This document shows positions 1 through 64,000 of a stretch of DNA of 64,000 nt, in pieces (position 1 is the stretch's first letter; each line of letters starts with the position of its first letter). The stretch is from Mucilaginibacter sp. L196 (GTDB taxonomy: Bacteria; Bacteroidota; Bacteroidia; Sphingobacteriales; Sphingobacteriaceae). Both the position numbers and the translations under genes were made by a program. The stretch spans positions 62,001-126,000 of the forward strand of contig NZ_LMUO01000004.1 of assembly GCF_009765905.1 (NCBI RefSeq), given 5' to 3'. The notes below the pieces were generated by a model, which saw only the letters and a program-made list of their open reading frames with translations, did not search any database and was not told the DNA's origin.

Positions 1-30
1 ATCGCCTTTTCTTATAAAAGTATAACCTAA

Positions 31-285
31 TTATTTTAAGGTATTTACAAACTTAGTAAGCTTTGATTTATTGTTTGAAGCCTTATTCTTGTGAATAACG
101 TTCTTTTTGGCTAAACGATCAAGCATTGAGATCACTTTTGATAAAAGTTCACTTGCTTCAACTTTGGTAGTTGTGCCTCTTAATTTTTTGATGGCATTCC
201 TGGTGGTTTTTGCCTGATACCTGTTACGTAAGCGCTTCGCAGCGTTAGAGCGGATCCTTTTTAATGATGATTTATGATTTGCCAT
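31..285 (-). CDS. rpsT: 30S ribosomal protein S20
   Basis: An 84-residue, very basic protein starting [22 protein letters not shown], the conserved N-terminus of bacterial S20, and of normal length for the family. S20 is a primary binding protein of the small ribosomal subunit that contacts 16S rRNA. The first Met is the only sensible start. It is a single-gene unit with a good promoter (323-354) about 40 bases upstream of its start codon. The neighbour GH109-type gene is on the same strand but lies upstream of that promoter, so the two are probably transcribed separately. Confidence 0.97.
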
Positions 286-322
286 TGTATAGCCTTATTA
301 TTCTACTTTTATTTAAGGACTG

Positions 323-354
323 CAAATATAGGATGATAAATTTAATTATGCAAA
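323..354 (-). promoter_or_regulatory. Bacteroidota-type promoter of rpsT
   Basis: On the minus strand a -33 box TTTG (351-354) is followed after exactly 20 bases by a -7 box TATATTTG (323-330), matching the TTTG/TAnnTTTG consensus known for the primary sigma factor of this phylum. The rpsT start codon is 37 bases downstream of the -7 box. This is the clearest full promoter in the window. Confidence 0.75.
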
Positions 355-410
355 CGTTTTTTCAACAAAAAACTTTAAGCTTATTAACACTGCTTTAATA
401 CTAAAGCAAC

Positions 411-1757
411 TCAATATGCATCATTTAAAGCAAACTTACTCACCCTATCTTTCCATTTACCCTTCGTAAAATCAGGGAATTGCTGGGGCATGTTGCCTTC
501 GACGATTGATTTTTCGGAAAGTGGTGTAATTACGCTCATCGTTACAGAGTCGTAAACATCAATTGGCGTTTGTACTTTGCGTTTAACCGATTCGACAAAA
601 GAATTGAACACAAACCAATCCATGCCGCCGTGCCCTGCCCCTTCGGCGAAATTGTTATATTTTTTCCAAAGGGGGTGATCATATTTATCCAGCCATTCAT
701 CCGCTTTATCCCAGGCATCATCTTGCTTGGATTGCCCTTCAATATAAATGGAATTGTTTACGTCCATCCACAAACCTTTTGTACCCTGCACCCTAAAGCC
801 CAGTGAATATGGACGAGGCAGATGCGTATCATGCGATAGCATCACGGTTTCGCCATTGGCGCAGTTGATCATGGTGGTGATCACATCACCATTCTTATAA
901 TTTATTTTAGCATTTGGGTTGCCGGGTGATATTTCTTCTACATAAGAAGCCAAACCGCGCGCTTTTGATGAGAAGGAAACCAGGTTAGTGAACCGGTTAC
1001 CATAATTGATATTGGCGTAATGCATTAACGGCCCTACCCCATGTGTTGGATAAATATCCGCATTACGATCAATATTAAACTGTGTGCGCCATTGTGCTTC
1101 GCTGATCGCTTTCGGACCAAATTCAGCTCCGTGGCCATAGTAGTGTTGACCATCATTAAATAACACTGCGCGAAGGTTGTGCTGATAACCGCCTTCCAGA
1201 TGGATCATCTCACCAAACAAGTTCTGGCGCTGCATATTTAGAATAGCCATTACATCGCGTCGGTAGCAAACATTCTCTAAGGTCATGTATGGCATACCAG
1301 TTTCTTCATGCACTTTTACAATATCCCAGTGGTCTTCTAAAGTTATACCTGCAATCACCTCGCAGCCTACGTACTTACCTGATCGCATGGCATCAATGGC
1401 CATTTCTTTATGAAACTGCCATGGCGTGGCAATAATAACGGCATCAATATCTTTACGGTCGAGTAATCGTTTATAAGCATCAACACTGCCGGTATATTCC
1501 TGCGGCATTTTTTTGCCTGATTTGGTAAACTGAGCACGGCATTCTTTAAGAGATTGCTCTTGCGTATCGCAAATAGCTACAATGTCCACATCATCACGAA
1601 GTAAGCCTTCATCAATGTGATTGCGCCCGCGAAGGCCAACACCAATATAGCCTAATCTAACTTTTTGCATGCTTCTACCAAACACAACGCTGGAGGGTAA
1701 AATACTGATACCCGCGGCAAGCACAGTGCCCGAGCTGATAAATTTTCTTCTATCCAT
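411..1757 (-). CDS. Gfo/Idh/MocA family protein, GH109-type alpha-N-acetylgalactosaminidase-like
   Basis: A 448-residue protein. The N-terminus MDRRKFISSG followed by a hydrophobic stretch looks like a Tat signal, so export to the periplasm is likely. An NAD-binding Rossmann motif GYIGVGLRGRNH is at residues 37-48. The middle part (LENVCYRRD near 160, YPTHG at 236-240, a Tyr at 317) matches the GH109 subgroup: the Tyr-x-x-His pair and the later Tyr keep the spacing of Tyr225/His228/Tyr307 in the Elizabethkingia enzyme. GH109 enzymes remove terminal alpha-GalNAc by an NAD-dependent redox mechanism. Actual substrate is an inference; a plain sugar dehydrogenase is the alternative. It stands alone, far from the other glycoside hydrolases of the window. 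Confidence 0.82.
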   Translation of the reverse strand: MDRRKFISSGTVLAAGISILPSSVVFGRSMQKVRLGYIGVGLRGRNHIDEGLLRDDVDIVAICDTQEQSLKECRAQFTKSGKKMPQEYTGSVDAYKRLLDRKDIDAVIIATPWQFHKEMAIDAMRSGKYVGCEVIAGITLEDHWDIVKVHEETGMPYMTLENVCYRRDVMAILNMQRQNLFGEMIHLEGGYQHNLRAVLFNDGQHYYGHGAEFGPKAISEAQWRTQFNIDRNADIYPTHGVGPLMHYANINYGNRFTNLVSFSSKARGLASYVEEISPGNPNAKINYKNGDVITTMINCANGETVMLSHDTHLPRPYSLGFRVQGTKGLWMDVNNSIYIEGQSKQDDAWDKADEWLDKYDHPLWKKYNNFAEGAGHGGMDWFVFNSFVESVKRKVQTPIDVYDSVTMSVITPLSEKSIVEGNMPQQFPDFTKGKWKDRVSKFALNDAY

Positions 1758-1850
1758 ATTTTAATGAGGTTATAAAGGCTAATTTGAGTAAATTATCTAA
1801 GTATTTTATCATAATTTTACAATGCAGATCATTAACAGCTACCAAAACTT

Positions 1851-2171
1851 ATGAAACAGCAATTCCACTACGCCACCGTTACCGAAGCCATTGAGCTATT
1901 AAGAAGACAAGGCTTTACCTTTGACTTCAATTTGAAAGAAAACCAGTTTATAGTGGGCGACAAAGCCTACACAGCCAATGAGTTTGAGATAGTGGATGTA
2001 TACCGCTACGAAGGCCCATCAGATCCGGGAGATGAAGCAACTGTTTATGCCCTTGCTAATAAAGAAGGTGTAAAAGGCATCCTGGTAGCAGGCTACGGCG
2101 CATCGTCTGACGAGGCATCTGAAGAGGCGCTTAAACAATTGCATTACAAATATCAGCAATCGCAAAAATAA
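1851..2171 (+). CDS. conserved hypothetical protein, 106 aa
   Basis: A small acidic cytosolic protein (no signal peptide or membrane segment) beginning MKQQFHYATVTEAIELLRRQG. Close relatives in Sphingobacteriaceae are, as I recall, sometimes labelled phosphoribosylpyrophosphate synthetase, but at 106 residues it has no PRPP-binding loop or room for that fold, so the label should not be used. It leads a tight three-gene run: 10 bases separate it from the phospholipase C-like gene and 8 bases separate that from the next. Function unknown. Confidence 0.8.
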   Translation: MKQQFHYATVTEAIELLRRQGFTFDFNLKENQFIVGDKAYTANEFEIVDVYRYEGPSDPGDEATVYALANKEGVKGILVAGYGASSDEASEEALKQLHYKYQQSQK

Positions 2172-2181
2172 CAAACCTGTA

Positions 2182-3144
2182 ATGAAGCAGACCGGCAGGT
2201 TATTAAGCGGGTTGTTGTTGATTGTGCTGTGCTCCTCTTGGGGCTTCTTCGCACATTACCGCATTAACCGGTTGGCTGTTTTTACGCTGCCTAAAGGCAT
2301 GTCGGGCTTTTACAAGGCCAATATTGGATACATTACAGAACATGCCGTAAGCGCTGATAAACGCCGCTATGTTGACTCCACCGAAGCTCCCAGACATTTT
2401 TTAGACGCGGACCATTATGGTAAAAATCCATTCAGCCACATCCCACAAAATTGGGGCGATGCCGTGCACAAATACTCGGCTGATACATTGGATAAATATG
2501 GCACCGTTCCGTGGGCTATTCAATACAACTATTATAAACTGGTAAAGGCTTTTAAGGCCCATGATACCACCGAAATACTAAATGCTTCGGCTAATTTGGG
2601 GCATTATGTTGCTGATGCACATGTGCCGTTACACCTCACTTTAAATTATAACGGACAATTAACTAATCAAACCGGGATACATGCCTTATGGGAAAGCCGC
2701 CTGCCTGAGTTATTTGGCGATCACTACAACTACTTTGCAGGCAAGGCCAGGTATATTGACGATCCGCTGAAAGAAGCGTTCAGAATATGCCGCAGCTCGT
2801 TTGCTGAGGTTGATTCCGTTTTGCGGTTTGAGCGAATATTGAACAAAACCTTCCCGGCAGATAAAAAGTATGTAAATACAAAACGTGGCCGCAAACAAGT
2901 GCAGGATTATTCGCCGGAATATAGCCTCGCTTATCAGAAAATGCTGAATGGCATGGTTCAGCGGCGATTTCGATCATCAATACAATCAGTTGGGAGTTAT
3001 TGGTATTCGGCTTGGGTGGATGCCGGGCAACCTGACCTGAATAAATTGATAGCTGCACAGTTAACCATCAGTCAAAAGAAAGAAATACAGCAGGAAGAGA
3101 CTATGTTTAAAGCAGGTAAAGTGTTAGATTTAAGGAGTAAATAA
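2182..3144 (+). CDS. secreted zinc-dependent phospholipase C / S1-P1 nuclease-like protein
   Basis: A 320-residue protein with an N-terminal signal peptide (hydrophobic LLSGLLLIVLCSSWG, residues 7-21). The expected first zinc ligands of this fold follow at once: Trp20 and His25 of the mature N-terminus (WGFFAH). Further ligands fit HYVADAHVPLH near residue 145 and the later His/Glu of GIHALWESR. This is the all-helical trinuclear-zinc fold shared by bacterial phospholipase C and S1/P1 nucleases. It probably acts in the periplasm or outside the cell on phospholipids or nucleic acid; which one cannot be told from sequence. It sits in the middle of a compact three-gene cluster. Confidence 0.8.
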   Translation: MKQTGRLLSGLLLIVLCSSWGFFAHYRINRLAVFTLPKGMSGFYKANIGYITEHAVSADKRRYVDSTEAPRHFLDADHYGKNPFSHIPQNWGDAVHKYSADTLDKYGTVPWAIQYNYYKLVKAFKAHDTTEILNASANLGHYVADAHVPLHLTLNYNGQLTNQTGIHALWESRLPELFGDHYNYFAGKARYIDDPLKEAFRICRSSFAEVDSVLRFERILNKTFPADKKYVNTKRGRKQVQDYSPEYSLAYQKMLNGMVQRRFRSSIQSVGSYWYSAWVDAGQPDLNKLIAAQLTISQKKEIQQEETMFKAGKVLDLRSK

Positions 3145-3153
3145 CTTAAACCC

Positions 3154-3645
3154 ATGCATGCCCGAATAATATGTTTATTAACCCTTTTTGCATTGGTTAT
3201 TGCTGCTAATGCACAAAACAGGCATCGCGCTGCTACTCCTCAAACCAAACAAGAGAAAATGGAAGCCCATGCATTGGCCAGCATAAACACGTTATATGAG
3301 GTGAAGGATTTTATAAAGTATCACAAAAAGTCCGAACCGTTGGTAATGTTAGATGGTGACCCCGATACGATCTGGAACTATTACCAGGTTAAAGTTGGTA
3401 TCAGTAACTATGATATGATGAGAACGAGCTTTCATTTTTTTGTTGCGCCAAAAACTTTCAAAATTTATATATGGGATATTTTGGACGACTCAGGAGTTGT
3501 TCCAATACATTTAATATCCTTACAACGGTGGCGGCGTTGGCGCGCCGATCCACGTTTCAATGGCTTTCATACTTTTAAAAACAACAAAATTATAGTTTTA
3601 AACCGGTATGGAACGGTAGCAAAGCGGGGTGAGGCGACTAATTAA
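3154..3645 (+). CDS. secreted hypothetical protein, 163 aa
   Basis: A clear signal peptide (MHARIICLLTLFALVIAANAQ, cleavage near residue 20) is followed by a basic Lys/Arg-rich domain with no motif I recognise. It starts 9 bases after the phospholipase C-like gene, so the two exported products are probably co-expressed. The gene ends 8 bases before the 3' end of the convergent DedA gene, leaving almost no room for a terminator between them. Function unknown. Confidence 0.75.
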   Translation: MHARIICLLTLFALVIAANAQNRHRAATPQTKQEKMEAHALASINTLYEVKDFIKYHKKSEPLVMLDGDPDTIWNYYQVKVGISNYDMMRTSFHFFVAPKTFKIYIWDILDDSGVVPIHLISLQRWRRWRADPRFNGFHTFKNNKIIVLNRYGTVAKRGEATN

Positions 3646-3653
3646 TTTTTTTG

Positions 3654-4307
3654 TTATTGGGTACTAGTTTTCTTGCCCTTACTTTTTACAGCCGCGAATA
3701 TTGGCGGAACAATAGAAAGTAGAATAACGATTATCCCTATTGCTGAAATATGGTCTTTGAGAAAAGGCGCATTTCCCAGTTCATAACCTGCGAACAGAAA
3801 TAATATGATCCACGACGCACCACCAATAATATTGTAAAGGCTATAACGCAATAGTGGCATACCGCTAACACCAGCAACAAATGGCGCTATGGTACGAATA
3901 ATTGGCATAAACCTGCTGAATATAACCGCTTTGCCACCATGTTTATCAAAAAAAGCTTTAGTACGTGTGTAGTATTCTAATTTAAGCACTTTATTTTCGG
4001 GCTTAAATACTTTGGGGCCGAAATAGCCGCCGAGTAAATAATTTAATGTATTACCTGCAAAAGCGGCAATAATTAAAATTATACCCATATAGATAATATC
4101 TAACCCTGATCTGCCGCTGGCGATTAAAGCTCCGGCAGCAAATAAAAGTGAATCACCGGGTAAAAATGGGGTGATCACAAAGCCGGTTTCAGCAAATATT
4201 ATAGCGAAAATAAACAGGTAGGTCCAGCCATTGTACAGGCTGCTGATGTGTTCAAGATGTTTATCAATATGTAATATGAAATCGACAGCGCTTTTTATGA
4301 GTTCCAA
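3654..4307 (-). CDS. DedA family membrane protein
   Basis: A 217-residue polytopic inner-membrane protein of the DedA/SNARE-associated family. Diagnostic stretches are ITPFLPGDSLLFAAGAL near residue 46 and FSRFMPIIRTIAPFVAG near residue 130, which hold the conserved Gly/Arg/Pro of the re-entrant loops. DedA proteins are implicated in lipid carrier (undecaprenyl phosphate) and phospholipid flipping, and in proton-motive-force balance. The 3' end is closely convergent with the gene at 3154. The two DUF4397 genes lie upstream on the same strand, with a 47-base gap. Confidence 0.93.
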   Translation of the reverse strand: MELIKSAVDFILHIDKHLEHISSLYNGWTYLFIFAIIFAETGFVITPFLPGDSLLFAAGALIASGRSGLDIIYMGIILIIAAFAGNTLNYLLGGYFGPKVFKPENKVLKLEYYTRTKAFFDKHGGKAVIFSRFMPIIRTIAPFVAGVSGMPLLRYSLYNIIGGASWIILFLFAGYELGNAPFLKDHISAIGIIVILLSIVPPIFAAVKSKGKKTSTQ

Positions 4308-4354
4308 TATTTTTTAATTTTCAGCAAAAATATAAATATATATTACAATAGCGC

Positions 4355-5101
4355 TTACCTGTTTGTAATCAAACCGGTGTTGAATGCAGATGAATCGGTA
4401 CGAAGCGGAATACCGTAAGCATATAATGTATACAAATGCCCATCCTGTATAGTGGTTGAGCCTAAACTTGTACTAAGGATGGTACCCGGTGTCCCAGTTT
4501 GTGTTACCTGAAAAATATAGTTACCTGCCGGTAATATTACATATGGCGAAACCTGAGCAAATTTAACGGCAGAAAAAGCTTTAGTGCCATTTGCTGCAAT
4601 ATCCAGGCCTGTACTTTGTATGGCGCCGTTAACAAACCTTATTTTACCAAAACCAACCGGAGGGATACTTGCAGTATCATCTGTTGTTAATATTGTGGTT
4701 AAAGTACTTTGGGATGTATCAGATGTATTATAAAGACCGGTAATAAACAAGGAATATTTATGATTAGCCTGAAAGCCAAGGTGATTTATAGTGAAAAAAT
4801 TATTACTTGCAAGAGTAGTTGCCGATGACTTGATCTGCAAAGGTGTATCAATAGAGTTAAGGTAGAAATATCCGGAAGAATATGGATATGAATAGGAGTT
4901 AGTATTCTGTTTTATATAACCAAGATATAAATCAACCGGCTGAATATTAGGGCTAAGGTTTAATACCTCAAACTGTACGTTTAACCCCACGCTGCTCGCG
5001 TTGCCGGATTTGCCGCAAGACGATAGATATGGGGTTAAAAATACTGCTGCTATAATCAACAATAAAAACCCGTTTAAAGTATTGTTTTTGCTACCGATCA
5101 T
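4355..5101 (-). CDS. DUF4397 domain lipoprotein (second of pair)
   Basis: A 248-residue secreted lipoprotein. The signal peptide ends in a lipobox-like TPYLSSCGK, with Cys29 the probable lipidated residue. The rest is a beta-rich domain with LDIAANGTKAFSAVKFAQVSPYV-type repeats typical of DUF4397, which is predicted to form immunoglobulin-like surface modules. Its start codon overlaps the stop of the upstream homologue by 4 bases (ATGA), so translation is probably coupled. The role is unknown; outer-membrane attachment is inferred from the lipobox. Confidence 0.85.
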   Translation of the reverse strand: MIGSKNNTLNGFLLLIIAAVFLTPYLSSCGKSGNASSVGLNVQFEVLNLSPNIQPVDLYLGYIKQNTNSYSYPYSSGYFYLNSIDTPLQIKSSATTLASNNFFTINHLGFQANHKYSLFITGLYNTSDTSQSTLTTILTTDDTASIPPVGFGKIRFVNGAIQSTGLDIAANGTKAFSAVKFAQVSPYVILPAGNYIFQVTQTGTPGTILSTSLGSTTIQDGHLYTLYAYGIPLRTDSSAFNTGLITNR

Positions 5102-5811
5102 TGATTTAAAGGAATGTATTGATTAGTGGTTAAACCTATGCTAAAAGCAGCATTACCTGCACCAGTTGGCGAACCTTTTGTATATAAGGTATAAATTAGC
5201 CCTGTTTGAAAAGCTATAGTCGTATCAAGCTGGACGGTGCTGCTATTGGCCAGATAAATTTTAATATCCTGGCTAGTAGATGCATTAAACTTCATAAATG
5301 GCGTAGCTGTACCAAAAGCTAAACTTTTAACAGTATCCGCTGTACCCACAGTTACATTAAGCGGACCGGAATTATAGGAAGCATTAACGATTCTTATTAC
5401 AGAGCGAGTAAAGGTATTATCATTCTCAACAGTATCATACGCAACGGCTATTGGATCAATTGTTGTAAAAAACTTATCGGCGGTTGTGCCGGCTACAAAA
5501 AAAGTATAATTAGTGGCAGAATCAATTGTGACAGCCTTGGTAAACAATACATCTGTAGTTCCGGTACGCCTGATTTGAAAATTTTGAGTGCCACGCAAGA
5601 AGGGTAAATAGCCTGTTGCCCCATTGGGATAAATGCTTGAAGTATTATTTTGCCTTATATTATTCTGATAGATATTTATGGTATCAGTGGTAGTATTAAC
5701 CGTGATTACTTCAGGTGGATTTTTATCCAACGGAGGTACGATATCCTTCTCTTTACATGAAGTAAAGCCTGTGATAACAGCGATCAATAATATTGGTATC
5801 CTGAAATTCAT
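5098..5811 (-). CDS. DUF4397 domain lipoprotein (first of pair)
   Basis: A 237-residue secreted lipoprotein with signal peptide and lipobox ITGFTSCKE (Cys19). The domain around residues 135-235 (NVTVGTADTVKSLAFGTATPFMKF, then a Thr-rich C-terminus) resembles its downstream neighbour, so the two are probably an old tandem duplication. It is the first gene of a two-gene operon with 4-base overlap. Function unknown. Confidence 0.83.
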   Translation of the reverse strand: MNFRIPILLIAVITGFTSCKEKDIVPPLDKNPPEVITVNTTTDTINIYQNNIRQNNTSSIYPNGATGYLPFLRGTQNFQIRRTGTTDVLFTKAVTIDSATNYTFFVAGTTADKFFTTIDPIAVAYDTVENDNTFTRSVIRIVNASYNSGPLNVTVGTADTVKSLAFGTATPFMKFNASTSQDIKIYLANSSTVQLDTTIAFQTGLIYTLYTKGSPTGAGNAAFSIGLTTNQYIPLNQ

Positions 5812-5861
5812 ATAAGTAAATGCTATATAACTGCTATTACGGTGTATTTGTTATCTTAACG

Positions 5862-5892
5862 AACAAAAAAGTCCGGTTTTTACACCGGACTC
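5862..5892 (-). terminator. Rho-independent terminator after dnaN
   Basis: A 7-bp GTCCGGT/ACCGGAC stem (5871-5877 and 5884-5890) with a 6-base loop is followed on the minus strand by TTTTTTGTTC. It lies 50 bases beyond the dnaN stop. Confidence 0.8.
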
Positions 5893-5918
5893 ATTTGGGA
5901 TTTATAATTTAAGTTTAC

Positions 5919-5943
5919 AACCCTGCCAGCCGGCAGGCGGGTT
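5919..5943. repeat. short GC-rich palindrome overlapping the dnaN stop
   Basis: CCTGCC (5922-5927) and GGCAGG (5932-5937) flank AGCC, with weaker outer pairing AAC/GTT that reaches into the dnaN stop codon. Its GC content stands out from the neighbouring AT-rich bases. It may be a small dispersed repeat or an mRNA-stabilising hairpin in front of the terminator. Confidence 0.5.
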
Positions 5944-7066
5944 AAGCGTAACTATTAAGCATTACCGGCATTACCAACATCAATACATCCTCGTTCTCAT
6001 CCCCACCTTGTGGTAATAATAAGCCGGCACGATTAGGTGTCGACATTTCCAGCGATACTTCTTCACAAGCAAGATTTTTTAACATTTCAATTAAAAATCT
6101 CGCGTTAAAACCAATTTCCATATCCTCACCTTCGTACTGGCAGCTTAAACGCTCATGCGCTTCGTTTGCAAAATCAATATCTTCTGACGATATGTTTAAC
6201 TCGCTGCCATTAATTTTCAAACGAACCTGGTGCGTGGTTTTATTGGCATAAATAGCAACACGGCTCAGTGATCCTAAAAAGGACTGACGGTCGATACTTA
6301 GTTTATTCGGGTTATTTAAAGGTATTACAGCCTCGTAGTCAGGGTAGCGCTCATCAATTAAACGACAAACCATATTGATGTTGCCAAATTTAAAAAACGC
6401 GCTGGTGGTATTGTATTCAACTGATACATTCACATCATCAGTTGGTAAAGCCGATTTTAAAAGCGTTAAAGCTTTTTTAGGCAATATGAATGATGTTGTG
6501 CTGGCTGCCTTAGCATCTTTACGACGGTAACGCACTAACTTGTGTGCATCGGTAGCTACAAAGGTTAATGAATCAGTTGTTAACTGACAAAAAACGCCTG
6601 TCATAGCCGGGCGTAATTCATCATTACTTACCGCGAAGATAGTTTTATTGATCGCCTCGGCTAATACTGATGCCGGAAGGTTTACTGATGAAGCGTTTTC
6701 AACAGTAGGTATTTTAGGAAAATCCTCACCATTCTCGCCACTCAATTTATATTTACCATCGCCTGCGCTTATTTCAATAGCAAAGGTGCTGTCATCAACC
6801 GAAAAAGTAACCGGTTGCTCGGGCAGCGATTTTAATGTTTCTAATAATATGCGCGATGGTATAGCAATACGGCCATTTTCTTTAGCTTCAACGCTTAAAG
6901 AAGTGGTCATACTGGTTTGTAGGTCAGTAGCCGAAATGGTTAAGTTTCCATCTTTTATCTCAAACAAAAAGTTCTCTAATATAGGCAATACGGTACTGTT
7001 GCTTAACGCGCCACTAACCGACTGTAGTTGCTTGAGTAATGTTGATGTAGAAACAATGAATCTCAT
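5942..7066 (-). CDS. dnaN: DNA polymerase III subunit beta (sliding clamp)
   Basis: A 374-residue protein starting MRFIVSTSTLLKQLQSVSGAL, which is the conserved clamp N-terminus. An in-frame ATG 21 bases further upstream adds MINYNLY, which does not fit the family, so 7066 is chosen. Three clamp domains of about 120 residues follow; the C-terminal end VLMLVMPVMLNSYA is the usual MPV/MPM-type tail. The clamp tethers DNA polymerase III to the template. It is downstream of gldFG by 36 bases but has its own candidate -7 box, and a strong terminator follows it. Confidence 0.97.
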   Translation of the reverse strand: MRFIVSTSTLLKQLQSVSGALSNSTVLPILENFLFEIKDGNLTISATDLQTSMTTSLSVEAKENGRIAIPSRILLETLKSLPEQPVTFSVDDSTFAIEISAGDGKYKLSGENGEDFPKIPTVENASSVNLPASVLAEAINKTIFAVSNDELRPAMTGVFCQLTTDSLTFVATDAHKLVRYRRKDAKAASTTSFILPKKALTLLKSALPTDDVNVSVEYNTTSAFFKFGNINMVCRLIDERYPDYEAVIPLNNPNKLSIDRQSFLGSLSRVAIYANKTTHQVRLKINGSELNISSEDIDFANEAHERLSCQYEGEDMEIGFNARFLIEMLKNLACEEVSLEMSTPNRAGLLLPQGGDENEDVLMLVMPVMLNSYA

Positions 7067-7088
7067 ATATAAATTATAATTTATCACT

Positions 7089-7096
7089 CAAAAGTA
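7089..7096 (-). promoter_or_regulatory. candidate -7 box upstream of dnaN
   Basis: TACTTTTG on the minus strand fits TAnnTTTG and lies 22 bases upstream of the dnaN ATG. No clear TTTG -33 box is seen at the right distance, so this is a partial match. It would let dnaN be transcribed apart from gldFG. Confidence 0.4.
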
Positions 7097-7102
7097 TAAA
7101 AT

Positions 7103-9508
7103 TTAACGGGCATACTTCCGCTTGCGAATATAATGTTGAAAAATAGCAAATATTAACACTAAACACAAAGGCAAAATGGTATTAATTAATTGCCATTTCA
7201 GTTTTTCGGCACGTATACGGGCGCGATCAAGCAGGCGGATCTGAATCTCTTTTGTACGCAGGGCAATAAGGCCGGAATCATCGGTCATATAATCGGCAAT
7301 ATTCAGCAATAGGTTTTTGTTGCCGAAGGTTTGCTGGGTGTAATGATCGTACCCTAAAGGATATGGCGAACCATCGGCCCCTACCTGGTTTTTAAACACA
7401 TCGCCGTCACTTATAACGATCATTTTTGTGGGTTTGCTTTGGTTTAATTGTGGAATGTTCTCATTCAACCCTTCAGGAATTGGCCTGTTGAGGAAATCGG
7501 ATGGGAAAGAACCTTCGAGCAATACCGCTACTGTTTTTGGCGTACTTTGGAAAGCTTTAGGATCAGGCTCCTGCTCTATTGCTTGTAAAGACAACAATTT
7601 GGGTGTACTTAATTTTTTATTGTATGCCGATGATGATAACAGCACTGTTTTACTTAAGCCTTTAACTGCAAGCGTATCAATAGTACTGGCAAATTCACTT
7701 CGGATACCATCTAAGTTTTTCACGATCGGATGTTTGGATGTAGGCATAAACACCGGGTAAAACAACCATGGCACCATCTGTATCTGCGCCTGCCCGCCAA
7801 CGTTGCCTGTACTTAACGGAATTTGGGCGCATTCTAAATCAGCAATCAGGTCGTAATTCAGGCGAACACCATAAGTAAATAATTGATCATCCAGATTTAA
7901 TTGCTTAGGGAAGGCCATTTCTTCGCCGCCGTGACCACGAAGGCTATCCAATTCGGCGCTTACAGGATCTATCGTCCATAATACACGGCCACCACGCATA
8001 ATGTATTGGTCGAGTTTGTATTTTTCCTGTTCGGTGAAAGGTTTATCAGGTTTTGGTATCACTAACAGTTTGATACCCATTAACCCCGCAAAAGGAATAG
8101 TTTTCAGATCCACCCTGCCTACATCGAAACCATCGGATAAGGATTTCATACCATCTTCCAACTGTATATCACTTAGCTCGTTATGACCTTCGGTAAAACC
8201 AATTTCGGGTTTGCCGCCGCTGGTAATTTTTTTGATGGCTGATGAAAATGCATATTCCAGGTTTTGGATAGAGTTATTGATCACTTCATCATCAGACAAA
8301 CCAATGCGTGATTGCATCAGATTCACCACAATCTGTTTTCCCTGATATTGAATCAGTGCTTCGGGAAAAAGCAGTAGTTGCGATACACCGTTATCCGTTT
8401 TTACGCTGTAGCCCTGCCCTACTATGCCTTTAGCTTCTAATGAATCATAGACAGCTTTTTGCGCGGTATCAGGAAGACTTTTTATATCGGCAATTGGGTC
8501 AACAACATCAAATTGCAGTTTCCCGTGTGTGTAAGCTTGCAGATCACTTAGCATATCGCGGGTTGAGTGTTGCAAACGCTTGGCCCATGATGGAAAATTA
8601 TCGCCTTTCAAATAAACGGTTACTTTGATGCGCTGCGTTAAATCACCCATTATTTGCCTGCTTATTGGCGATATGGTATAACGTTTTTCTTTGGTGAAAT
8701 CGAAACGGGTAAACGTTGCAGCAGATATAATTCCTATCACTACCAATACCCCGATAAAACCAAAAGTAAATTTATTGAATACCGTTTTTTGGCGTTGTTT
8801 AAGCAGTACAAACAGGGTTAACCAAAGGAATATCCCCGCAAGGATAATGAAGTAAGCCAGGTCGCGGGTATCTAATACACCACGGCTTACAGATTGGTAA
8901 TGTTCGGTAATGCCAAAATTCTCCAGCGTTAGGTTTTGCAGGGATAGTATCTGGCTCAATGAATCAAATCCGCTGTAAAAAAAGAAACAAAGGAATACGG
9001 CGATAGTAAAGGCGATGATCTGATTTTTGCTTACGGATGAAGCAAACAAGCCAATTGCCGCGAATGATGCACCCAACAAAAACAAACCGATATAGGAACC
9101 GATAACCGCGCCTGTATCAATATTGCCAACCGGATTACCCAAGGTATAAACTGAATAGTAGTACACCAGTGTTGGTACTAAAGCGAATACGATAATTAGC
9201 AGCGATGCTAAATATTTACCAATAACAATTTGCCAGTCGGTTAACGGGCGGGTAAGGAGTAATTCAAATGTACCTTCTCTGCGCTCCTCGGCCAGCGAGC
9301 GCATGGTGATGGCAGGCACCAGGAACATGAATAAGTATGGCGCGGTGCTGAATAAGCTATCTAAACCAGCGTAGCCATAATCCAATATACTTGAATCAGG
9401 AAAAACCCACAAAAAAAGCCCCAATACAATTAAAAATACGCCAATGGTTACATATGCCACCAGCGAACTGAGATACGAGGTTATTTCTTTTTTTAGGATA
9501 CTGTACAC
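7103..9508 (-). CDS. gldF-gldG: fused GldF-GldG gliding-motility-type ABC transporter permease/accessory protein
   Basis: An 801-residue protein joining two proteins that are separate in Flavobacterium. Residues 1-241 are a GldF-like ABC-2 permease: six membrane segments and the EERREGTFELLLTRPL loop (74-89). From about 245 a new membrane segment leads into RFDFTKEKRYTIS (268-280), the GldG hallmark, followed by a large extracytoplasmic domain and a final membrane anchor near 775-793. GldAFG is an ABC transporter needed for gliding in Flavobacterium; its cargo is not known. gldA starts upstream and ends 5 bases before this gene. No internal start or frameshift is visible at the junction. Whether this organism glides cannot be judged from the window. 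Confidence 0.88.
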   Translation of the reverse strand: MYSILKKEITSYLSSLVAYVTIGVFLIVLGLFLWVFPDSSILDYGYAGLDSLFSTAPYLFMFLVPAITMRSLAEERREGTFELLLTRPLTDWQIVIGKYLASLLIIVFALVPTLVYYYSVYTLGNPVGNIDTGAVIGSYIGLFLLGASFAAIGLFASSVSKNQIIAFTIAVFLCFFFYSGFDSLSQILSLQNLTLENFGITEHYQSVSRGVLDTRDLAYFIILAGIFLWLTLFVLLKQRQKTVFNKFTFGFIGVLVVIGIISAATFTRFDFTKEKRYTISPISRQIMGDLTQRIKVTVYLKGDNFPSWAKRLQHSTRDMLSDLQAYTHGKLQFDVVDPIADIKSLPDTAQKAVYDSLEAKGIVGQGYSVKTDNGVSQLLLFPEALIQYQGKQIVVNLMQSRIGLSDDEVINNSIQNLEYAFSSAIKKITSGGKPEIGFTEGHNELSDIQLEDGMKSLSDGFDVGRVDLKTIPFAGLMGIKLLVIPKPDKPFTEQEKYKLDQYIMRGGRVLWTIDPVSAELDSLRGHGGEEMAFPKQLNLDDQLFTYGVRLNYDLIADLECAQIPLSTGNVGGQAQIQMVPWLFYPVFMPTSKHPIVKNLDGIRSEFASTIDTLAVKGLSKTVLLSSSAYNKKLSTPKLLSLQAIEQEPDPKAFQSTPKTVAVLLEGSFPSDFLNRPIPEGLNENIPQLNQSKPTKMIVISDGDVFKNQVGADGSPYPLGYDHYTQQTFGNKNLLLNIADYMTDDSGLIALRTKEIQIRLLDRARIRAEKLKWQLINTILPLCLVLIFAIFQHYIRKRKYAR

Positions 9509-9513
9509 GTTGC

Positions 9514-10221
9514 TTATTTATTCGTTAGTTCAATAAAAATATTTTCCAAGGATTTACCCGCATTCTTGTCACGCAAACCTTGCAGGCTATCATTTGCCAC
9601 TATTTGTCCTTTGTTAATGATGATGACATTATTACAAACAGCTTCCACCTCCTGCATAATGTGCGTACTTAACACGATGGTTTTGGTTTTACCCAAATCG
9701 GTTATTAGCTGGCGGATGCCAATTAATTGGTTTGGATCGAGTCCGGATGTTGGTTCATCCAAAATCAAAACCTCCGGATCGTGTAGAATAGCTTGCGCCA
9801 GTCCCACCCTTTGGCGGTAACCTTTTGAAAGCTGACCAACTTTTTTGTGTTGCTCGGGGCCCAGGCCGGTTTGCTCAATAACTTGCGCTATGCGTTTTTC
9901 GGGTGATGATATTTTGTGGATGTCCGCGATAAAGCCTAATGACTCCTTTACATACATGTCCAGGTAAAGGGAATTGCTCTCGGGCAGGTAACCAATGTGT
10001 TTACGAACATCAAGTGACTGCTTCTCTATATCAAAACCACAAACCGAGGCAGTGCCTGATGTTTGTGGGATGAAGCAGGTGAGTATCTTCATGGTGGTTG
10101 ATTTGCCTGCGCCATTCGGCCCCAAAAAACCGAGCACTCCCGGCTGCGCCGAAAAAGAAATGCCATCAACAGCTTTTTGCTTACCGTAAATTTTGGTTAG
10201 GGATTCAACACGGATACTCAT
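9514..10221 (-). CDS. gldA: GldA-like ABC transporter ATP-binding protein
   Basis: A 235-residue ATPase subunit. Walker A is GPNGAGKST at about residue 34-42, the signature is LSKGYRQRVGLAQ near 128, Walker B is VLILDEPTSGLDP near 150, and the switch His lies in VLSTHIMQEVE. It powers the fused GldF-GldG permease encoded 5 bases downstream; together they make a complete ABC exporter of the ABC-2 class. Length and N-terminus MSIRVESLTKIYGKQKAVDGISF fit GldA. Confidence 0.92.
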   Translation of the reverse strand: MSIRVESLTKIYGKQKAVDGISFSAQPGVLGFLGPNGAGKSTTMKILTCFIPQTSGTASVCGFDIEKQSLDVRKHIGYLPESNSLYLDMYVKESLGFIADIHKISSPEKRIAQVIEQTGLGPEQHKKVGQLSKGYRQRVGLAQAILHDPEVLILDEPTSGLDPNQLIGIRQLITDLGKTKTIVLSTHIMQEVEAVCNNVIIINKGQIVANDSLQGLRDKNAGKSLENIFIELTNK

Positions 10222-10353
10222 GGGGTAAAAATAGATTTTAGATTTGAGATATGAGATAGGAGATTGAAGATTTTATCATTGTATAAACCATTTAATGCCT
10301 AACAAAGAACAGTTATCTAAATTTTTATATCTTTATCGGGTATCCTTGTCATA

Positions 10354-11865
10354 ATGAACCCTATTGATTTTATTTTTAGTCTTTTAAAAAAGAAGTCCAT
10401 TTATATTCAAATACTTGTTTATTTGGCAGTTATAATTCTCAACTTAGTTGCGAAAAGATATAATATTATTGGAGATGCACTTTCATTAAGAATATACTTA
10501 ACTCTAATTCCAATAATCATATTCATTCCTCTTAATAAATTTCTAAATCGAATTATAACTTCTAAAGAAAAGGGGTTCTTATCTCCAAAAGTCCATTCAA
10601 AGAATAAAATATTAATTGCCAAAATAAGTAAAGTTACTTCAATCGTTTTTTTACTTATTGTAATTCCTGTATACTTATTGCAGCCTGCATATAAATTACT
10701 TATTAAACTCACTGAGTCAGATGAGCAATTATGTAAAGATAACTTAAAGAAAAAAGGCTTGTACATAGCTAATTTCAGCTCGACTCCAGGACAATTTGAC
10801 GGTTTTACAAGTTCTTTATTTGGTCGTTTAAATTCTGTTTTGCAAAATGTCGATACACTTAACGTAAAAGAACTTTCAAATTTTATTAATGAAACTGATC
10901 CTGATTATTTGAATAAAATAAAATCAATCTTTTCGAATAATTGCAATAAAGCTGGCTTAATTATTTTTGGAAACAGACAAGATAATACTTTTTTTAATTG
11001 CAGAATTTATTCATTTAATTTTCTGAACTATAAAGCAAAGGGGTTCAGCAAAACAAAAGATTCTACAATAATTTATATTCAAAATCCAAAAACGTTACAT
11101 TTTACAATCGATTATGAAACAAATGTTGTCTCAAAATTTATCCTTGGATTATTATATCGAAATAATGGCAATTATATTTTGTCGATTAAATTACTCAAAC
11201 AAGCTTTGAAGCTAAACAAAAACACTGAGAATAAACAGTTCATTTCACTTTGTCATTTATTCATTGGGAATGATTTATTAAATCAAGGCTTACCCGTTGA
11301 GGCAAAAAAAGAATATAAAATAGGTGAACAGTTTAATCCAAACAATGAATGGATTCATTATAACATCGGAGCATCTGATAATGCAGAAAAAGATACCGCC
11401 GGAGCGTTTAAGCAGTATAGCATTGCAGAATCGATAAATCCTTCTTTAAAAAATCCGTTTGACAAAATTTATAATGAGCACAAGATAATAACTTACAATC
11501 TTTCTATTAATAAACATCTCTCGCTTAAAAAAAACGATTCAATAATTAACAAATCAAAGATCGATACAACTGTTGATTGGGAAGAGCATTGCTATATTTC
11601 TTCGGCTCATACAAAAATTAAAAAGTATGGTGTCATTAACAATAAAGGAGATACCATTATAAAATTTCAATATGATACAATAGAAAACTATATATACAAA
11701 AAAGCAGATTGCTTTATAGTCAAATCAAACGGCAAATATGGAGCTATAATTCATAAACATCGATATTACGGTTGGGACATTTGGCCAATCAAAGTTGAAT
11801 ATTCTCTTGATATGATTAAATACGTAATTGAGAATTGTGTCGATCATCACTACAACCCAAATTGA
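10354..11865 (+). CDS. membrane protein with TPR and C-terminal WG repeat, AT-rich
   Basis: A 503-residue protein. Residues 1-120 carry three or four membrane segments. A soluble region near 130-240 starts KKKGLYIANFSSTPG and ends in a GLIIFGN strand, recalling TolB/CsgG-like N-terminal domains. Residues 260-370 contain about three TPR units (FILGLLYRNNGNYILSIKLLKQALKL and neighbours), and the end has a WG-repeat-like unit (KKYGVINNKGDTIIKFQYDTIENY). Base and codon use are clearly richer in A and T than in the flanking genes, with many Asn/Lys/Ile codons, so recent gain by transfer is plausible. It has no operon partner. Function unknown; a sensory or scaffold role is only a guess. Confidence 0.7.
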   Translation: MNPIDFIFSLLKKKSIYIQILVYLAVIILNLVAKRYNIIGDALSLRIYLTLIPIIIFIPLNKFLNRIITSKEKGFLSPKVHSKNKILIAKISKVTSIVFLLIVIPVYLLQPAYKLLIKLTESDEQLCKDNLKKKGLYIANFSSTPGQFDGFTSSLFGRLNSVLQNVDTLNVKELSNFINETDPDYLNKIKSIFSNNCNKAGLIIFGNRQDNTFFNCRIYSFNFLNYKAKGFSKTKDSTIIYIQNPKTLHFTIDYETNVVSKFILGLLYRNNGNYILSIKLLKQALKLNKNTENKQFISLCHLFIGNDLLNQGLPVEAKKEYKIGEQFNPNNEWIHYNIGASDNAEKDTAGAFKQYSIAESINPSLKNPFDKIYNEHKIITYNLSINKHLSLKKNDSIINKSKIDTTVDWEEHCYISSAHTKIKKYGVINNKGDTIIKFQYDTIENYIYKKADCFIVKSNGKYGAIIHKHRYYGWDIWPIKVEYSLDMIKYVIENCVDHHYNPN

Positions 11866-12023
11866 CAATCATAGAAATTGTTATTTACTATTATTCATAA
11901 ACATCATTTGATACCTCCAAATTTACGCACAAGAATTTAGAGAAGTGCTGACAGTGTTTTGTCAGTATTTAATTTATAGGCGTTCGGAAGATTGGATTTT
12001 CGCTAATATCGCTGGTATAGTTT

Positions 12024-12082
12024 ACTCACCCGGTCTCTGCTTCGCTCGACCACCCTCTCTTTCGCTACGCGACAAAGAGGGT
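12024..12082. repeat. half copy of the CTCACCCGG palindromic repeat
   Basis: ACTCACCCGG at the left, then CTTCGCTCG and a CCCTCTCTTTCGC...GACAAAGAGGG hairpin. It matches the left half of the larger elements at 12854-12991 and 19072-19207. The 232-base gap between the TPR gene and the reductase gene holds nothing else I can name. Confidence 0.7.
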
Positions 12083-12097
12083 AAAAAGCATCACCAA

Positions 12098-12766
12098 CTA
12101 CTTCTCAAAAACAACCGACTCTGCTTTTGCACCTAGCTTTGCGAGTATTTCTGAGATTTCCGCAACCATAGGATCGGGGCCGCAAACGTAGAAGTGCGTT
12201 TTAAAATCGTCAACCTCGGCTTCTAAAAACGCAGCATTGATACGGCGATGATCGCCAAGAATTTCCTTGTGTTCTGTCGTGGTAAAAATAGCATTATCGC
12301 CAAGCATCTGTTTAAGTTCATCGGCCAAAATAATATCGGCGGTAGTTTTATTGCTGAAGAATAGTTTGTTGTAGCCGATCTTGCCGTCTTTATATAACTG
12401 CCTTAGTATGGCAATAAATGGTGTAATCCCCGCGCCACCGGCAATAAAATAGCCGGGGCCTTTATATTCTATCGCTCCCCAGGCATCGCTAATGATGAGT
12501 TCATCGCCTGGCTTTAACTTCCTTAAATGCTCGGTAACCCCTTCCTCGCTGTCACTATAACTCTTTATCGTAAATTCAAGATAAGGGTCGCTGTTAAGGC
12601 AGGTGAAGGTAAAGGGGTTCTTTTTGTCTTTCCATTTAGGTTGATTGATGGATAAATCGGTTGCCTGGCCCGGTGTAAAGCTGAAGCCCTTGGGTTTTTC
12701 AACCCTGTACCTGTTAACATTATGAGTAACAGGATCTATCGAGATAATTTTGACGGTGTGTGACAT
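12098..12766 (-). CDS. FAD-binding ferredoxin/flavodoxin NAD(P)H reductase-like protein
   Basis: A 222-residue flavoprotein. The FAD domain is at 1-100, with FSFTPGQATDLSI and the PFTFT segment standing where the RxYS-type FAD motif is expected. The NAD(P)-binding domain has GGAGITPFIAILRQL near 110-124 and the terminal YVCGPDPMVAEI near 193. This is the minimal FNR-type electron-transfer unit without a ferredoxin domain. It would shuttle electrons between NAD(P)H and a one-electron partner not seen here. It is monocistronic. Confidence 0.87.
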   Translation of the reverse strand: MSHTVKIISIDPVTHNVNRYRVEKPKGFSFTPGQATDLSINQPKWKDKKNPFTFTCLNSDPYLEFTIKSYSDSEEGVTEHLRKLKPGDELIISDAWGAIEYKGPGYFIAGGAGITPFIAILRQLYKDGKIGYNKLFFSNKTTADIILADELKQMLGDNAIFTTTEHKEILGDHRRINAAFLEAEVDDFKTHFYVCGPDPMVAEISEILAKLGAKAESVVFEK

Positions 12767-12853
12767 GATGAAATGCTTTTATAGATAATTTATTTAATGG
12801 TGATTTGTTTGAGGGATTGATAGTTTTCGCTTGGTGTGTTTGCATTGGCGGGG

Positions 12854-12991
12854 GACTCACCCGGTTTTCGCTCAGCCGCTCAACCTGCCCTCTCTTTCGC
12901 TGCGCGATATAGATGGCAAAATTTCTTTCTTACCCTCTTTGCGCCGCAGGCGGAGAGAGGGGCGACCAGCGAAGCGTAGTCGGGGTGAGTC
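12854..12991. repeat. composite palindromic repeat, copy 1 (138 bp)
   Basis: Bounded by GACTCACC (12854-12861) and its reverse complement GGTGAGTC (12984-12991). Inside are two smaller hairpins, one around CCCTCTCTTTCGC and one around CCCTCTTTGCGCCGCAGGC. A close copy in the opposite orientation is at 19072-19207. It fills most of the gap upstream of glyS and has no coding capacity I trust. Confidence 0.8.
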
Positions 12992-13021
12992 AACTGGTGT
13001 AAAAGGTTTATTAATTGATAC

Positions 13022-13052
13022 TTTCTCACTTGCTTGTTAAAAACTATATTTG
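13022..13052 (+). promoter_or_regulatory. candidate promoter of glyS
   Basis: A perfect -7 box TATATTTG (13045-13052) is preceded after 19 bases by TTTC (13022-13025), a one-base variant of the -33 TTTG. The glyS ATG lies only 8 bases beyond the -7 box, implying a nearly leaderless transcript if transcription starts where this box predicts. Confidence 0.5.
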
Positions 13053-13060
13053 CCCCTATT

Positions 13061-14539
13061 ATGAGCAATGCACCCGACGAACTTTTTAAAAATGTAATAG
13101 CACACGCTAAGGAATATGGTTTTGTTTTCCCATCAAGCGAGATATATGATGGCTTAAGCGCGGTTTACGACTACGGGCAAATGGGCGCCGAGTTGAAAAA
13201 CAACCTAAAAACCTATTGGTGGAAAGCCATGGTGCAAATGAATGATAACATTGTCGGGATTGACAGTGCCATATTTATGCACCCGAAAATTTGGAAAGCA
13301 AGCGGCCACGTTGATGGTTTCAGCGACCCGATGATCGACAACAAAGACTCGAACAAACGTTACCGTGCCGACCAGTTACTGGAAGACAAAATAGCTAAAT
13401 ATGATACCGACGGCCAAACTGATAAAGCAGAAACTTTACAGAACGATATGGACGAGGCTCTTAAAAATGAAGACCTGCCACGCCTGAAGGAGCTAATCAT
13501 CGAACATAAAATTGTCTGCCCAGTAAGCGGTACAGTTAACTGGACCGATGTGCGCCAGTTTAACCTGATGTTCAGTACCCAGATGGGTGCTGTGGCTGAT
13601 GATGCCGATGTGGTTTATCTTCGCCCGGAAACAGCGCAGGGTATATTTGTGAATTATTTGAATGTGCAAAAATCAGGCAGGATGAAAATTCCGTTTGGTA
13701 TAGCGCAAATAGGTAAAGCTTTCCGTAACGAGGTTATTGCAAGGCAATTCATCATCCGTATGCGCGAGTTTGAGCAGATGGAGATGCAATTCTTTGTCCG
13801 CCCTGGCACACAAGCTATGTGGTTTGATAAATGGAAACAAGCCCGCCTTGACTGGCACCTTGCTTTAGGTACCGATGTAAATAAATATCGTTTTCATGAG
13901 CACGTAAAACTGGCGCATTATGCTGATGCTGCTTTTGATATTGAGTTTGAGTTCCCATTCGGCTTTAAAGAAGTTGAAGGCATACATAGCCGTACTGACT
14001 TTGATTTGAGTCAGCACCAGAAGTTCTCAGGCAAAAAAATGCAATATTTTGATCCTGAATTGGATGAGAACGGCAAACCTTACGGCAACTATGTGCCTTA
14101 TGTTATTGAGACTTCGATAGGCTTAGATCGTATGTTTTTGCTTACGATGATCAATGCTTTTGAGGAAGAGGATCTGAGTACAGAAGAAAGACAGGATAGC
14201 CGTACTGTATTAAGGTTACACCCTTGCCTTGCACCGGTAAAGGCTGCTATATTCCCATTAACTAAAAAAGACGGCCTGCCTGAAAAGGCCCGCGAGATAA
14301 TGGATAGTCTTAAAACAGATTTCAACCTGCAATACGAAGAGAAAGATGCTATCGGTAAACGTTACCGTCGCCAGGATGCTATCGGTACACCTTTCTGTAT
14401 CACGGTAGATCATCAGACTTTAGAAGATAATACGGTTACCATCCGTTACCGTGATAAAATGGACCAGGAGCGCGTTGCAGCTGATGACCTGAGAAAGATT
14501 ATTGGCGATATGGTGAGCTGGAGAAACCTTTTGGGATAA
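13061..14539 (+). CDS. glyS: glycine--tRNA ligase (homodimeric class II)
   Basis: A 492-residue enzyme of the alpha-2 type found in Bacteroidota, archaea and eukaryotes, not the split alpha/beta form. The class II signature is seen in RPETAQGIFVNY, in motif 2 (FRNEVIARQFIIRMREFEQME) and in motif 3 (TSIGLDRMFLL near residue 355), and an anticodon-binding domain follows at the C-terminus. The start at 13061 (MSNAPDELFKNV) is preferred over an ATG 27 bases earlier because the extra nine residues lie over the -7 box. It charges tRNA-Gly. The 3' end meets a bidirectional terminator. Confidence 0.96.
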   Translation: MSNAPDELFKNVIAHAKEYGFVFPSSEIYDGLSAVYDYGQMGAELKNNLKTYWWKAMVQMNDNIVGIDSAIFMHPKIWKASGHVDGFSDPMIDNKDSNKRYRADQLLEDKIAKYDTDGQTDKAETLQNDMDEALKNEDLPRLKELIIEHKIVCPVSGTVNWTDVRQFNLMFSTQMGAVADDADVVYLRPETAQGIFVNYLNVQKSGRMKIPFGIAQIGKAFRNEVIARQFIIRMREFEQMEMQFFVRPGTQAMWFDKWKQARLDWHLALGTDVNKYRFHEHVKLAHYADAAFDIEFEFPFGFKEVEGIHSRTDFDLSQHQKFSGKKMQYFDPELDENGKPYGNYVPYVIETSIGLDRMFLLTMINAFEEEDLSTEERQDSRTVLRLHPCLAPVKAAIFPLTKKDGLPEKAREIMDSLKTDFNLQYEEKDAIGKRYRRQDAIGTPFCITVDHQTLEDNTVTIRYRDKMDQERVAADDLRKIIGDMVSWRNLLG

Positions 14540-14595
14540 TTCATTTGGTTTATTAGTTCAATAGTTCATTGGTATCTGTTGGGTATCATTTATAA

Positions 14596-14635
14596 TCAAA
14601 AAAGCCCGCTAATTTAAATTAGCGGGCTTTTTTGA
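14596..14635. terminator. bidirectional terminator between glyS and the convergent gene
   Basis: A perfect hairpin with arms AAAAAAGCCCGCTAATTT (14598-14615) and its complement to 14633. A runs on the left and T runs on the right let it act on both strands: it serves glyS from the left and the 14656-15636 gene from the right. Confidence 0.93.
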
Positions 14636-14655
14636 TTGAGCTTACTTCGTAAACG

Positions 14656-15636
14656 TTAGTAAACGATTTGTCTTATTTCAAGCGTTGTTCTGTGGCCATT
14701 ATTATATCTGCTTCGTTGCGTCCAATTACCATGAGAGTCCGTTTTATCATATCTATATTCTTCATTAGATGCAATATCATTTAGTCCCTGCCCACCATAG
14801 TTAATCTCGCGCAATTTGTTGCCTTTGTCATCATAAATGGTTTTCATTTTCGGATATTTTCCTGAATAATAAGTTTCTTCTTCTAATTTTCCGTTAGGAA
14901 AGTATTTACATGTATACGATCCTGATTCTGTAGTATTATCTTCAAAATCTTTGGTTACATAACTATAGTTGCCTTTACCAGAATACTTAGTAGTTGTTAT
15001 AACGGTTAGTTTACCTTCACGATTTATTAACTTAAATAAAATATTATTCCCCATTGAATCGTATGTATAAATTCTTTTTAAAGGGTATTCAGGTTGGTCT
15101 ACATCTAATATATCCTCTTCAATTAATTTTTTATTTTTAAATGTTTTAGTTGAGATATATTTGAGGTTACCTGAGACATAGCTTTTTTCTTTTATCCTGT
15201 TACCCTGATTATCGTATTCAATGTCATCGATAGAGTTATCATCATGACTTTCATATTTAACTTTTGTGAGTTGTCCTTTTTGGTCGTACTCATAAGAATC
15301 TGTGTTTTCTGCCTCAGAATTATTCTGACGAAACATCTTAAATTCGACAATCAGTCCTCGATCATTATACTTTTGAATGCTTGTATATTTCAACATAGCG
15401 TTGTCAGGTTGGGCATTTCCTGAGATAGCTTCGTAGCAATAAAAGGTCAAACTTTTAGCAATTCCTTTAAGGTTTTCATTGTGAATTTCGTGATCTTCAT
15501 CTTGAGCATAAGTCATAGAAGAAAAGATGATCATAAAAAAAGTAATCATTAATGCTATTATACCCTGACTATGACTCTTTTTTGAATCATAGACAGCGGT
15601 ATAATTAGACAAGGTAGTATGCAAAATATTGTTCAC
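14656..15636 (-). CDS. secreted YD-like repeat protein
   Basis: A 326-residue protein with a late signal sequence (hydrophobic IIALMITFFMIIFSSMTYAQ, ends near residue 45). The body has several repeats of the form YDxxGxxxxxxxY, for example SYEYDQKGQLTKVKYE, DIEYDNQGNRIKEKSY, TYDSMGNNILF and IYDDKGNKLREI, spaced about 30-40 residues. These resemble short RHS/YD repeats that form beta-strands at the cell surface. No toxin or protease domain follows, so it is not an RHS toxin. It is 12 bases downstream of the M16 gene and could be its operon tail. Function unknown. Confidence 0.72.
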   Translation of the reverse strand: MNNILHTTLSNYTAVYDSKKSHSQGIIALMITFFMIIFSSMTYAQDEDHEIHNENLKGIAKSLTFYCYEAISGNAQPDNAMLKYTSIQKYNDRGLIVEFKMFRQNNSEAENTDSYEYDQKGQLTKVKYESHDDNSIDDIEYDNQGNRIKEKSYVSGNLKYISTKTFKNKKLIEEDILDVDQPEYPLKRIYTYDSMGNNILFKLINREGKLTVITTTKYSGKGNYSYVTKDFEDNTTESGSYTCKYFPNGKLEEETYYSGKYPKMKTIYDDKGNKLREINYGGQGLNDIASNEEYRYDKTDSHGNWTQRSRYNNGHRTTLEIRQIVY

Positions 15637-15648
15637 GAAAGATTATAA

Positions 15649-16983
15649 TTAGTTATTCACCGGGTTATCGCCAGTATGCAATGTCCCGTTTTTATATAAT
15701 GTAGGATCAACCTTTTTGGTATCGCCCTGGTAAACCCAAACAATGTTGCCAATGTATTTTACAAATGCATTGTTAATATCGTTTAAGGTGACTTTTTTAA
15801 CGTTGTCTATCAGCGTTAATGATTTCCTCCAATCGTTATGCAATACTTCATTGGCTACAATTGATGATGCCTGCGCGGCGTTAGTTTCGTTTTTATAGTA
15901 GAAACCGGTAAGGTAGGTTACCTTCATATCGGCCAGTTCAGCCGGTGTAAAGCCATTGTGCTTGGTGCTGTCAACAAGTTTATCAAATACGGCTATGTAT
16001 TTGTTAGGCTGTGTGGTTGATACGGAGAACTTAGCCACAGATATGGAACCTGAGCTAAACCATGCCTGCGGAGCATATGAAAGTCCATTATTGGTACGGA
16101 CATCAAGGAAATGCCTGTCGGCAAAAATGCGCATCGCTATTTGGAAAGCGTAATAATCAGGTGCGCTTACTTGTGGACCGCTGGTTACTCCCTCAACATA
16201 ATTTGTTGCCAACTCTTTCGATTCTGCGTTAAACGAATTATTGTAGGCCCTGAAGAAAGATTCCTTCATAGCATAAGCCGCACCTTTTTTAATTGTTGAA
16301 AGCAAACCTTTAACCTTACTTTCAATATCAGCCTGACTTATATCGCCCACAATAACAATAAACATGCGCGATTTTGTCAATATAGAATTGTAGTATGCCT
16401 TAGTTTCAGCCGCAGTAAGGCCATTGATGATATCGGGAGTTCCTTGTGGCTCTTTTGCATAATCTCTTCCGGCAAATGCTACTTGATTGGCCATTTTATC
16501 AATAGATGCATCCGGTTTCGATTCATTTGCACGCAGGGCGTTTATCGCATCCTGCTTAATGCGGGTAAATTCTGTTGTATCAAACTTCGGTTCGGTTATC
16601 GCCTCGGTATAAAGTGGCCAAACAGTATCAAAGTCAGGTTTTACACAGCTCATAGCAATAACCGCGTAATCCTTACCGGTATAAGCGTTTACAGATGCGC
16701 TAACTTTATCTAATGCATCTTTAAAACTATTTTTATCGTGTTTGACTGTACCGCATTCGGTTAAAGCGCGCATGGCCATTGCTTCGATACCCATTTTACT
16801 GGCAGGGTAAGTATCTACGCCGCCTCTTATTACTGTTTGTATCTCAATAATATTGTTACCGCTTGGCTGCACAATAACTTTTACGCCATCAACTGTGGTT
16901 TCGTAAGCCTTGGTTTGTGCCATTGCCGGCTTTATGCTTCCTATTGCTGAGGCGATCAGCAGGGTATATATGTATTTCTTCAT
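15649..16983 (-). CDS. M16 peptidase-like protein without zinc motif
   Basis: A 444-residue secreted protein (signal peptide to AMAQ, residue 23) with the two-domain M16 fold, recognisable from the 170-220 region (KAYYNSILTKSRMFIVIVGDIS) and its pairing with the next upstream gene. The HxxEH zinc site is absent: the equivalent position reads GVDTYPASKMGIEAMAMRAL. Such non-catalytic chains serve as the partner in heterodimeric M16B peptidases, where a flexible Gly-rich or Arg/Tyr region binds substrate. It starts 17 bases after the catalytic subunit gene, consistent with a 1:1 complex. Confidence 0.86.
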   Translation of the reverse strand: MKKYIYTLLIASAIGSIKPAMAQTKAYETTVDGVKVIVQPSGNNIIEIQTVIRGGVDTYPASKMGIEAMAMRALTECGTVKHDKNSFKDALDKVSASVNAYTGKDYAVIAMSCVKPDFDTVWPLYTEAITEPKFDTTEFTRIKQDAINALRANESKPDASIDKMANQVAFAGRDYAKEPQGTPDIINGLTAAETKAYYNSILTKSRMFIVIVGDISQADIESKVKGLLSTIKKGAAYAMKESFFRAYNNSFNAESKELATNYVEGVTSGPQVSAPDYYAFQIAMRIFADRHFLDVRTNNGLSYAPQAWFSSGSISVAKFSVSTTQPNKYIAVFDKLVDSTKHNGFTPAELADMKVTYLTGFYYKNETNAAQASSIVANEVLHNDWRKSLTLIDNVKKVTLNDINNAFVKYIGNIVWVYQGDTKKVDPTLYKNGTLHTGDNPVNN

Positions 16984-17000
16984 GTGTGATAAAGTTTAAA

Positions 17001-18380
17001 TTATTGTGCCGCGAAAAACGAAGCAGCGTTAACTGTTTTATTTAATTCGGGATTGATGATGATACCGCCAACAAATGGTTTACCTACAACATAGGTATCC
17101 AAATATCTTTTGATGTCTTCGCGGGTTACTTTCTGGTAATCGTCTGTATTATCAGTATAATAATTTAACGATGTGCTTGCCCACATATAGCTTAGCTGGC
17201 TTGGCAGAGATGATGGCTTTTCTTTAGCATACTCATCATTACGCAATAATATCGCCTTGGCATCTTTTAACTGCTCATCGGTATAATAATCTGCTTGGCC
17301 CCACATGTTTATTTGTTTGTTTAGCTCGTAATAGCATTCCTTAACCTTATTTGGGTTTGGCACAACGCTTATTGTAATAGGGCCAACATATCTGCTGGTT
17401 GAATAATCAACGCTTACGCTGCTCGCCAAACCTTTATCAACCAAAGCTTGTTGTAATTTTGATGAATTTAAACCTACAATAGTTGAGAATACATCGGCAG
17501 CAATGGTTGATGCTGAATCAGTTTCGTAGGATGGGCCTTGCCATACGTACATAACAAATGGCACTTGGGCTAAGCTTGATTCTTTTACAAACAGGTCTGT
17601 TTTTTCAATTGGTTTAAATTTCGGTATCGGGAATTTTGTTATTGGGTCGAAACCGCTGCTTTCCCAATCGCCAAATATTTTTTCGGCCATGGCGAAGGCC
17701 TGCTCGTGCTTAACGTCGCCACAAATAGTAAGCAAGCTATTATTAGGGAAATAATATTTATTTTTTATCACCATCATTTTTTCAGGTGTAGCGGTATTGA
17801 TGATCTCGTGGATACCAATCGGGTTTTTACGGGTAAACAGATCGCCCCAAACCTTTTTATTAACTGCTATGTATAACTGTGCAAACGGATTGCTCTCCAT
17901 ACGCTGAAATTCGCCATCAACCACTACCCTTTCCTTCTTCATGTCCTCAACACGATATATTGGAAAACGGATAGCAGCATTCAAGAACTTTAAGCCCTGA
18001 TAAAGGCTATCAGTATCAAACGTAAAAAAGTAATTTACACGTTCATTTCCGGTAGTACCGTTCCATATAGCGCCTAACTCCTGTGTGCGTTTTAAAAATT
18101 GTGCCTGGGTAGGATAATCCTTATTTGCTTTAAAAAACATATGCTCAAATAAGTGCGAAAGGCCATTGTACACCGAATCTTCAGTAAACGCCCCATTCTT
18201 CACTGCTATCTCTACGGTTGCCAGAGGTACTTTGCTATTTTCTATTACAACTACCTGTAAACCGTTTGGCAGCTTTTTGTAGTAATAGCCGGCGGGCAGT
18301 CGTAACTGGGCAAATGAACCGGCCGCAATAAACAGCAAAGCCATACTTAAAGTAATGCTTTTAATAAGTTTTGAGGTCAT
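17001..18380 (-). CDS. M16 family zinc metallopeptidase, catalytic chain
   Basis: A 459-residue periplasmic peptidase with signal peptide (to SFAQ, residue 25). The inverted zinc motif HLFEH is at 76-80, with Glu79 as base, and the third ligand is Glu157 in VVVDGEFQR, 78 residues on. The C-terminal half has the second M16 domain. Together with the non-catalytic chain downstream it should form a clamshell peptidase that degrades peptides in the periplasm. It is the first gene of the M16 operon; no clear full promoter was found. Confidence 0.92.
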   Translation of the reverse strand: MTSKLIKSITLSMALLFIAAGSFAQLRLPAGYYYKKLPNGLQVVVIENSKVPLATVEIAVKNGAFTEDSVYNGLSHLFEHMFFKANKDYPTQAQFLKRTQELGAIWNGTTGNERVNYFFTFDTDSLYQGLKFLNAAIRFPIYRVEDMKKERVVVDGEFQRMESNPFAQLYIAVNKKVWGDLFTRKNPIGIHEIINTATPEKMMVIKNKYYFPNNSLLTICGDVKHEQAFAMAEKIFGDWESSGFDPITKFPIPKFKPIEKTDLFVKESSLAQVPFVMYVWQGPSYETDSASTIAADVFSTIVGLNSSKLQQALVDKGLASSVSVDYSTSRYVGPITISVVPNPNKVKECYYELNKQINMWGQADYYTDEQLKDAKAILLRNDEYAKEKPSSLPSQLSYMWASTSLNYYTDNTDDYQKVTREDIKRYLDTYVVGKPFVGGIIINPELNKTVNAASFFAAQ

Positions 18381-18491
18381 ATAAAGTAAGATTTAGTTTT
18401 AGTTTGATAAATATATCAGTAATTATTAAAATGAGGATGGAATTAACATCTTTTAAGACTCAAGGTAAGCAAATGTGTTACAATTGCTGTA

Positions 18492-18531
18492 AAATAAAAA
18501 GGGCAACCGTAATTAAACGATCGCCCTTTCT
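18492..18531 (-). terminator. terminator after the OsmC gene
   Basis: On the minus strand AAAGGGCGATCG and CGGTTGCCCTTT form a stem around TTTAATTA, followed by TTTATTTT. It is 17 bases past the OsmC stop. Confidence 0.75.
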
Positions 18532-18547
18532 GTAAAATTTGATATTA

Positions 18548-18967
18548 TTATTTATATTGAATATCTAAAGTAATTGGAACGCTTAAGGCTTTCGATATAA
18601 TGCAATTGGCTTTAGCGCCTTCGGCAATTTCTTTAAATTTAGCTTCAGATACACCATCGATAGCAGAACCGACTAATGACAAATGGATACCGGTGATGCT
18701 TAATGCCTGCATGTCCAGATCTAAAACTGCTTCGGTATTTAAATCACCCGGTGTAAAACCAGCCTGGGTTAAAGCCGCGCCAACTGCCATGGTAAAGCAA
18801 CCTGCATGCGCTGCGGCAATCAGTTCTTCAGGGTTGGTACCAATACCATCTGCGAAACGGGTTTTAAATGAAAATTGGGTATTGTTAAGAATGGTGCTTT
18901 GGGTGGTTATTTCGCCTTTACCATCCATTAAATTTCCATTCCAATGTGCTTTTGCTGTGCGTTTCAT
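18548..18967 (-). CDS. OsmC family peroxiredoxin
   Basis: A 139-residue cytosolic protein of the OsmC subfamily. The two redox Cys lie in AAHAGCFTMAVGAAL (about residue 56) and EGAKANCIISKAL (about 121), the pair that reduces organic hydroperoxides. Length and the N-terminus MKRTAKAHWNGNLMDGKGEIT fit OsmC rather than the longer YhfA type. It is monocistronic with its own terminator. Confidence 0.93.
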   Translation of the reverse strand: MKRTAKAHWNGNLMDGKGEITTQSTILNNTQFSFKTRFADGIGTNPEELIAAAHAGCFTMAVGAALTQAGFTPGDLNTEAVLDLDMQALSITGIHLSLVGSAIDGVSEAKFKEIAEGAKANCIISKALSVPITLDIQYK

Positions 18968-19071
18968 ATTAGTGTTTTTTTAGTTTTTGTTGATGTAAAA
19001 TTACGTTTTTGTTTGATAGTTGTATATCAATAATATCTATGTGATATAGCTTATTTATGCTTACATAGACT

Positions 19072-19207
19072 ACTCACCCGACTACGCTGCGCTGGTCACC
19101 CTCTCTACGCCTGCGGCGCAAAGAGGGGAATAAAAATCTTTTTGCCCTCTTTGTCGTACCGCGAAAGAGAGGGCAGGTTGAGCGGCTAAGCGAAAACCGG
19201 GTGAGTC
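19072..19207. repeat. composite palindromic repeat, copy 2 (136 bp, inverted)
   Basis: Read on the minus strand it is nearly the same as copy 1 at 12854-12991: GACTCACCCGGTTTTCGC, then GCCGCTCAACCTGCC, and the same two inner hairpins. The 327-base gap between the OsmC and OYE genes is mostly this element and the fragment that follows. Confidence 0.8.
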
Positions 19208-19229
19208 GATACGTATACATGGTGAAGTT

Positions 19230-19284
19230 GACTCATCGACTATACTTCGCTTAATCTCTCTCTACGTCTTCGACGCAAAGAGGG
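19230..19284. repeat. decayed fragment of the same palindromic repeat
   Basis: GACTCATCGACTATACTTCGC then CTCTCTCTACGTCTTCGACGCAAAGAGGG resemble the right-hand part of copy 2 with many changes. It directly follows copy 2, so this looks like an array of a good and a decayed unit. Confidence 0.55.
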
Positions 19285-19294
19285 AATTAGCCCT

Positions 19295-20374
19295 TTATTT
19301 TTCTTTATGCCATTTAGCACGTTCGTATTGTACCGGCCATTTAACCTCGTGGTTAAGCTCATGTGCCGCGCGTAACGGGAAATATGGATCGCGTAGGAAT
19401 TCCCTGGCAATAACTATCATATCGGCGTGGCCATTCCGGATGATGCTATCTGCCTGTAAGGGTTCGGTAATCATTCCTACCGCACCGGTTAATATACCAG
19501 CTTCCTTACGCACCTGCTCTGAAAACGGGACCTGGTAACCCGGCCCAACCGGAATTTTAGCTGTTGCTACGTTTCCACCTGTTGAGCAATCGATCAAATC
19601 AACACCTTTAGTTTTTAAAACCTTAGCCAATGCAGCAGAATCATCGCCGGTCCATCCACCTTCTGTCCAATCGGTTGCGGAGATCCTTACAAACAACGGC
19701 AAATCTTCGGGCCAAACCTCCTGAACTGATGCGATAACCTCCAACAACAACCGAATACGATTTTCAAATGATCCGCCATATTCATCGGTACGTTGGTTGC
19801 TTAAGGGCGAAAGAAATTCATGCAATAAATAGCCATGCGCGCCATGCAGTTCGATTACTTTAAAACCTACTTTAATTGCCCGTGCAGCTGCTGCCTTAAA
19901 ATCGGCTTTTACTTTTTCAATACCTGCTTTATCCAGTTCTAACGGAGCATCTTCACTATCTATAAATGCAATTGCACTTGGGCCTACTGATTTCCATCCG
20001 CCCGGCTGGTCGGCTTTTATTTGCTTGCCACCATCCCATGGTGCCTGATGACTGGCTTTACGGCCAGCATGTGCTAGTTGCGTTCCGGCTATAGCACCAT
20101 GGGCATGTATAAAATCTGTAATTTGCTTAAGCTTTTCAATATGCTCGTCTTTGTAAATTCCTAAATCCGAAGCTGTAATACGGCCCTCCGGGGATACAGC
20201 TGTGGCTTCAGTAATGATTAATCCTGCGCCACCAACCGCCCTGCTACCCAAATGGACTAAATGCCAATCGTTGGCAAAACCGTCTTCGCTGGAGTATTCA
20301 CACATCGGCGATACGACAATGCGGTTTTTAAATTCGATGCTTTTTATTTTTAAAGGGGAAAACAAATGTGCCAT
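19295..20374 (-). CDS. NADH:flavin oxidoreductase (Old Yellow Enzyme, YqjM-type)
   Basis: A 359-residue FMN enzyme with a TIM-barrel. Start MAHLFSPLKIKSIEFKNRIVVSPMCEYS: the PMCEYS Cys is the hallmark of the thermophilic-like YqjM class. The His pair is HGAHGYLLHEFLSP near residue 175. An ATG 33 bases upstream would add an unrelated MLLFIFVQKEY, so 20374 is preferred. It reduces activated C=C bonds with NAD(P)H. A dienelactone hydrolase gene is divergent. Confidence 0.93.
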   Translation of the reverse strand: MAHLFSPLKIKSIEFKNRIVVSPMCEYSSEDGFANDWHLVHLGSRAVGGAGLIITEATAVSPEGRITASDLGIYKDEHIEKLKQITDFIHAHGAIAGTQLAHAGRKASHQAPWDGGKQIKADQPGGWKSVGPSAIAFIDSEDAPLELDKAGIEKVKADFKAAAARAIKVGFKVIELHGAHGYLLHEFLSPLSNQRTDEYGGSFENRIRLLLEVIASVQEVWPEDLPLFVRISATDWTEGGWTGDDSAALAKVLKTKGVDLIDCSTGGNVATAKIPVGPGYQVPFSEQVRKEAGILTGAVGMITEPLQADSIIRNGHADMIVIAREFLRDPYFPLRAAHELNHEVKWPVQYERAKWHKEK

Positions 20375-20477
20375 ATATTCTTTTTGTACAAATATGAAGA
20401 GTAACATCTACTGTAATCTCACCGCTTTGTAAATTGTATTTTACAAAGCAGCGCCCGATGATAAATGTATAAACCCA

Positions 20478-20485
20478 TATATTTG
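20478..20485 (+). promoter_or_regulatory. candidate -7 box of the dienelactone hydrolase gene
   Basis: TATATTTG, a perfect TAnnTTTG, is 20 bases upstream of the ATG at 20506. No TTTG is seen at the -33 position. Confidence 0.45.
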
Positions 20486-20505
20486 TTTTATACACACACT
20501 ACAAT

Positions 20506-21213
20506 ATGACAAACAAACAAAACTATGTTGACCTGGCTATAAGTGATGGCTCGGAAATGGCAGCTTACATCGCGCTACCCGAAAATTTGCAAGCCGGTAC
20601 ACCTGCCATTATTTTAATACAGGAAGCTTTTGGTGTAAACCACCATATACGTAACGTAGCCGATCATTTTGCTAAAGATGGTTACGTGGTGATAGCACCG
20701 GAGATATTCCATCGCAGCGCTCCAAAATATTTTGAAGGTCCTTATGATAACTTTCAGGCTGTTATGCCTCATTATTCGGCGATAACAAATGAAGGCCTTG
20801 GGGCTGATCTTAAAGCATGCTACGAATGGCTAACCAAACAAGGCAGCGTTGATACCGGCAGGGTATTTAGCATTGGATATTGCTTAGGCGGCAGGGTATC
20901 ATTTTTAGCTAACGCGGTATTGCCATTAAAAGCAGCAGTATCTTATTACGGTGGCGGTATCGAGCAAATTGCCGATAAAGCAAAAGATCTGCACGGCAGG
21001 CATTTATTCTTCTGGGGTGGAAAGGATACCCACATCCCGGATGAAACCATCAACAAAACCTTAAAAGCTTTAGATGAAGCCGGTAAGGATTACATCAACG
21101 TAAAAATATCATTTGTAGGCCATGCATTCAGTTGTGATGAAAGACCTTCGTACAACGAAATGGCTTCGAAAGACGCGTTGGCACTTACTTTAGCTTTTAT
21201 GAAGAACAGCTAA
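20506..21213 (+). CDS. dienelactone hydrolase family protein
   Basis: A 235-residue alpha/beta hydrolase. The nucleophile Cys is in GYCLGGRVSF (near residue 126), the acid Asp near DTHIPDE (about 177), and His in GHAFSCDERPSY (near 206). Using Cys instead of Ser is typical of dienelactone hydrolases, which open lactone rings in aromatic breakdown, but no other such pathway gene is near, so the substrate is open. It may share its divergent upstream region with the OYE gene. Confidence 0.9.
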   Translation: MTNKQNYVDLAISDGSEMAAYIALPENLQAGTPAIILIQEAFGVNHHIRNVADHFAKDGYVVIAPEIFHRSAPKYFEGPYDNFQAVMPHYSAITNEGLGADLKACYEWLTKQGSVDTGRVFSIGYCLGGRVSFLANAVLPLKAAVSYYGGGIEQIADKAKDLHGRHLFFWGGKDTHIPDETINKTLKALDEAGKDYINVKISFVGHAFSCDERPSYNEMASKDALALTLAFMKNS

Positions 21214-21218
21214 AGAGT

Positions 21219-21293
21219 AGAATCAAGATGTAAGAGTCAAGATAGGGGCATTAATCCGCATGCCTTGGCTCTTGATTCTTAACTCTTGATTCT
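21219..21293. repeat. imperfect inverted repeat after the hydrolase gene
   Basis: Left arm AGAATCAAGATGTAAGAGTC (21219-21238) pairs with the right arm ending TCTTGATTCT (21267-21293) with few mismatches; each arm also repeats the motif TCAAGA. No T run follows, so a simple terminator is less likely than a processing or dispersed repeat hairpin. Confidence 0.55.
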
Positions 21294-21329
21294 AAACTTC
21301 TATATTTACTAATAACAAAACTGCTGAAT

Positions 21330-22538
21330 ATGACATCGTACACCACCTTAATCATATTAAGCGGACTGGTAATATTTTCCTATCTGTTTGATCTGATTAG
21401 CGGGAAAACAAAAATCCCCTCAGTTATTTTATTGATGTGCCTGGGTATTGGCATAAAACAGATATTGGATTATTTCAGTTTTACTGCGCTAAATTTCACC
21501 AATATTTTACCCACACTGGGTACACTCGGGCTTGTGCTTATTGTTTTTGAAGGGGCGCTTGAGCTGAGGTATAGTAAGGATAAAAACAGTGTTATTAAAA
21601 AGTCGTTTTTTTCGGCATTAATTATTTTGCTGGTTACCTCATTGGTTGTTACCTTAATCATCCAATACATTAGCGGGCAAGACTTTTACCGTTGCTTTAT
21701 AAACTCAATCCCGTTTTGTGTGATCAGCTCGGCGGTAGCCATACCGGCGGCGGCCAATATGAGTAAGGCGAAAAGAGAATTCATTGTTTATGAATCATCT
21801 TTTTCCGACATCCTTACCGTTGTGTTATTCAACTTTATGGTGAACAACAGACAAATCAGTTTTTCATCATTCACTAAGCTAGGTGCCGAGTTAGGTGTAA
21901 TTTCCGTGGTGGTGATTTGCTCCTGCCTATTATTGCTTTACCTCATTGGTAGGTTAACACACCATGTAAAATCGTTCCTTGTAATATCCATATTGATATT
22001 GGTTTATTCAATCGGGCAGATGTTCCACCTGTCATCACTTATAATAGTTTTAGCACTGGGCTTATTCCTTAATAATGCCAGCCAGATCAAACTTCCGATC
22101 TTCAGAAAATACTTTATCTACCCCAAATTAAGGTATGATATTAAACAGCTATTTCAGCTATCAGCAGAAAGCGCGTTTTTAATGCGGACGTTCTTTTTTA
22201 TCATGTTTGGTTACACCATGGACATTTACCAGCTGCAAAACTGGTCGGTTTTGGTTTCGGGCGCTACGATGTTAGTTGGGATATACCTGGTGCGGTTTCT
22301 TTATATCAAACTGGTATCAAAAACAGATCTTATGCCTGAGCTGGTATTAATACCGCGCGGATTAATAAGCGTGTTGTTATTTTACAGCCTCCCGGCTGAA
22401 CTAAAAATTAAAGGAATTGAAACAGGTTTACTTTTTGTGGTAATATTAGGCACCAGCTTAATACTGAGTTTAGGTTTACTAATTACCAAACGACAAGGAT
22501 TAAGCACCCAGCAGGGTAACACTGATTTTGAAAGTTAG
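21330..22538 (+). CDS. cation:proton antiporter (CPA family)
   Basis: A 402-residue integral membrane protein with about 11-12 segments in the Na+/H+ exchanger arrangement. Conserved features are the GLVLIVFEGALELRYSKD region (residues 66-83), the SSAVAIPAAANMSK unwound helix (131-144), and ESSFSDILTVVLFNFMV (151-167) with the ion-binding acidic residue Asp157. It lacks the C-terminal TrkA-N domain of KefB-like proteins. It should exchange Na+ or K+ for H+ across the inner membrane. It stands alone. Confidence 0.85.
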   Translation: MTSYTTLIILSGLVIFSYLFDLISGKTKIPSVILLMCLGIGIKQILDYFSFTALNFTNILPTLGTLGLVLIVFEGALELRYSKDKNSVIKKSFFSALIILLVTSLVVTLIIQYISGQDFYRCFINSIPFCVISSAVAIPAAANMSKAKREFIVYESSFSDILTVVLFNFMVNNRQISFSSFTKLGAELGVISVVVICSCLLLLYLIGRLTHHVKSFLVISILILVYSIGQMFHLSSLIIVLALGLFLNNASQIKLPIFRKYFIYPKLRYDIKQLFQLSAESAFLMRTFFFIMFGYTMDIYQLQNWSVLVSGATMLVGIYLVRFLYIKLVSKTDLMPELVLIPRGLISVLLFYSLPAELKIKGIETGLLFVVILGTSLILSLGLLITKRQGLSTQQGNTDFES

Positions 22539-22867
22539 TTTGAGTTTCTTCTCAGAAGCTGTTTAAAATGATTTATGTTGTTTTTATATAAACACAAAAC
22601 ACCATGTCATTGCGAGGAGGAACGACGAAGCAAACTCGTAGCATGCAAGTGAACGCGACGAGTTTGCTTCGCCGCACAAGCTCTTCGTGGCCCTGCTCGC
22701 AATGACATGGTGGAGATGTGATTGCTTCCTCCTTACAGCAATGACAGATAGTTTTATTATTTTAAACTTCTTGTAAGATTGAGATAATCTAATGCTTCCG
22801 GAACATTAAAATAATGGAACGCGTTCAATATTTTAATAGTATTCAAGCCTTAATTTCATAGGATGAT
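22539..22867. other. intergenic region with REP-like element
   Basis: 329 bases between the antiporter and the zinc-ribbon gene. They hold the REP-like element at 22600-22712 and a partial echo (attgcttcctccttacagcaatgacag, 22721-22747). No coding ORF is convincing. Confidence 0.7.
22600..22712. repeat. REP-like nested palindrome, copy 1
   Basis: Outer arms CACCATGTCATTGCGAG (22600-22616) and its exact complement (22696-22712), 17 bp. Inner arms CGAAGCAAACTCGT (22626-22639) and complement (22658-22671), 14 bp. This is the GTCATTGCGAGG-type element seen in many Bacteroidota genomes. A second copy is at 29354-29491. Confidence 0.85.
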
Positions 22868-23236
22868 TTATTCTGATTTGTCTTCCCGTTTAACCAATAG
22901 CAGATCATCACCGTCCAACGGTAAGTAACCATATTCATAGCAAAAATGGTATCGTTTATCATTTTTGGTTTGGTAGATGCTGGTAAAATAATCAAAGTCG
23001 AAACCTTTAACCAACATCTTTTCGCGAGTAGTTCTTGTTTTGCCGGATGGATTAAGCTCCTCCATTATACGGCGGTTACGGCGTAATATGTTGTTGATAT
23101 TACGTATTAAATTATAACTGCTGCTATTGAGCTGGTTGTTATAATTATTACGGCACATATCATTACAAAACTTCTTATCTGCCCGGCCGTGTATCACTTC
23201 GCCGCAATCCAAACAGTGTTTTTCGGTATTCATCAT
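22868..23236 (-). CDS. zinc-ribbon hypothetical protein, 122 aa
   Basis: A small protein with an N-terminal Cys4 zinc ribbon: CLDC at 8-11 and CNDMC at 24-28, as in DUF2116/YacG-like ribbons. The remainder is basic and helical (LIRNINNILRRNRRIMEEL) then ends in an aromatic-rich beta segment. It could start at either of two adjacent ATG codons (23236 or 23233). It is divergent from ssb, 143 bases away. The Zn ribbon with a basic helix suggests nucleic-acid or protein contact, but the function is unknown. Confidence 0.82.
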   Translation of the reverse strand: MMNTEKHCLDCGEVIHGRADKKFCNDMCRNNYNNQLNSSSYNLIRNINNILRRNRRIMEELNPSGKTRTTREKMLVKGFDFDYFTSIYQTKNDKRYHFCYEYGYLPLDGDDLLLVKREDKSE

Positions 23237-23379
23237 GCTAATATATGAAATTCATTATCCATTTGCAAACGCTTGCAAATGGAAATTGTCGATTATAAGC
23301 ACTTAGCAACCGACTAATTTTCACCATCACCCTCACCTTTGTATCAAGCAATAACAAACGATAAATAAAAATTAGCAAT

Positions 23380-23718
23380 ATGAATACATTAAGAAACAGT
23401 GTACGCCTTGTAGGTCACCTAGGTATGGACCCTGATGTGAAAAACTTTGATAACAACAAGAAACTAACCCGCCTATCTATAGCTATTAACGAGAGCTACA
23501 AAAATGATAAAGGCGAAAAAGTGGTTGATACGCAATGGCACTCGCTGGCATTTTGGGGTGTACAAGCCAAGCTTGCCGAAGATTATTTGAAAAAAGGCGA
23601 TGAGGTAGCTATTGAAGGCAAATTAGCCACCCGCAATTATACCGACAAAGACGGTAATAAACGCTATGTAACTGAAGTTGTGGTGAACGAGTTTTTAAAG
23701 ATGAACAAACAAGCCTAA
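23380..23718 (+). CDS. ssb: single-stranded DNA-binding protein (short form)
   Basis: A 112-residue OB-fold protein: MNTLRNSVRLVGHLGMDPDVK, then the aromatic strand WHSLAFWG and GDEVAIEGKLATRNYTDKDG. It lacks the long Gly/Pro tail with terminal acidic DDDIPF found in the housekeeping SSB, so it is probably an accessory copy, as is common in Bacteroidota. It binds ssDNA in replication, repair or natural transformation. Monocistronic with a terminator. Confidence 0.93.
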   Translation: MNTLRNSVRLVGHLGMDPDVKNFDNNKKLTRLSIAINESYKNDKGEKVVDTQWHSLAFWGVQAKLAEDYLKKGDEVAIEGKLATRNYTDKDGNKRYVTEVVVNEFLKMNKQA

Positions 23719-23741
23719 ATATTTATACCTATCCTTATCAC

Positions 23742-23777
23742 AAACAGGGGGGCGCGTAAGCGTTCTTCTGTTTTTTT
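23742..23777 (+). terminator. terminator after ssb
   Basis: AACAG/CTGTT and CGC/GCG pair around GTAA with G-U pairs between, and the stem runs into TTTTTTT. It starts about 25 bases after the ssb stop. Confidence 0.7.
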
Positions 23778-23845
23778 GCGTTGAGCGCATAAAACCTTAA
23801 CCACTCTTTTTGAAGAGCTACAAAAAACATTATTCTTTCTGAGTT

Positions 23846-23944
23846 TTAGTCAAGCAATTTCTTACCGCGTAAAACTAATGTTCTGATGATCATAAACACC
23901 GGAGCCGCTACCAATAGTGCTTCGATAATAAATGTGCTGTTCAT
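23846..23944 (-). CDS. possible 32-aa single-pass membrane peptide
   Basis: An ATG at 23944 opens a frame of 32 residues: start MNSTFIIEALLVAAPVFMII, then a basic end RTLVLRGKKLLD and a TAA stop. It is one hydrophobic helix of about 18 residues followed by a positive cluster, which would put the C-terminus in the cytoplasm. It lies in a 471-base gap with no other gene. No strong ribosome site is seen, but this phylum rarely has one. I recognise no family. Confidence 0.4.
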   Translation of the reverse strand: MNSTFIIEALLVAAPVFMIIRTLVLRGKKLLD

Positions 23945-24189
23945 GGCTTAAAAATTAATATAAATTGCAATTGTGATGTATTATATATACCAAATATTAT
24001 TCCTGTTTTATAATATACGGTAACGCAATAGCATATAGACTTATTTATTAAACCAATGAATATAATGAACGAAATACGTATATATTATTCCCCAAAAAGA
24101 GAAACATTATATACGTTATGAGAAATAAAATCTACACAAATAATGGATTTTATAGACCACTAGCTCTAAAAAGCTAAAAGTTTAGCAAA

Positions 24190-24894
24190 TTAAGGCGTAG
24201 ATAGTGCTACAGGCAATACTTTTCCATTAAAAAACTGATGTCCCGTTAATGCAAAATCGGCTATATATTTACCCATTTCAAAAGCCATAACCGGCGACTG
24301 GTAACCGGGGAAAGCTTTCTCAAGCATTTCTGTTTGTGCCGAACCCAATGCAAGGCAATTCACTTTAACACCTTGTTCCATAAACTCTTGTGCCAAACAC
24401 TCTGTAAGTGTATGTAAAGCAGCTTTACTTGCCGAGTAGGCAGATAGTCCCGGAAACTTAACACTGCCCTGATAGCCGCCCATACTGCCAATATTTACGA
24501 TATGAGATCCCGAAGGCATTAATGGCAAAACGCCTTGTATCATGCGCACATGGCCTATAAAGTTGCTTTGCAGCATTTCCACAAAATCAGTTTCAAGCAT
24601 TTGCGCAAATGGTTTATTGATTAACACACCCGCGTTATTGATTAAAGCATCTACCCGGCTATCAAAATTAGCGGCAATAAATTGCTGCAGGCTATCATAA
24701 TCATCATGCACAATATCAAAAGCGATGGCGTATAGGTTGCATTCAGGATTTAGGTTATTGGCAATTTCCAATAGTCGCTCCAATTTGTCCTGCGAACGCG
24801 CAAGGGCAATCACCTTATGTTTGCCTGATAATATTAGCTCGATAACCGCTTCAAAACCAACACCGCTGCTGGCACCTGTTATTATAATATTCAT
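24190..24894 (-). CDS. SDR family oxidoreductase
   Basis: A 234-residue classical short-chain dehydrogenase. The cofactor motif is TGASSGVG (6-13), the NNAG motif is at 85-88, and YSASK (about 152-156) carries the catalytic Tyr and Lys. The Ala/Arg-Ser after strand 2 (ALARS) suggests NADP(H). It starts 41 bases after the aromatic amino acid hydroxylase gene on the same strand. A role in recycling or making the pterin cofactor (dihydropteridine or sepiapterin reductase-like) is a hypothesis from that context. Confidence 0.88.
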   Translation of the reverse strand: MNIIITGASSGVGFEAVIELILSGKHKVIALARSQDKLERLLEIANNLNPECNLYAIAFDIVHDDYDSLQQFIAANFDSRVDALINNAGVLINKPFAQMLETDFVEMLQSNFIGHVRMIQGVLPLMPSGSHIVNIGSMGGYQGSVKFPGLSAYSASKAALHTLTECLAQEFMEQGVKVNCLALGSAQTEMLEKAFPGYQSPVMAFEMGKYIADFALTGHQFFNGKVLPVALSTP

Positions 24895-24935
24895 AAGTCC
24901 GCTCCCAGCTAAAGGAAGAATAATTTTTAATAATG

Positions 24936-26714
24936 CTAAAATATTAAATTTTGCTCAACCGGATGCTTTATTAAATATAATCCATCATTAATAAGCTTGG
25001 TAAATTCAGGCTCATGAGCAGCTTTTTGTTCAAGAAAGCTCCTGATCTCAACAGCTAATCGCGGCTCAGCATTTTCATGATCTAATAGCTCCAATATTTC
25101 AAGCGCGCAAAGCCAGTCATCATAGTGATTGGCTTGCAGTTTGCGCCAAACATTACCTAAAAACCCATAATCACCACCTGTATGCCTGCGATTGCGCACC
25201 TGCTGATACAATTGATGCAGTTCGAGCGTATTATTATCATATTGAACGTGATGAGTACCCGTTGTGGATTTATGCGGAACCTCAATAAATTCTTCCTTAT
25301 CGGCAGCGCCACAAAAAACGGAAACTATTTTCTCACCTACGGCCATATCGTAAACACCCCATGCTGGATCGAATAATATATTGCCATCTTTGTCTTTAAC
25401 AGTACAATCAGTAAATGTGATCAGTTGAATCTTTTCGTTATTTATTAAAATTGATTTTACAAGCCCGCTTACAGTTATACCACTCTCAAAATTGAGTGTC
25501 GATGTTTCATTTTCTTTTAGGCCGATGGCAGATAGTTCCTCTTCCGAAAAATGCTCCAATGGTTTATCATTCCCTTTCAACCTTCCAACCGGCGAGCTGA
25601 AACCATCTTTATGGTAATCTTTACCATGACCGTGCAGTTGCTTGTCGTTTACTGATAAAGCGCTCGGGCCACTTGTTTTTATAAAATAAGGCTGGTTATC
25701 CTTATTTATTTTAAACTCGGCAATAGTGCCTGTAACCTGCAAGCCGGAGCTATAAACCGCTGTACAGGTATTTTTACTGTCGAGTGCTTTTTTCAATCCA
25801 CTTGCACCACCTACTCTGAATGCCATGGTATTGGCATATTCCTCCAATACATCTATCAGGTTTTGAAACGTTGGGGTTACAAATAAATGGGGTTGAGGCT
25901 TGGTAATATCGTACGAGTATTTTATAGCATCGATAGTATACCAAAGCTTTTCAACATCAGGATTCATACAGCTCGCACTTTCGCCAATAGATGAAAGCAG
26001 GCCCGCTCCGTATATTTTGGGGTTTTCCAAAGTGCCGATCAGCCCATATTCAACTGTCCACCAATGCAGGCGACTTAATAATGCCATTTCTGACGGCTCA
26101 CCCATATTTTCCTGTTGCCAGGCAACCAGATCTTCTGCCTTTTTAAGCTCGGCCTCATTGGCATTCGGCATTTCTTTTAATATCGATAACGCCCTGATGG
26201 CTTCATATAGGTCAAAATCCTGTGCAGAGAACATGGCCTTAGCCCCTATCGAACCAAAATAACTGAGGTATTGGTGATAATCATGATCTGCGATAATTGG
26301 CGCATGGCCAGCAGACTCATGGATGATATCAGGCGCAGGTGTGTATTCTATATGATTTAGCTGGCGAATATCTGCCGCAATAACCAAAACACGGTAAGCC
26401 TGATACTCCATAAAGGCGGCAGGCGGAATAAACCCATCAACCGTAACAGCTCCCCAGCCTATTTTGGCAAGGGCATCGTTCATTTCCTGTAAGTTGGGTA
26501 TTTTCTCTATGGAAAGCCCGGCTTTAGTTAACCCGGGGATGTATGGATAGTAAGCTATATCTTTTAAATAGCTATAGTTCTGGCGCATTACATACCGCCA
26601 AACAGCATGATCTACCGGGGTATAATGGTCATAATTTTGCTCAACAATAAATTGTTTTAAATGCGCAGGCAATGCGGCAACTTGCGGGTTGCCAAAATCA
26701 TTAAAAGAAGCCAT
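24936..26714 (-). CDS. pterin-dependent aromatic amino acid hydroxylase, large form
   Basis: A 592-residue protein whose first 300 residues match the biopterin-dependent hydroxylase fold. The iron ligands are His132 and His137 in HESAGH and Glu222 in WWTVEYGLIG. In human and Pseudomonas phenylalanine hydroxylase the Glu is about 40 residues after the second His; here it is 85, because a helical segment is inserted around residues 160-212. Residues 300-592 form an extra domain I do not recognise. The family hydroxylates Phe, Tyr or Trp with tetrahydropterin and O2. Which substrate applies is not clear from sequence. The next gene, an SDR, may regenerate pterin. Confidence 0.9.
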   Translation of the reverse strand: MASFNDFGNPQVAALPAHLKQFIVEQNYDHYTPVDHAVWRYVMRQNYSYLKDIAYYPYIPGLTKAGLSIEKIPNLQEMNDALAKIGWGAVTVDGFIPPAAFMEYQAYRVLVIAADIRQLNHIEYTPAPDIIHESAGHAPIIADHDYHQYLSYFGSIGAKAMFSAQDFDLYEAIRALSILKEMPNANEAELKKAEDLVAWQQENMGEPSEMALLSRLHWWTVEYGLIGTLENPKIYGAGLLSSIGESASCMNPDVEKLWYTIDAIKYSYDITKPQPHLFVTPTFQNLIDVLEEYANTMAFRVGGASGLKKALDSKNTCTAVYSSGLQVTGTIAEFKINKDNQPYFIKTSGPSALSVNDKQLHGHGKDYHKDGFSSPVGRLKGNDKPLEHFSEEELSAIGLKENETSTLNFESGITVSGLVKSILINNEKIQLITFTDCTVKDKDGNILFDPAWGVYDMAVGEKIVSVFCGAADKEEFIEVPHKSTTGTHHVQYDNNTLELHQLYQQVRNRRHTGGDYGFLGNVWRKLQANHYDDWLCALEILELLDHENAEPRLAVEIRSFLEQKAAHEPEFTKLINDGLYLIKHPVEQNLIF

Positions 26715-26759
26715 TGGTCAGTCAGTTTATAAAAAGTGCAAATTAAGAAAATAGCTTTA

Positions 26760-27710
26760 CTATTCCTTAATTTCTTCTGCTTTTGGCAAGCCTTCTTGTA
26801 AACGACTCGGGCGTATCAAATAATAGATGCCACTTAAAGCAACTAATAATGATATTAAAAAGAATGAGATACTAAGGTAAATACCCAAACTGGCATCTAT
26901 ATGGAAGAAACCAGCTGATTTTTGGAAAACAAGTTCACGCGCCCCGGCACCGCCGATATTAATAGGCACTACAGCGGCAAGCGCCGAAACTAAAAAGGCC
27001 AACAGGTATGGTGCAAATTTGCCAGTAAAATCCTGCCCCAAAAGTACCATAATGATAGTTAGCACCTGGAAAGCCTGCACTACAATGGCTTTTGCATGTC
27101 CCTTAAAAAAATGTTTGCCAAATTCTTTAAAGAAAATCCTGACTACCACGTAATAGACAATACTGCCTACCACAAAAATGCTTGCAGGAATGGCAAAATT
27201 AATTGGTATTTGCGGGATGAATATTTTAAGGCAAACTATAATTAATCCTATTGCCCATAAACCGCTAAGCCTGTCAAAAAGAATTGCCCAGAATACTTTT
27301 TTTGCCGGTAATTTATAAGTTTTATTCAGCAGGTATATTTTATAGCCATCGCCACCGATACCGCCCGGAAGTAAGAAATTATAGAAGATACCTAAGAGAT
27401 ACAGCCTGAAATTAAATCTTGAATCAAGTCGTAAGTTTATCGACTTAAAAAAACTTAACAAACGCCAGGAAGATGCCACCATTGAAGCAAAATAGAACAC
27501 GACACCTGCAAACATCCACCAGTAATTTGCATGTACAAACCTTGTAGCTACTGAATCAAACGGCACCTTTTTAAATACATAGTATAAAAGTGCAGCGGTG
27601 ATAACAATTTTTAATACTGTTTTGGTGATATTCCAAAGTGTCTGTTTCCAGGTTTTGGGTTTAATATCCTCCTCAACACCTTCAACTATGGAGTCTTCGA
27701 TATGTGTCAT
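26760..27710 (-). CDS. flippase-like / lysylphosphatidylglycerol synthase TM region family protein
   Basis: A 316-residue inner-membrane protein of the UPF0104 (AglD-like) family, with about eight membrane segments. Typical motifs are FYNFLLPGGIGGDGYKIYLL (near 110-129), DRLSGLWAIG (near 146) and VPINIGGAGARELVF (near 248-262). Relatives move or attach lipid-linked groups. There is no C-terminal synthase domain, so it cannot itself make lysyl-PG. It lies 45 bases upstream of the hydroxylase gene on the same strand; a shared transcript is possible but a functional link is not obvious. Confidence 0.87.
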   Translation of the reverse strand: MTHIEDSIVEGVEEDIKPKTWKQTLWNITKTVLKIVITAALLYYVFKKVPFDSVATRFVHANYWWMFAGVVFYFASMVASSWRLLSFFKSINLRLDSRFNFRLYLLGIFYNFLLPGGIGGDGYKIYLLNKTYKLPAKKVFWAILFDRLSGLWAIGLIIVCLKIFIPQIPINFAIPASIFVVGSIVYYVVVRIFFKEFGKHFFKGHAKAIVVQAFQVLTIIMVLLGQDFTGKFAPYLLAFLVSALAAVVPINIGGAGARELVFQKSAGFFHIDASLGIYLSISFFLISLLVALSGIYYLIRPSRLQEGLPKAEEIKE

Positions 27711-27764
27711 GTTGTTGCAAAACTAAGTATTTTTTAATTGGGCGTTTCACCAAAATTTCATAAA

Positions 27765-27792
27765 ACAAAAAAGCCCCGGATTATTCCGGGGC
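27765..27792 (-). terminator. terminator after the second OYE gene
   Basis: An 8-bp GCCCCGGA/TCCGGGGC stem with TTAT loop (27773-27792), followed on the minus strand by TTTTTTGTTTT. It ends the arsR-OYE unit. Confidence 0.88.
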
Positions 27793-27820
27793 TTCCACTT
27801 ATTTGTATTTATTTAATGTA

Positions 27821-28927
27821 TTATGACATTACCAACTCGCCTAAAGCAGCGGGAGAGAATCCTTTTAATTCATCTGTACGGCCTTCGTGTATTTTTTTAG
27901 GCCAGAAAGGATCAGCTAATATTGGGCGACCAACACCTACCAAATCAAAATCACCACGATCAAAACGTTTTAATAATTCATCCAATGAGCTTGCTTGTGA
28001 GCTTTCACCTGCAAATGAGCCAAAGAAATCGCCTGATAAACCTACCGAACCAACAGTGATGGTAGCTTTACCACTTACTTTTTTAGCCCAGCCTGCAAAG
28101 TTCAGATCAGCACCTTCAAATTCAGGCTCCCAGAAACGACGTTGTGAACAATGGAAAATATCAACACCGGCATCAGCCAATGGGTTTAGCCAGGCTTCCA
28201 GTTCCTGCGGTGATTTGGCTAACTGATTAGTATAGGCCGATGGTTTAAATTGTGATAAACGGATGATCACCGCGAAATCTTCGCCTACACGTTTACGCAC
28301 TTCTTTAATTACTTCTATCGCAAAGCGGCTGCGTTCAGGTAATGTTTTACCACCAAAAATATCAGTACGTTCATTAGTTCCTTCCCAGAAAAACTGGTCA
28401 ATCAAATAACCGTGCGCGCCGTGTATCTCTACGCAATCAAAACCCAACGCTTTGGCATCGGCGGCTGCCTGGCCAAAAGCTTTTATGGTATCGGCAATGT
28501 CACTATCGGTCATGGTGTTACCATTGTTGAAACCCGGCCTGTTTAAGCCAGACGGCCCTTCAAATGGCTGAGAGGGAACCCAACCTGAAGCGTGGTTATC
28601 CATAATACCCATATGCCATATTTGCGGGCCCATTGCGCCCCCTGCTGCATGTACACCGTCGATAACGTTTTTCCATCCTGCCAAAGCCTCGGCACCATAA
28701 AAATGTGGGATGTTAGCATCATTTGATGATGATACACGATTGATCACTGTTCCTTCTGAAAGGATCAAACCAGCCTCACCTTCCGCACGTTTACGGTAGT
28801 AGGCCGCGACATCAGCAGTCGGTACACCATTGGGTGAAAATGAACGCGTCATCGGCGCCATCACTATGCGGTTTTTTATATTTAATGATTTTAGGCTAAA
28901 GGGCCTGAATAAGCTATCGGTACTCAT
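27821..28927 (-). CDS. NADH:flavin oxidoreductase / Old Yellow Enzyme, classical type
   Basis: A 368-residue FMN-binding TIM-barrel enzyme. The active-site His pair is HGAHGYLIDQFFWEGTN, and the N-terminal PMTRSFS differs from the PMCEYS of the other OYE at 19295, so this is a distinct subgroup. The motif ERTDIFGG follows. It reduces electrophilic alkenes, quinones or nitro groups. Its start is 12 bases after the stop of an ArsR-family regulator, so expression is probably induced by the compound sensed by that regulator. Confidence 0.92.
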   Translation of the reverse strand: MSTDSLFRPFSLKSLNIKNRIVMAPMTRSFSPNGVPTADVAAYYRKRAEGEAGLILSEGTVINRVSSSNDANIPHFYGAEALAGWKNVIDGVHAAGGAMGPQIWHMGIMDNHASGWVPSQPFEGPSGLNRPGFNNGNTMTDSDIADTIKAFGQAAADAKALGFDCVEIHGAHGYLIDQFFWEGTNERTDIFGGKTLPERSRFAIEVIKEVRKRVGEDFAVIIRLSQFKPSAYTNQLAKSPQELEAWLNPLADAGVDIFHCSQRRFWEPEFEGADLNFAGWAKKVSGKATITVGSVGLSGDFFGSFAGESSQASSLDELLKRFDRGDFDLVGVGRPILADPFWPKKIHEGRTDELKGFSPAALGELVMS

Positions 28928-28939
28928 ATAATTTTTAAT

Positions 28940-29239
28940 TTAAATTTCTGATTGAATGATCTGGTTCAGCAGGGCAAAGCCCTCTTCGTTGCGCTGGTAG
29001 TAGGTCCACTGCCCTACCCGGCTTGATTTTACCAAGCCTGCACGTTGTAGCGTTGACAAGTATTCGGACACGGTTGATTGTGTTAACCCAGCTTTTATTT
29101 GTATCTGCCCCACACAAACGCCATTGGCGTAACCATGCACAGCCTGATCCGGGAAATTTGTTTCCGGTTCTTTAAGCCAGTTAAGTATTTGCAATCGCGA
29201 CTTATTGGAAAGTGCTTTGAATATTTCTACCTGATCCAT
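28940..29239 (-). CDS. ArsR/SmtB-family transcriptional regulator
   Basis: A 99-residue winged-helix repressor: MDQVEIFKALSNKSRLQILNWL, recognition helix AGLTQSTVSEYLSTLQRAGLV, wing SSRVGQWTYYQRNEEG. The start at 29239 is chosen over an ATG 36 bases upstream because MDQVEIFKAL is the family start and the longer form would run through the operator. There are two Cys (one in NGVCVG) but no classical ELCVCDL metal box, so the inducer may be an electrophile or quinone instead of a metal. First gene of a two-gene operon with the OYE. Confidence 0.9.
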   Translation of the reverse strand: MDQVEIFKALSNKSRLQILNWLKEPETNFPDQAVHGYANGVCVGQIQIKAGLTQSTVSEYLSTLQRAGLVKSSRVGQWTYYQRNEEGFALLNQIIQSEI

Positions 29240-29243
29240 ACCA

Positions 29244-29275
29244 CAAAGATATATCGACTTTTTCCGATATGCCAA
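29244..29275 (-). promoter_or_regulatory. arsR-OYE promoter with operator palindrome
   Basis: A -7 box TATCTTTG (plus-strand 29244-29251) has TTG about 21 bases upstream. Between the boxes lies the perfect dyad ATATCG-N8-CGATAT (29251-29270). An inverted repeat between the promoter boxes of an ArsR gene is the expected place for an autoregulatory operator. The predicted transcript would start almost at the ATG. Confidence 0.6.
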
Positions 29276-29311
29276 TTATATATTTTGATATGACAGTTAT
29301 TTGATAAATTA

Positions 29312-29345
29312 AGAAAGCCTTTAGAAATTAATCTAAAGGCTTTCT
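29312..29345. terminator. strong hairpin between GH3 and arsR
   Basis: A 14-bp perfect stem AGAAAGCCTTTAGA (29312-29325) and its complement (29332-29345) with a 6-base loop. Read on the minus strand it lies beyond the GH3 gene and can end its transcript before arsR; its T run is short (TTAATTTATC), so termination is less certain. Confidence 0.55.
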
Positions 29346-29353
29346 GTTAATTA

Positions 29354-29491
29354 ATGTCATTGCGAGGAACGAAGCAATCGCGAATTTGCATAGTTCGGCT
29401 TGCTTCCTTGCGATTATTAATGAGCGGTTTATTTTTTATCGGTATTAATGAGCTCCCTTTGGTCGGTTGTCTTCGTTCCTCGCAATGACAT
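29354..29491. repeat. REP-like palindrome, copy 2
   Basis: Arms ATGTCATTGCGAGGAACGAAG (29354-29374) and the exact complement (29471-29491), 21 bp. Same family as 22600-22712, with a different centre. It sits just past the GH3 stop. Confidence 0.85.
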
Positions 29492-29507
29492 GGTGAATAA
29501 TATTGGA

Positions 29508-31862
29508 TTAGTTTCCCTTATACTCATCTTCAATAGCTACTTCAGGTTTTAAAACGTTGTGATCTTTTTCAACAACAATAGTTTTTGAAACCTTAAAGTC
29601 TGCTGTTTGTCTGATGTCGCGCGATGAAGCACCTGCTTTAAGTACGTAATTTCCTGCATCAGTTATCCATGATGATGCATCAGTGTGGAACGATGCAAGA
29701 TCAGCCGCATTTATTTTGAAGGTTAATATTTGCGATTCGCCCGGTTGTAACAAACGGGTTTTGCCAAATGCTTTTAACTCCTGCGCAGGCTTGTCGATGG
29801 TTTTGGTTGGCGCGCTGATGTAAACCTGCACCACCTCTTTACCGGCAACCTTACCTGTATTCTTTACGGTTACGGTAGCAGTTAACAATCCACTAAATAC
29901 AGGTGAGCTTATCTTAAGATTATTTATAGAGAAATTGGTGTATGATAAACCAAACTCATACATTGGTTTTACTTTGTAAGTATCATAGTATCGATACCCC
30001 ACATATATTCCTTCCCGATAAACTACATGGTCGGGGTTGCCCGCGGGTAAACCCGGGAAGTTTTTAGCTGAAGGCACATCTTCATACTTAACAGGGAAAG
30101 TAGTTGCCAATTTACCTGATGGGTCAACTTTACCGGTTAAAATATCGGCAATTGCATTACCGGCTTCTTCGCCTGGTTGCCATGCTAATAATATCGCATC
30201 GGCATTATCTTTCCAGCCATTCATATCAATTACCCCACCAATGTTTAACACGATAACAACTTTCTTGCCTTTAGCGTGAAAACTGTCGGCGATCTTTTTG
30301 ATCTGTTGTTGCTCGTTAGGCGTAAGGGTATAATTGGTTTCCAGGTTACGGTCAGATCCTTCACCGGCATTTCTGCCAATAGTAATTAACGCCATATCGC
30401 TGTTATCAGCTTTTTGGTTGATCGTTTCATCAGCGGCTATCAATTCAGGCACCGGGCCAGGCCAGTGATGTGCTGCCCTTGCTATTGCACGTAATTTTTG
30501 AGTGGTATCATTAATGAAAGTAGTATAGCTTGTTTCTAAGTTAGCATCCAAAGTATAACCAGCATTTGCCAGACCTTTAGCTACCGAAATTACATAGGCC
30601 TTGTTTACATCGCCACTACCTGTACCGCCCGCGATAGTAAAGTAAGACGCATTACCAAAAGCAGCAATTGATTTTATGTTTTTGCTGATAGGCAGTGCAT
30701 GGTCTTCATTTTTTAACAGGATCATACCTTCGGTTGCCGCTTTGCGGGATACCATGGCATGCGCCTTTAGATCAGGTTTATCGGAGTAAGCGTATTTTTT
30801 GAATGATGGCGATTTTAGGATGATGTTTAAAATATGCGCCACATTTTCATCCAAAACTTTCATACTTAATGAATCATGTTGAACAGCGCTCATTAAATCT
30901 TCAATCTGGTCAGGGCGTCCCGGCATGATCAGATCGTTACCGGCACGTTCTTCAGCCACAGCACTATAGCCGCCGCCCCAGTCTGTCATTACAAAACCTT
31001 TGAATTTCCATTCATCACGCAAAACAGTGGTGATCAGATCATGTCTTTCTGCTGTATAAGTACCGTTTAGTTTATTGTATGATGACATTACGGTCCACGG
31101 TTGTGATTCTGTAATAGCAATGCGGAAATTCTTGAGGTATAATTCTCTTAAAGCCCTTTGACTAATAATTGCATTAACAGAATTACGATTTGTTTCCTGA
31201 TTGTTCGCGTCAAAGTGTTTGATGGATGTACCAACCCCATTTGATTGTACACCATTTATTAAGGCTGCGGCCATTTTACCTGCAACCAGCGGATCTTCAG
31301 AATAATATTCAAAATTACGCCCGTTTAAAGGGTTACGATGGATATTTACACCGGGCGCCAATAAAATATCAATACCATATTCTTTAACCTCGTTACCAAA
31401 AGCACGTCCTACTCCTTCTACTACCGATGGATCCCAGGTTGATGCCAATAGTGTTCCTACCGGGAAAGCAGTAGCAAAATAGGTGTGTGTACTATCGCCT
31501 TTGCGATGTGGATCAATTCTAACTCCGGCAGGGCCATCGCTTAATACTAATGACGGGATACCTAATCGGGGAATAGCTGTGGTATTACCTGCTGCACCCG
31601 GAACTTTGCGTTCTGTTTTACCGATCATCGGTGGTGGTGCCACGTAACCGCTGCTAACACCGGCCTTCATTTTTGGTCGTGGGGCTTTACCTGAACCAAC
31701 TACAAGGGAACATTTCTCTTGCAGCGTCATGGCGGCAATAACTTCTTGTATGGTGTTTTTACCTAATTGGGGTACAGGTTTTGTTTGCGCTTTTACGGTG
31801 ATGGAACTCGCAGTAAGCATAACCAGCATAATACTGGTTGCATAGTTTTTACAAAGGCTCAT
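29508..31862 (-). CDS. GH3 beta-glucosidase-like glycoside hydrolase
   Basis: A 784-residue secreted enzyme (signal peptide to about residue 25, TVKAQ). The GH3 N-terminal barrel has KHFDANNQETNRN (215-227) and the nucleophile Asp294 in FVMTDWGGG. The C-terminal sandwich domain and a fibronectin III-like tail (residues 650-760) complete the usual three-domain form. It should release terminal beta-glucose (or xylose) from oligosaccharides in the periplasm. No SusC/D genes are adjacent, so it acts alone or serves a remote locus. Confidence 0.92.
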   Translation of the reverse strand: MSLCKNYATSIMLVMLTASSITVKAQTKPVPQLGKNTIQEVIAAMTLQEKCSLVVGSGKAPRPKMKAGVSSGYVAPPPMIGKTERKVPGAAGNTTAIPRLGIPSLVLSDGPAGVRIDPHRKGDSTHTYFATAFPVGTLLASTWDPSVVEGVGRAFGNEVKEYGIDILLAPGVNIHRNPLNGRNFEYYSEDPLVAGKMAAALINGVQSNGVGTSIKHFDANNQETNRNSVNAIISQRALRELYLKNFRIAITESQPWTVMSSYNKLNGTYTAERHDLITTVLRDEWKFKGFVMTDWGGGYSAVAEERAGNDLIMPGRPDQIEDLMSAVQHDSLSMKVLDENVAHILNIILKSPSFKKYAYSDKPDLKAHAMVSRKAATEGMILLKNEDHALPISKNIKSIAAFGNASYFTIAGGTGSGDVNKAYVISVAKGLANAGYTLDANLETSYTTFINDTTQKLRAIARAAHHWPGPVPELIAADETINQKADNSDMALITIGRNAGEGSDRNLETNYTLTPNEQQQIKKIADSFHAKGKKVVIVLNIGGVIDMNGWKDNADAILLAWQPGEEAGNAIADILTGKVDPSGKLATTFPVKYEDVPSAKNFPGLPAGNPDHVVYREGIYVGYRYYDTYKVKPMYEFGLSYTNFSINNLKISSPVFSGLLTATVTVKNTGKVAGKEVVQVYISAPTKTIDKPAQELKAFGKTRLLQPGESQILTFKINAADLASFHTDASSWITDAGNYVLKAGASSRDIRQTADFKVSKTIVVEKDHNVLKPEVAIEDEYKGN

Positions 31863-32285
31863 AATGTAGGATTTATTGAGATTGTAAATATATAATTTAA
31901 AACAATATCATTGCTTCATAATCAAACAATGTATTGAAAATATTAACATTACACCTCATACCTGTTCTGAAGATTTCAAAAGAAGCGGCAGCCTGTGCGA
32001 TTCCCTCCCCCGGAAGGGTGTAGGGAGGGGGTTAGCCGCCCATCTATCATGCGAAACACCCCTCCCCGCTATCGCTCATTCCAGTCGCACCCCCAATGTC
32101 ATTAAGTTAAGGGGGCGCCAAGCATATAGCCCCCTCTAAATCTCCCCCGGAAGGGGAGACTTTAGCTTCGCCCGCGTTTGTTTTTTTAAGTCCTCCCTAC
32201 CGGGGAGGATTTAGGTGGGGCTTAACTTAATGACATTGGTCGCACCCCTCCCAGGGGAGGGAGTTAGGCCATCTTCCGAACACCT
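31863..32285. other. 423-base intergenic region filled with nested repeats
   Basis: AT-rich up to about 31990, then G/C-rich hairpin repeats of the CCCTCCCCCGGAAGGG type, interrupted by a MITE-like element (32094-32238). The outer repeat seems to run from about 32001 to 32270. No gene is supported. Confidence 0.7.
32094..32238. mobile_element. MITE-like element with target-site duplication
   Basis: 145 bp with 18-bp perfect terminal inverted repeats CAATGTCATTAAGTTAAG (32094-32111) and complement (32221-32238). The element is flanked on both sides by the 10-bp direct repeat GTCGCACCCC (32084-32093 and 32239-32248). Inside are two C/G-rich hairpins. It has no coding capacity, so movement would need a transposase elsewhere; a 10-bp duplication would suit an IS4-like enzyme. 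Confidence 0.72.
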
Positions 32286-32696
32286 CTAAAGCTTCCTGTC
32301 GCTCTCATTTATAGCCAGATCATTAATACTGGCAAAACGCTTTTCCATTAAGCCATTTTCGTCAAACTCCCAATTTTCGTTACCATAGGCACGAAACCAT
32401 TGCCCGGAATGATCATGGTATTCGTACTCAAACCTTACGGCTATTTTATTTCCGGTAAATGCCCACAACTCCTTTTTTAATTTATAGCTGAGTTCCTTTT
32501 TCCATTTTTCGGTTAAAAATTTAATCACTTCATCCCTACCGTTTATAAAAGCCGAACGGTTGCGCCATTCGGTATCAATAGTATAAGCAAGCGCGATGCG
32601 GTGCGGGTCCTGACTGTTCCAGGCATCTTCGGCTAGTTGAACTTTTTGTGTGGCCGTTTCAAAAGTAAAAGGCGGTAAGGGCAGTTTTTGTTCCAT
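32286..32696 (-). CDS. DUF1348 (SnoaL/NTF2-like) protein
   Basis: A 136-residue cytosolic protein with the DUF1348 pattern: [59 protein letters not shown]. The NTF2-like cone fold often binds a small ligand; the reaction, if any, is unknown. It is monocistronic and its 3' end abuts the repeat cluster. Confidence 0.9.
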
Positions 32697-32823
32697 ATTG
32701 CAAGCTAAGGTAATTTCACAGATGTACAGTGGTAATATTTATGGTTTGTATGGTATTAAACTTACAATTTGCAGGCATCAACCATAAATTAAAACCTGTA
32801 ATTTAGGGCGATAATATATTTTA

Positions 32824-34317
32824 ATGCAGGCATACTTATTAGGTATTGATATTGGCACCGGCAGCTCAAAAGCGGTAGCCGTTGATCTGGAAGGAAAATC
32901 AGTTGGGAGTTCACAACATTATTATCCAGTGGATAGTCCGCAGGCTGGTTATAGCGAACAAGATCCTGAGATTATTTTCAAAGCCTTTGTTAACTGTGTT
33001 ACCGATGTAGTGAAAGCAATTGGTAATTTACCTATAGCCATAAGTTTGAGCAGCGCCATGCATAGCGTTATCCCGGTTGATAAAAATGGCAATGCATTGG
33101 CCCCTATGATTACCTGGGCGGATTCCAGAAGTGAGAATATCGCGGAGCGGATAAGAAATTCAGACCAAGGCCCTGATATTTATAAAACATCCGGCACACC
33201 GATACATGCCATGACGCCGCTTTGTAAAATCATCTGGATAAAGGAAAACCGGCCCGAATTATTTGCAGCCAGCTATAAGTTTATTTCGATAAAGGAATAT
33301 ATATGGCACCGGTTATTTAATGTTTTTGAGGTTGATTATGCCATCGCTTCGGCAACAGGGCTATTCGATATTATAAAACTCAACTGGAACGCTGTTGCCT
33401 GTGATTTGGCAGGGATAACAAAAAATCAACTTTCGACACCGGTAAATACCACTTACAAAAGAGCAGATTTAAGTACCTCAATAGCCGAAATGCTAACTAT
33501 TGATGCCAGCACACAATTTGTTATTGGCGCCAGCGACGGTTGCTGTGCCAACCTGGGCAGTTATGTTACAGAACCCGGCGTAGCATCGCTAACAATTGGT
33601 ACAAGTGGCGCGGTGCGTATAACCAGTAAGCAGCCCGTATATAATTATCAAAGCATGATATTTAACTATCTGTTGAATGAGAACACTTTTGTTTGTGGCG
33701 GGGCAATTAACAATGGCGGCATTGTATTGGATTGGTTATTCAAAACATTCTCAGCCAAAAGCTCGCTAACCCATACTGATTATGAATTGCTATTTGAAGA
33801 TATTGCCCATATCCCTGCGGGGAATGACGGGTTGATATTCCTACCCTACTTATATGGCGAGCGTGCCCCTATTTGGGATACCAAAAGTTGTGGCGTATTC
33901 TTCAACATCAAACCACAACATACGCAATCACATTTTTTACGCGCAGGCTTAGAGGGTATTTGCTTTGCCCTGAATAATGTAATAGAATCGGTTGAGAAAT
34001 CGTCACCAATTGAGCGGTTGCATATCAGTGGCGGATTTATAAGTTCGCCTGTTTGGGTGCAAATTTTGGCTGATATTACTCAAAAACAATTAATTACCAT
34101 TCAACAGGACGATGCATCCGCTTTAGGGGCGATATTCCTGGCTGATGAGGCATTGGGTCTAAATAAACTTGGCAAGCGACCCAAAATGGATAACGAAGTA
34201 ATGGTATCGCCCAATAAAAGCAACAAGCAAATTTATACAGACCGCTTTTCGATATTTAAAAAATTGTACCAGGATTTGAAAGAGACAATGCATTGGATGC
34301 ACGAAAACAATCAATAG
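32824..34317 (+). CDS. FGGY-family carbohydrate kinase, probably gluconokinase
   Basis: A 497-residue sugar kinase. The N-terminal phosphate loop is GIDIGTGSSKAVAVD (8-22), SSAMHSVIPVD and TPIHAMTPLCKI follow the pattern of FGGY gluconokinases, and the C-terminal half has TIGTSGAVR and HISGGFISSPVWVQILAD. It would phosphorylate gluconate or a related sugar for the pentose phosphate path. No transporter or dehydrogenase is adjacent, so the substrate rests on family likeness. It converges on the S53 gene. Confidence 0.85.
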   Translation: MQAYLLGIDIGTGSSKAVAVDLEGKSVGSSQHYYPVDSPQAGYSEQDPEIIFKAFVNCVTDVVKAIGNLPIAISLSSAMHSVIPVDKNGNALAPMITWADSRSENIAERIRNSDQGPDIYKTSGTPIHAMTPLCKIIWIKENRPELFAASYKFISIKEYIWHRLFNVFEVDYAIASATGLFDIIKLNWNAVACDLAGITKNQLSTPVNTTYKRADLSTSIAEMLTIDASTQFVIGASDGCCANLGSYVTEPGVASLTIGTSGAVRITSKQPVYNYQSMIFNYLLNENTFVCGGAINNGGIVLDWLFKTFSAKSSLTHTDYELLFEDIAHIPAGNDGLIFLPYLYGERAPIWDTKSCGVFFNIKPQHTQSHFLRAGLEGICFALNNVIESVEKSSPIERLHISGGFISSPVWVQILADITQKQLITIQQDDASALGAIFLADEALGLNKLGKRPKMDNEVMVSPNKSNKQIYTDRFSIFKKLYQDLKETMHWMHENNQ

Positions 34318-34329
34318 TTTCTCGCCCTG

Positions 34330-35775
34330 CTATAATTTTGATAATACACCCCAGCCTGAACAAGCATCCCAGCCCGGCCCGGCGGTATATCCTGTATCGG
34401 CGGAGGTAGTTTTATTATTTCCGCTCGTTATATCCCGACATAAACCTGGTGTGCTATAAAGTTGTGGATGAATAAAACCGGATGGTTTTCCGTTTTGCTG
34501 ATTAAGCAATGCTATTAAACCTGCCATTAGCGGAGCTACCGCACTGGTGCCTCCTATAACCAACTCCTGCCCATCAACCAAAACTTTGTATCCAGTATCC
34601 GGGTCAGCATCCGCAGCTACATCGGGCACACCACGGCCTTTAAATTGAGTGTCAATTTCTAAAGGTACGTTAGCATTGGCTTGATAATCGGGCAAGGGGA
34701 AATAACTGCTTACGCCGCCACCAGAGGCTGAGGTATTGGAATCATGCCAAACTACTTCCGAAGTAATAACGTTGTTGTTAACCGTCAAACTGGTACCACC
34801 ACAAGCCAAGGCATAAGGGCTTGATGCCGGAAAATCAACGTGTACCTTTCCATCGGTTTCACCATCGCTTGAGCCACTATCGCCAGCGGCAATACAAATA
34901 CTAACCCCTAATGATGCAGCGGTTTGAAAAGCTTCGTTAAAGTTATCCATAGCCTGCTGTGTCCAATTAACCTCTGCCGATCCCCAACTGATTGAAATAA
35001 CGGATGGATTATTGGTAGTGTCGTGTATCGCGGTGGTTATGGCATCCAAAAAGCCCTGATCGGTATTTGTGGTAAAGTATACTACAATGTTTGCGCCCGG
35101 CGCAACGGCACCAGCCACTTCAATATCCAGCATCACCTCTCCATCGGCACCATCGGATGTAGTTGGGTCATTTTTTCCACCATCAACAGCTATCGCTTTA
35201 ACCTGGGGCGCAGTAATATTTAAGCTCTTAAAATAATTGGTAATATCAGCAGGCCGGAATCCTCCACCGAGTTCAATTATAGCTATACATTCTCCGCTAC
35301 CGTTAACATTTTGCGGGAAACCATAAATTTTGGATAGTTGATCAGGAGTAAATGCCTGCGGTGCCTCGGCGTGCGAAATGATTTTACCGTTTTTTTTAGC
35401 TACCTGAAACATTGGGCGCGCTATGGGTTTATTTTGCAATCCAAATACACCAACAATAATATCTTTTAGCTCATCCGGAATTTGCACCCCTGGACTAAAA
35501 TCACGATAGTTGTTATGCTTTTGAAATTTGATACTGAACGCTGTTTCAAAATCACTAACCTTACCGGTAAGCATTACACTTCGGCGGGCCAGGTCAATTC
35601 CAGCAGTACTTAGCAGGTGTTCATGAGCAAAGGCTTCAACCTTTGCCGCATCTGCCTGTGCTGAGGAATAATCATTCAGATATTGCTCGCGTGTAAGTAC
35701 CTTGCCGATTGGTGGTAGCTCTTTTTTTCTACGCAGGCGTATTGTTACTGTGATATTTTCATCCTGTAAATCCAT
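34330..35775 (-). CDS. S53 family serine-carboxyl peptidase (sedolisin/kumamolisin)
   Basis: A 481-residue protein: an activation prodomain at about 10-125 and the peptidase at 140-481. The catalytic set is complete: Glu213 and Asp217 (GEVMLDIEV, the four-residue spacing of kumamolisin), oxyanion Asp299 (AAGDSGSSDG), Ser411 (GGTSAVAPLMAG). The calcium site is suggested by Asp449 and GPGWDACSGWG. These enzymes cleave proteins at acid pH. No N-terminal signal peptide is visible (MDLQDENITV), so export would need another route or an upstream start not seen; 71 bases of non-coding DNA follow upstream. Confidence 0.93.
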   Translation of the reverse strand: MDLQDENITVTIRLRRKKELPPIGKVLTREQYLNDYSSAQADAAKVEAFAHEHLLSTAGIDLARRSVMLTGKVSDFETAFSIKFQKHNNYRDFSPGVQIPDELKDIIVGVFGLQNKPIARPMFQVAKKNGKIISHAEAPQAFTPDQLSKIYGFPQNVNGSGECIAIIELGGGFRPADITNYFKSLNITAPQVKAIAVDGGKNDPTTSDGADGEVMLDIEVAGAVAPGANIVVYFTTNTDQGFLDAITTAIHDTTNNPSVISISWGSAEVNWTQQAMDNFNEAFQTAASLGVSICIAAGDSGSSDGETDGKVHVDFPASSPYALACGGTSLTVNNNVITSEVVWHDSNTSASGGGVSSYFPLPDYQANANVPLEIDTQFKGRGVPDVAADADPDTGYKVLVDGQELVIGGTSAVAPLMAGLIALLNQQNGKPSGFIHPQLYSTPGLCRDITSGNNKTTSADTGYTAGPGWDACSGWGVLSKL

Positions 35776-35847
35776 ATAATTACAATACAGTTAAACAAGA
35801 AAAGTTTGAATATTTTTTAAATAAATTAAGAAAGATATATCCAGTGT

Positions 35848-37080
35848 TTAATTAGACAATTTGCTCAAGCGTTCATTTATCGTATCCTGAATAACAGTAA
35901 TCATATTGCTTGCACTTTTATCCAAAATGAAACACTTTTTAAACGACTCCGTGGCTCTTTTTCCCATTTTTAATTTTTCATCGGCAGTTAAATTCAGCCA
36001 TTGCTTTAACATACTTTCCGTACCAATTAAATTGTCATCTTCAATTATCCCTGCCCCTCCATTACTTATTTCACGCCATATGTTTACCTGGTTTGATATT
36101 AAAACAGGTTTCCCACAAGCCATTGCCTCCACTACGGCTATCCCAAAATTCTCCTGATGGCTGGGTAACACAAACGCCTCACAACCATAAAATGCGCCCC
36201 ATTTAGCTTCTCCGGTTAACATACCAGGGAAGTAGATCTTATCTTTCACCTCAGGATGCCTGGAAATATCAAGTAATATTTTCTTAGCGAAATCGGTATC
36301 CAAACCCGGCCCGACTACAACTAATTTGGGTAATTGAGTATTGGTTATTTTGGCGGCTTCCTGTAACTTCAAATATGCTTTTATCAACAAATCAACGCCT
36401 TTTTTTAAGTCAATACGGCCAAGAAATAAAAGATAAGGCTCGTTTGTTAAACCCGCGCAGGATTGATTGAAAGCAAGTTGCATATCCCGGTTATATTCTG
36501 GCGGGGTATTAATACCATAACCTACATTGTATTCCTTTTTAGGTTTGTATGATTTGAATGTTTCACGAGCTAATAGTAATTCTGTTTCACAGGTAAATAA
36601 TAACCCATCAGCATCGTTTATTACGTCTCGTTCAACTATAGCCCAATACAATATGTTTCTTAAAGCTTTATAGCGCCGTTCTTTAGCCCGTTGAAAATAA
36701 GGATCAAGCATGCCATGAGGCATAACAAAAACACTTGGAACTTTTTTTACAGAACCATTTTTTTTAAGCCTATGTATTACTTTCCATGCAGCATAACTGT
36801 GAAACCCCCATAAGCCATTAATAATAATGGCATCAAAGCGTGTAATATTTTCGGTTAACCAAGGTATTAATTGTCTTGTATGGTTCAAAAAGCCATAGCT
36901 CGGGCCGAGTGCATGAACAGGCGTAACATCAGATTGTAAATAATCAACCCCTGGAGGATCTAAGGTAACAACCTCATTACAAACCGATTGCTGTTCAGAT
37001 ATTGAAACAAAAGACTTTACAGCTTCGGCGACACCACCCATAGCGGGGTTAAGAGAAGCAACAATATGTAGAATTTTCAC
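35848..37080 (-). CDS. glycosyltransferase family 4-type enzyme
   Basis: A 410-residue GT-B glycosyltransferase. The N-terminal domain starts MKILHIVASLNPAMGGVAEAV. The nucleotide-sugar domain has LFLGRIDLKKGVDLLIKAY (near 229-247) and the donor-binding EAMACGKPVLIS. It probably adds a sugar to a cell-surface polysaccharide or glycolipid. It stands alone, not in a polysaccharide cluster. Donor and acceptor cannot be told. Confidence 0.9.
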   Translation of the reverse strand: MKILHIVASLNPAMGGVAEAVKSFVSISEQQSVCNEVVTLDPPGVDYLQSDVTPVHALGPSYGFLNHTRQLIPWLTENITRFDAIIINGLWGFHSYAAWKVIHRLKKNGSVKKVPSVFVMPHGMLDPYFQRAKERRYKALRNILYWAIVERDVINDADGLLFTCETELLLARETFKSYKPKKEYNVGYGINTPPEYNRDMQLAFNQSCAGLTNEPYLLFLGRIDLKKGVDLLIKAYLKLQEAAKITNTQLPKLVVVGPGLDTDFAKKILLDISRHPEVKDKIYFPGMLTGEAKWGAFYGCEAFVLPSHQENFGIAVVEAMACGKPVLISNQVNIWREISNGGAGIIEDDNLIGTESMLKQWLNLTADEKLKMGKRATESFKKCFILDKSASNMITVIQDTINERLSKLSN

Positions 37081-37321
37081 TATTTAAATAGGGGTATATT
37101 TCTACAAAAATATCTAATTATTAGTGATTTAATATAAACTTTACGTTATTAAATAATATTAATAAATAGCATACAGATATTATTACACTTTTTTTTAAAA
37201 TAAAAATGCACTTTATAAGTATTATTGAGATGAAATCATCAAAATACATGCTATTATTGAACTATTGGAGGCTATATTCAAAAAGAGCCCCTGGTTTTAA
37301 CAAAGTAATTTTAAAAGGGAA

Positions 37322-37975
37322 TTATAATTTAATAAGGTCGCATTTGAGTGCTGAAATCACCAAACCTGTTCTTGACTTTGTTTCGAATTTTTCAAAAAGT
37401 GCTTCCCTGTAATTATTAATGGTGAATGGGCTTAAATTCATCATATCAGCTATTTCTTTGTAAGTAAGATCAGAACAACATAGTTCCAAAAACTTCAACT
37501 CATTTGCACTTACCTGTATTTTAGATGTTTTTACGGGTAGGTTATTTTGAATATTGTTCAACAATTTACCCGATACGAGATCATTAATAAAGAAGGTTTG
37601 CTTTTCAATAGTTTTAATAGCGTTAATTAGATCCGCTGCTTTTGCTTGTTTAAGCATGTAGCCCCCTGCCCCACTTTTCAGCATATTTATAATGGGCACA
37701 TCTTCTTCAAACATGCTTAATGCCAACACTTTAATTTGCGGGTAATTTTGTTTTATCCATCGGGTACTTTCATACCCATCCATTACCGGCATGGTAATAT
37801 CCATAAGTATAACGTCGGGTAGGGGCTGCATAGGCAGTTTCCGTATCATTTCAGCACCATCACCTGCATCAAAAATCACCTCTATCTCGTTTGATTCGGT
37901 GAGCAAATGAGCTAAACCCTGCCGAAATAAAGTATGATCATCAACTATTGCTATTGCTATTTTTTGTGTTTGCAT
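37322..37975 (-). CDS. LuxR/NarL-type response regulator
   Basis: A 217-residue regulator. The receiver domain has Asp12/Asp13 (VDDH), phospho-acceptor Asp59 in VILMDITMP, and Lys in GGYMLKQ. The LuxR helix-turn-helix is at about 155-212 (LTYKEIADMMNLSPFTINNYREALFEKF). It shares one base with the stop of the histidine kinase gene, so the two form a two-component pair. The last gene of a four-gene operon. Confidence 0.93.
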   Translation of the reverse strand: MQTQKIAIAIVDDHTLFRQGLAHLLTESNEIEVIFDAGDGAEMIRKLPMQPLPDVILMDITMPVMDGYESTRWIKQNYPQIKVLALSMFEEDVPIINMLKSGAGGYMLKQAKAADLINAIKTIEKQTFFINDLVSGKLLNNIQNNLPVKTSKIQVSANELKFLELCCSDLTYKEIADMMNLSPFTINNYREALFEKFETKSRTGLVISALKCDLIKL

Positions 37976-38766
37976 TATTGGTTAGAAGGTACGGTAATTG
38001 CAATAACAGATCCGTTACCGGGTATTGAAGTGATTGTGGCTGTACCATTTATCATAGCCGCACGTCTTTTTATATTGTAAAGCCCCATCCCCATCTTAAG
38101 ATTTAATTTTTCATCAACATTAAATCCAATCCCATTATCACTAATAGTTAGTTTAAAGTAGCTGTTATCCTGCTCTAAAATAATAACTATTTTTGATGCT
38201 TTAGCATGCTGTATTATATTATTTATACACTCCTGAAATAAGCGAAAAACCATCGTTTCTTTAGCACTATCTGCAACTGATTTAAAACTGTTCTTCTCGA
38301 AACTTATTTGATACCGTTCAGATCTTTTTAACCATTCCAGTTCAAACTCAATGGCTGCAGCAAGCCCCTTACTGATCAATTCTTCGCCATGCAATAAACG
38401 GGATAGTGCTTTTAATTCATTTATAGAACGCCTTGTAAGGTCATCTGTAAGTGTTATTTTACTGGCTATTTTGCTGTTTTCTTCTAAATCGATAGTACTT
38501 AATGTAATAGTTATCAGGCTTAATAGCTGGCCAATATTATCGTGAAGATCATTAGCAACAGTTTTTAATGTTTGTTCCTGAACCTCCATTTGAGTTTTCA
38601 GCAATTCATTTTCAAATGTTGTTTTCAGCCAAACTTTTTCTTCCAGATGCTTTTTTTTCCTGCGATTGTAGGAGAGCACGTACAAGATTAAAAAACAAGG
38701 AGCTATTAAAAAGATAGTAGAAGTTAGGCCTATCAGGAATATGATTTCCTCTGAAGATATCTGCAT
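37975..38766 (-). CDS. sensor histidine kinase (HisKA_3 type)
   Basis: A 263-residue membrane kinase. One N-terminal membrane helix (11-30) is followed by a short coiled-coil and the phospho-acceptor His75 in ANDLHDNIGQ, then an ATPase domain with N-box ECINNIIQHAKAS and G-boxes DNGIGF and GMGLYNI. It has no periplasmic sensor domain, so it likely senses membrane or partner signals. The start at 38766 (MQISSEEIIF) is chosen over 38814; it still overlaps the upstream membrane gene by 34 bases. Pairs with the regulator at 37322. Confidence 0.9.
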   Translation of the reverse strand: MQISSEEIIFLIGLTSTIFLIAPCFLILYVLSYNRRKKKHLEEKVWLKTTFENELLKTQMEVQEQTLKTVANDLHDNIGQLLSLITITLSTIDLEENSKIASKITLTDDLTRRSINELKALSRLLHGEELISKGLAAAIEFELEWLKRSERYQISFEKNSFKSVADSAKETMVFRLFQECINNIIQHAKASKIVIILEQDNSYFKLTISDNGIGFNVDEKLNLKMGMGLYNIKRRAAMINGTATITSIPGNGSVIAITVPSNQ

Positions 38767-39389
38767 ATAAAAGCGTAAGACCAAAAGGAGTACAGAATTA
38801 CATCTAATATACAAAAAATGATATACCTAATAGAGAATTCGTAACTAATGGAAGGATATTTAATAAGGTAATCAAAAAACAAGTTGCATGCTGTGCTTCC
38901 GAAATAGAAGAATAGCGTACCACTAACCCACCAAAAAGGAGCATAAAACAATAACCTTTCAAAATGCTCGTCTTTTAGTTTTAAGTAATAATAGTAAAGG
39001 CTAACTAATACAAATACAACCGACATGACGGAGGCTGTTATGGATACAAAGTTGTTAAAGTGATTTAGGATAAGCTCAGCAAAATACATGATCAGGAAAA
39101 CACTGATCCAAATTATTAGCCACTTGATTTTAGGATGATACGTTTTGTACAGATTGTAAAAAAAGTAACTGGTAACAAAACACTCCGGCAAAACAGATAA
39201 ATTATAAAGCGGAATATTTGATACATGTAATGATGTGCGGATATATATACCGGCCAGTTCAATAATACAGGTTAATAATAAATACAATATCAGCAGCCTC
39301 CAGGCCGGATCTTTATCTTTAAATAGAAATATTAATCCGGCCAGAAAGCATGCAAGTTCTGATATTGTATTAAATGTTATATATATCAT
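38733..39389 (-). CDS. hypothetical integral membrane protein
   Basis: A 218-residue protein with about seven membrane segments and small loops, starting MIYITFNTISELACFLAGLIFLF. I recognise no family motif. It overlaps the lipoprotein gene upstream by 4 bases (ATGA) and the kinase gene downstream by 34 bases, so it is translationally tied to both. The kinase has no sensor domain of its own, so this membrane protein is a reasonable candidate for the sensory partner; that is inference. Confidence 0.8.
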   Translation of the reverse strand: MIYITFNTISELACFLAGLIFLFKDKDPAWRLLILYLLLTCIIELAGIYIRTSLHVSNIPLYNLSVLPECFVTSYFFYNLYKTYHPKIKWLIIWISVFLIMYFAELILNHFNNFVSITASVMSVVFVLVSLYYYYLKLKDEHFERLLFYAPFWWVSGTLFFYFGSTACNLFFDYLIKYPSISYEFSIRYIIFCILDVILYSFWSYAFICRYLQRKSYS

Positions 39390-39979
39390 TGAGTAATTAA
39401 AGTAGCTCCAATAGTGGCACAGTTACTTGGTGGCGGGCACATTTCTCCACGATTTTCAGGTGCTGAACCTACACCAAGTATAAACCCTTTTGAATCGGAT
39501 TTTGAGTTGGATGATGGATCAATACTGTTACTATAATAATCACGGTGAAATTTAAGACTATCTTTTGTAGATACCATTACCAGCGTGGTATGCCCCCAAT
39601 ATTTACGCTCAGGTATATGGTTGTGTTTACTATTTGGAGTATAAACGGTGTCATATGTAGCCAGGTAAAAACGTACACCATCGCCACCCTCTGCTTTTAT
39701 CTTGTTTACCATTGCCTGCAACCTGTCTATACCAAACCATATAGTACGGCTATTAGGTAACTTTTTCACTTTGCTCAACTGCACGTCAGTATAAGTAGAA
39801 TCAACAAAGCCTGCATGTTTTGCATAATTGTTCACATATTGTTTTGCCACAGTTACGCTCACCGTGTCAGAATCTAAAGAAGTGACTTTAGTAGTTAAGT
39901 CGGCATGTTGGTTTTGCTGGCATGAGCTAAAGCCAAATACAGCCAAACCCAGGTAAATTAATGTCTTTTTAATGGTCAT
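39386..39979 (-). CDS. hypothetical lipoprotein, first gene of the two-component operon
   Basis: A 197-residue lipoprotein: signal peptide and lipobox AVFGFSSCQ (Cys20). The mature part has a conserved-looking WFGIDRLQAMVNKIKAEGGDGVRFYLATYDTVY and ends in a Cys/Pro-rich segment (GEMCPPPSNCATIG). It has no domain I can name. As first gene of the operon with a membrane protein, kinase and regulator, it may feed an envelope signal to the kinase. Confidence 0.8.
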   Translation of the reverse strand: MTIKKTLIYLGLAVFGFSSCQQNQHADLTTKVTSLDSDTVSVTVAKQYVNNYAKHAGFVDSTYTDVQLSKVKKLPNSRTIWFGIDRLQAMVNKIKAEGGDGVRFYLATYDTVYTPNSKHNHIPERKYWGHTTLVMVSTKDSLKFHRDYYSNSIDPSSNSKSDSKGFILGVGSAPENRGEMCPPPSNCATIGATLITQ

Positions 39980-40156
39980 GATAGTTATGAATTAAGGTTT
40001 ATCGAAAGTGATTATTTATATGTGGATAAACAATGTGTTTCAAACTTTTTTTATCCTTAAAAACAACCTGATAAAAAGGCAATTCTACCCTTTTTGATAA
40101 CGGGCTTCATTCCTAAATTTACATAACAAATCCGAAGGGATAACCTAAACCTTATC

Positions 40157-40201
40157 AAACAAACAAAGCGTACCAGTTTATACTGGTGCGCTTGTTTGTT
40201 T
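40157..40201 (-). terminator. terminator after the GH2 gene
   Basis: Arms AAACAAACAAAGCGTACCAG and CTGGTGCGCTTGTTTGTTT pair over about 19 bp with one or two mismatches around a short loop. The outer AAACAAAC/GTTTGTTT gives a T-rich tail on either strand. Confidence 0.7.
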
Positions 40202-40220
40202 TAGATCATCACTCAATCAT

Positions 40221-43112
40221 CTATTTCTCTACCGACGCTACTACAGCTGGCATTTCTGTTGGGACAGTGGTAATTTCCAACTTATTTTCTTTCAGCCCTG
40301 GTGATGTTGATGTTAAAATAATCCGTCCGGGTTTGCCGCTTGATTGTACAATTACCTCAGCTAAGCCATTGAATAGTTTTCGTTTCCATTGCGCAGGCGG
40401 TATAATAACTTGTACCACACCCGGGTTGGTATTGCTATAATCCCAGCTGTTTTTATTAATGAAAGGTGTGGTAACAATAGCTATGCTATTGTTACCGGGA
40501 TGAAGAATATTTTTAGTGAGCTTAAGCTCCTTACGCTCAGCCGAATTATCGTTGCTTTGTATAAACTGCCCATTAATATAAATGGATTGTGTTTTACCAA
40601 TATTATTGTAAAAAAAGGTAAGCGCAGCATCGTCAATATTATCCGGCATTTGGATGGTACCACGATAAACCACCGCTTTGGCCGTTTCGGGAAACCTGAC
40701 GTTTTTAAAAGCAGGCTGCCAGTTTGCATCATCAAAATCGGTGGCGACTTCGGGGCGGTTTTCGATGCTTTCAACCAGTTTCTCTTTCAGGTTTTCAATA
40801 TTAACCGGTATCACCTGCTCTATATATTGGTCAGGTTCCAGTGATGTTTCACTGCCATTGCCTACCCCTATGATTTTTCCAGGGCCTTGTATACTAAATG
40901 CGATTTGGTTATCGGCTGTAGGCACAGGCAAGCCGTTTTTATCGTTTACCTGAATTTTTATGACCGATATATCAACCTTATTCGCTTTTATCACCAAACG
41001 ATCAGCTGTGGCCAATAACGCTGCCGGGTCGCCGGTTGTTTGTACGATGTCATTAGCCACTTTTTTGCCCGCCTTGTAACCAATGGCTTCTAACTTGCCA
41101 GGTTGATAAGCCACAGACCATTCCAGATGCCCATTTCGTGGCATTGTTTTTTTGCCGAGACTTTTTTTGTTCAGGAATAGTTCCACTTCATCACTATTGC
41201 TGTAAACCCAAACCGGTATATCCTGGCCCTCTCTGCCTTTCCAGTTCCAATGTGGTAAAATGTGTACCACATCTTTATCCATCCACCACGACTTTAGGTA
41301 CCAAACGTCGTCCTTAGCAAATCCACAGGCATCTAACATACCGTGATATGAATAAATAGACGGCCAACCGAATGGAGTAGGTTCGCCACGATAATCAAAA
41401 CCTGTCCAAATGAACATACCGGCCAGATATGGGCGTGTCGCGTAATGTTTCCAACCTTGCTCAATGCTGAAAGATTCACTATTTCGCGGCCGGTCATAGG
41501 CTGCTAATTGATGTTTAGCTATGTCATCAACATAAATCCCCCGGGAAGCTGTCGTTGCCCCTTCTTCAGTACCCCAGCTAAGCTGGTTAGGAAATTTTTG
41601 ATGTTGCTCATCAGTATTTTTGTTGGACACATAATTATAACCCAACAAATCCATAACGGTTAAAATACCATTACTACCTATGCCACCGCTGTATGCAGCC
41701 GTAATATACCGGCTTGAATCAATTGTTTTTGCATAGGCCTGCATGGTTGTAGCTACCCGTGCTCCGGTAACTGTTCCTTCCATATTCCACTCTTCATTAC
41801 CTATTGACCAAGCTATTATGCACGGGTGATTCCTGTCGCGGACCATCATTTGTTTTAACTCATTCAGATGATAATCGGTTACGCCCATCAAACGATTTTC
41901 GTCCAACACCAACATCCCCAACCTGTCGCAGGCATCCAAAAACTCAGGTGTAGGCGGATTATGTGAGCAGCGGATGGCATTACATCCGAAAGCTTTCTGG
42001 GCTTTGATCCTAAAATCTTGTAAAGCATCGGGCATGGCTACGCCTACCCCTGCATGATCCTGATGATCGTCGGCTCCGGTAATTTCAAGGTGCTTTCCGT
42101 TTAAAAAGAAGCCCTGGTTGGCATCAAATCTAATAGTGCGGATACCAAAAGTGGTTTCGTATTGATCTACAATAGCGCCATCCTTGCTTACCGTAGTTAT
42201 CAGTTTATGCAGGTAAGGTGTATCTATCGACCAAAGTTTAGGATTTGTTATTTTGAGATTGCTTGAAAAATCCTTTTTCTCTAATAAATTGAGGCTCAAA
42301 TTCTTTTGCTCATCAGATGCGACGATTTTGCCATCAGCATCAAGAATTGTTTGTTTTACACTAAAGTTAGATATGCTGCTATCGGCATCATTGTCCATCG
42401 TTACATGGGTTGATATTATAGCGTGACCATCCTTTAATTTAGTGGTTACAAAAGTACCATTGCGTGCTATATGCAATCGATTGGATTTATTTAGCCACAC
42501 ATGGCGATAGATACCCGCGCCCTCATAAAACCAGCCTTCTTCCATGGTGGCATCAACCCTTACTGCTACAACGTTAGTACCGCCGTAATTGAGGTACTCA
42601 GAAATATTATACTCAAAACTGCTATAACCGCTTTGCTCATTACCTAAATAATGCCCGTTTACCCATACTATAGAGTTACGGAAAACCCCATCAAAAGCGA
42701 TACTGATGTGCTTGCCTAAGTCCGAAGCCGGAATGAAGAAAGTTTTACGGTACCAGCCTACACTTGCATCAGGAAAATTGCGGCCGATAGCCTTGAACCC
42801 GTGACTAAAACTTCCTTTGGGAGAGAATGGCTGCTCCACAGCCCAATCATGCGGTAGGTTAACTTTTCGCCAGGCACGGTCATCAAACCGGGGATCGGCA
42901 GCCCCGTCGCCATAACCAGCCTTCGCGAAATAGGAAAAATAGCTTGTACCATTATTAAAATCCTTATTTGTATCGTATGGGTGGCCAAATGCAAAATGCC
43001 AGTCGTAATCCATCAACAAATGCTCACGCGGCGAGGATTGTGTTTGGCCGAATGTATATTTAGTGGTTATTATCGCAAGGAACAAGAACAATACTTTCTT
43101 AAACTGAATCAT
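40221..43112 (-). CDS. GH2 beta-galactosidase-like enzyme
   Basis: A 963-residue secreted enzyme (signal peptide to TFGQ, residue 23). The order is a sugar-binding jelly-roll domain, an Ig-like sandwich, the TIM-barrel with acid/base Glu in AWSIGNEEWNMEG and probable nucleophile in SWGTEEGATTASRG, then DUF4982-like and further beta domains. GH2 enzymes of this layout are beta-galactosidases or beta-glucuronidases/mannosidases; the exact activity is open. Same strand and island as GH92 and the Endo H-like GH18, so removal of beta-linked sugars from a glycoprotein glycan is plausible. Confidence 0.92.
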   Translation of the reverse strand: MIQFKKVLFLFLAIITTKYTFGQTQSSPREHLLMDYDWHFAFGHPYDTNKDFNNGTSYFSYFAKAGYGDGAADPRFDDRAWRKVNLPHDWAVEQPFSPKGSFSHGFKAIGRNFPDASVGWYRKTFFIPASDLGKHISIAFDGVFRNSIVWVNGHYLGNEQSGYSSFEYNISEYLNYGGTNVVAVRVDATMEEGWFYEGAGIYRHVWLNKSNRLHIARNGTFVTTKLKDGHAIISTHVTMDNDADSSISNFSVKQTILDADGKIVASDEQKNLSLNLLEKKDFSSNLKITNPKLWSIDTPYLHKLITTVSKDGAIVDQYETTFGIRTIRFDANQGFFLNGKHLEITGADDHQDHAGVGVAMPDALQDFRIKAQKAFGCNAIRCSHNPPTPEFLDACDRLGMLVLDENRLMGVTDYHLNELKQMMVRDRNHPCIIAWSIGNEEWNMEGTVTGARVATTMQAYAKTIDSSRYITAAYSGGIGSNGILTVMDLLGYNYVSNKNTDEQHQKFPNQLSWGTEEGATTASRGIYVDDIAKHQLAAYDRPRNSESFSIEQGWKHYATRPYLAGMFIWTGFDYRGEPTPFGWPSIYSYHGMLDACGFAKDDVWYLKSWWMDKDVVHILPHWNWKGREGQDIPVWVYSNSDEVELFLNKKSLGKKTMPRNGHLEWSVAYQPGKLEAIGYKAGKKVANDIVQTTGDPAALLATADRLVIKANKVDISVIKIQVNDKNGLPVPTADNQIAFSIQGPGKIIGVGNGSETSLEPDQYIEQVIPVNIENLKEKLVESIENRPEVATDFDDANWQPAFKNVRFPETAKAVVYRGTIQMPDNIDDAALTFFYNNIGKTQSIYINGQFIQSNDNSAERKELKLTKNILHPGNNSIAIVTTPFINKNSWDYSNTNPGVVQVIIPPAQWKRKLFNGLAEVIVQSSGKPGRIILTSTSPGLKENKLEITTVPTEMPAVVASVEK

Positions 43113-43565
43113 ATTTTTTATGTAAAGGATTATCGATAGTGTAGGTATAGTTTAATTTCTAAATCATCGGTCGCAATAAATACAAAACCGAACATATAAT
43201 GTATAGCAAGAAATATGGCTCATGGCAATAAAACCATTGCATGTATTTTTAAGCGCATAAATGTGTTATTGACAATTAAGTTTATGGAGCTAAAAGTACT
43301 TAAATTTTCTTTTCATACAAGAAAAAAATTTAGGTATTATGCCCGGAAAATGTGGCAATTTTTAGTGTTTTTGATCGAAATTTCGACAAAAAACGGACTA
43401 AAATCAATCATTTTCGGGTCGATTTGAGCAATTTTGGGCTTATTTGAGTCGAATTTTCAATGTAAAAAGGCCATTTTTAATACTTTTCAGGGCGTTTTTG
43501 GGGCGAAAAGTGTACCAAATGTACCAGGTGTTTCACTTGTACTGTGGTACAGTACATATCTTAAA
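43113..43565. other. 453-base gap between GH2 and DUF5686 genes
   Basis: AT-rich. It contains a 12-bp palindrome TCGAAATTTCGA (43375-43386) and a dense cluster of five GTAC tetramers in 44 bases (43512-43555), including TGTACCA-N18-TGGTACA (43520-43551). It should hold the GH2 promoter, but no clear TAnnTTTG box was found. A 70-residue open frame (43215-43427) has no family likeness and is not called. Confidence 0.6.
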
Positions 43566-46274
43566 TTAAAAATCAGGATTAAAGCTTAGTTTAATTCCGT
43601 ATTGAGATATACCAGGATGATCTAAATAATTAAACCTTTTTATCAGATCGACCCGCACGATCTTGAAAATATTGCCTATTCCTACGCCACCTTCAATATA
43701 AGGCACATTACCTAAAGCATAAGTGCCGTTGGTACCGTTCCCCCCTACCGGGAACTTGTATAAACCTGATGAATAGGCCGGGTTATTCTCATTACGCAGG
43801 CCGCCATATAAAACTTTAAACGAAAAATATTCGCGCCATTTAAGATGATCTATTAAAGGTATTTTATTCAGGAAGAAGCCATTAAAGCTCTGTGTAAAGT
43901 TTAACCCTACATAGTGGTCGCTTACAAACTCCAGGTAACCCATCTGGTTATAAGCATTAGGATCATACGCAATAGATCTGTTTGCCGGGCTGATATCCAG
44001 TAATGGAAAAGGAACCTTGCCAGTAATATAACCACCCAATAAGGCAACATCCGAATAGCCTAACTGTGAAAAATAAAACCGCTTAGCAATATTAGCCGTA
44101 ATGTTATTATAGTTATAAGAACCACCCAAAAATCCTGCAATACCATGATTGATCTGTAAGCTGATAATGGGATATTTACTATAAATGCTAAACCGCACCA
44201 TACTTCCCTGTATAATTTGTTCATGAGGTGCATAACGCAATCCAAGATCAACTTCGCTGGTTGTTAAGTTACGTACGATGGTATTATCAGCATCATTAAG
44301 CTGGTATAATAATGTACCGGCAGCCTGTTGATTCCAATTTACAAAACCTAGATTGTATGAAAAATGGTTTTCAAAATCCTTTACATAAACCAAATTGAAA
44401 ATTTTGTTATACAACCAATAATCATTTTTACCGGTAGTAAACGATGTAAGCGCAGCTTGTGTATTAACTGCGGCAAGATCTTGCCCGGGTAAACTAACAT
44501 CATAAAGATACCCTATCTTAAAATAATCATTCGGGAAACGGTATGGAGCGGTTTTATTTAATGAGAAATAGGTATTTAAATCATACTTGGCAATTCCATC
44601 CTTGGTGCCATAGGCTGCATAACCATCTAAATAAACGGTTTTGTTAAACTCGGGCGTTGTTCTCGCACCTCCTTGAAAACGAACACCTTCCTGGTTGTTA
44701 TATGATAATGCCGAACCTATTTGACCAAGCTGCACCGCCCCAAGATCAGCGAATCCATTAGTAATCGCAGAGGCTATCCAAGTCGTCCTTTTGAACGATC
44801 GCATGTTTTCCAGCTTATTTATATGTTCATAAATTAGTTCTTGTTGTTTACTAAGCGTATCCGTCCTGTGATGCAGCCAGAAGGTGGTATCCGGTTGATT
44901 TACGTTATCAGCAATTTGTAAATCCTTTCCTTTATAAAACCCATCTGGTAGTCGCGAATTCAATTTATAATTAGATCGATAAACCGTTCTTTCACCTATA
45001 ACACCAAGCCCCTTTTCTTTAAAAATGCCAAAGTCGGCCTTCACATCGCTCTTATTCATGTAATAGCGCCCATCATCATGTTTCTGAAAGTCAAGCACAA
45101 TTTTCAGGCTGCGCATAAAGTTGATATTGATCTGGCTATTTACATCTAACTCGCATGATTTAACCGCGTACCTTCCGTCCATGGTAACCAACAGTTTGCC
45201 TTCAAATAACAGGTCGCCTTTATTACGTGGTGTAAAATTCACCTCAATAAATTTCTCGTTTCCTATTTTGATTGTATCAGCTATAAAAAATTTATAAAAA
45301 TCCGGCGCGTGATCGGCTATCGGGCTTAGAAATTGGTTGGTGATGATGAAAATATTATTTTCGTAGATGTCAATATTGTCACCGTATATCCGGTTGATAT
45401 AAATATTAACCCCTACCGTATCCACAAATTTTATAATATTGAGCTCTTTTTGAGCCTGTAAAAACTTAATTGATTTTGAAGGCTTTTTGCGGAAGAAATT
45501 TTGAGATAGCTTTTCGCTAAAAAACACAGGTAACGACGTTTGGGTTTCGCCATTAATAACCTGCGTGGTATCCAACATAAATTTATACTTACTAAAGAAG
45601 CTACCGTTTATAAATTTGGGCGATAAGTGAAAAAACGAAAGCCCGATACGTTCATACTGATCATATTGCAAATAATCGGCACTCTGCATCCGGTTAATGT
45701 TTTTATGATCAATAATTTCCTGTATAAGCTCAACAGCAGGGTTACCTTTGTTTCGATATTTTTTTCGCTTACCGGCGGAAATTCTAACTTCCTGGAGTTG
45801 CCGTTGTGAGGACTTTAAATGTATTTGTAATTCATTAACGCGGTTGGGCTTTATTTCCTTATTTAATGGTTGTGACCCCATAAGCGAAAAGGAAACCCTT
45901 TTATATGATCCCTGCGCGCTCAAAAAAAACTTACCCTGGCTATCTGAGCTAGTAGCATGGGCACTTTGAGAAAATGTAATAGTAACATTTGGTATTGGCT
46001 TGCCGGTTAACGCATCAGTTATTCGCCCGCTGACTGTAGTTATTTCTAAAACAGGGCTCTTATTTTGCTTGGTCGTATCTGATATTTTTAGGCTATCTTT
46101 TGTTTGCTTTAGACTATCAATATGCTGAGCAGATACATTAAATGAAAAAATCAGCAAATAAAAAAAGAACCACCTTCCTGTAAGGTTACCATTTTTAAAG
46201 CTTAGGGGTAGAAGAGTTTTTCGCCACCAAGTAGGGACGTTATTTTTAATGTAATCCCAATAAATAAGTACCAA
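43566..46274 (-). CDS. DUF5686 outer-membrane protein with carboxypeptidase-regulatory-like domain
   Basis: A 902-residue protein. Residues 76-165 (TVSGRITDALTGKPIPNVTITF and on) are a CarboxypepD_reg-like beta-sandwich; the rest fits DUF5686, with a large soluble part and a C-terminal beta-barrel of aromatic strands ending GIKLSFNPDF. The signal sequence lies at about 34-50 (WFFFYLLIFSFNVSAQ), behind an unusual 33-residue N-terminus, so a non-ATG start further in may be the real one. It is likely an outer-membrane protein, perhaps involved in surface display or uptake. The role in the island is unknown. Confidence 0.87.
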   Translation of the reverse strand: MVLIYWDYIKNNVPTWWRKTLLPLSFKNGNLTGRWFFFYLLIFSFNVSAQHIDSLKQTKDSLKISDTTKQNKSPVLEITTVSGRITDALTGKPIPNVTITFSQSAHATSSDSQGKFFLSAQGSYKRVSFSLMGSQPLNKEIKPNRVNELQIHLKSSQRQLQEVRISAGKRKKYRNKGNPAVELIQEIIDHKNINRMQSADYLQYDQYERIGLSFFHLSPKFINGSFFSKYKFMLDTTQVINGETQTSLPVFFSEKLSQNFFRKKPSKSIKFLQAQKELNIIKFVDTVGVNIYINRIYGDNIDIYENNIFIITNQFLSPIADHAPDFYKFFIADTIKIGNEKFIEVNFTPRNKGDLLFEGKLLVTMDGRYAVKSCELDVNSQININFMRSLKIVLDFQKHDDGRYYMNKSDVKADFGIFKEKGLGVIGERTVYRSNYKLNSRLPDGFYKGKDLQIADNVNQPDTTFWLHHRTDTLSKQQELIYEHINKLENMRSFKRTTWIASAITNGFADLGAVQLGQIGSALSYNNQEGVRFQGGARTTPEFNKTVYLDGYAAYGTKDGIAKYDLNTYFSLNKTAPYRFPNDYFKIGYLYDVSLPGQDLAAVNTQAALTSFTTGKNDYWLYNKIFNLVYVKDFENHFSYNLGFVNWNQQAAGTLLYQLNDADNTIVRNLTTSEVDLGLRYAPHEQIIQGSMVRFSIYSKYPIISLQINHGIAGFLGGSYNYNNITANIAKRFYFSQLGYSDVALLGGYITGKVPFPLLDISPANRSIAYDPNAYNQMGYLEFVSDHYVGLNFTQSFNGFFLNKIPLIDHLKWREYFSFKVLYGGLRNENNPAYSSGLYKFPVGGNGTNGTYALGNVPYIEGGVGIGNIFKIVRVDLIKRFNYLDHPGISQYGIKLSFNPDF

Positions 46275-46661
46275 ACTGCTTTAATAATTTAAATTTAAAC
46301 CGGACCAGGGGCAAAGTGTTTTATAAAATAGGTTTAAACTGAAAAGTATTTTTCTAATATAGCGATCAATTCTGTATTGTTTTTGATTTTTTGTATTATT
46401 TATAATAAAATCATATATAAATCAACCGGTTTATTGGGTAAAGCAGTGATTCATTTCCTTTAATTATTTGGATAGTCACGGTATGAAGTTCGATTATTAA
46501 AAACGATGCTACTAAACAAAAAAAGCCCCCTTCCCGGAAGGGGGCTCTAGGCAACAACACCTTTCACTAAACTAATTCAATGATATATCTTATAATCTTT
46601 CAATTAGAAAAATTGCCTACATCTTTAATAAATTAGTTTTTATAACTGCTAAAAAGTGTTC
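46275..46661. other. 387-base AT-rich gap with the GH18 terminator
   Basis: Between the DUF5686 and GH18 genes. Apart from the terminator at 46514-46546 I see only AT-rich sequence that must hold the DUF5686 promoter; no clear box. Confidence 0.5.
46514..46546 (-). terminator. terminator after the GH18 gene
   Basis: An 8-bp GCCCCCTT/AAGGGGGC stem (46525-46532, 46538-46545) with a 5-base loop, followed on the minus strand by TTTTTTTGTTTAG. It lies about 115 bases beyond the GH18 stop and separates it from the DUF5686 gene. Confidence 0.88.
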
Positions 46662-47624
46662 TCAATTAGTATATACTGTGCTTGTTCCGTACAATTTATT
46701 TGACACGCTTGACAAATAAGTGTGAGAATCGGCATCAGGTAAATTGTAATATAGATATACACCATAGCCATTGCTCACCGTCTTGGTAGCTAAAGAAGCA
46801 GCTGTGGAAGAAGATGTATTTTGTACATCAATAGCGGCAGGTGCTAGGGCGCTTTTTGCCAAGCCTGGAACATTTGGTACTGAATAAGTACCATAAATGG
46901 CATTCCAGCTATAATTTATTTGTGAGCCTACAGTTACACCGTTATACGATAAATACGATGCAGCGGGTCCATAATCATAAAAGGAAATGATCTTATTTGG
47001 CATCAATTGATGAAGAGCGGTAACCAAGTAGACAAATGAAGATGAATTTACCTGACCGCTGCCACTGGTTGGATAATCAGCATATTCATCATCAAAATCG
47101 ATACCATCCAGCCCATATGTAGTAACGGCATTACTTAACTGCTGCGCGAAAGCTTGTGCATCAGCCTGGCTTTGAAAATTACATATGCCCACTCCTGCAT
47201 GATTACCCAAAATGGATAACAATACTTTGATCCCTTTTGCCTGAACTGGCTGAATATAGGTTGATGCATTACTTAATACATTAGTAACCTGTGTATTGTA
47301 ATACAATACAGCTTTACCGGTTGAAGCATCGAGATTGATATTAGCCGCAAAGATAATCCCAATATCGAATAATTGCTGCCCGGTAGACAAGGTATACTTA
47401 CCCACATCCCTGAAATCATAATTGTTCACCTCCATATAACACACACTCTTTGGGCCGCTCACACCGATAGCAAAGGCATTTGAAGAAGCCGTTGAAGAAG
47501 ATTTTAAATTTTCCGGTACAGGGTTTGAATTTGATTTCTTATCGCATGATGACAGAAAAGCAACGGCTGCTATAACTATTCCAGTTGCAGCATTTTTTAA
47601 ATTAGCTTTATTAGATGTTTTCAT
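46662..47624 (-). CDS. Endo H/F-like GH18 endo-beta-N-acetylglucosaminidase lipoprotein
   Basis: A 320-residue lipoprotein (lipobox VAFLSSC, Cys27). The mature part matches Endo H along its length: FAANINLDASTGKAVLYYN, GIKVLLSILGNHAGVGICNF and the catalytic DGIDFDDEY. The GH18 motif DxxDxDxE is complete (Asp173, Asp176, Asp178, Glu180), with Glu180 the acid. It cuts the chitobiose core of high-mannose N-glycans and frees them from protein. Lipid anchoring suggests an outer-membrane, probably surface, site. It follows GH92 by 116 bases. Confidence 0.93.
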   Translation of the reverse strand: MKTSNKANLKNAATGIVIAAVAFLSSCDKKSNSNPVPENLKSSSTASSNAFAIGVSGPKSVCYMEVNNYDFRDVGKYTLSTGQQLFDIGIIFAANINLDASTGKAVLYYNTQVTNVLSNASTYIQPVQAKGIKVLLSILGNHAGVGICNFQSQADAQAFAQQLSNAVTTYGLDGIDFDDEYADYPTSGSGQVNSSSFVYLVTALHQLMPNKIISFYDYGPAASYLSYNGVTVGSQINYSWNAIYGTYSVPNVPGLAKSALAPAAIDVQNTSSSTAASLATKTVSNGYGVYLYYNLPDADSHTYLSSVSNKLYGTSTVYTN

Positions 47625-47740
47625 AATTTTTGGTTAAGTAATTGGTAATTTTTTAAAACATAATTGGGCTGGTTCTTTTCATCTTTTGTTTCTCCATAGG
47701 CATTGTGATTGGTTAGGTATTCGGTTAATTATCTTCAGTA

Positions 47741-49927
47741 TTACAATTTAGGTTTAGGCCCCATCATAAATTCCAACACGCCTCCGTTCAGCAAATCTGT
47801 ATGGGTCACATAATCTTTAGCGTATGGCTTCCCATTTAAGGTTACTGCCTGGATATATACATTTTTAGCGCTGTTATTTTTCGCTTTTACAGTAAACTTT
47901 CCATTAGCCGTTTTTATGGTAATCTCATCAGCAGCCGGGCTTCCAAACATATAACGCCCACTGGCTGGATTTACAGGATATAAACCGGCGATACTCCATA
48001 TTGCCCAGGCGCTCATTTGTCCACAATCTTCATTACCGGCATAACCATCCGGCTGATCGTGGTACAAAGAATCGATAATCATTCTTACCCTGGATTGGGT
48101 TTTCCATGGCATTCCTGCATAATCATATAAGTAAGCCACATGATGGCTTGGTTCATTACCGTGTGCATACTGACCTATCATTCCGCTGATATCCGGCGAT
48201 TGATCCTCCCCATGCATAACGGAAGTAACCGAGAAAAGCGAATCCAGCCTCCTTACGAATCGTTGTTTGCCACCATAATGCGCAATTAGTCCATCAACAT
48301 CCTGCGGAACAAAAAAAGAATACTGCCAGGCGTCACCTTCCATAAACATAGCCTTATCCGGATCATGCTCTGAATAAAAAGGATCAAATGGAGTTACCCA
48401 GGTGCCGTTACTGTTTTTAGCGCGCATAAAGCCGCTAATTGGGTCGAATACTTGTTTCCAACCGGCCGACCGTTGCATAAAATACTTATAGTCATTAGCG
48501 TTACCCATTTTTTTAGCTACCTGAGCTATACACCAGTCGTCATAAGCATATTCAAGCGTGTTAGTTACGCTTGCGCCATATTTATCCTGCGGTACATACC
48601 CATATTGTCGGTAATAATTACAGCCCCTGATATTTTCCATCGCGCTTGCCTTCATAGCCTGATAAGCGAGATTAATATCAACTCCTTTTATACCTTTTAG
48701 TACAGCATCAGCTAATACCGGCACCGCATGGTATCCGGTCATGCAATTGGTTTCATTAGTGCTCAGATCCCATACCGGCAGCAAACCATTCTCTTTGTAA
48801 AATGCAAGCATGGAATTGACGATGCCTGTATACCGCTCTGTTTGAATAACGGTATAAAGCGGATCCAATGCACGAAAGGTATCCCATAAGGAATAAGCAG
48901 TGTAGCGTTGCTGGCCGGCAGGCATTTGATGAATTTCGCCTTTTGCATTTTGGTAAGTTCCATCAGCATCAGAATATTGCGAGGGTGCGATACAGGTATG
49001 ATAAAGCCCGGTATAAAAAACACGCTTTAAGTGGATGTCATTAGTTTTGATCTGCATTTTAGAAAGCTCATGCTCCCATTTCTTTTCTGCATTATCCTTA
49101 ACGGTATTAAAATCCCAACCCTTAATCTCGTTTAATGCAATAAGAGCCTTATCGGTATTTACTGTTGAAAGTGCTACCTTAAGTTTTACATGATTATATT
49201 TTTCTGTATTGAACACTAACTGTCCAACAACATCCTCGGCCTTTGCCTCACCAACCGATATCGGCGAGCCATTGGCAGTAAGGTATAGTTTACTAAAGGG
49301 TTTAGAGCTGCGTAATGCGAAATATACGCGTTGCACCTGCGCCCATCCCGTAGAGTAACGGTAGCCGATGAGCGTTGAATCATTAAGTCGTTTAATATAG
49401 GTACCTGTTGGCTTATCCCAATTTTGATGGTATCCAAGGTCCAGTTTGATGACGGGGGAAACCCCAGTAGGATATGCATAATCATGGAAGCCGCAATGCT
49501 CTGTAGCCGACAATTTTGCTTCGATGCCGTTATCCATTTTTACCCGATAATAGCCCGGACTTGCCTGTTCATTTGCATGACTGAAAGTAGTTCGCCCATG
49601 GTCGGCTGTATCTGTAATTAATTTATTTTCAGGCATGACTGATATGTCACACCAATCACCTATCCCGGTACCGCTTAAATGCATGTGGCTGAATCCGGTG
49701 ATCACTGAATCACCATAAAAATAACCACCGCACCAGTCCCATCCTGTACGGCCGTTATCGGGACTCAATTGAACCATCCCGAATGGCACAGTAGCTCCCG
49801 GAAAAGTATGCCCATGACCACCGGTACCAATAAACGGATCGACATAGGTTATTAATTTTTGCTGAGCTTGAGTATTTATTTTAAATAGCGATATAAAAAT
49901 GAGGAATAGTACAATCTTTTGTTTCAC
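47741..49927 (-). CDS. GH92 alpha-mannosidase-like enzyme
   Basis: A 728-residue secreted enzyme (signal peptide to TQAQ, residue 22). It shows the GH92 N-terminus YVDPFIGTGGHGHTFPGATVPFGMVQLSPD, HMHLSGTGIGDW, the catalytic domain motif TNETNCMTGYHAVPVLADA, and the late GNEDCGQMSAWAIWSIAGLYPVNP. GH92 enzymes are calcium-dependent inverting exo-alpha-mannosidases that trim alpha-1,2/1,3/1,4/1,6 mannose. With Endo H-like GH18 next door it would trim high-mannose N-glycan. A terminator hairpin lies between it and susD. Confidence 0.95.
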   Translation of the reverse strand: MKQKIVLFLIFISLFKINTQAQQKLITYVDPFIGTGGHGHTFPGATVPFGMVQLSPDNGRTGWDWCGGYFYGDSVITGFSHMHLSGTGIGDWCDISVMPENKLITDTADHGRTTFSHANEQASPGYYRVKMDNGIEAKLSATEHCGFHDYAYPTGVSPVIKLDLGYHQNWDKPTGTYIKRLNDSTLIGYRYSTGWAQVQRVYFALRSSKPFSKLYLTANGSPISVGEAKAEDVVGQLVFNTEKYNHVKLKVALSTVNTDKALIALNEIKGWDFNTVKDNAEKKWEHELSKMQIKTNDIHLKRVFYTGLYHTCIAPSQYSDADGTYQNAKGEIHQMPAGQQRYTAYSLWDTFRALDPLYTVIQTERYTGIVNSMLAFYKENGLLPVWDLSTNETNCMTGYHAVPVLADAVLKGIKGVDINLAYQAMKASAMENIRGCNYYRQYGYVPQDKYGASVTNTLEYAYDDWCIAQVAKKMGNANDYKYFMQRSAGWKQVFDPISGFMRAKNSNGTWVTPFDPFYSEHDPDKAMFMEGDAWQYSFFVPQDVDGLIAHYGGKQRFVRRLDSLFSVTSVMHGEDQSPDISGMIGQYAHGNEPSHHVAYLYDYAGMPWKTQSRVRMIIDSLYHDQPDGYAGNEDCGQMSAWAIWSIAGLYPVNPASGRYMFGSPAADEITIKTANGKFTVKAKNNSAKNVYIQAVTLNGKPYAKDYVTHTDLLNGGVLEFMMGPKPKL

Positions 49928-49970
49928 GGAGGTATTTGTTATTAATTAATGAGCAAGATTGATTGAAATA

Positions 49971-49998
49971 AGCGCTCCGGGTTTTACACCAGAGCGCT
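49971..49998 (-). terminator. weak terminator between susD and GH92
   Basis: AGCGCTC (49971-49977) and GAGCGCT (49992-49998) form a 7-bp stem; the minus-strand tail TTATTTC is only partly T. Such a hairpin after susCD may let more receptor than enzyme be made. Confidence 0.55.
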
Positions 49999-50053
49999 CT
50001 CATTTAACACTAATCAAAACTCAATTGTGGTAGTATGTAGGATCAGAATTGTA

Positions 50054-51697
50054 TTAAAAGTTTGGCCCATTAACGTCCCACCATAAGCGGGTAGTAATAT
50101 TATCAGGGCCATTTAATAAATTAGCTATCGCGTTATTAAAAGCAGTTGGATCTTTTAGAATGAGCGAGCTCGGATATTGTAAGCGGCGTATCTGAAGTGC
50201 TACAGCTCCCGGGATGCCGCTGTCATTGTTGATTATTGGAAATAATTTTGGATAGCCTGTACGTCTGTAGTCAGCCCAGGCTTCTTGTCCATCCGGAAAT
50301 AAAGCCAGCCATTTTTGGGTAATAATCTGTTCCAGCATTTGCTCCTTGGTACCATTCGGGTTCCAGGCTACGCTAATGGTTGATAGCGCGGTCGCATTAT
50401 TGGCAGGAACAAGAGGATCTACATAATTGGCTTCTGTGGTTGTACCCGCTATATAAGCGTCGGCACCGGATGCAACACCATACTTAGTCATAGAGTTTCT
50501 TATGCCGGTTTCATAATCGGTTTGAATACTTTCACTGGTCCATCCGCGTAAAGCAGCCTCGGCCCTCAGGAACCATACTTCAGCAGAAGTAAGAATTGGC
50601 TGCGGGACACTAGGCGTAAAATATGCATTGGGATTTGTGGCAGTTGCTATGTTTCCGGTTGAAAAGTACGCGTAGGTCGCATTATCACTAACATAAGTAC
50701 CGGTGCGTACTCCGTGATACTGCCCGGCGTATGGAGATGAGCCGGTTGGTGCCGCCGTAGTAGGGGCAAAATAAACTGTAAACCTCGGGTCATTATAACC
50801 CTGCATATAACTTTGTATGGCCGCATCCATAACCATTTGCCCCCCCCCATAAGTAGCAATTGCATAAAAGCCAGTGAACCCGTTTATTGATGATGGTACG
50901 TTGGCATCATCAGCAGTCGTCTCTAACAAACCGCCTGAATTCTGGATCGCTTCTAATGCTTGTGCTTTTGCAGTTACCGCGTCAACCTTTACTATACGCA
51001 TAGCCAAACGCAGGCGAAGCGAATTGGCATATTTGAGCCATTGTTTATAGTTCCATCCATAAACATAGTCAGTACTTGCGGCATATGGCGATGATGTGAT
51101 ACCCGCGCTTATCGCCGCTTGAAGATTTGTCACAGCAGTATCTATCTGTTTAAAAAACTGCTGGTAAATTGCTTGCTGGCTATCAAAAGGAGTTGTTGTT
51201 AAAGAGGAACCAGCCTTTGAATATGGAACCGGGCCAAACCTATCGGTTACCTTATCCATAGCTGTAACCTGTATGAGCAATCCTATTCCCCATACCGGAG
51301 GTTGCGAAGTTTTAATGTTGGTGGTGAGCGACAACGAGCGCATACTTGGCAAAATATCGCCATAAATGTCTCCTAATGCCGGTGCGTTCCAACTTTCATG
51401 CATACCATAGTCCAAATTGCTACCTTGATTAAAAGCGCATGCGTCCAGGTATCCGGCATAACCATCCGCGCTAAGATTTTGGGCGCGCTGGTAATCGTCG
51501 AAAATATCTACTTCAAGAGGGCCAAAGAGTGTAGAAGCTATGGCAACGGATTGGGTAGAAGATAATTTGGTAGGATCGGTATTGTATTTTTCAAAATTCT
51601 TGGTACACCCTGCCAGCGCTAAGGCTATGAACATAATCCCAATAAACTTGTATTTACCTTTTGGGTTATATGCTATATATTTAAAGTTCCTTTTCAT
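50054..51697 (-). CDS. SusD/RagB family nutrient-binding lipoprotein
   Basis: A 547-residue lipoprotein with lipobox LALAGCTKNF. The start at 51697 (MKRNFKYIAYN) is chosen; an open frame upstream would overlap susC and has no signal sequence. The helical SusD fold shows in the TPR-like LSRLRLAMRIVKVDAVTAKA-type segments, STSAEVWFLRAEAALRGW and the C-terminal TTRLWWDVNGPNF. It sits as a lid on the SusC barrel and binds glycan at the cell surface. It is 29 bases after susC; this is the SusD_2 (DUF-like RagB) subgroup. Confidence 0.92.
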   Translation of the reverse strand: MKRNFKYIAYNPKGKYKFIGIMFIALALAGCTKNFEKYNTDPTKLSSTQSVAIASTLFGPLEVDIFDDYQRAQNLSADGYAGYLDACAFNQGSNLDYGMHESWNAPALGDIYGDILPSMRSLSLTTNIKTSQPPVWGIGLLIQVTAMDKVTDRFGPVPYSKAGSSLTTTPFDSQQAIYQQFFKQIDTAVTNLQAAISAGITSSPYAASTDYVYGWNYKQWLKYANSLRLRLAMRIVKVDAVTAKAQALEAIQNSGGLLETTADDANVPSSINGFTGFYAIATYGGGQMVMDAAIQSYMQGYNDPRFTVYFAPTTAAPTGSSPYAGQYHGVRTGTYVSDNATYAYFSTGNIATATNPNAYFTPSVPQPILTSAEVWFLRAEAALRGWTSESIQTDYETGIRNSMTKYGVASGADAYIAGTTTEANYVDPLVPANNATALSTISVAWNPNGTKEQMLEQIITQKWLALFPDGQEAWADYRRTGYPKLFPIINNDSGIPGAVALQIRRLQYPSSLILKDPTAFNNAIANLLNGPDNITTRLWWDVNGPNF

Positions 51698-51725
51698 TGT
51701 TTTATAATTAAAATAATCAATATTA

Positions 51726-54700
51726 TTAAAAGCTAACATTAGCCGAAAAACCGAGGTTACGTGTTGCAGGCGGGTTAAATGCGTCCACACCTCCAAGGCC
51801 ATTACCTGTAGAGGTGCTTACCTCAGGATCGAACGGCGCTTTTTTGTAGAAATAGAACAGATTGCGACCTATTAATGCAAATTTCACACTTTTGATGGCA
51901 CTGTTGGTAATTGGCCATGTATAGCCAAGTGATGCTTCACGCAGGCGAACAACCGTAGCGCTGTAAATATATTGATCTGTTAAACCAGTGAGGCCACCTG
52001 CTGCCTGATACCAGTTTTTCGCGGTAACAGAAGTTACCGACTGGCCTGAGGAATTAACCCCATTGACTGTAACTGTGCGGTTGGGGCCATTGCCGAGGGA
52101 AGCCTGTGAAACGCCGAAATAGTCCATCTCTGCCTGGGTATAGGAAAGCACCTGGCCGCCAAATTTTCCGTCAACCAGGAAATTCAGGTTAAAGTGGCCG
52201 AAATCAAAACTATTGCTCCACCCCAATTGAAATTTCGGATTAGGATTACCTAAATAACTATATGTACCAACTTTTTGCGGCGCATAGTTGCTTGCGTTAG
52301 TACCCGACAACACTACCTGGCCATTGGCGTTTTTTAAAGTAGTGTATCCGTATATATCACCCACGGAACCGCCATCTGCCATTACCGATTCATACCCATA
52401 CTGGCCATTACCACTACCGGTTAAAATAGCTAAAGGTAAACCATCTTTGTCATCAACCTGTATTACCTTATTTTTATTCATGGAAGCATTAAAGGAAGTA
52501 TTCCATATTAATGCTTTATCCCGTATCACATCAGCGCCCAAAGTAATTTCAAAACCTTTGTTCTGGATATCGCCCGCATTAACATAAGCATTTGAAATGA
52601 GGGTGAAAGGAGACGGCTGTATAGAGAAATATTGGTTATAAGTATGGGTATCATAATAGGTGGCACTGAAACTGATGCGGTTATCTATAAATTTCCAGTC
52701 CGTACCCAATTCAAAAGAATGGGTCATTTCAGGCTTCAGGGTCTTTAATGGCGCATTGTTATTAAGTACTTCGGCACCGCTGCTATTTTGTGTATTTTGT
52801 CCTAAAGTTACATTAAAGGGTACGCCGTTACCAACATTGGCATAACTTCCACGCACTTTAGCGTAGGAAATAGCCTGGGGCATAGCAAACATTTGCGATA
52901 AAATAAACGTAAGACCTTCCGAAGCATAATCGTAATGGTCATTAGGCGTAAATGCCAGGGTTGAATTCCATTCAGTACGGTTAGTTAAGGCTAAATACAC
53001 CCAATTTTTGTAGGAAAGGTTGGCGCTTTCGAAAATTGATTGGGTTTGCGTATGGGAAAAATAGGTGTTTGGAGCAATTGGATTACCTGCAGCATTAAAT
53101 ATATTAGAAAGAGAAAAAAAGTTGGGTGTTAAAAGCTGACCATTATTTCCGTTAGCACCGTCGCCAACAGCTAAACTATTAGTCCTCAAATCACTTATGG
53201 AAGCGCCTACTAAACCATCCAGTTTGAATTGGCCCCAGCTTTTTGGGTTAAAATTGGCAATAATATCGCCATACTTTTGCTCAGTTACCCCGTTATTGTA
53301 AGCGAACGCCCCATTAGGAGCAGTAACACCATTAAATACGGTTCCGGCGCTTTGATCATAGTTATAAACGTCATTGGTACGGTCAACATTTCCCCTTACC
53401 TGTAAATTAAACCATGTGGTAAAATCATATTTCACATTGGCGCTGGCTATTATGCGGTTACGCTGCAAACTATTCGGATCATTATTGATAAGCCACCACG
53501 GGTTTTGCTGCGGGGGATTAGTTCCTCCCAGGTTCGGCCAGTTCTGTGTAGCCACGCCGGTTGACGAATTAAGATTTTGATAATTGGTTTTGTAGGGTAA
53601 TATGTTAGCCCCTCGTGGAAACAAGTATAGGCCTGTCAATGGGTTAGCACTCACTCCCAATTCCGGGGTATTGGCAATATTTTGATCAATATACGCCATA
53701 TTGCCGTCAACCGTTAATTTATTGTTCAACAATTTTAATGTTTCGTGTAAATTAAAGTTGTTTCTCTTCAGATCGTTTTTGGGTTCAACACCGCTCGCGG
53801 TGGTATTAGCGTATGAAAAATAAGTTTGAGCTGTTTCAGAACCGCCGGAAAGGTCAATAGCGTTGGTGAAGTTGGTACCGGTTTGGAAAAACTCTTTTAA
53901 ATTATTATGAGGTTGGTCAGAAATTGCAGGCCCGTAACTATCGGAGGCACTTGGAGTTTGCCCATATTGGTTTTGAAACTTAGGCAATGAAACCGCATTT
54001 GAAGCCTGAAAACTTGACGAAAAATTTATTTGAACTTGTCCTGCCTTGCCTTTTTTAGTGGTAATCAAAATTACGCCATTTGAAGCCTGGCTACCATATA
54101 ACGCGGAGGCAGAAGCGCCTTCCAATACAGTAATACTTTCTATATCCTCGGGATTTAAATTTGATATACCATCCCCGCCATCAGGAGAGCCGCCTTGTAT
54201 GCTGGTAGGTTGGCTCCCATTTGATGGACTACCCAGCGGTACACCATCTATCACATACAAAGGCTGGTTACTACCTGCGAATGAACGTATCCCCCTGAGT
54301 TCAACTTTTGTTGAACCGCCAACACCAGAAGCACTGGGTGAAATGGTTACGCCAGCTACCTTGCCGCTTAATGAGTTCATCAGGTTATCCGTTTTTACCG
54401 TGTTTATTTCATCGCTGCTAATCGTTTGGGTAGCATAAGTAAGCGACCTTGAAGACCTTTTGATACCCAAAGCTGTTACCACAACCTCGTTAAGTTGGCT
54501 TGAATTAGCTCCAAGCGTTACAACTATATTCGTTTCTGTCCCAACAACAACTTGCCTGGTATTATAGCCTACATAGCTAAAAACAAGTATATCGCCCGGA
54601 TTGGCTGATAAAGAAAATTTACCATTCACATCGGTTTGCGTGCCTGTGGTGGTACCTTTGATAACAACGGAAACACCCCCGAGCGTTGTTCCTGTACTGT

Positions 54701-54872
54701 CGCGTACCGTTCCGGTAATTGTACCCTGAGCATACAAACGCTTGGTGAATTTGGCGGGGTTCGATAAATGATGATTGATTGCGCTTCCTGATGTAATTAC
54801 ACTCCCGGCAGCAAATGCTCCCGCGGAACTACAAACAATCAAGCATGTAAGTAAGCTTTTTTTCATACTCAT
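51726..54872 (-). CDS. SusC/RagA TonB-dependent outer-membrane receptor (no STN domain)
   Basis: A 1048-residue TonB-dependent transporter. Order: signal peptide (to AFAAG, residue 22), carboxypeptidase-regulatory-like domain (about 50-130, GTITGTVRDSTGTTLGGVSVVI), plug (about 140-260 with the RGIRSFAGSNQPLYVIDGVPLG SusC motif) and beta-barrel to the end (LGFSANVSF). It brings in glycan fragments bound by SusD. There is no STN domain, so it probably does not drive the adjacent sigma/anti-sigma pair by the usual route. The two ATG codons at 54872 and 54866 are both possible starts. Confidence 0.94.
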   Translation of the reverse strand: MSMKKSLLTCLIVCSSAGAFAAGSVITSGSAINHHLSNPAKFTKRLYAQGTITGTVRDSTGTTLGGVSVVIKGTTTGTQTDVNGKFSLSANPGDILVFSYVGYNTRQVVVGTETNIVVTLGANSSQLNEVVVTALGIKRSSRSLTYATQTISSDEINTVKTDNLMNSLSGKVAGVTISPSASGVGGSTKVELRGIRSFAGSNQPLYVIDGVPLGSPSNGSQPTSIQGGSPDGGDGISNLNPEDIESITVLEGASASALYGSQASNGVILITTKKGKAGQVQINFSSSFQASNAVSLPKFQNQYGQTPSASDSYGPAISDQPHNNLKEFFQTGTNFTNAIDLSGGSETAQTYFSYANTTASGVEPKNDLKRNNFNLHETLKLLNNKLTVDGNMAYIDQNIANTPELGVSANPLTGLYLFPRGANILPYKTNYQNLNSSTGVATQNWPNLGGTNPPQQNPWWLINNDPNSLQRNRIIASANVKYDFTTWFNLQVRGNVDRTNDVYNYDQSAGTVFNGVTAPNGAFAYNNGVTEQKYGDIIANFNPKSWGQFKLDGLVGASISDLRTNSLAVGDGANGNNGQLLTPNFFSLSNIFNAAGNPIAPNTYFSHTQTQSIFESANLSYKNWVYLALTNRTEWNSTLAFTPNDHYDYASEGLTFILSQMFAMPQAISYAKVRGSYANVGNGVPFNVTLGQNTQNSSGAEVLNNNAPLKTLKPEMTHSFELGTDWKFIDNRISFSATYYDTHTYNQYFSIQPSPFTLISNAYVNAGDIQNKGFEITLGADVIRDKALIWNTSFNASMNKNKVIQVDDKDGLPLAILTGSGNGQYGYESVMADGGSVGDIYGYTTLKNANGQVVLSGTNASNYAPQKVGTYSYLGNPNPKFQLGWSNSFDFGHFNLNFLVDGKFGGQVLSYTQAEMDYFGVSQASLGNGPNRTVTVNGVNSSGQSVTSVTAKNWYQAAGGLTGLTDQYIYSATVVRLREASLGYTWPITNSAIKSVKFALIGRNLFYFYKKAPFDPEVSTSTGNGLGGVDAFNPPATRNLGFSANVSF

Positions 54873-55207
54873 GTTTAGATTAATTAAACTGTTAATAAAT
54901 TGGTTTTAGAACTAGCAGCCGGATAAATGGCGACCATTAATTGGTTTTTGGGCGCGCTTACTATCAGTTACTAAGGTTATATCCCTTTTTGCTAAAGAAT
55001 TGCCTACAAGAATTTTTATTTTTTTAATAAACACTGCATTTGTTTTATAAAAAAAGATTGTGCCCCAAGGATTATAGGGAAACGCTATCATTATATTTTA
55101 TTACAATGAGGTTGATAAAGCGTCAAATTAATACTAAAACTATTCTATTATAATCCGAATTAGTACATTGCGTTTACTTTCATCTGATCATTAAGCCATA
55201 GAAGAGA
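54873..55207. promoter_or_regulatory. divergent control region between the two SusCD loci
   Basis: 335 AT-rich bases between the start of susC (minus) and the sigma factor gene (plus). It must hold promoters for both loci. I could not find a full TTTG/TAnnTTTG promoter, which would fit use of an alternative sigma factor. Confidence 0.45.
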
Positions 55208-55840
55208 TTGAAACCTGATTTACTTGAACTCTGGAAAAAAATCTGTTTAACGGATGATGTTAAAGCATTTGAGCAGCTTTATTATACGCTATTTGGCAAA
55301 TTGATTAAATTCAGCATTTATTATGTTCATCAGCGGGAAGCGGCTGAAGAAATTGTATCAGAGGTTTTTGTAAAATGCTGGAGTAACAGGAGCAGCCTGA
55401 GCCATATTGAATATCCGGAAAGCTATTTATTTATCGCTGTTAAAAATCAATCGTTAAAATATCATAAAAAATATTCCAATATACACCTGGTTGAATTAGA
55501 AGATCATCAGTTCCGGTTGGTTGATCTGGCTGATCCATCCAAAAAACTGGAAATAAAAGAATTACATCACCGCCTTGATAAGGCCATTGAAACCCTGCCT
55601 ATGCAGGCACGTATGGTCTTCAGGCTAATTAAAGAAAACGGCTTAAAGTATAAAGAGGTTGCCCAGATACTGGAGATTTCACCAAGAACGGTGCAAACGC
55701 AGCTTTTCAGGGCGATTGATAAACTGAGGCAAGCCTTGAAGTCGCTGCCGGAAAATGAGCATAACTCCGGGATGAAAGGTAAAATCCTGGGTATTTTGAT
55801 CCTATTTTTTTATTCAATAAATTATTTAACCAACTTGTAG
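55208..55840 (+). CDS. ECF RNA polymerase sigma factor, TTG start
   Basis: A 210-residue ECF sigma factor of the Bacteroidota PUL type. Region 2 is around HQREAAEEIVSEVFVKCWSNR (residues 41-61) and region 4 around LPMQARMVFRLIKENGLKYKEVAQILEISPRTVQTQLFRAI (residues 130-170). The start is TTG at 55208: a TAG stop lies three codons upstream and no early ATG exists. AGAAGAG just before it could be a ribosome site. The last 20 residues (KILGILILFFYSINYLTNL) are strongly hydrophobic, beyond the normal sigma end. It is followed by its FecR anti-sigma gene after 46 bases. Confidence 0.9.
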   Translation: MKPDLLELWKKICLTDDVKAFEQLYYTLFGKLIKFSIYYVHQREAAEEIVSEVFVKCWSNRSSLSHIEYPESYLFIAVKNQSLKYHKKYSNIHLVELEDHQFRLVDLADPSKKLEIKELHHRLDKAIETLPMQARMVFRLIKENGLKYKEVAQILEISPRTVQTQLFRAIDKLRQALKSLPENEHNSGMKGKILGILILFFYSINYLTNL

Positions 55841-55886
55841 GCATCTTTTATAAAAAAGAGATTATCATATTGTACACAATACACCA

Positions 55887-56912
55887 ATGGAAGAAAAGAG
55901 ATTTACCGAATTACTTGCAAAAAAATTATCCGGAGAGATTACTCCTGATGAGTTTGCTGAGTTTAACCGGCTTATTGCAGGCAATACCTCTTTTCAAAAA
56001 GAATATGAATCGGTAAGGTCCTACTGGATGCAGGACGACGAGCCTTATGACAACATGGTGGGCATTCTTGAAAAAATCAAGCAGCGTGCAGGAATTACGG
56101 ACACCGACGAAAACACAGCTAGTGTAATTGAAATACAGCGTCCCAAAAAGAACTTGTTATGGTTGCGCAGCATTGCTGCAGCTGCTATCGCGCTTATTGT
56201 GTTATCTGCCTCTTTCTATTTTTTCAGAATAAATCCCCCCGGAAATACCACTACACGCTTGTCCGAACTAAAAACAAAGAATGGATCAATTGCTAAAATC
56301 AGGTTAGCTGATGGCACATTGGTTACGCTAAACGCTTTGTCGACGCTAAGCTATCCGAAAAACTTCACTGGTAAAACAAGAGAAGTTTTTTTAAGTGGGG
56401 AGGCTTTTTTTGATGTAGCTAAAGATCATAAACATCCGTTTATCGTGCATACAAATCAATCAGATATCCAGGTGCTGGGTACTGCATTTGATATTAAAAG
56501 CTATAAAAATGACCCGCAATTTGAAGCAACACTTTTTAGAGGAAGCATTCAGGCTACATTAAAAAATAATCCTGCTATAAAAGTTATACTAAAGCCAACA
56601 GACAAGCTACTTATTCAGCATACATCTTATTCTTTAACCAAGGAAACTTACTTTGATGATTCGAATACCTTAAATATCGAAACAGCATGGATGAATAATA
56701 AGCTCGTATTTAAAAATGAACCCTTTGAGCAACTTGCCAACAGCCTGGAAAGAAAATATGGAAATAACATATTTTTCAAAAATGATGTATTAAAATCCAT
56801 TAAATTTACCGGTGAGTTTGAAAAAGAAGATATAAATCAGATTTTATTATCGTTACAAATAGTTACCCGATTCAATTACAAAATTTCGGGTAATAACATT
56901 TATATTTTTTAA
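55887..56912 (+). CDS. FecR family anti-sigma factor
   Basis: A 341-residue single-pass membrane protein. The cytoplasmic N-terminus (1-85, with TELLAKKLSGEITPDEFAEFNRLI) binds sigma, a membrane helix is at about 92-112 (RSIAAAAIALIVLSASFYFF), and the FecR periplasmic domain follows (SIAKIRLADGTLVTLNALSTLSYPK, FDVAKDHKHPFIVHT). The C-terminal KISGNNIYIF segment is the STN-like end that contacts the receptor. It relays substrate binding at the STN-SusC to the sigma factor. Gene order sigma, FecR, SusC, SusD is the usual one. Confidence 0.93.
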   Translation: MEEKRFTELLAKKLSGEITPDEFAEFNRLIAGNTSFQKEYESVRSYWMQDDEPYDNMVGILEKIKQRAGITDTDENTASVIEIQRPKKNLLWLRSIAAAAIALIVLSASFYFFRINPPGNTTTRLSELKTKNGSIAKIRLADGTLVTLNALSTLSYPKNFTGKTREVFLSGEAFFDVAKDHKHPFIVHTNQSDIQVLGTAFDIKSYKNDPQFEATLFRGSIQATLKNNPAIKVILKPTDKLLIQHTSYSLTKETYFDDSNTLNIETAWMNNKLVFKNEPFEQLANSLERKYGNNIFFKNDVLKSIKFTGEFEKEDINQILLSLQIVTRFNYKISGNNIYIF

Positions 56913-56998
56913 CCAATTATTTATTCTTTTTCAAAACATGTCCTGTATAGACCAATCAGGGCCAGGGCTGATATGCAAAATGTTTTACAGGTTAATTC

Positions 56999-59900
56999 AT
57001 GAAATTAATCAGGTTACTATTATTGATTCTCATTTTCTGGAACTCAAAACAAGGGTACTGCCAAACAAAAGTTACACTCAATTTGCGGCATGCAACTTTT
57101 GAAGATGTAATAAATGATATTAAAAACCAAACGATCTACCATTTCATATATCGCCCAGATCAGTTACCCGGATGGCCTATTACACTACATATCAGAAACC
57201 AGGAGGCACTGACTCTTCTACATAACCTTTTAATGGGCACTGGCTATTCCTTCCATGTAGTTTCAGATAATTTAATAGCCATCAGCGCTCCAAGAGATAC
57301 TGTTCAAAGATTACCGATAACTGGATTTGTAACTGATGAAGACGGCAATCCGCTAAGCAGACTGTCCGTCAGGATAACAAATAATCCTTATGGAACAGAA
57401 ACGGATGAGAATGGTAAGTTTACCATTAACGCTATTAAGGACAGTATTATTAAAATATCCGGCATTGGATTCATCACCCAGGAGATAAGGGCTGGCATTA
57501 TCGGTGAACCCTTAAGAATAATTATGCTACCTACTGCTAATACCCTTGATGAGGTAGTTGTGACGGCTTTAAATATAAAGAAAGCGGACAGGAAGGTAGG
57601 CTACTCGGTGTCGACTATACAGGGAATAGACCTGACCGAGGCCAGGGAGTCGAACGTGGCTATGTCACTTGAAGGACAGGTGGCTGGATTAAATGTGAGT
57701 GGCGTTAACGGAGGACCGGCATCATCTTCAAGATTACTGCTCAGGGGAGCTGCCAGCATGAGCGCCGGTTCCCCTTTACTCATATTGGATGGCATACCAA
57801 TAGACAATACTCAGCGCGGTGCGGCAAATGAATACGGCGGCGCGGATTACGGCGATGGATTCAGTAATATAAATCCGGATGATATAGAAAGTATTACCGT
57901 TTTAAAAGGATCTGCTGCTTCGGCATTGTATGGGGCAAGGGCAGCAAATGGCGTAATACTGATTACGACAAAAACCGGAAAAAAGAACTCAAAAACATTA
58001 ATTGAATATAATCTCAATCTTGCCTACAGCCAGGCTGTAAATAATACCGATTTTCAGTATGTATACGGTCAGGGCTCACAAAACGAAAGGCCTACGGATG
58101 TGGCGAGTGCAGTAGCATCTGGCTTGCTGAGCTGGGGGCAAAAGCTAGATGGAAAACCAACCATTCAATTCGACGGTAATTTATACCCATATTCAGCCGT
58201 TAAAAATAATGTTGACCAGTTTTACCGGATAGCTCCATCACTTACCAATACCATTGAAGTAAGTGGCGGTAACTCCAAAGCTACCTTTAGGGCATCCGCT
58301 TCTGATCTTGAAGATGAATCGATTGTTCCCAATAGCGGACTGAACAGAAAAACCTTCAACTTAAACACCACCTACGATATTACTGACCAACTAGAATTCA
58401 GCTTTAATGGCAACTATATTTATGAACTCGATAAAAACAGATCGTACTTAAGCGATGGCCCGATGAATCCTAATTATGGTATTGAGTTTTTGGCGACAAG
58501 TGCCAATCAGGCCAGCCTTAAGCCCGGTTACAATCCATCAAACGGCGATGAATCACAATGGAACAGCGATGTGTACATTACCAATCCGTACTTCGCTGTA
58601 AATAAACAGGTAGACAATTCCACCCGGAACCGCTTTATAACCGCCGGCGTTTTAAAGTACAAATTCTCTGAGGATATGTATCTACAGGGTAGGCTCGGAT
58701 ACGATATTAGCAATGATGGATTGTTAAATGTTTTGCCTACCGGAACTGCGTTCACCGTGAACGAACAGGGTGGATTGAATGGCTTGAGCAAATCACAAAC
58801 ATCCGAGCTGAACACCGATCTACTCTTTGTCGCGGAAAAAAAACTGACATCAAATCTTGATCTCGATTTTTCGGCAGGCGGTAATTTCCGCAAACGTCAA
58901 TATAATCTAACAGAGATTACCGGTTCTCAATTTATAACCCCTTATTTATATACTCCTGCAAACCTGGCAAGTATAGCTACAAATTATGACGTATCTGAAA
59001 TTGTAACGGAGTCTGCCTATTACTCGGCCGATGTTGATTTTATGCATCTGCTAGACATAACTGCTACCGGCAGGTACGATGTTTTTTCAACGTTACCAGC
59101 CAATAGCAGAGGGATTTTTGTTCCGGGCGTTTCGGGCAGCTTTTTATTTTCAGATCTCTTGCACCTGCCACAACTGAGTTCAGGAAAATTTAGGATTAGT
59201 TATGCCAAAACAAGTGGGGAGCCATCGCAACCTTATACTACGCAATTGTATTTCACCTCCAATAACACGGTAAATGGTATCCCTTTAGGAAGTTTTTCTC
59301 CTGAGCTGCCCAATTACAACCTGAAACCGTTCACGCTTAACGAATTTGAGACTGGTGTTAACGTAAACTTCTTCCAGAACCGTTTAGGCGTAGATGCCAC
59401 TTATTTCAACCGGATCACCCACAACGAAATAGCGAATGCCCAACAGTCAGTTGCGACCGGGTTTACATCTGCCTATGTTAATGTCGGTAAAACTAAGAAT
59501 ACAGGCATTGAGTTATTGCTAACCGGGACACTAATAAAAACAATTTCATTTTACTGGAAGACAAGTATTAATTTAAGCTTGGTTCATAATATGCTGTTAT
59601 CTATTGATGGTTCAAGCCAGTACCTGCTGACCGGCACTTACCGGCCGTTAAATGCAAACACAGCCTTGGTTGTAGGCAAATCCATCACGCAAATAATGGC
59701 TTATGATTACAAAAGAGATGCGGCAGGAAATATCATTATAGGGAGTGACGGCATACCCGAACGCGGAAACCTAGACGCAATGGGTGGCACGTTGCCAACG
59801 TCTTACGGTGGTTTTACCAATTCATTTCATTATAAAAGGTTCAACCTGTCTTTTTTAATCGATTACAAATTTGGCAATAAAGTACTTTCGGCTACAGAGG

Positions 59901-60313
59901 ATTACTCTTACGTTTATGGATTGAATAAAGCAACTTTACCCGGGCGCGAAACTGGCATTGTCGCAAATGGCGTAAATGAGAATGGGCAGCGTAATACGAT
60001 CAATGTACCGGCTTATACTTATTATCCCGACTTAGCTACGAATATTTCAGCGTTATCTGTTTTAAACGGCAGTTTTATCAAATTCAGACAGCTTATTTTG
60101 GGATACGAATTTCCGGCACAATCTTTACACAGTGTATTCCAAACTATATCTGTTAGTCTTGTTGGCCGTAACTTGTTTACTATTCTGAAATACACTAAGA
60201 ATATCGATCCCGAATCAGAATTTGCTCCAACTTTGGGCTATGCGGGAATAGAAGGCGAATCGTTACCGGCAACAAGAACTATGGGGTTAAATTTAAATTT
60301 TAAATTCAGGTAA
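56999..60313 (+). CDS. SusC-type TonB-dependent receptor with STN signalling domain
   Basis: A 1104-residue transducer-type receptor. A signal peptide (to YCQ, residue 22) is followed by an STN (secretin/TonB short N-terminal) domain at about 25-95 (VTLNLRHATFEDVINDIKNQ, HVVSDNLIAIS). Then come a carboxypeptidase-like domain (100-180, ITGFVTDEDGNPLSRLSV), plug (LRGAASMSAGSPLLILDGIPI) and barrel, ending LNLNFKFR. It both imports and reports ligand through FecR. The STN domain sets it apart from the other SusC in the window. susD starts 5 bases later. Confidence 0.94.
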   Translation: MKLIRLLLLILIFWNSKQGYCQTKVTLNLRHATFEDVINDIKNQTIYHFIYRPDQLPGWPITLHIRNQEALTLLHNLLMGTGYSFHVVSDNLIAISAPRDTVQRLPITGFVTDEDGNPLSRLSVRITNNPYGTETDENGKFTINAIKDSIIKISGIGFITQEIRAGIIGEPLRIIMLPTANTLDEVVVTALNIKKADRKVGYSVSTIQGIDLTEARESNVAMSLEGQVAGLNVSGVNGGPASSSRLLLRGAASMSAGSPLLILDGIPIDNTQRGAANEYGGADYGDGFSNINPDDIESITVLKGSAASALYGARAANGVILITTKTGKKNSKTLIEYNLNLAYSQAVNNTDFQYVYGQGSQNERPTDVASAVASGLLSWGQKLDGKPTIQFDGNLYPYSAVKNNVDQFYRIAPSLTNTIEVSGGNSKATFRASASDLEDESIVPNSGLNRKTFNLNTTYDITDQLEFSFNGNYIYELDKNRSYLSDGPMNPNYGIEFLATSANQASLKPGYNPSNGDESQWNSDVYITNPYFAVNKQVDNSTRNRFITAGVLKYKFSEDMYLQGRLGYDISNDGLLNVLPTGTAFTVNEQGGLNGLSKSQTSELNTDLLFVAEKKLTSNLDLDFSAGGNFRKRQYNLTEITGSQFITPYLYTPANLASIATNYDVSEIVTESAYYSADVDFMHLLDITATGRYDVFSTLPANSRGIFVPGVSGSFLFSDLLHLPQLSSGKFRISYAKTSGEPSQPYTTQLYFTSNNTVNGIPLGSFSPELPNYNLKPFTLNEFETGVNVNFFQNRLGVDATYFNRITHNEIANAQQSVATGFTSAYVNVGKTKNTGIELLLTGTLIKTISFYWKTSINLSLVHNMLLSIDGSSQYLLTGTYRPLNANTALVVGKSITQIMAYDYKRDAAGNIIIGSDGIPERGNLDAMGGTLPTSYGGFTNSFHYKRFNLSFLIDYKFGNKVLSATEDYSYVYGLNKATLPGRETGIVANGVNENGQRNTINVPAYTYYPDLATNISALSVLNGSFIKFRQLILGYEFPAQSLHSVFQTISVSLVGRNLFTILKYTKNIDPESEFAPTLGYAGIEGESLPATRTMGLNLNFKFR

Positions 60314-60317
60314 GGCT

Positions 60318-61922
60318 ATGCGAATAATTCTTTTTACATCACTTATCGGACTTGTTTATTTAACGGGCTGTACCAAAGCACAGTTGAACAATATCAATAC
60401 GGATCCTACAAAGTCAACCGCAACAAACTTCGACCCCAACGATTTGCTTTCAACTGCGCAACTGAATTATGCTAATACCGGTTACTACCAATTGGTATAC
60501 GAAAGTACGATGATGCAGGTACTTGCGTCTACCTATTTTTATTATAACAATGGTGATAAATATATAAACGAGGGCAATTTTACCGACTATCAGGGGGCTA
60601 TCTTTAGCCAGGGTTACACCGAAGCAGGTGACATCAGGCAAATGCAGCAGCTTTGTATGCAGAAGGATTCAGCAAGCTATTCCAATCTCATCAATATTGG
60701 TAATATTATGTTCGTGATGATCTTACAAAGAGTTACCGATATGTATGGCGATTGCCCCTACTCGCAGGCTGACATGGCAGAGCAAGGAATAAAATATCCG
60801 GTTTATGATCACCAGCAGGATATTTATAACGCCATGCTGTCTGAATTGAATAACGCGATCTCCAGACTTGATGTGAATAAGCCCAAACCAACGGCGGACC
60901 TTTTTTATAATGGCGATATCAGCAAATGGAAAAAATTCGGTTATTCATTAATGCTGAGAATAGCCATGCGCCTTACAAAGGTAGACCCAGCCACAGCTCA
61001 GAAATGGGCGCAAACGGCGGCCGCAGGTGGCACGTTTGCCGATGTCAGCGATAATGCGATCGTGCAGACGGATGCCTCTAATGCAAGCAGTCAGAATGGC
61101 TCCTCAATCGCTCTAAGAACGCTTACCGACTATGAACAGGTGAGATGGAGTAAAACATTGATTGATTACTTACGGCTAAATAATGACCCGCGATTAAGCG
61201 TTATTGGCGAAATCCCTCCGGCTGGTCTTTCAAATAATGGTAATGAAAACCTCACAGGTAACCCGGATTCATCATTGCAACAAGGGTTGCCAAACGGCTA
61301 TGACCTGCTGGGCGGCTCAACAGATATCAAGAACTCGCCCGACTATCCCGGCGGTACAGGCTCGGGGGCCGATTTCGCGCCGCTTGGGAATTACTCCCGC
61401 CCCAGAACAAGTGTTTACCTGAACCTTGGAGGCCCAATCTTTGTGCTGACTTATGCAGAAACAGAGTTTTTACTGGCAGAGGCAAGCGCAAGAGGATGGA
61501 ATATAAACGGGACCGCTCAACAACATTACGCTAACGGAGTTACCGGCGCTTTTCAATCGCTTACTCAGTTAAATGCGCAAACGGAAGTAAGTCAACCTTC
61601 GATCACTAACTATTTAAATTCGCATCCTTTAGACATGTCTTCGGTAAGCAATTCGCTTCAGATGATCAATACGCAATATTGGGTAGCGACCGGAACTGAT
61701 TTTAATTTCATTGAAAACTGGTTTAACTGGAAAAGATCCGGATACCCGAATCTTACCCCTATAAATTATCCGGGAAATATAACCATGGGCACAATACCCA
61801 GACGAATGATCTACCTGTCCACTGAAATATTGACAAACCCGGTGAATTACAAAGCCGCTGTTGCACGATTACAAGGTGGCGATGTTTTGACAGCAAGAGT
61901 TTGGTGGGATACAGGTAATTAA
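60318..61922 (+). CDS. SusD/RagB family nutrient-binding lipoprotein
   Basis: A 534-residue surface lipoprotein with lipobox VYLTGCTKAQ (Cys18). Helical SusD features include LMLRIAMRLTKVDPATAQKW, FVLTYAETEFLLAEASARGW and the C-terminal LTARVWWDTGN. It partners the SusC upstream and binds the oligosaccharide of the locus. It shares the subgroup and C-terminus (ARVWWD / TRLWWD) with the SusD at 50054, so the two loci may have arisen by duplication or have related ligands. Confidence 0.93.
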   Translation: MRIILFTSLIGLVYLTGCTKAQLNNINTDPTKSTATNFDPNDLLSTAQLNYANTGYYQLVYESTMMQVLASTYFYYNNGDKYINEGNFTDYQGAIFSQGYTEAGDIRQMQQLCMQKDSASYSNLINIGNIMFVMILQRVTDMYGDCPYSQADMAEQGIKYPVYDHQQDIYNAMLSELNNAISRLDVNKPKPTADLFYNGDISKWKKFGYSLMLRIAMRLTKVDPATAQKWAQTAAAGGTFADVSDNAIVQTDASNASSQNGSSIALRTLTDYEQVRWSKTLIDYLRLNNDPRLSVIGEIPPAGLSNNGNENLTGNPDSSLQQGLPNGYDLLGGSTDIKNSPDYPGGTGSGADFAPLGNYSRPRTSVYLNLGGPIFVLTYAETEFLLAEASARGWNINGTAQQHYANGVTGAFQSLTQLNAQTEVSQPSITNYLNSHPLDMSSVSNSLQMINTQYWVATGTDFNFIENWFNWKRSGYPNLTPINYPGNITMGTIPRRMIYLSTEILTNPVNYKAAVARLQGGDVLTARVWWDTGN

Positions 61923-61961
61923 AAAAACCTACACTTACTCTAAAAAGACATTTTAAAATAA

Positions 61962-62000
61962 AAAGGTTCCTTAGAGTTACCTAAGAAGCTTATTTTGTTT
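61962..62000 (+). terminator. weak terminator after susD
   Basis: A 7-bp stem with one bulge (TTCcTTAG, 61967-61974; CTAAGAA, 61981-61987), loop AGTTAC, then GCTTATTTTGTTTTG. It is only a moderate match to a Rho-independent terminator. Confidence 0.35.
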
Positions 62001-62205
62001 TGTGATACTACCTGAATTCGAACAAGAGGACACAAGGATTTTCAGACGCTTAGCCTATTTAAATATATCGCTTATAATGAAAATGGATTTAATAATTTCA
62101 CCACTTTTTACAAATTTTTCAAACAAATAACCCGCAAAAGGATTGCCTTGATCAACAAGAAATATTAATTTTCTTTTTCATAAGTGTTATTTTAACAATT
62201 ATAAT

Positions 62206-62213
62206 TATATTTG
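62206..62213 (+). promoter_or_regulatory. candidate -7 box of the GH127 gene
   Basis: TATATTTG matches TAnnTTTG perfectly. No TTTG is found about 20 bases upstream. The 209 bases to the ATG at 62423 would form a long leader, possibly regulated. Confidence 0.4.
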
Positions 62214-62422
62214 GGATTTATAAGCCTGTTTCCTCCAATTATTATAGACTGAATTTTATCTAGTAGCTCATTATTTGAGTTTCAATCACTTGATATTGGT
62301 AGGCATAATTATTATGTCAAACCGAAAACTACCTTCAGTAGCGATTCAGGATATTACTGGCATTGGAAAGTGGTTAGGACCTTAAACAAGATATAAAACA
62401 CTTTGGAAACACCTAGTTGATT

Positions 62423-64000
62423 ATGAAATATATATTGATCCTATTTTTCTTTCTATACATTTCAGTTGATGCTCAAAAAGCAACCAAGTTGAATGCTTTT
62501 CCTTTACAGGACGTAAAACTATTGCCGGGAATATTTAAAGACGCCGAAATCACTGACTTTAATTATATGATGGCGATGAGCCCGGACAGGCTTCTGGCTC
62601 CATATCGCCGTGAAGCCGGATTACGACCAAAAGCGAAGAGCTATCCGAACTGGGAAGATTCAGGCTTGGATGGCCACATGGCGGGTCATTACCTTTCGGC
62701 CTTATCGATGATGTATGCTTCGACAGGAGATAACCGGCTACTGGAACGGCTGGATTATATGATTAGTGAACTTAAAATATGCCAGGATAAAAACGGTGAC
62801 GGCTACGTTGGAGGAGTTCCTGGAAGTAAGGAATTATGGGCACAGGTGAGGGCGGGAAATCTAACAGATTTTAATAAGAAATGGGTCCCTTTCTACAACA
62901 TCCATAAAGTTTTTGCCGGTTTGCGTGATGCTTACTTATATACGGGAAATAAAACCGCTAAGCTAATGCTGATCAAATTCGCCGATTGGTTTGTGAATAT
63001 AAGTTCCTCGCTATCTCAACAAAAAATACAGGAAATACTTCAAACAGAACAAGGCGGCATAAATGAAGTCCTGGCGGACGTTTATGGCATCACAGGTGAC
63101 AAAAAATATCTTTTGGCTGCATATAGTTTCTCACATCAATCGTTACTACTTCCGCTCGAACACGGCCGTGACGAGCTTAATAACCTTCATGCCAATACAC
63201 AAATACCCAAGGTTATTGGGTTCAAACGAATAGCAGATTTAAATAACGATACCAGCTACAATAAGGCCGCCCTGTTTTTTTGGCAAACCGTTACAGAACA
63301 CCGGTCAGTGGCTATTGGTGGAAACAGCGTAAGGGAGCACTTTAATCCATCGGACGATTTTTCGACGATGATAGCCAGTGTTGAAGGACCCGAGACCTGT
63401 AATTCTTATAACATGCTGAAACTTACAGAAGCATTGTACTTTTCTGATCCTAAACCAAGTTATATCGACTACTATGAAAGAGTGCTTTATAACCATATCC
63501 TTTCATCAGAAAGAATTGGAAAAGGGGGATTTGTTTATTTTACGCCAATGCGGCCGGGCCACTACCGGGTTTATTCCCAACCACAAAGCAGCATGTGGTG
63601 CTGTGTAGGCACCGGCATGGAAAATCACGCGAAATATGGTAAATTGATATACGCCTATAAAAACAACGATCTATATGTTAACCTTTTTATCGCATCCCAA
63701 TTAAACTGGCGGCAAAAAGGATTAAAATTAACACAATCTACCTCATTTCCTGAAAGTGAAAACACAACAATTAAAGTTGATGCGGTACCAAATGGGTCTT
63801 TCGCTATAAATATAAGATACCCTTCCTGGGTAAGGACAGGAAACCTGACGGTGTTAGTAAACGGCCAAAAGCTAAATGTTGCCCAAAAGCCGTCAACGTA
63901 CATCACCATTAAGCGGACCTGGAAAAAAGGAGATATAGTATCCGTTCATTTGCCGATGCAAAACACAATTGAGCGGTTGACAGATAGCTCGAACTACGAG
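62423..64000 (+). CDS. GH127/DUF1680 beta-L-arabinofuranosidase-like enzyme, truncated by window end
   Basis: An ATG at 62423 opens a frame of 526 residues with no stop to the window end, so the 3' end is missing. A signal peptide ends near DAQKA (residue 19). GH127 marks: PDRLLAPYRREAGL, GLDGHMAGHYLSALSMMYASTGD, NLTDFNKKWVPFYNIHKVFAGL, EGPETCNSYNML with Glu324 and Cys326, and MWCCVGTGMENHAKYG with Cys393-Cys394. In HypBA1 the equivalent Cys417 is the nucleophile and the Cys/Glu set binds zinc; all are kept here. It would remove beta-L-arabinofuranose. GH146 is the main alternative family. It follows the STN-SusC locus. Confidence 0.88.
   Translation, partial: MKYILILFFFLYISVDAQKATKLNAFPLQDVKLLPGIFKDAEITDFNYMMAMSPDRLLAPYRREAGLRPKAKSYPNWEDSGLDGHMAGHYLSALSMMYASTGDNRLLERLDYMISELKICQDKNGDGYVGGVPGSKELWAQVRAGNLTDFNKKWVPFYNIHKVFAGLRDAYLYTGNKTAKLMLIKFADWFVNISSSLSQQKIQEILQTEQGGINEVLADVYGITGDKKYLLAAYSFSHQSLLLPLEHGRDELNNLHANTQIPKVIGFKRIADLNNDTSYNKAALFFWQTVTEHRSVAIGGNSVREHFNPSDDFSTMIASVEGPETCNSYNMLKLTEALYFSDPKPSYIDYYERVLYNHILSSERIGKGGFVYFTPMRPGHYRVYSQPQSSMWCCVGTGMENHAKYGKLIYAYKNNDLYVNLFIASQLNWRQKGLKLTQSTSFPESENTTIKVDAVPNGSFAINIRYPSWVRTGNLTVLVNGQKLNVAQKPSTYITIKRTWKKGDIVSVHLPMQNTIERLTDSSNYE

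Follow-up and report, generated by a model that had tools for sequence, protein, structure and literature searches.

The IS4 subgroup of insertion sequences is credited, in the part of De Palmenaer et al. (2008; PMC2266710) that describes it, with the end pattern -AATR--------WTW----, with direct repeats of 10-13 bp and with lengths of 1400-1650 bp, and some of its members with spectacular apparent insertion specificity. For another element of the IS4 family, ISRm22, the relevant passage of Tobes and Pareja (2006; PMC1525189) describes copies lying in REP palindromes, with insertion where the consensus has its axis of symmetry. How does an intergenic repeat of Mucilaginibacter sp. L196 compare with these? 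The window, i.e., the whole 64,000-nucleotide stretch of DNA that was analysed, very probably holds an IS4-subgroup MITE that was derived by deletion and mobilised in trans, and that sits inside an older probable MITE of ~177 bp, with symmetric targets being favoured. Judged from sequence, both the MITE and the outer repeat look like reduced relatives of ordinary IS4-type insertion sequences. Nesting of this sort, in which a recent MITE from a known transposon family lies within an older repeat, is ordinary in kind, and ends common to several phyla, together with symmetric targets, take the present case slightly beyond the ordinary. The nested repeats are also cleanly ordered, with finds of the uninterrupted outer repeat, of a relative that has neither layer and of an element related to the parent.

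The 145-bp element and the repeat that it interrupts

The MITE takes up positions 32094-32238 (145 bp) and has perfect 18-bp inverted ends (Table 1), which an inverted-repeat search reports as 19 bp because the flanking C and G of the duplication pair too. Its neighbours are a glycoside hydrolase family 3 gene (29508-31862) and a DUF1348 gene (32286-32696), both on the minus strand. It is short and non-coding, with no ORF of at least 90 aa inside its 145 bp, and it has terminal inverted repeats (TIRs), multiple copies and target duplications, i.e., what defines a MITE. The first-pass annotation had described an element of this size with perfect 18-bp ends and a flanking 10-bp duplication, and both descriptions hold, the ends being exact, the element multicopy in the genome and GTCGCACCCC exact on both sides. 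Folded as RNA the MITE reaches -73.3 kcal/mol (z -7.3), and a search of 31900-32400 with Rfam at gathering score gave 0 matches. No transcriptional role is claimed for it, a terminator scan of the stretch having yielded 1 match against 0.5 expected, and a promoter scan 2 against 0.4.

Table 1. Positions in the window of the MITE, its target duplication and the outer repeat
Feature	Position	Strand	Basis
Probable left end of outer element	31957..31978	+	16/22 match to the ends of the IS4-family element G000:C2:273073-274344
Outer repeat, left part (CTGTGCGATTCCCTCCC...)	31979..32083		homologue alignment
Left copy of target duplication, 10 bp (GTCGCACCCC)	32084..32093		sequence
Left terminal inverted repeat, 18 bp (CAATGTCATTAAGTTAAG)	32094..32111	+	sequence
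MITE core, strongly self-complementary	32112..32220	+	palindromic repeat dispersed in the genus
Right terminal inverted repeat, exact complement of left	32221..32238	-	sequence
Right copy of target duplication, 10 bp (GTCGCACCCC)	32239..32248		sequence
Outer repeat, right part	32249..32266		homologue alignment
Probable right end of outer element	32267..32288	-	16/22 match to the same ends of G000:C2:273073-274344

When the flanks are joined without the MITE they have matches, partial ones counted, in 71 of 100 genus genomes. The first of the matches listed is the interrupted window copy itself, and the next 24 start in bases 1-5 of the query and reach at least base 115, the junction being at bases 92-101. 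In the alignment of 14 homologues (L341, a badly cut row, and L342 were left out) all 14 have the junction, i.e., the duplicated sequence, once and ungapped within; a one-base gap seen in nine homologues is ~5 bases upstream of the junction and off the cut. Among 60 genomes searched the best flank match is in G009, 90-92% identical on either side, which has neither the MITE nor the outer repeat; its assembly is 58% complete, and its junction sequence is too diverged for a clean empty target. Since the outer repeat is continuous in relatives, and G009 has neither layer, the outer repeat predates the MITE. It had been claimed earlier that the MITE interrupts a separate G/C-rich repeat and arrived after it, with a search of relatives for the uninterrupted repeat proposed as a check. 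The outer repeat is real in genus homologues, its uninterrupted form is what all 14 of those aligned display, and the order stands.

What, then, is the outer repeat? In addition to what had been noted earlier, it probably represents another MITE, one that belongs to a second element of the IS4 family. At C2:273073-274344 the strain's own genome has a 1.27-kb element (L310) whose ends, CATAGGTGTTCGGAAGATTATT, are perfect and which encodes an IS4-family transposase of 404 aa, and it is these ends that the probable outer ends resemble, the outer element having a joined length of 177 bp once the MITE is removed. That it is instead an ordinary palindromic repeat, with no second MITE and a merely chance likeness to the ends of L310, is unlikely. 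This alternative can draw on an agreement of only 16 of 22 bases per end, on the genus homologues having been compared just inside the ends, and on the flanks AAAATATTAACATTACACCT and AAGCTTCCTGTCGCTCTCAT, in which no duplication was seen, as is expected for an older insertion. However, such a convergent end pair is present in 0 of 300 base-shuffled windows, the first 20 bases of the L310 end, if up to 3 mismatches are allowed, match the own genome at 42 places (reversed control: 1), and a second own-genome copy, L316, has ends matching at 17/22 around a related interior. From these end comparisons the outer repeat is likely to be an older MITE of the L310 type. A further match to the L310 end (17/22), at 11975-11996, is possibly another remnant of the second element in the window. 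L310 itself has seemingly inserted in a palindrome, TTTGTTGGTGGGGACACCAACAAA, one more palindromic target.

Relatives with a transposase and the origin of the MITE

Exact copies of the 18-mer at the ends of the MITE are present in 42 of 100 genus genomes and, in a sample of the order that partly overlaps with the genus set, in 39 of 201. A wider scan of a genome collection for the 18-bp end gave at least 117 stretches, in Bacteroidota, Firmicutes and others, among which isolated single matches may be due to chance. Eighteen TIR pairs of more than 1 kb were collected (1442-3248 bp, 0-2 mismatches per end; L256 is counted by its TIRs alone). Elements with these ends are 1442-3248 bp long in sister species, 1643-1646 bp in Allobaculum, 1467 bp in Aquimarina and 1691 bp in Clostridium. 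The duplication at the 18 long pairs is an exact 10 bp in 11, 9 bp in three and 11 bp in one, with none at the other three (L215, L216 and L256). The same 18-bp ends bound transposase-bearing elements both in sister species and in other phyla, and those tested are of the IS4 family: of whole transposases L117, L238 and L250 were scored against the IS4 transposase model, for which the cut-off is 115 bits, and they reached 157.6, 139.6 and 130.7 bits, a partial Allobaculum frame (L115) being below the cut-off at 109.5 bits. The signature Y(2)R(3)E(6)K was found in 14 of 15 scanned loci, a count that includes two differently ended own-genome genes (L309 and L310) and takes two elements twice (L210/L250 and L212/L238); L166 was the one without a match.

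Some of these relatives carry or accompany more than a transposase gene. L238 (sister genome G043, 623-3567) is 2945 bp long, with one mismatch in its right end and an exact 10-bp duplication, and has as cargo an ECF sigma factor and one unassigned ORF beside the IS4 transposase. In L250 (G070, 151-3398) the passenger is a beta-lactamase-family serine hydrolase (PF00144). With their passenger genes the two resemble mobile insertion cassettes. In G088 (L267, 4290714-4292349) just 9 bp separate a 144-bp MITE from a full-length element of 1483 bp that shares its ends.

Bases 1-129 of the MITE align to the left 120 bp of L238 at 79%, which suggests that the MITE arose when a longer element with a transposase gene lost its interior. 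It is most simply seen as a relative of such an element, cut down to the left end plus an 18-bp right end and, the similarity being just 79%, L238 is a relative and not the parent. In the course of events that we infer, the left ~128 bp of the longer element would already have borne the palindromic repeat before the deletion, which would have kept this left end plus merely 18 bp of the right end; a transposase, its source not found in this assembly, would have moved the MITE in trans, and cut-and-paste into a staggered cut, followed by repair, would have generated the 10-bp duplication. Could the 145 bp instead be a REP-like palindromic repeat that spread by another route, e.g., by means of a Y1 transposase, the duplication being coincidental? 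The MITE as query matches 95 of the 100 genus genomes searched and, among the matches listed, mostly by the core alone without TIRs, as such a repeat might. But exact 9- or 10-bp duplications are found at 67 of 127 candidate TIR pairs, even with false pairs included, and transposase-bearing elements are bounded by the same ends, which leaves this alternative very improbable and a deletion-derived MITE of an IS4-type element greatly preferred.

Where is the partner transposase? A full-length IS with these ends, for which a search had been advised, exists in the genus and beyond; the strain's own assembly did not yield one. There, the best result of a protein search was one distant fragment of 25% identity, a search by family returned two full-length genes of the IS4 family above the cut-off, plus two partial matches that were weak, and an end-sequence search found no transposase with these ends. 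L309 and L310 were rejected as partners, both having different ends. The assembly consists of 20 contigs, some MITE copies in it are broken by N runs or a contig end, and because of such gaps the absence of the partner from it is no proof.

Copies in the genome and the choice of target

A search of the strain's own genome with the MITE gave 50 matches. Twelve copies are full-length, and 4 further ones are cut short at a contig end or by stretches of N. Eight of the 12, the window copy among them, agree with one another at all 145 bases; the others are one copy each with a single end substitution, a one-base insertion and an end deletion, and one 142-bp variant. The terminal 18-mer has 28 exact matches in this genome and, with up to 2 mismatches, 36 against 1 for the reversed control. 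With matches so far above the control, and 12 full-length copies, the ends are not a matter of chance.

An exact 10-bp duplication flanks 8 of the 12 full-length copies (L011 included), and the duplications differ between copies. The inexact ones are 9/10 at L012, 8/10 at L007 and at L010 and, by its own ends, 4/10 at L005. Copies elsewhere without the flanking duplication had been named at the outset as what would speak against an insertion: they exist to the extent that the duplication is not exact at four of the 12, and at the eight where it is exact they do not. At L010 and L012 the MITE sequence is altered and the duplication inexact; L007 is identical to the window copy over its 145 bp, yet its duplication is only 8/10. 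Between the duplication copies in the L007 flanks, CGCAAGCGGT and CGCTTGCGGT, a palindrome loop appears to be flipped. L005 has another TIR-like end 84 bp away and, given this neighbour, may be rearranged. Amplification by recombination or gene conversion instead of transposition could draw on such rearrangement of some copies (the mismatched L005, and L007 and L010 at 8/10), but is hardly credible in the face of different, exact 10-bp duplications at 8 of the 12. Transposition is the preferred route, and identical copies with intact, differing duplications fit recent activity; the earlier judgement of a fairly recent insertion is borne out by the eight identical copies.

Elsewhere in the own genome (L240-L242 and L244-L246) the same or slightly altered ends are beside another palindrome, of the CCCTCT...AGAGGG type; these ends are mostly single, with a likely pair in L246, and there may be a second core type common to this end sequence. 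At L247 (C2:391893, own genome) and at L063 of G087 the core repeat has one intact 18-bp end, and the partner end was not recognised in the adjoining stretches examined.

When 127 candidate TIR pairs, among them false ones, were screened for flanking duplications, 47 had an exact one of 10 bp, 20 one of 9 bp and one each 8, 11 or 12 bp, and 57 were without any. Empty sites were rebuilt from the 69 pairs with an exact 8- to 11-bp duplication, of which 51 remained after near-duplicate removal; these are from many species and element types, and have only the ends in common. At the duplication centre their mean number of symmetric pairs, out of 15, is 5.57 (controls 3.89; z 6.7), the value falls to 4.3 half a base off that centre, and pair frequency is elevated to ~8-10 bp from it, which indicates a preference for symmetric targets among elements with these ends. 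The preferential symmetry of targets in this group of elements is the other addition to the first-pass annotation. Outside the duplication the excess is small: of 10 pairs, 3.45 are symmetric about the exact centre (controls 2.61) and 4.43 about a centre that may slide (controls 4.08). Targeting based purely on cruciforms is weakened by this, and a symmetric recognition sequence may account for most of the symmetry. The window's own target has 6 symmetric pairs, an ordinary value, and no strong palindrome.

A preference for symmetric targets would account for several MITEs being in dispersed palindromic repeats. Eight of the 12 own-genome insertion sites resemble other collected loci, against 9 of 144 control windows, though since those loci were mostly chosen by MITE or end sequence the comparison is partly a measure of site-to-site likeness; the window site is outside those eight, yet in a repeat by flank searches. 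Self-nesting, i.e., insertion in sequence like the MITE core, is suggestive only, being seen at 8 of 68 sites and in 6 of 135 controls. With dozens of insertion sites in hand, the symmetric preference may help explain the break-up and mixing of Bacteroidota intergenic repeats. A bolder proposal, tentative and rather doubtful, is that an 18-bp end unchanged across phyla is used by distant IS4 transposases that read dyad symmetry in the target, and that MITEs so enter palindromes, including those of their own-core kind. If true, palindromes would draw insertions and MITE interiors would spread palindromes, with mutual feeding of repeats and MITEs.

Comparison with known systems

By inspection CAATGTCATTAAGTTAAG fits the IS4-subgroup pattern -AATR--------WTW---- as given in table 1 of PMC2266710. 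The 10-bp duplication of the window is within the range of 10-13 bp stated there for the subgroup, whereas the 9-bp class among relatives is outside it, and further likeness to that description is in the YREK signature and in the many full-length relatives near 1400-1650 bp. End pattern, duplication length and YREK would together place the MITE in the IS4 subgroup. Unlike the members of that subgroup, the window element is 145 bp and non-coding, and some relatives are 2005-3248 bp, with passengers in L238 and L250. The partner of the outer element compares instead with the IS231 subgroup, as that is presented in PMC2266710, in its CAT ends and, by eye, a possible 10-bp duplication, the comparison covering ends and YREK. 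Among the paper titles listed in literature searches none mentions the end sequence or its family, and a 12-base fragment of the end is present in three papers that are unrelated to judge by their titles. The likeness to ISRm22, as the passage of PMC1525189 on it has it, is that of an IS4-family element in dispersed palindromes; ISRm22 differs in subgroup, which is IS4Sa in the PMC2266710 classification, in its host, and in being associated with one REP consensus, whereas several types of palindrome are involved here.
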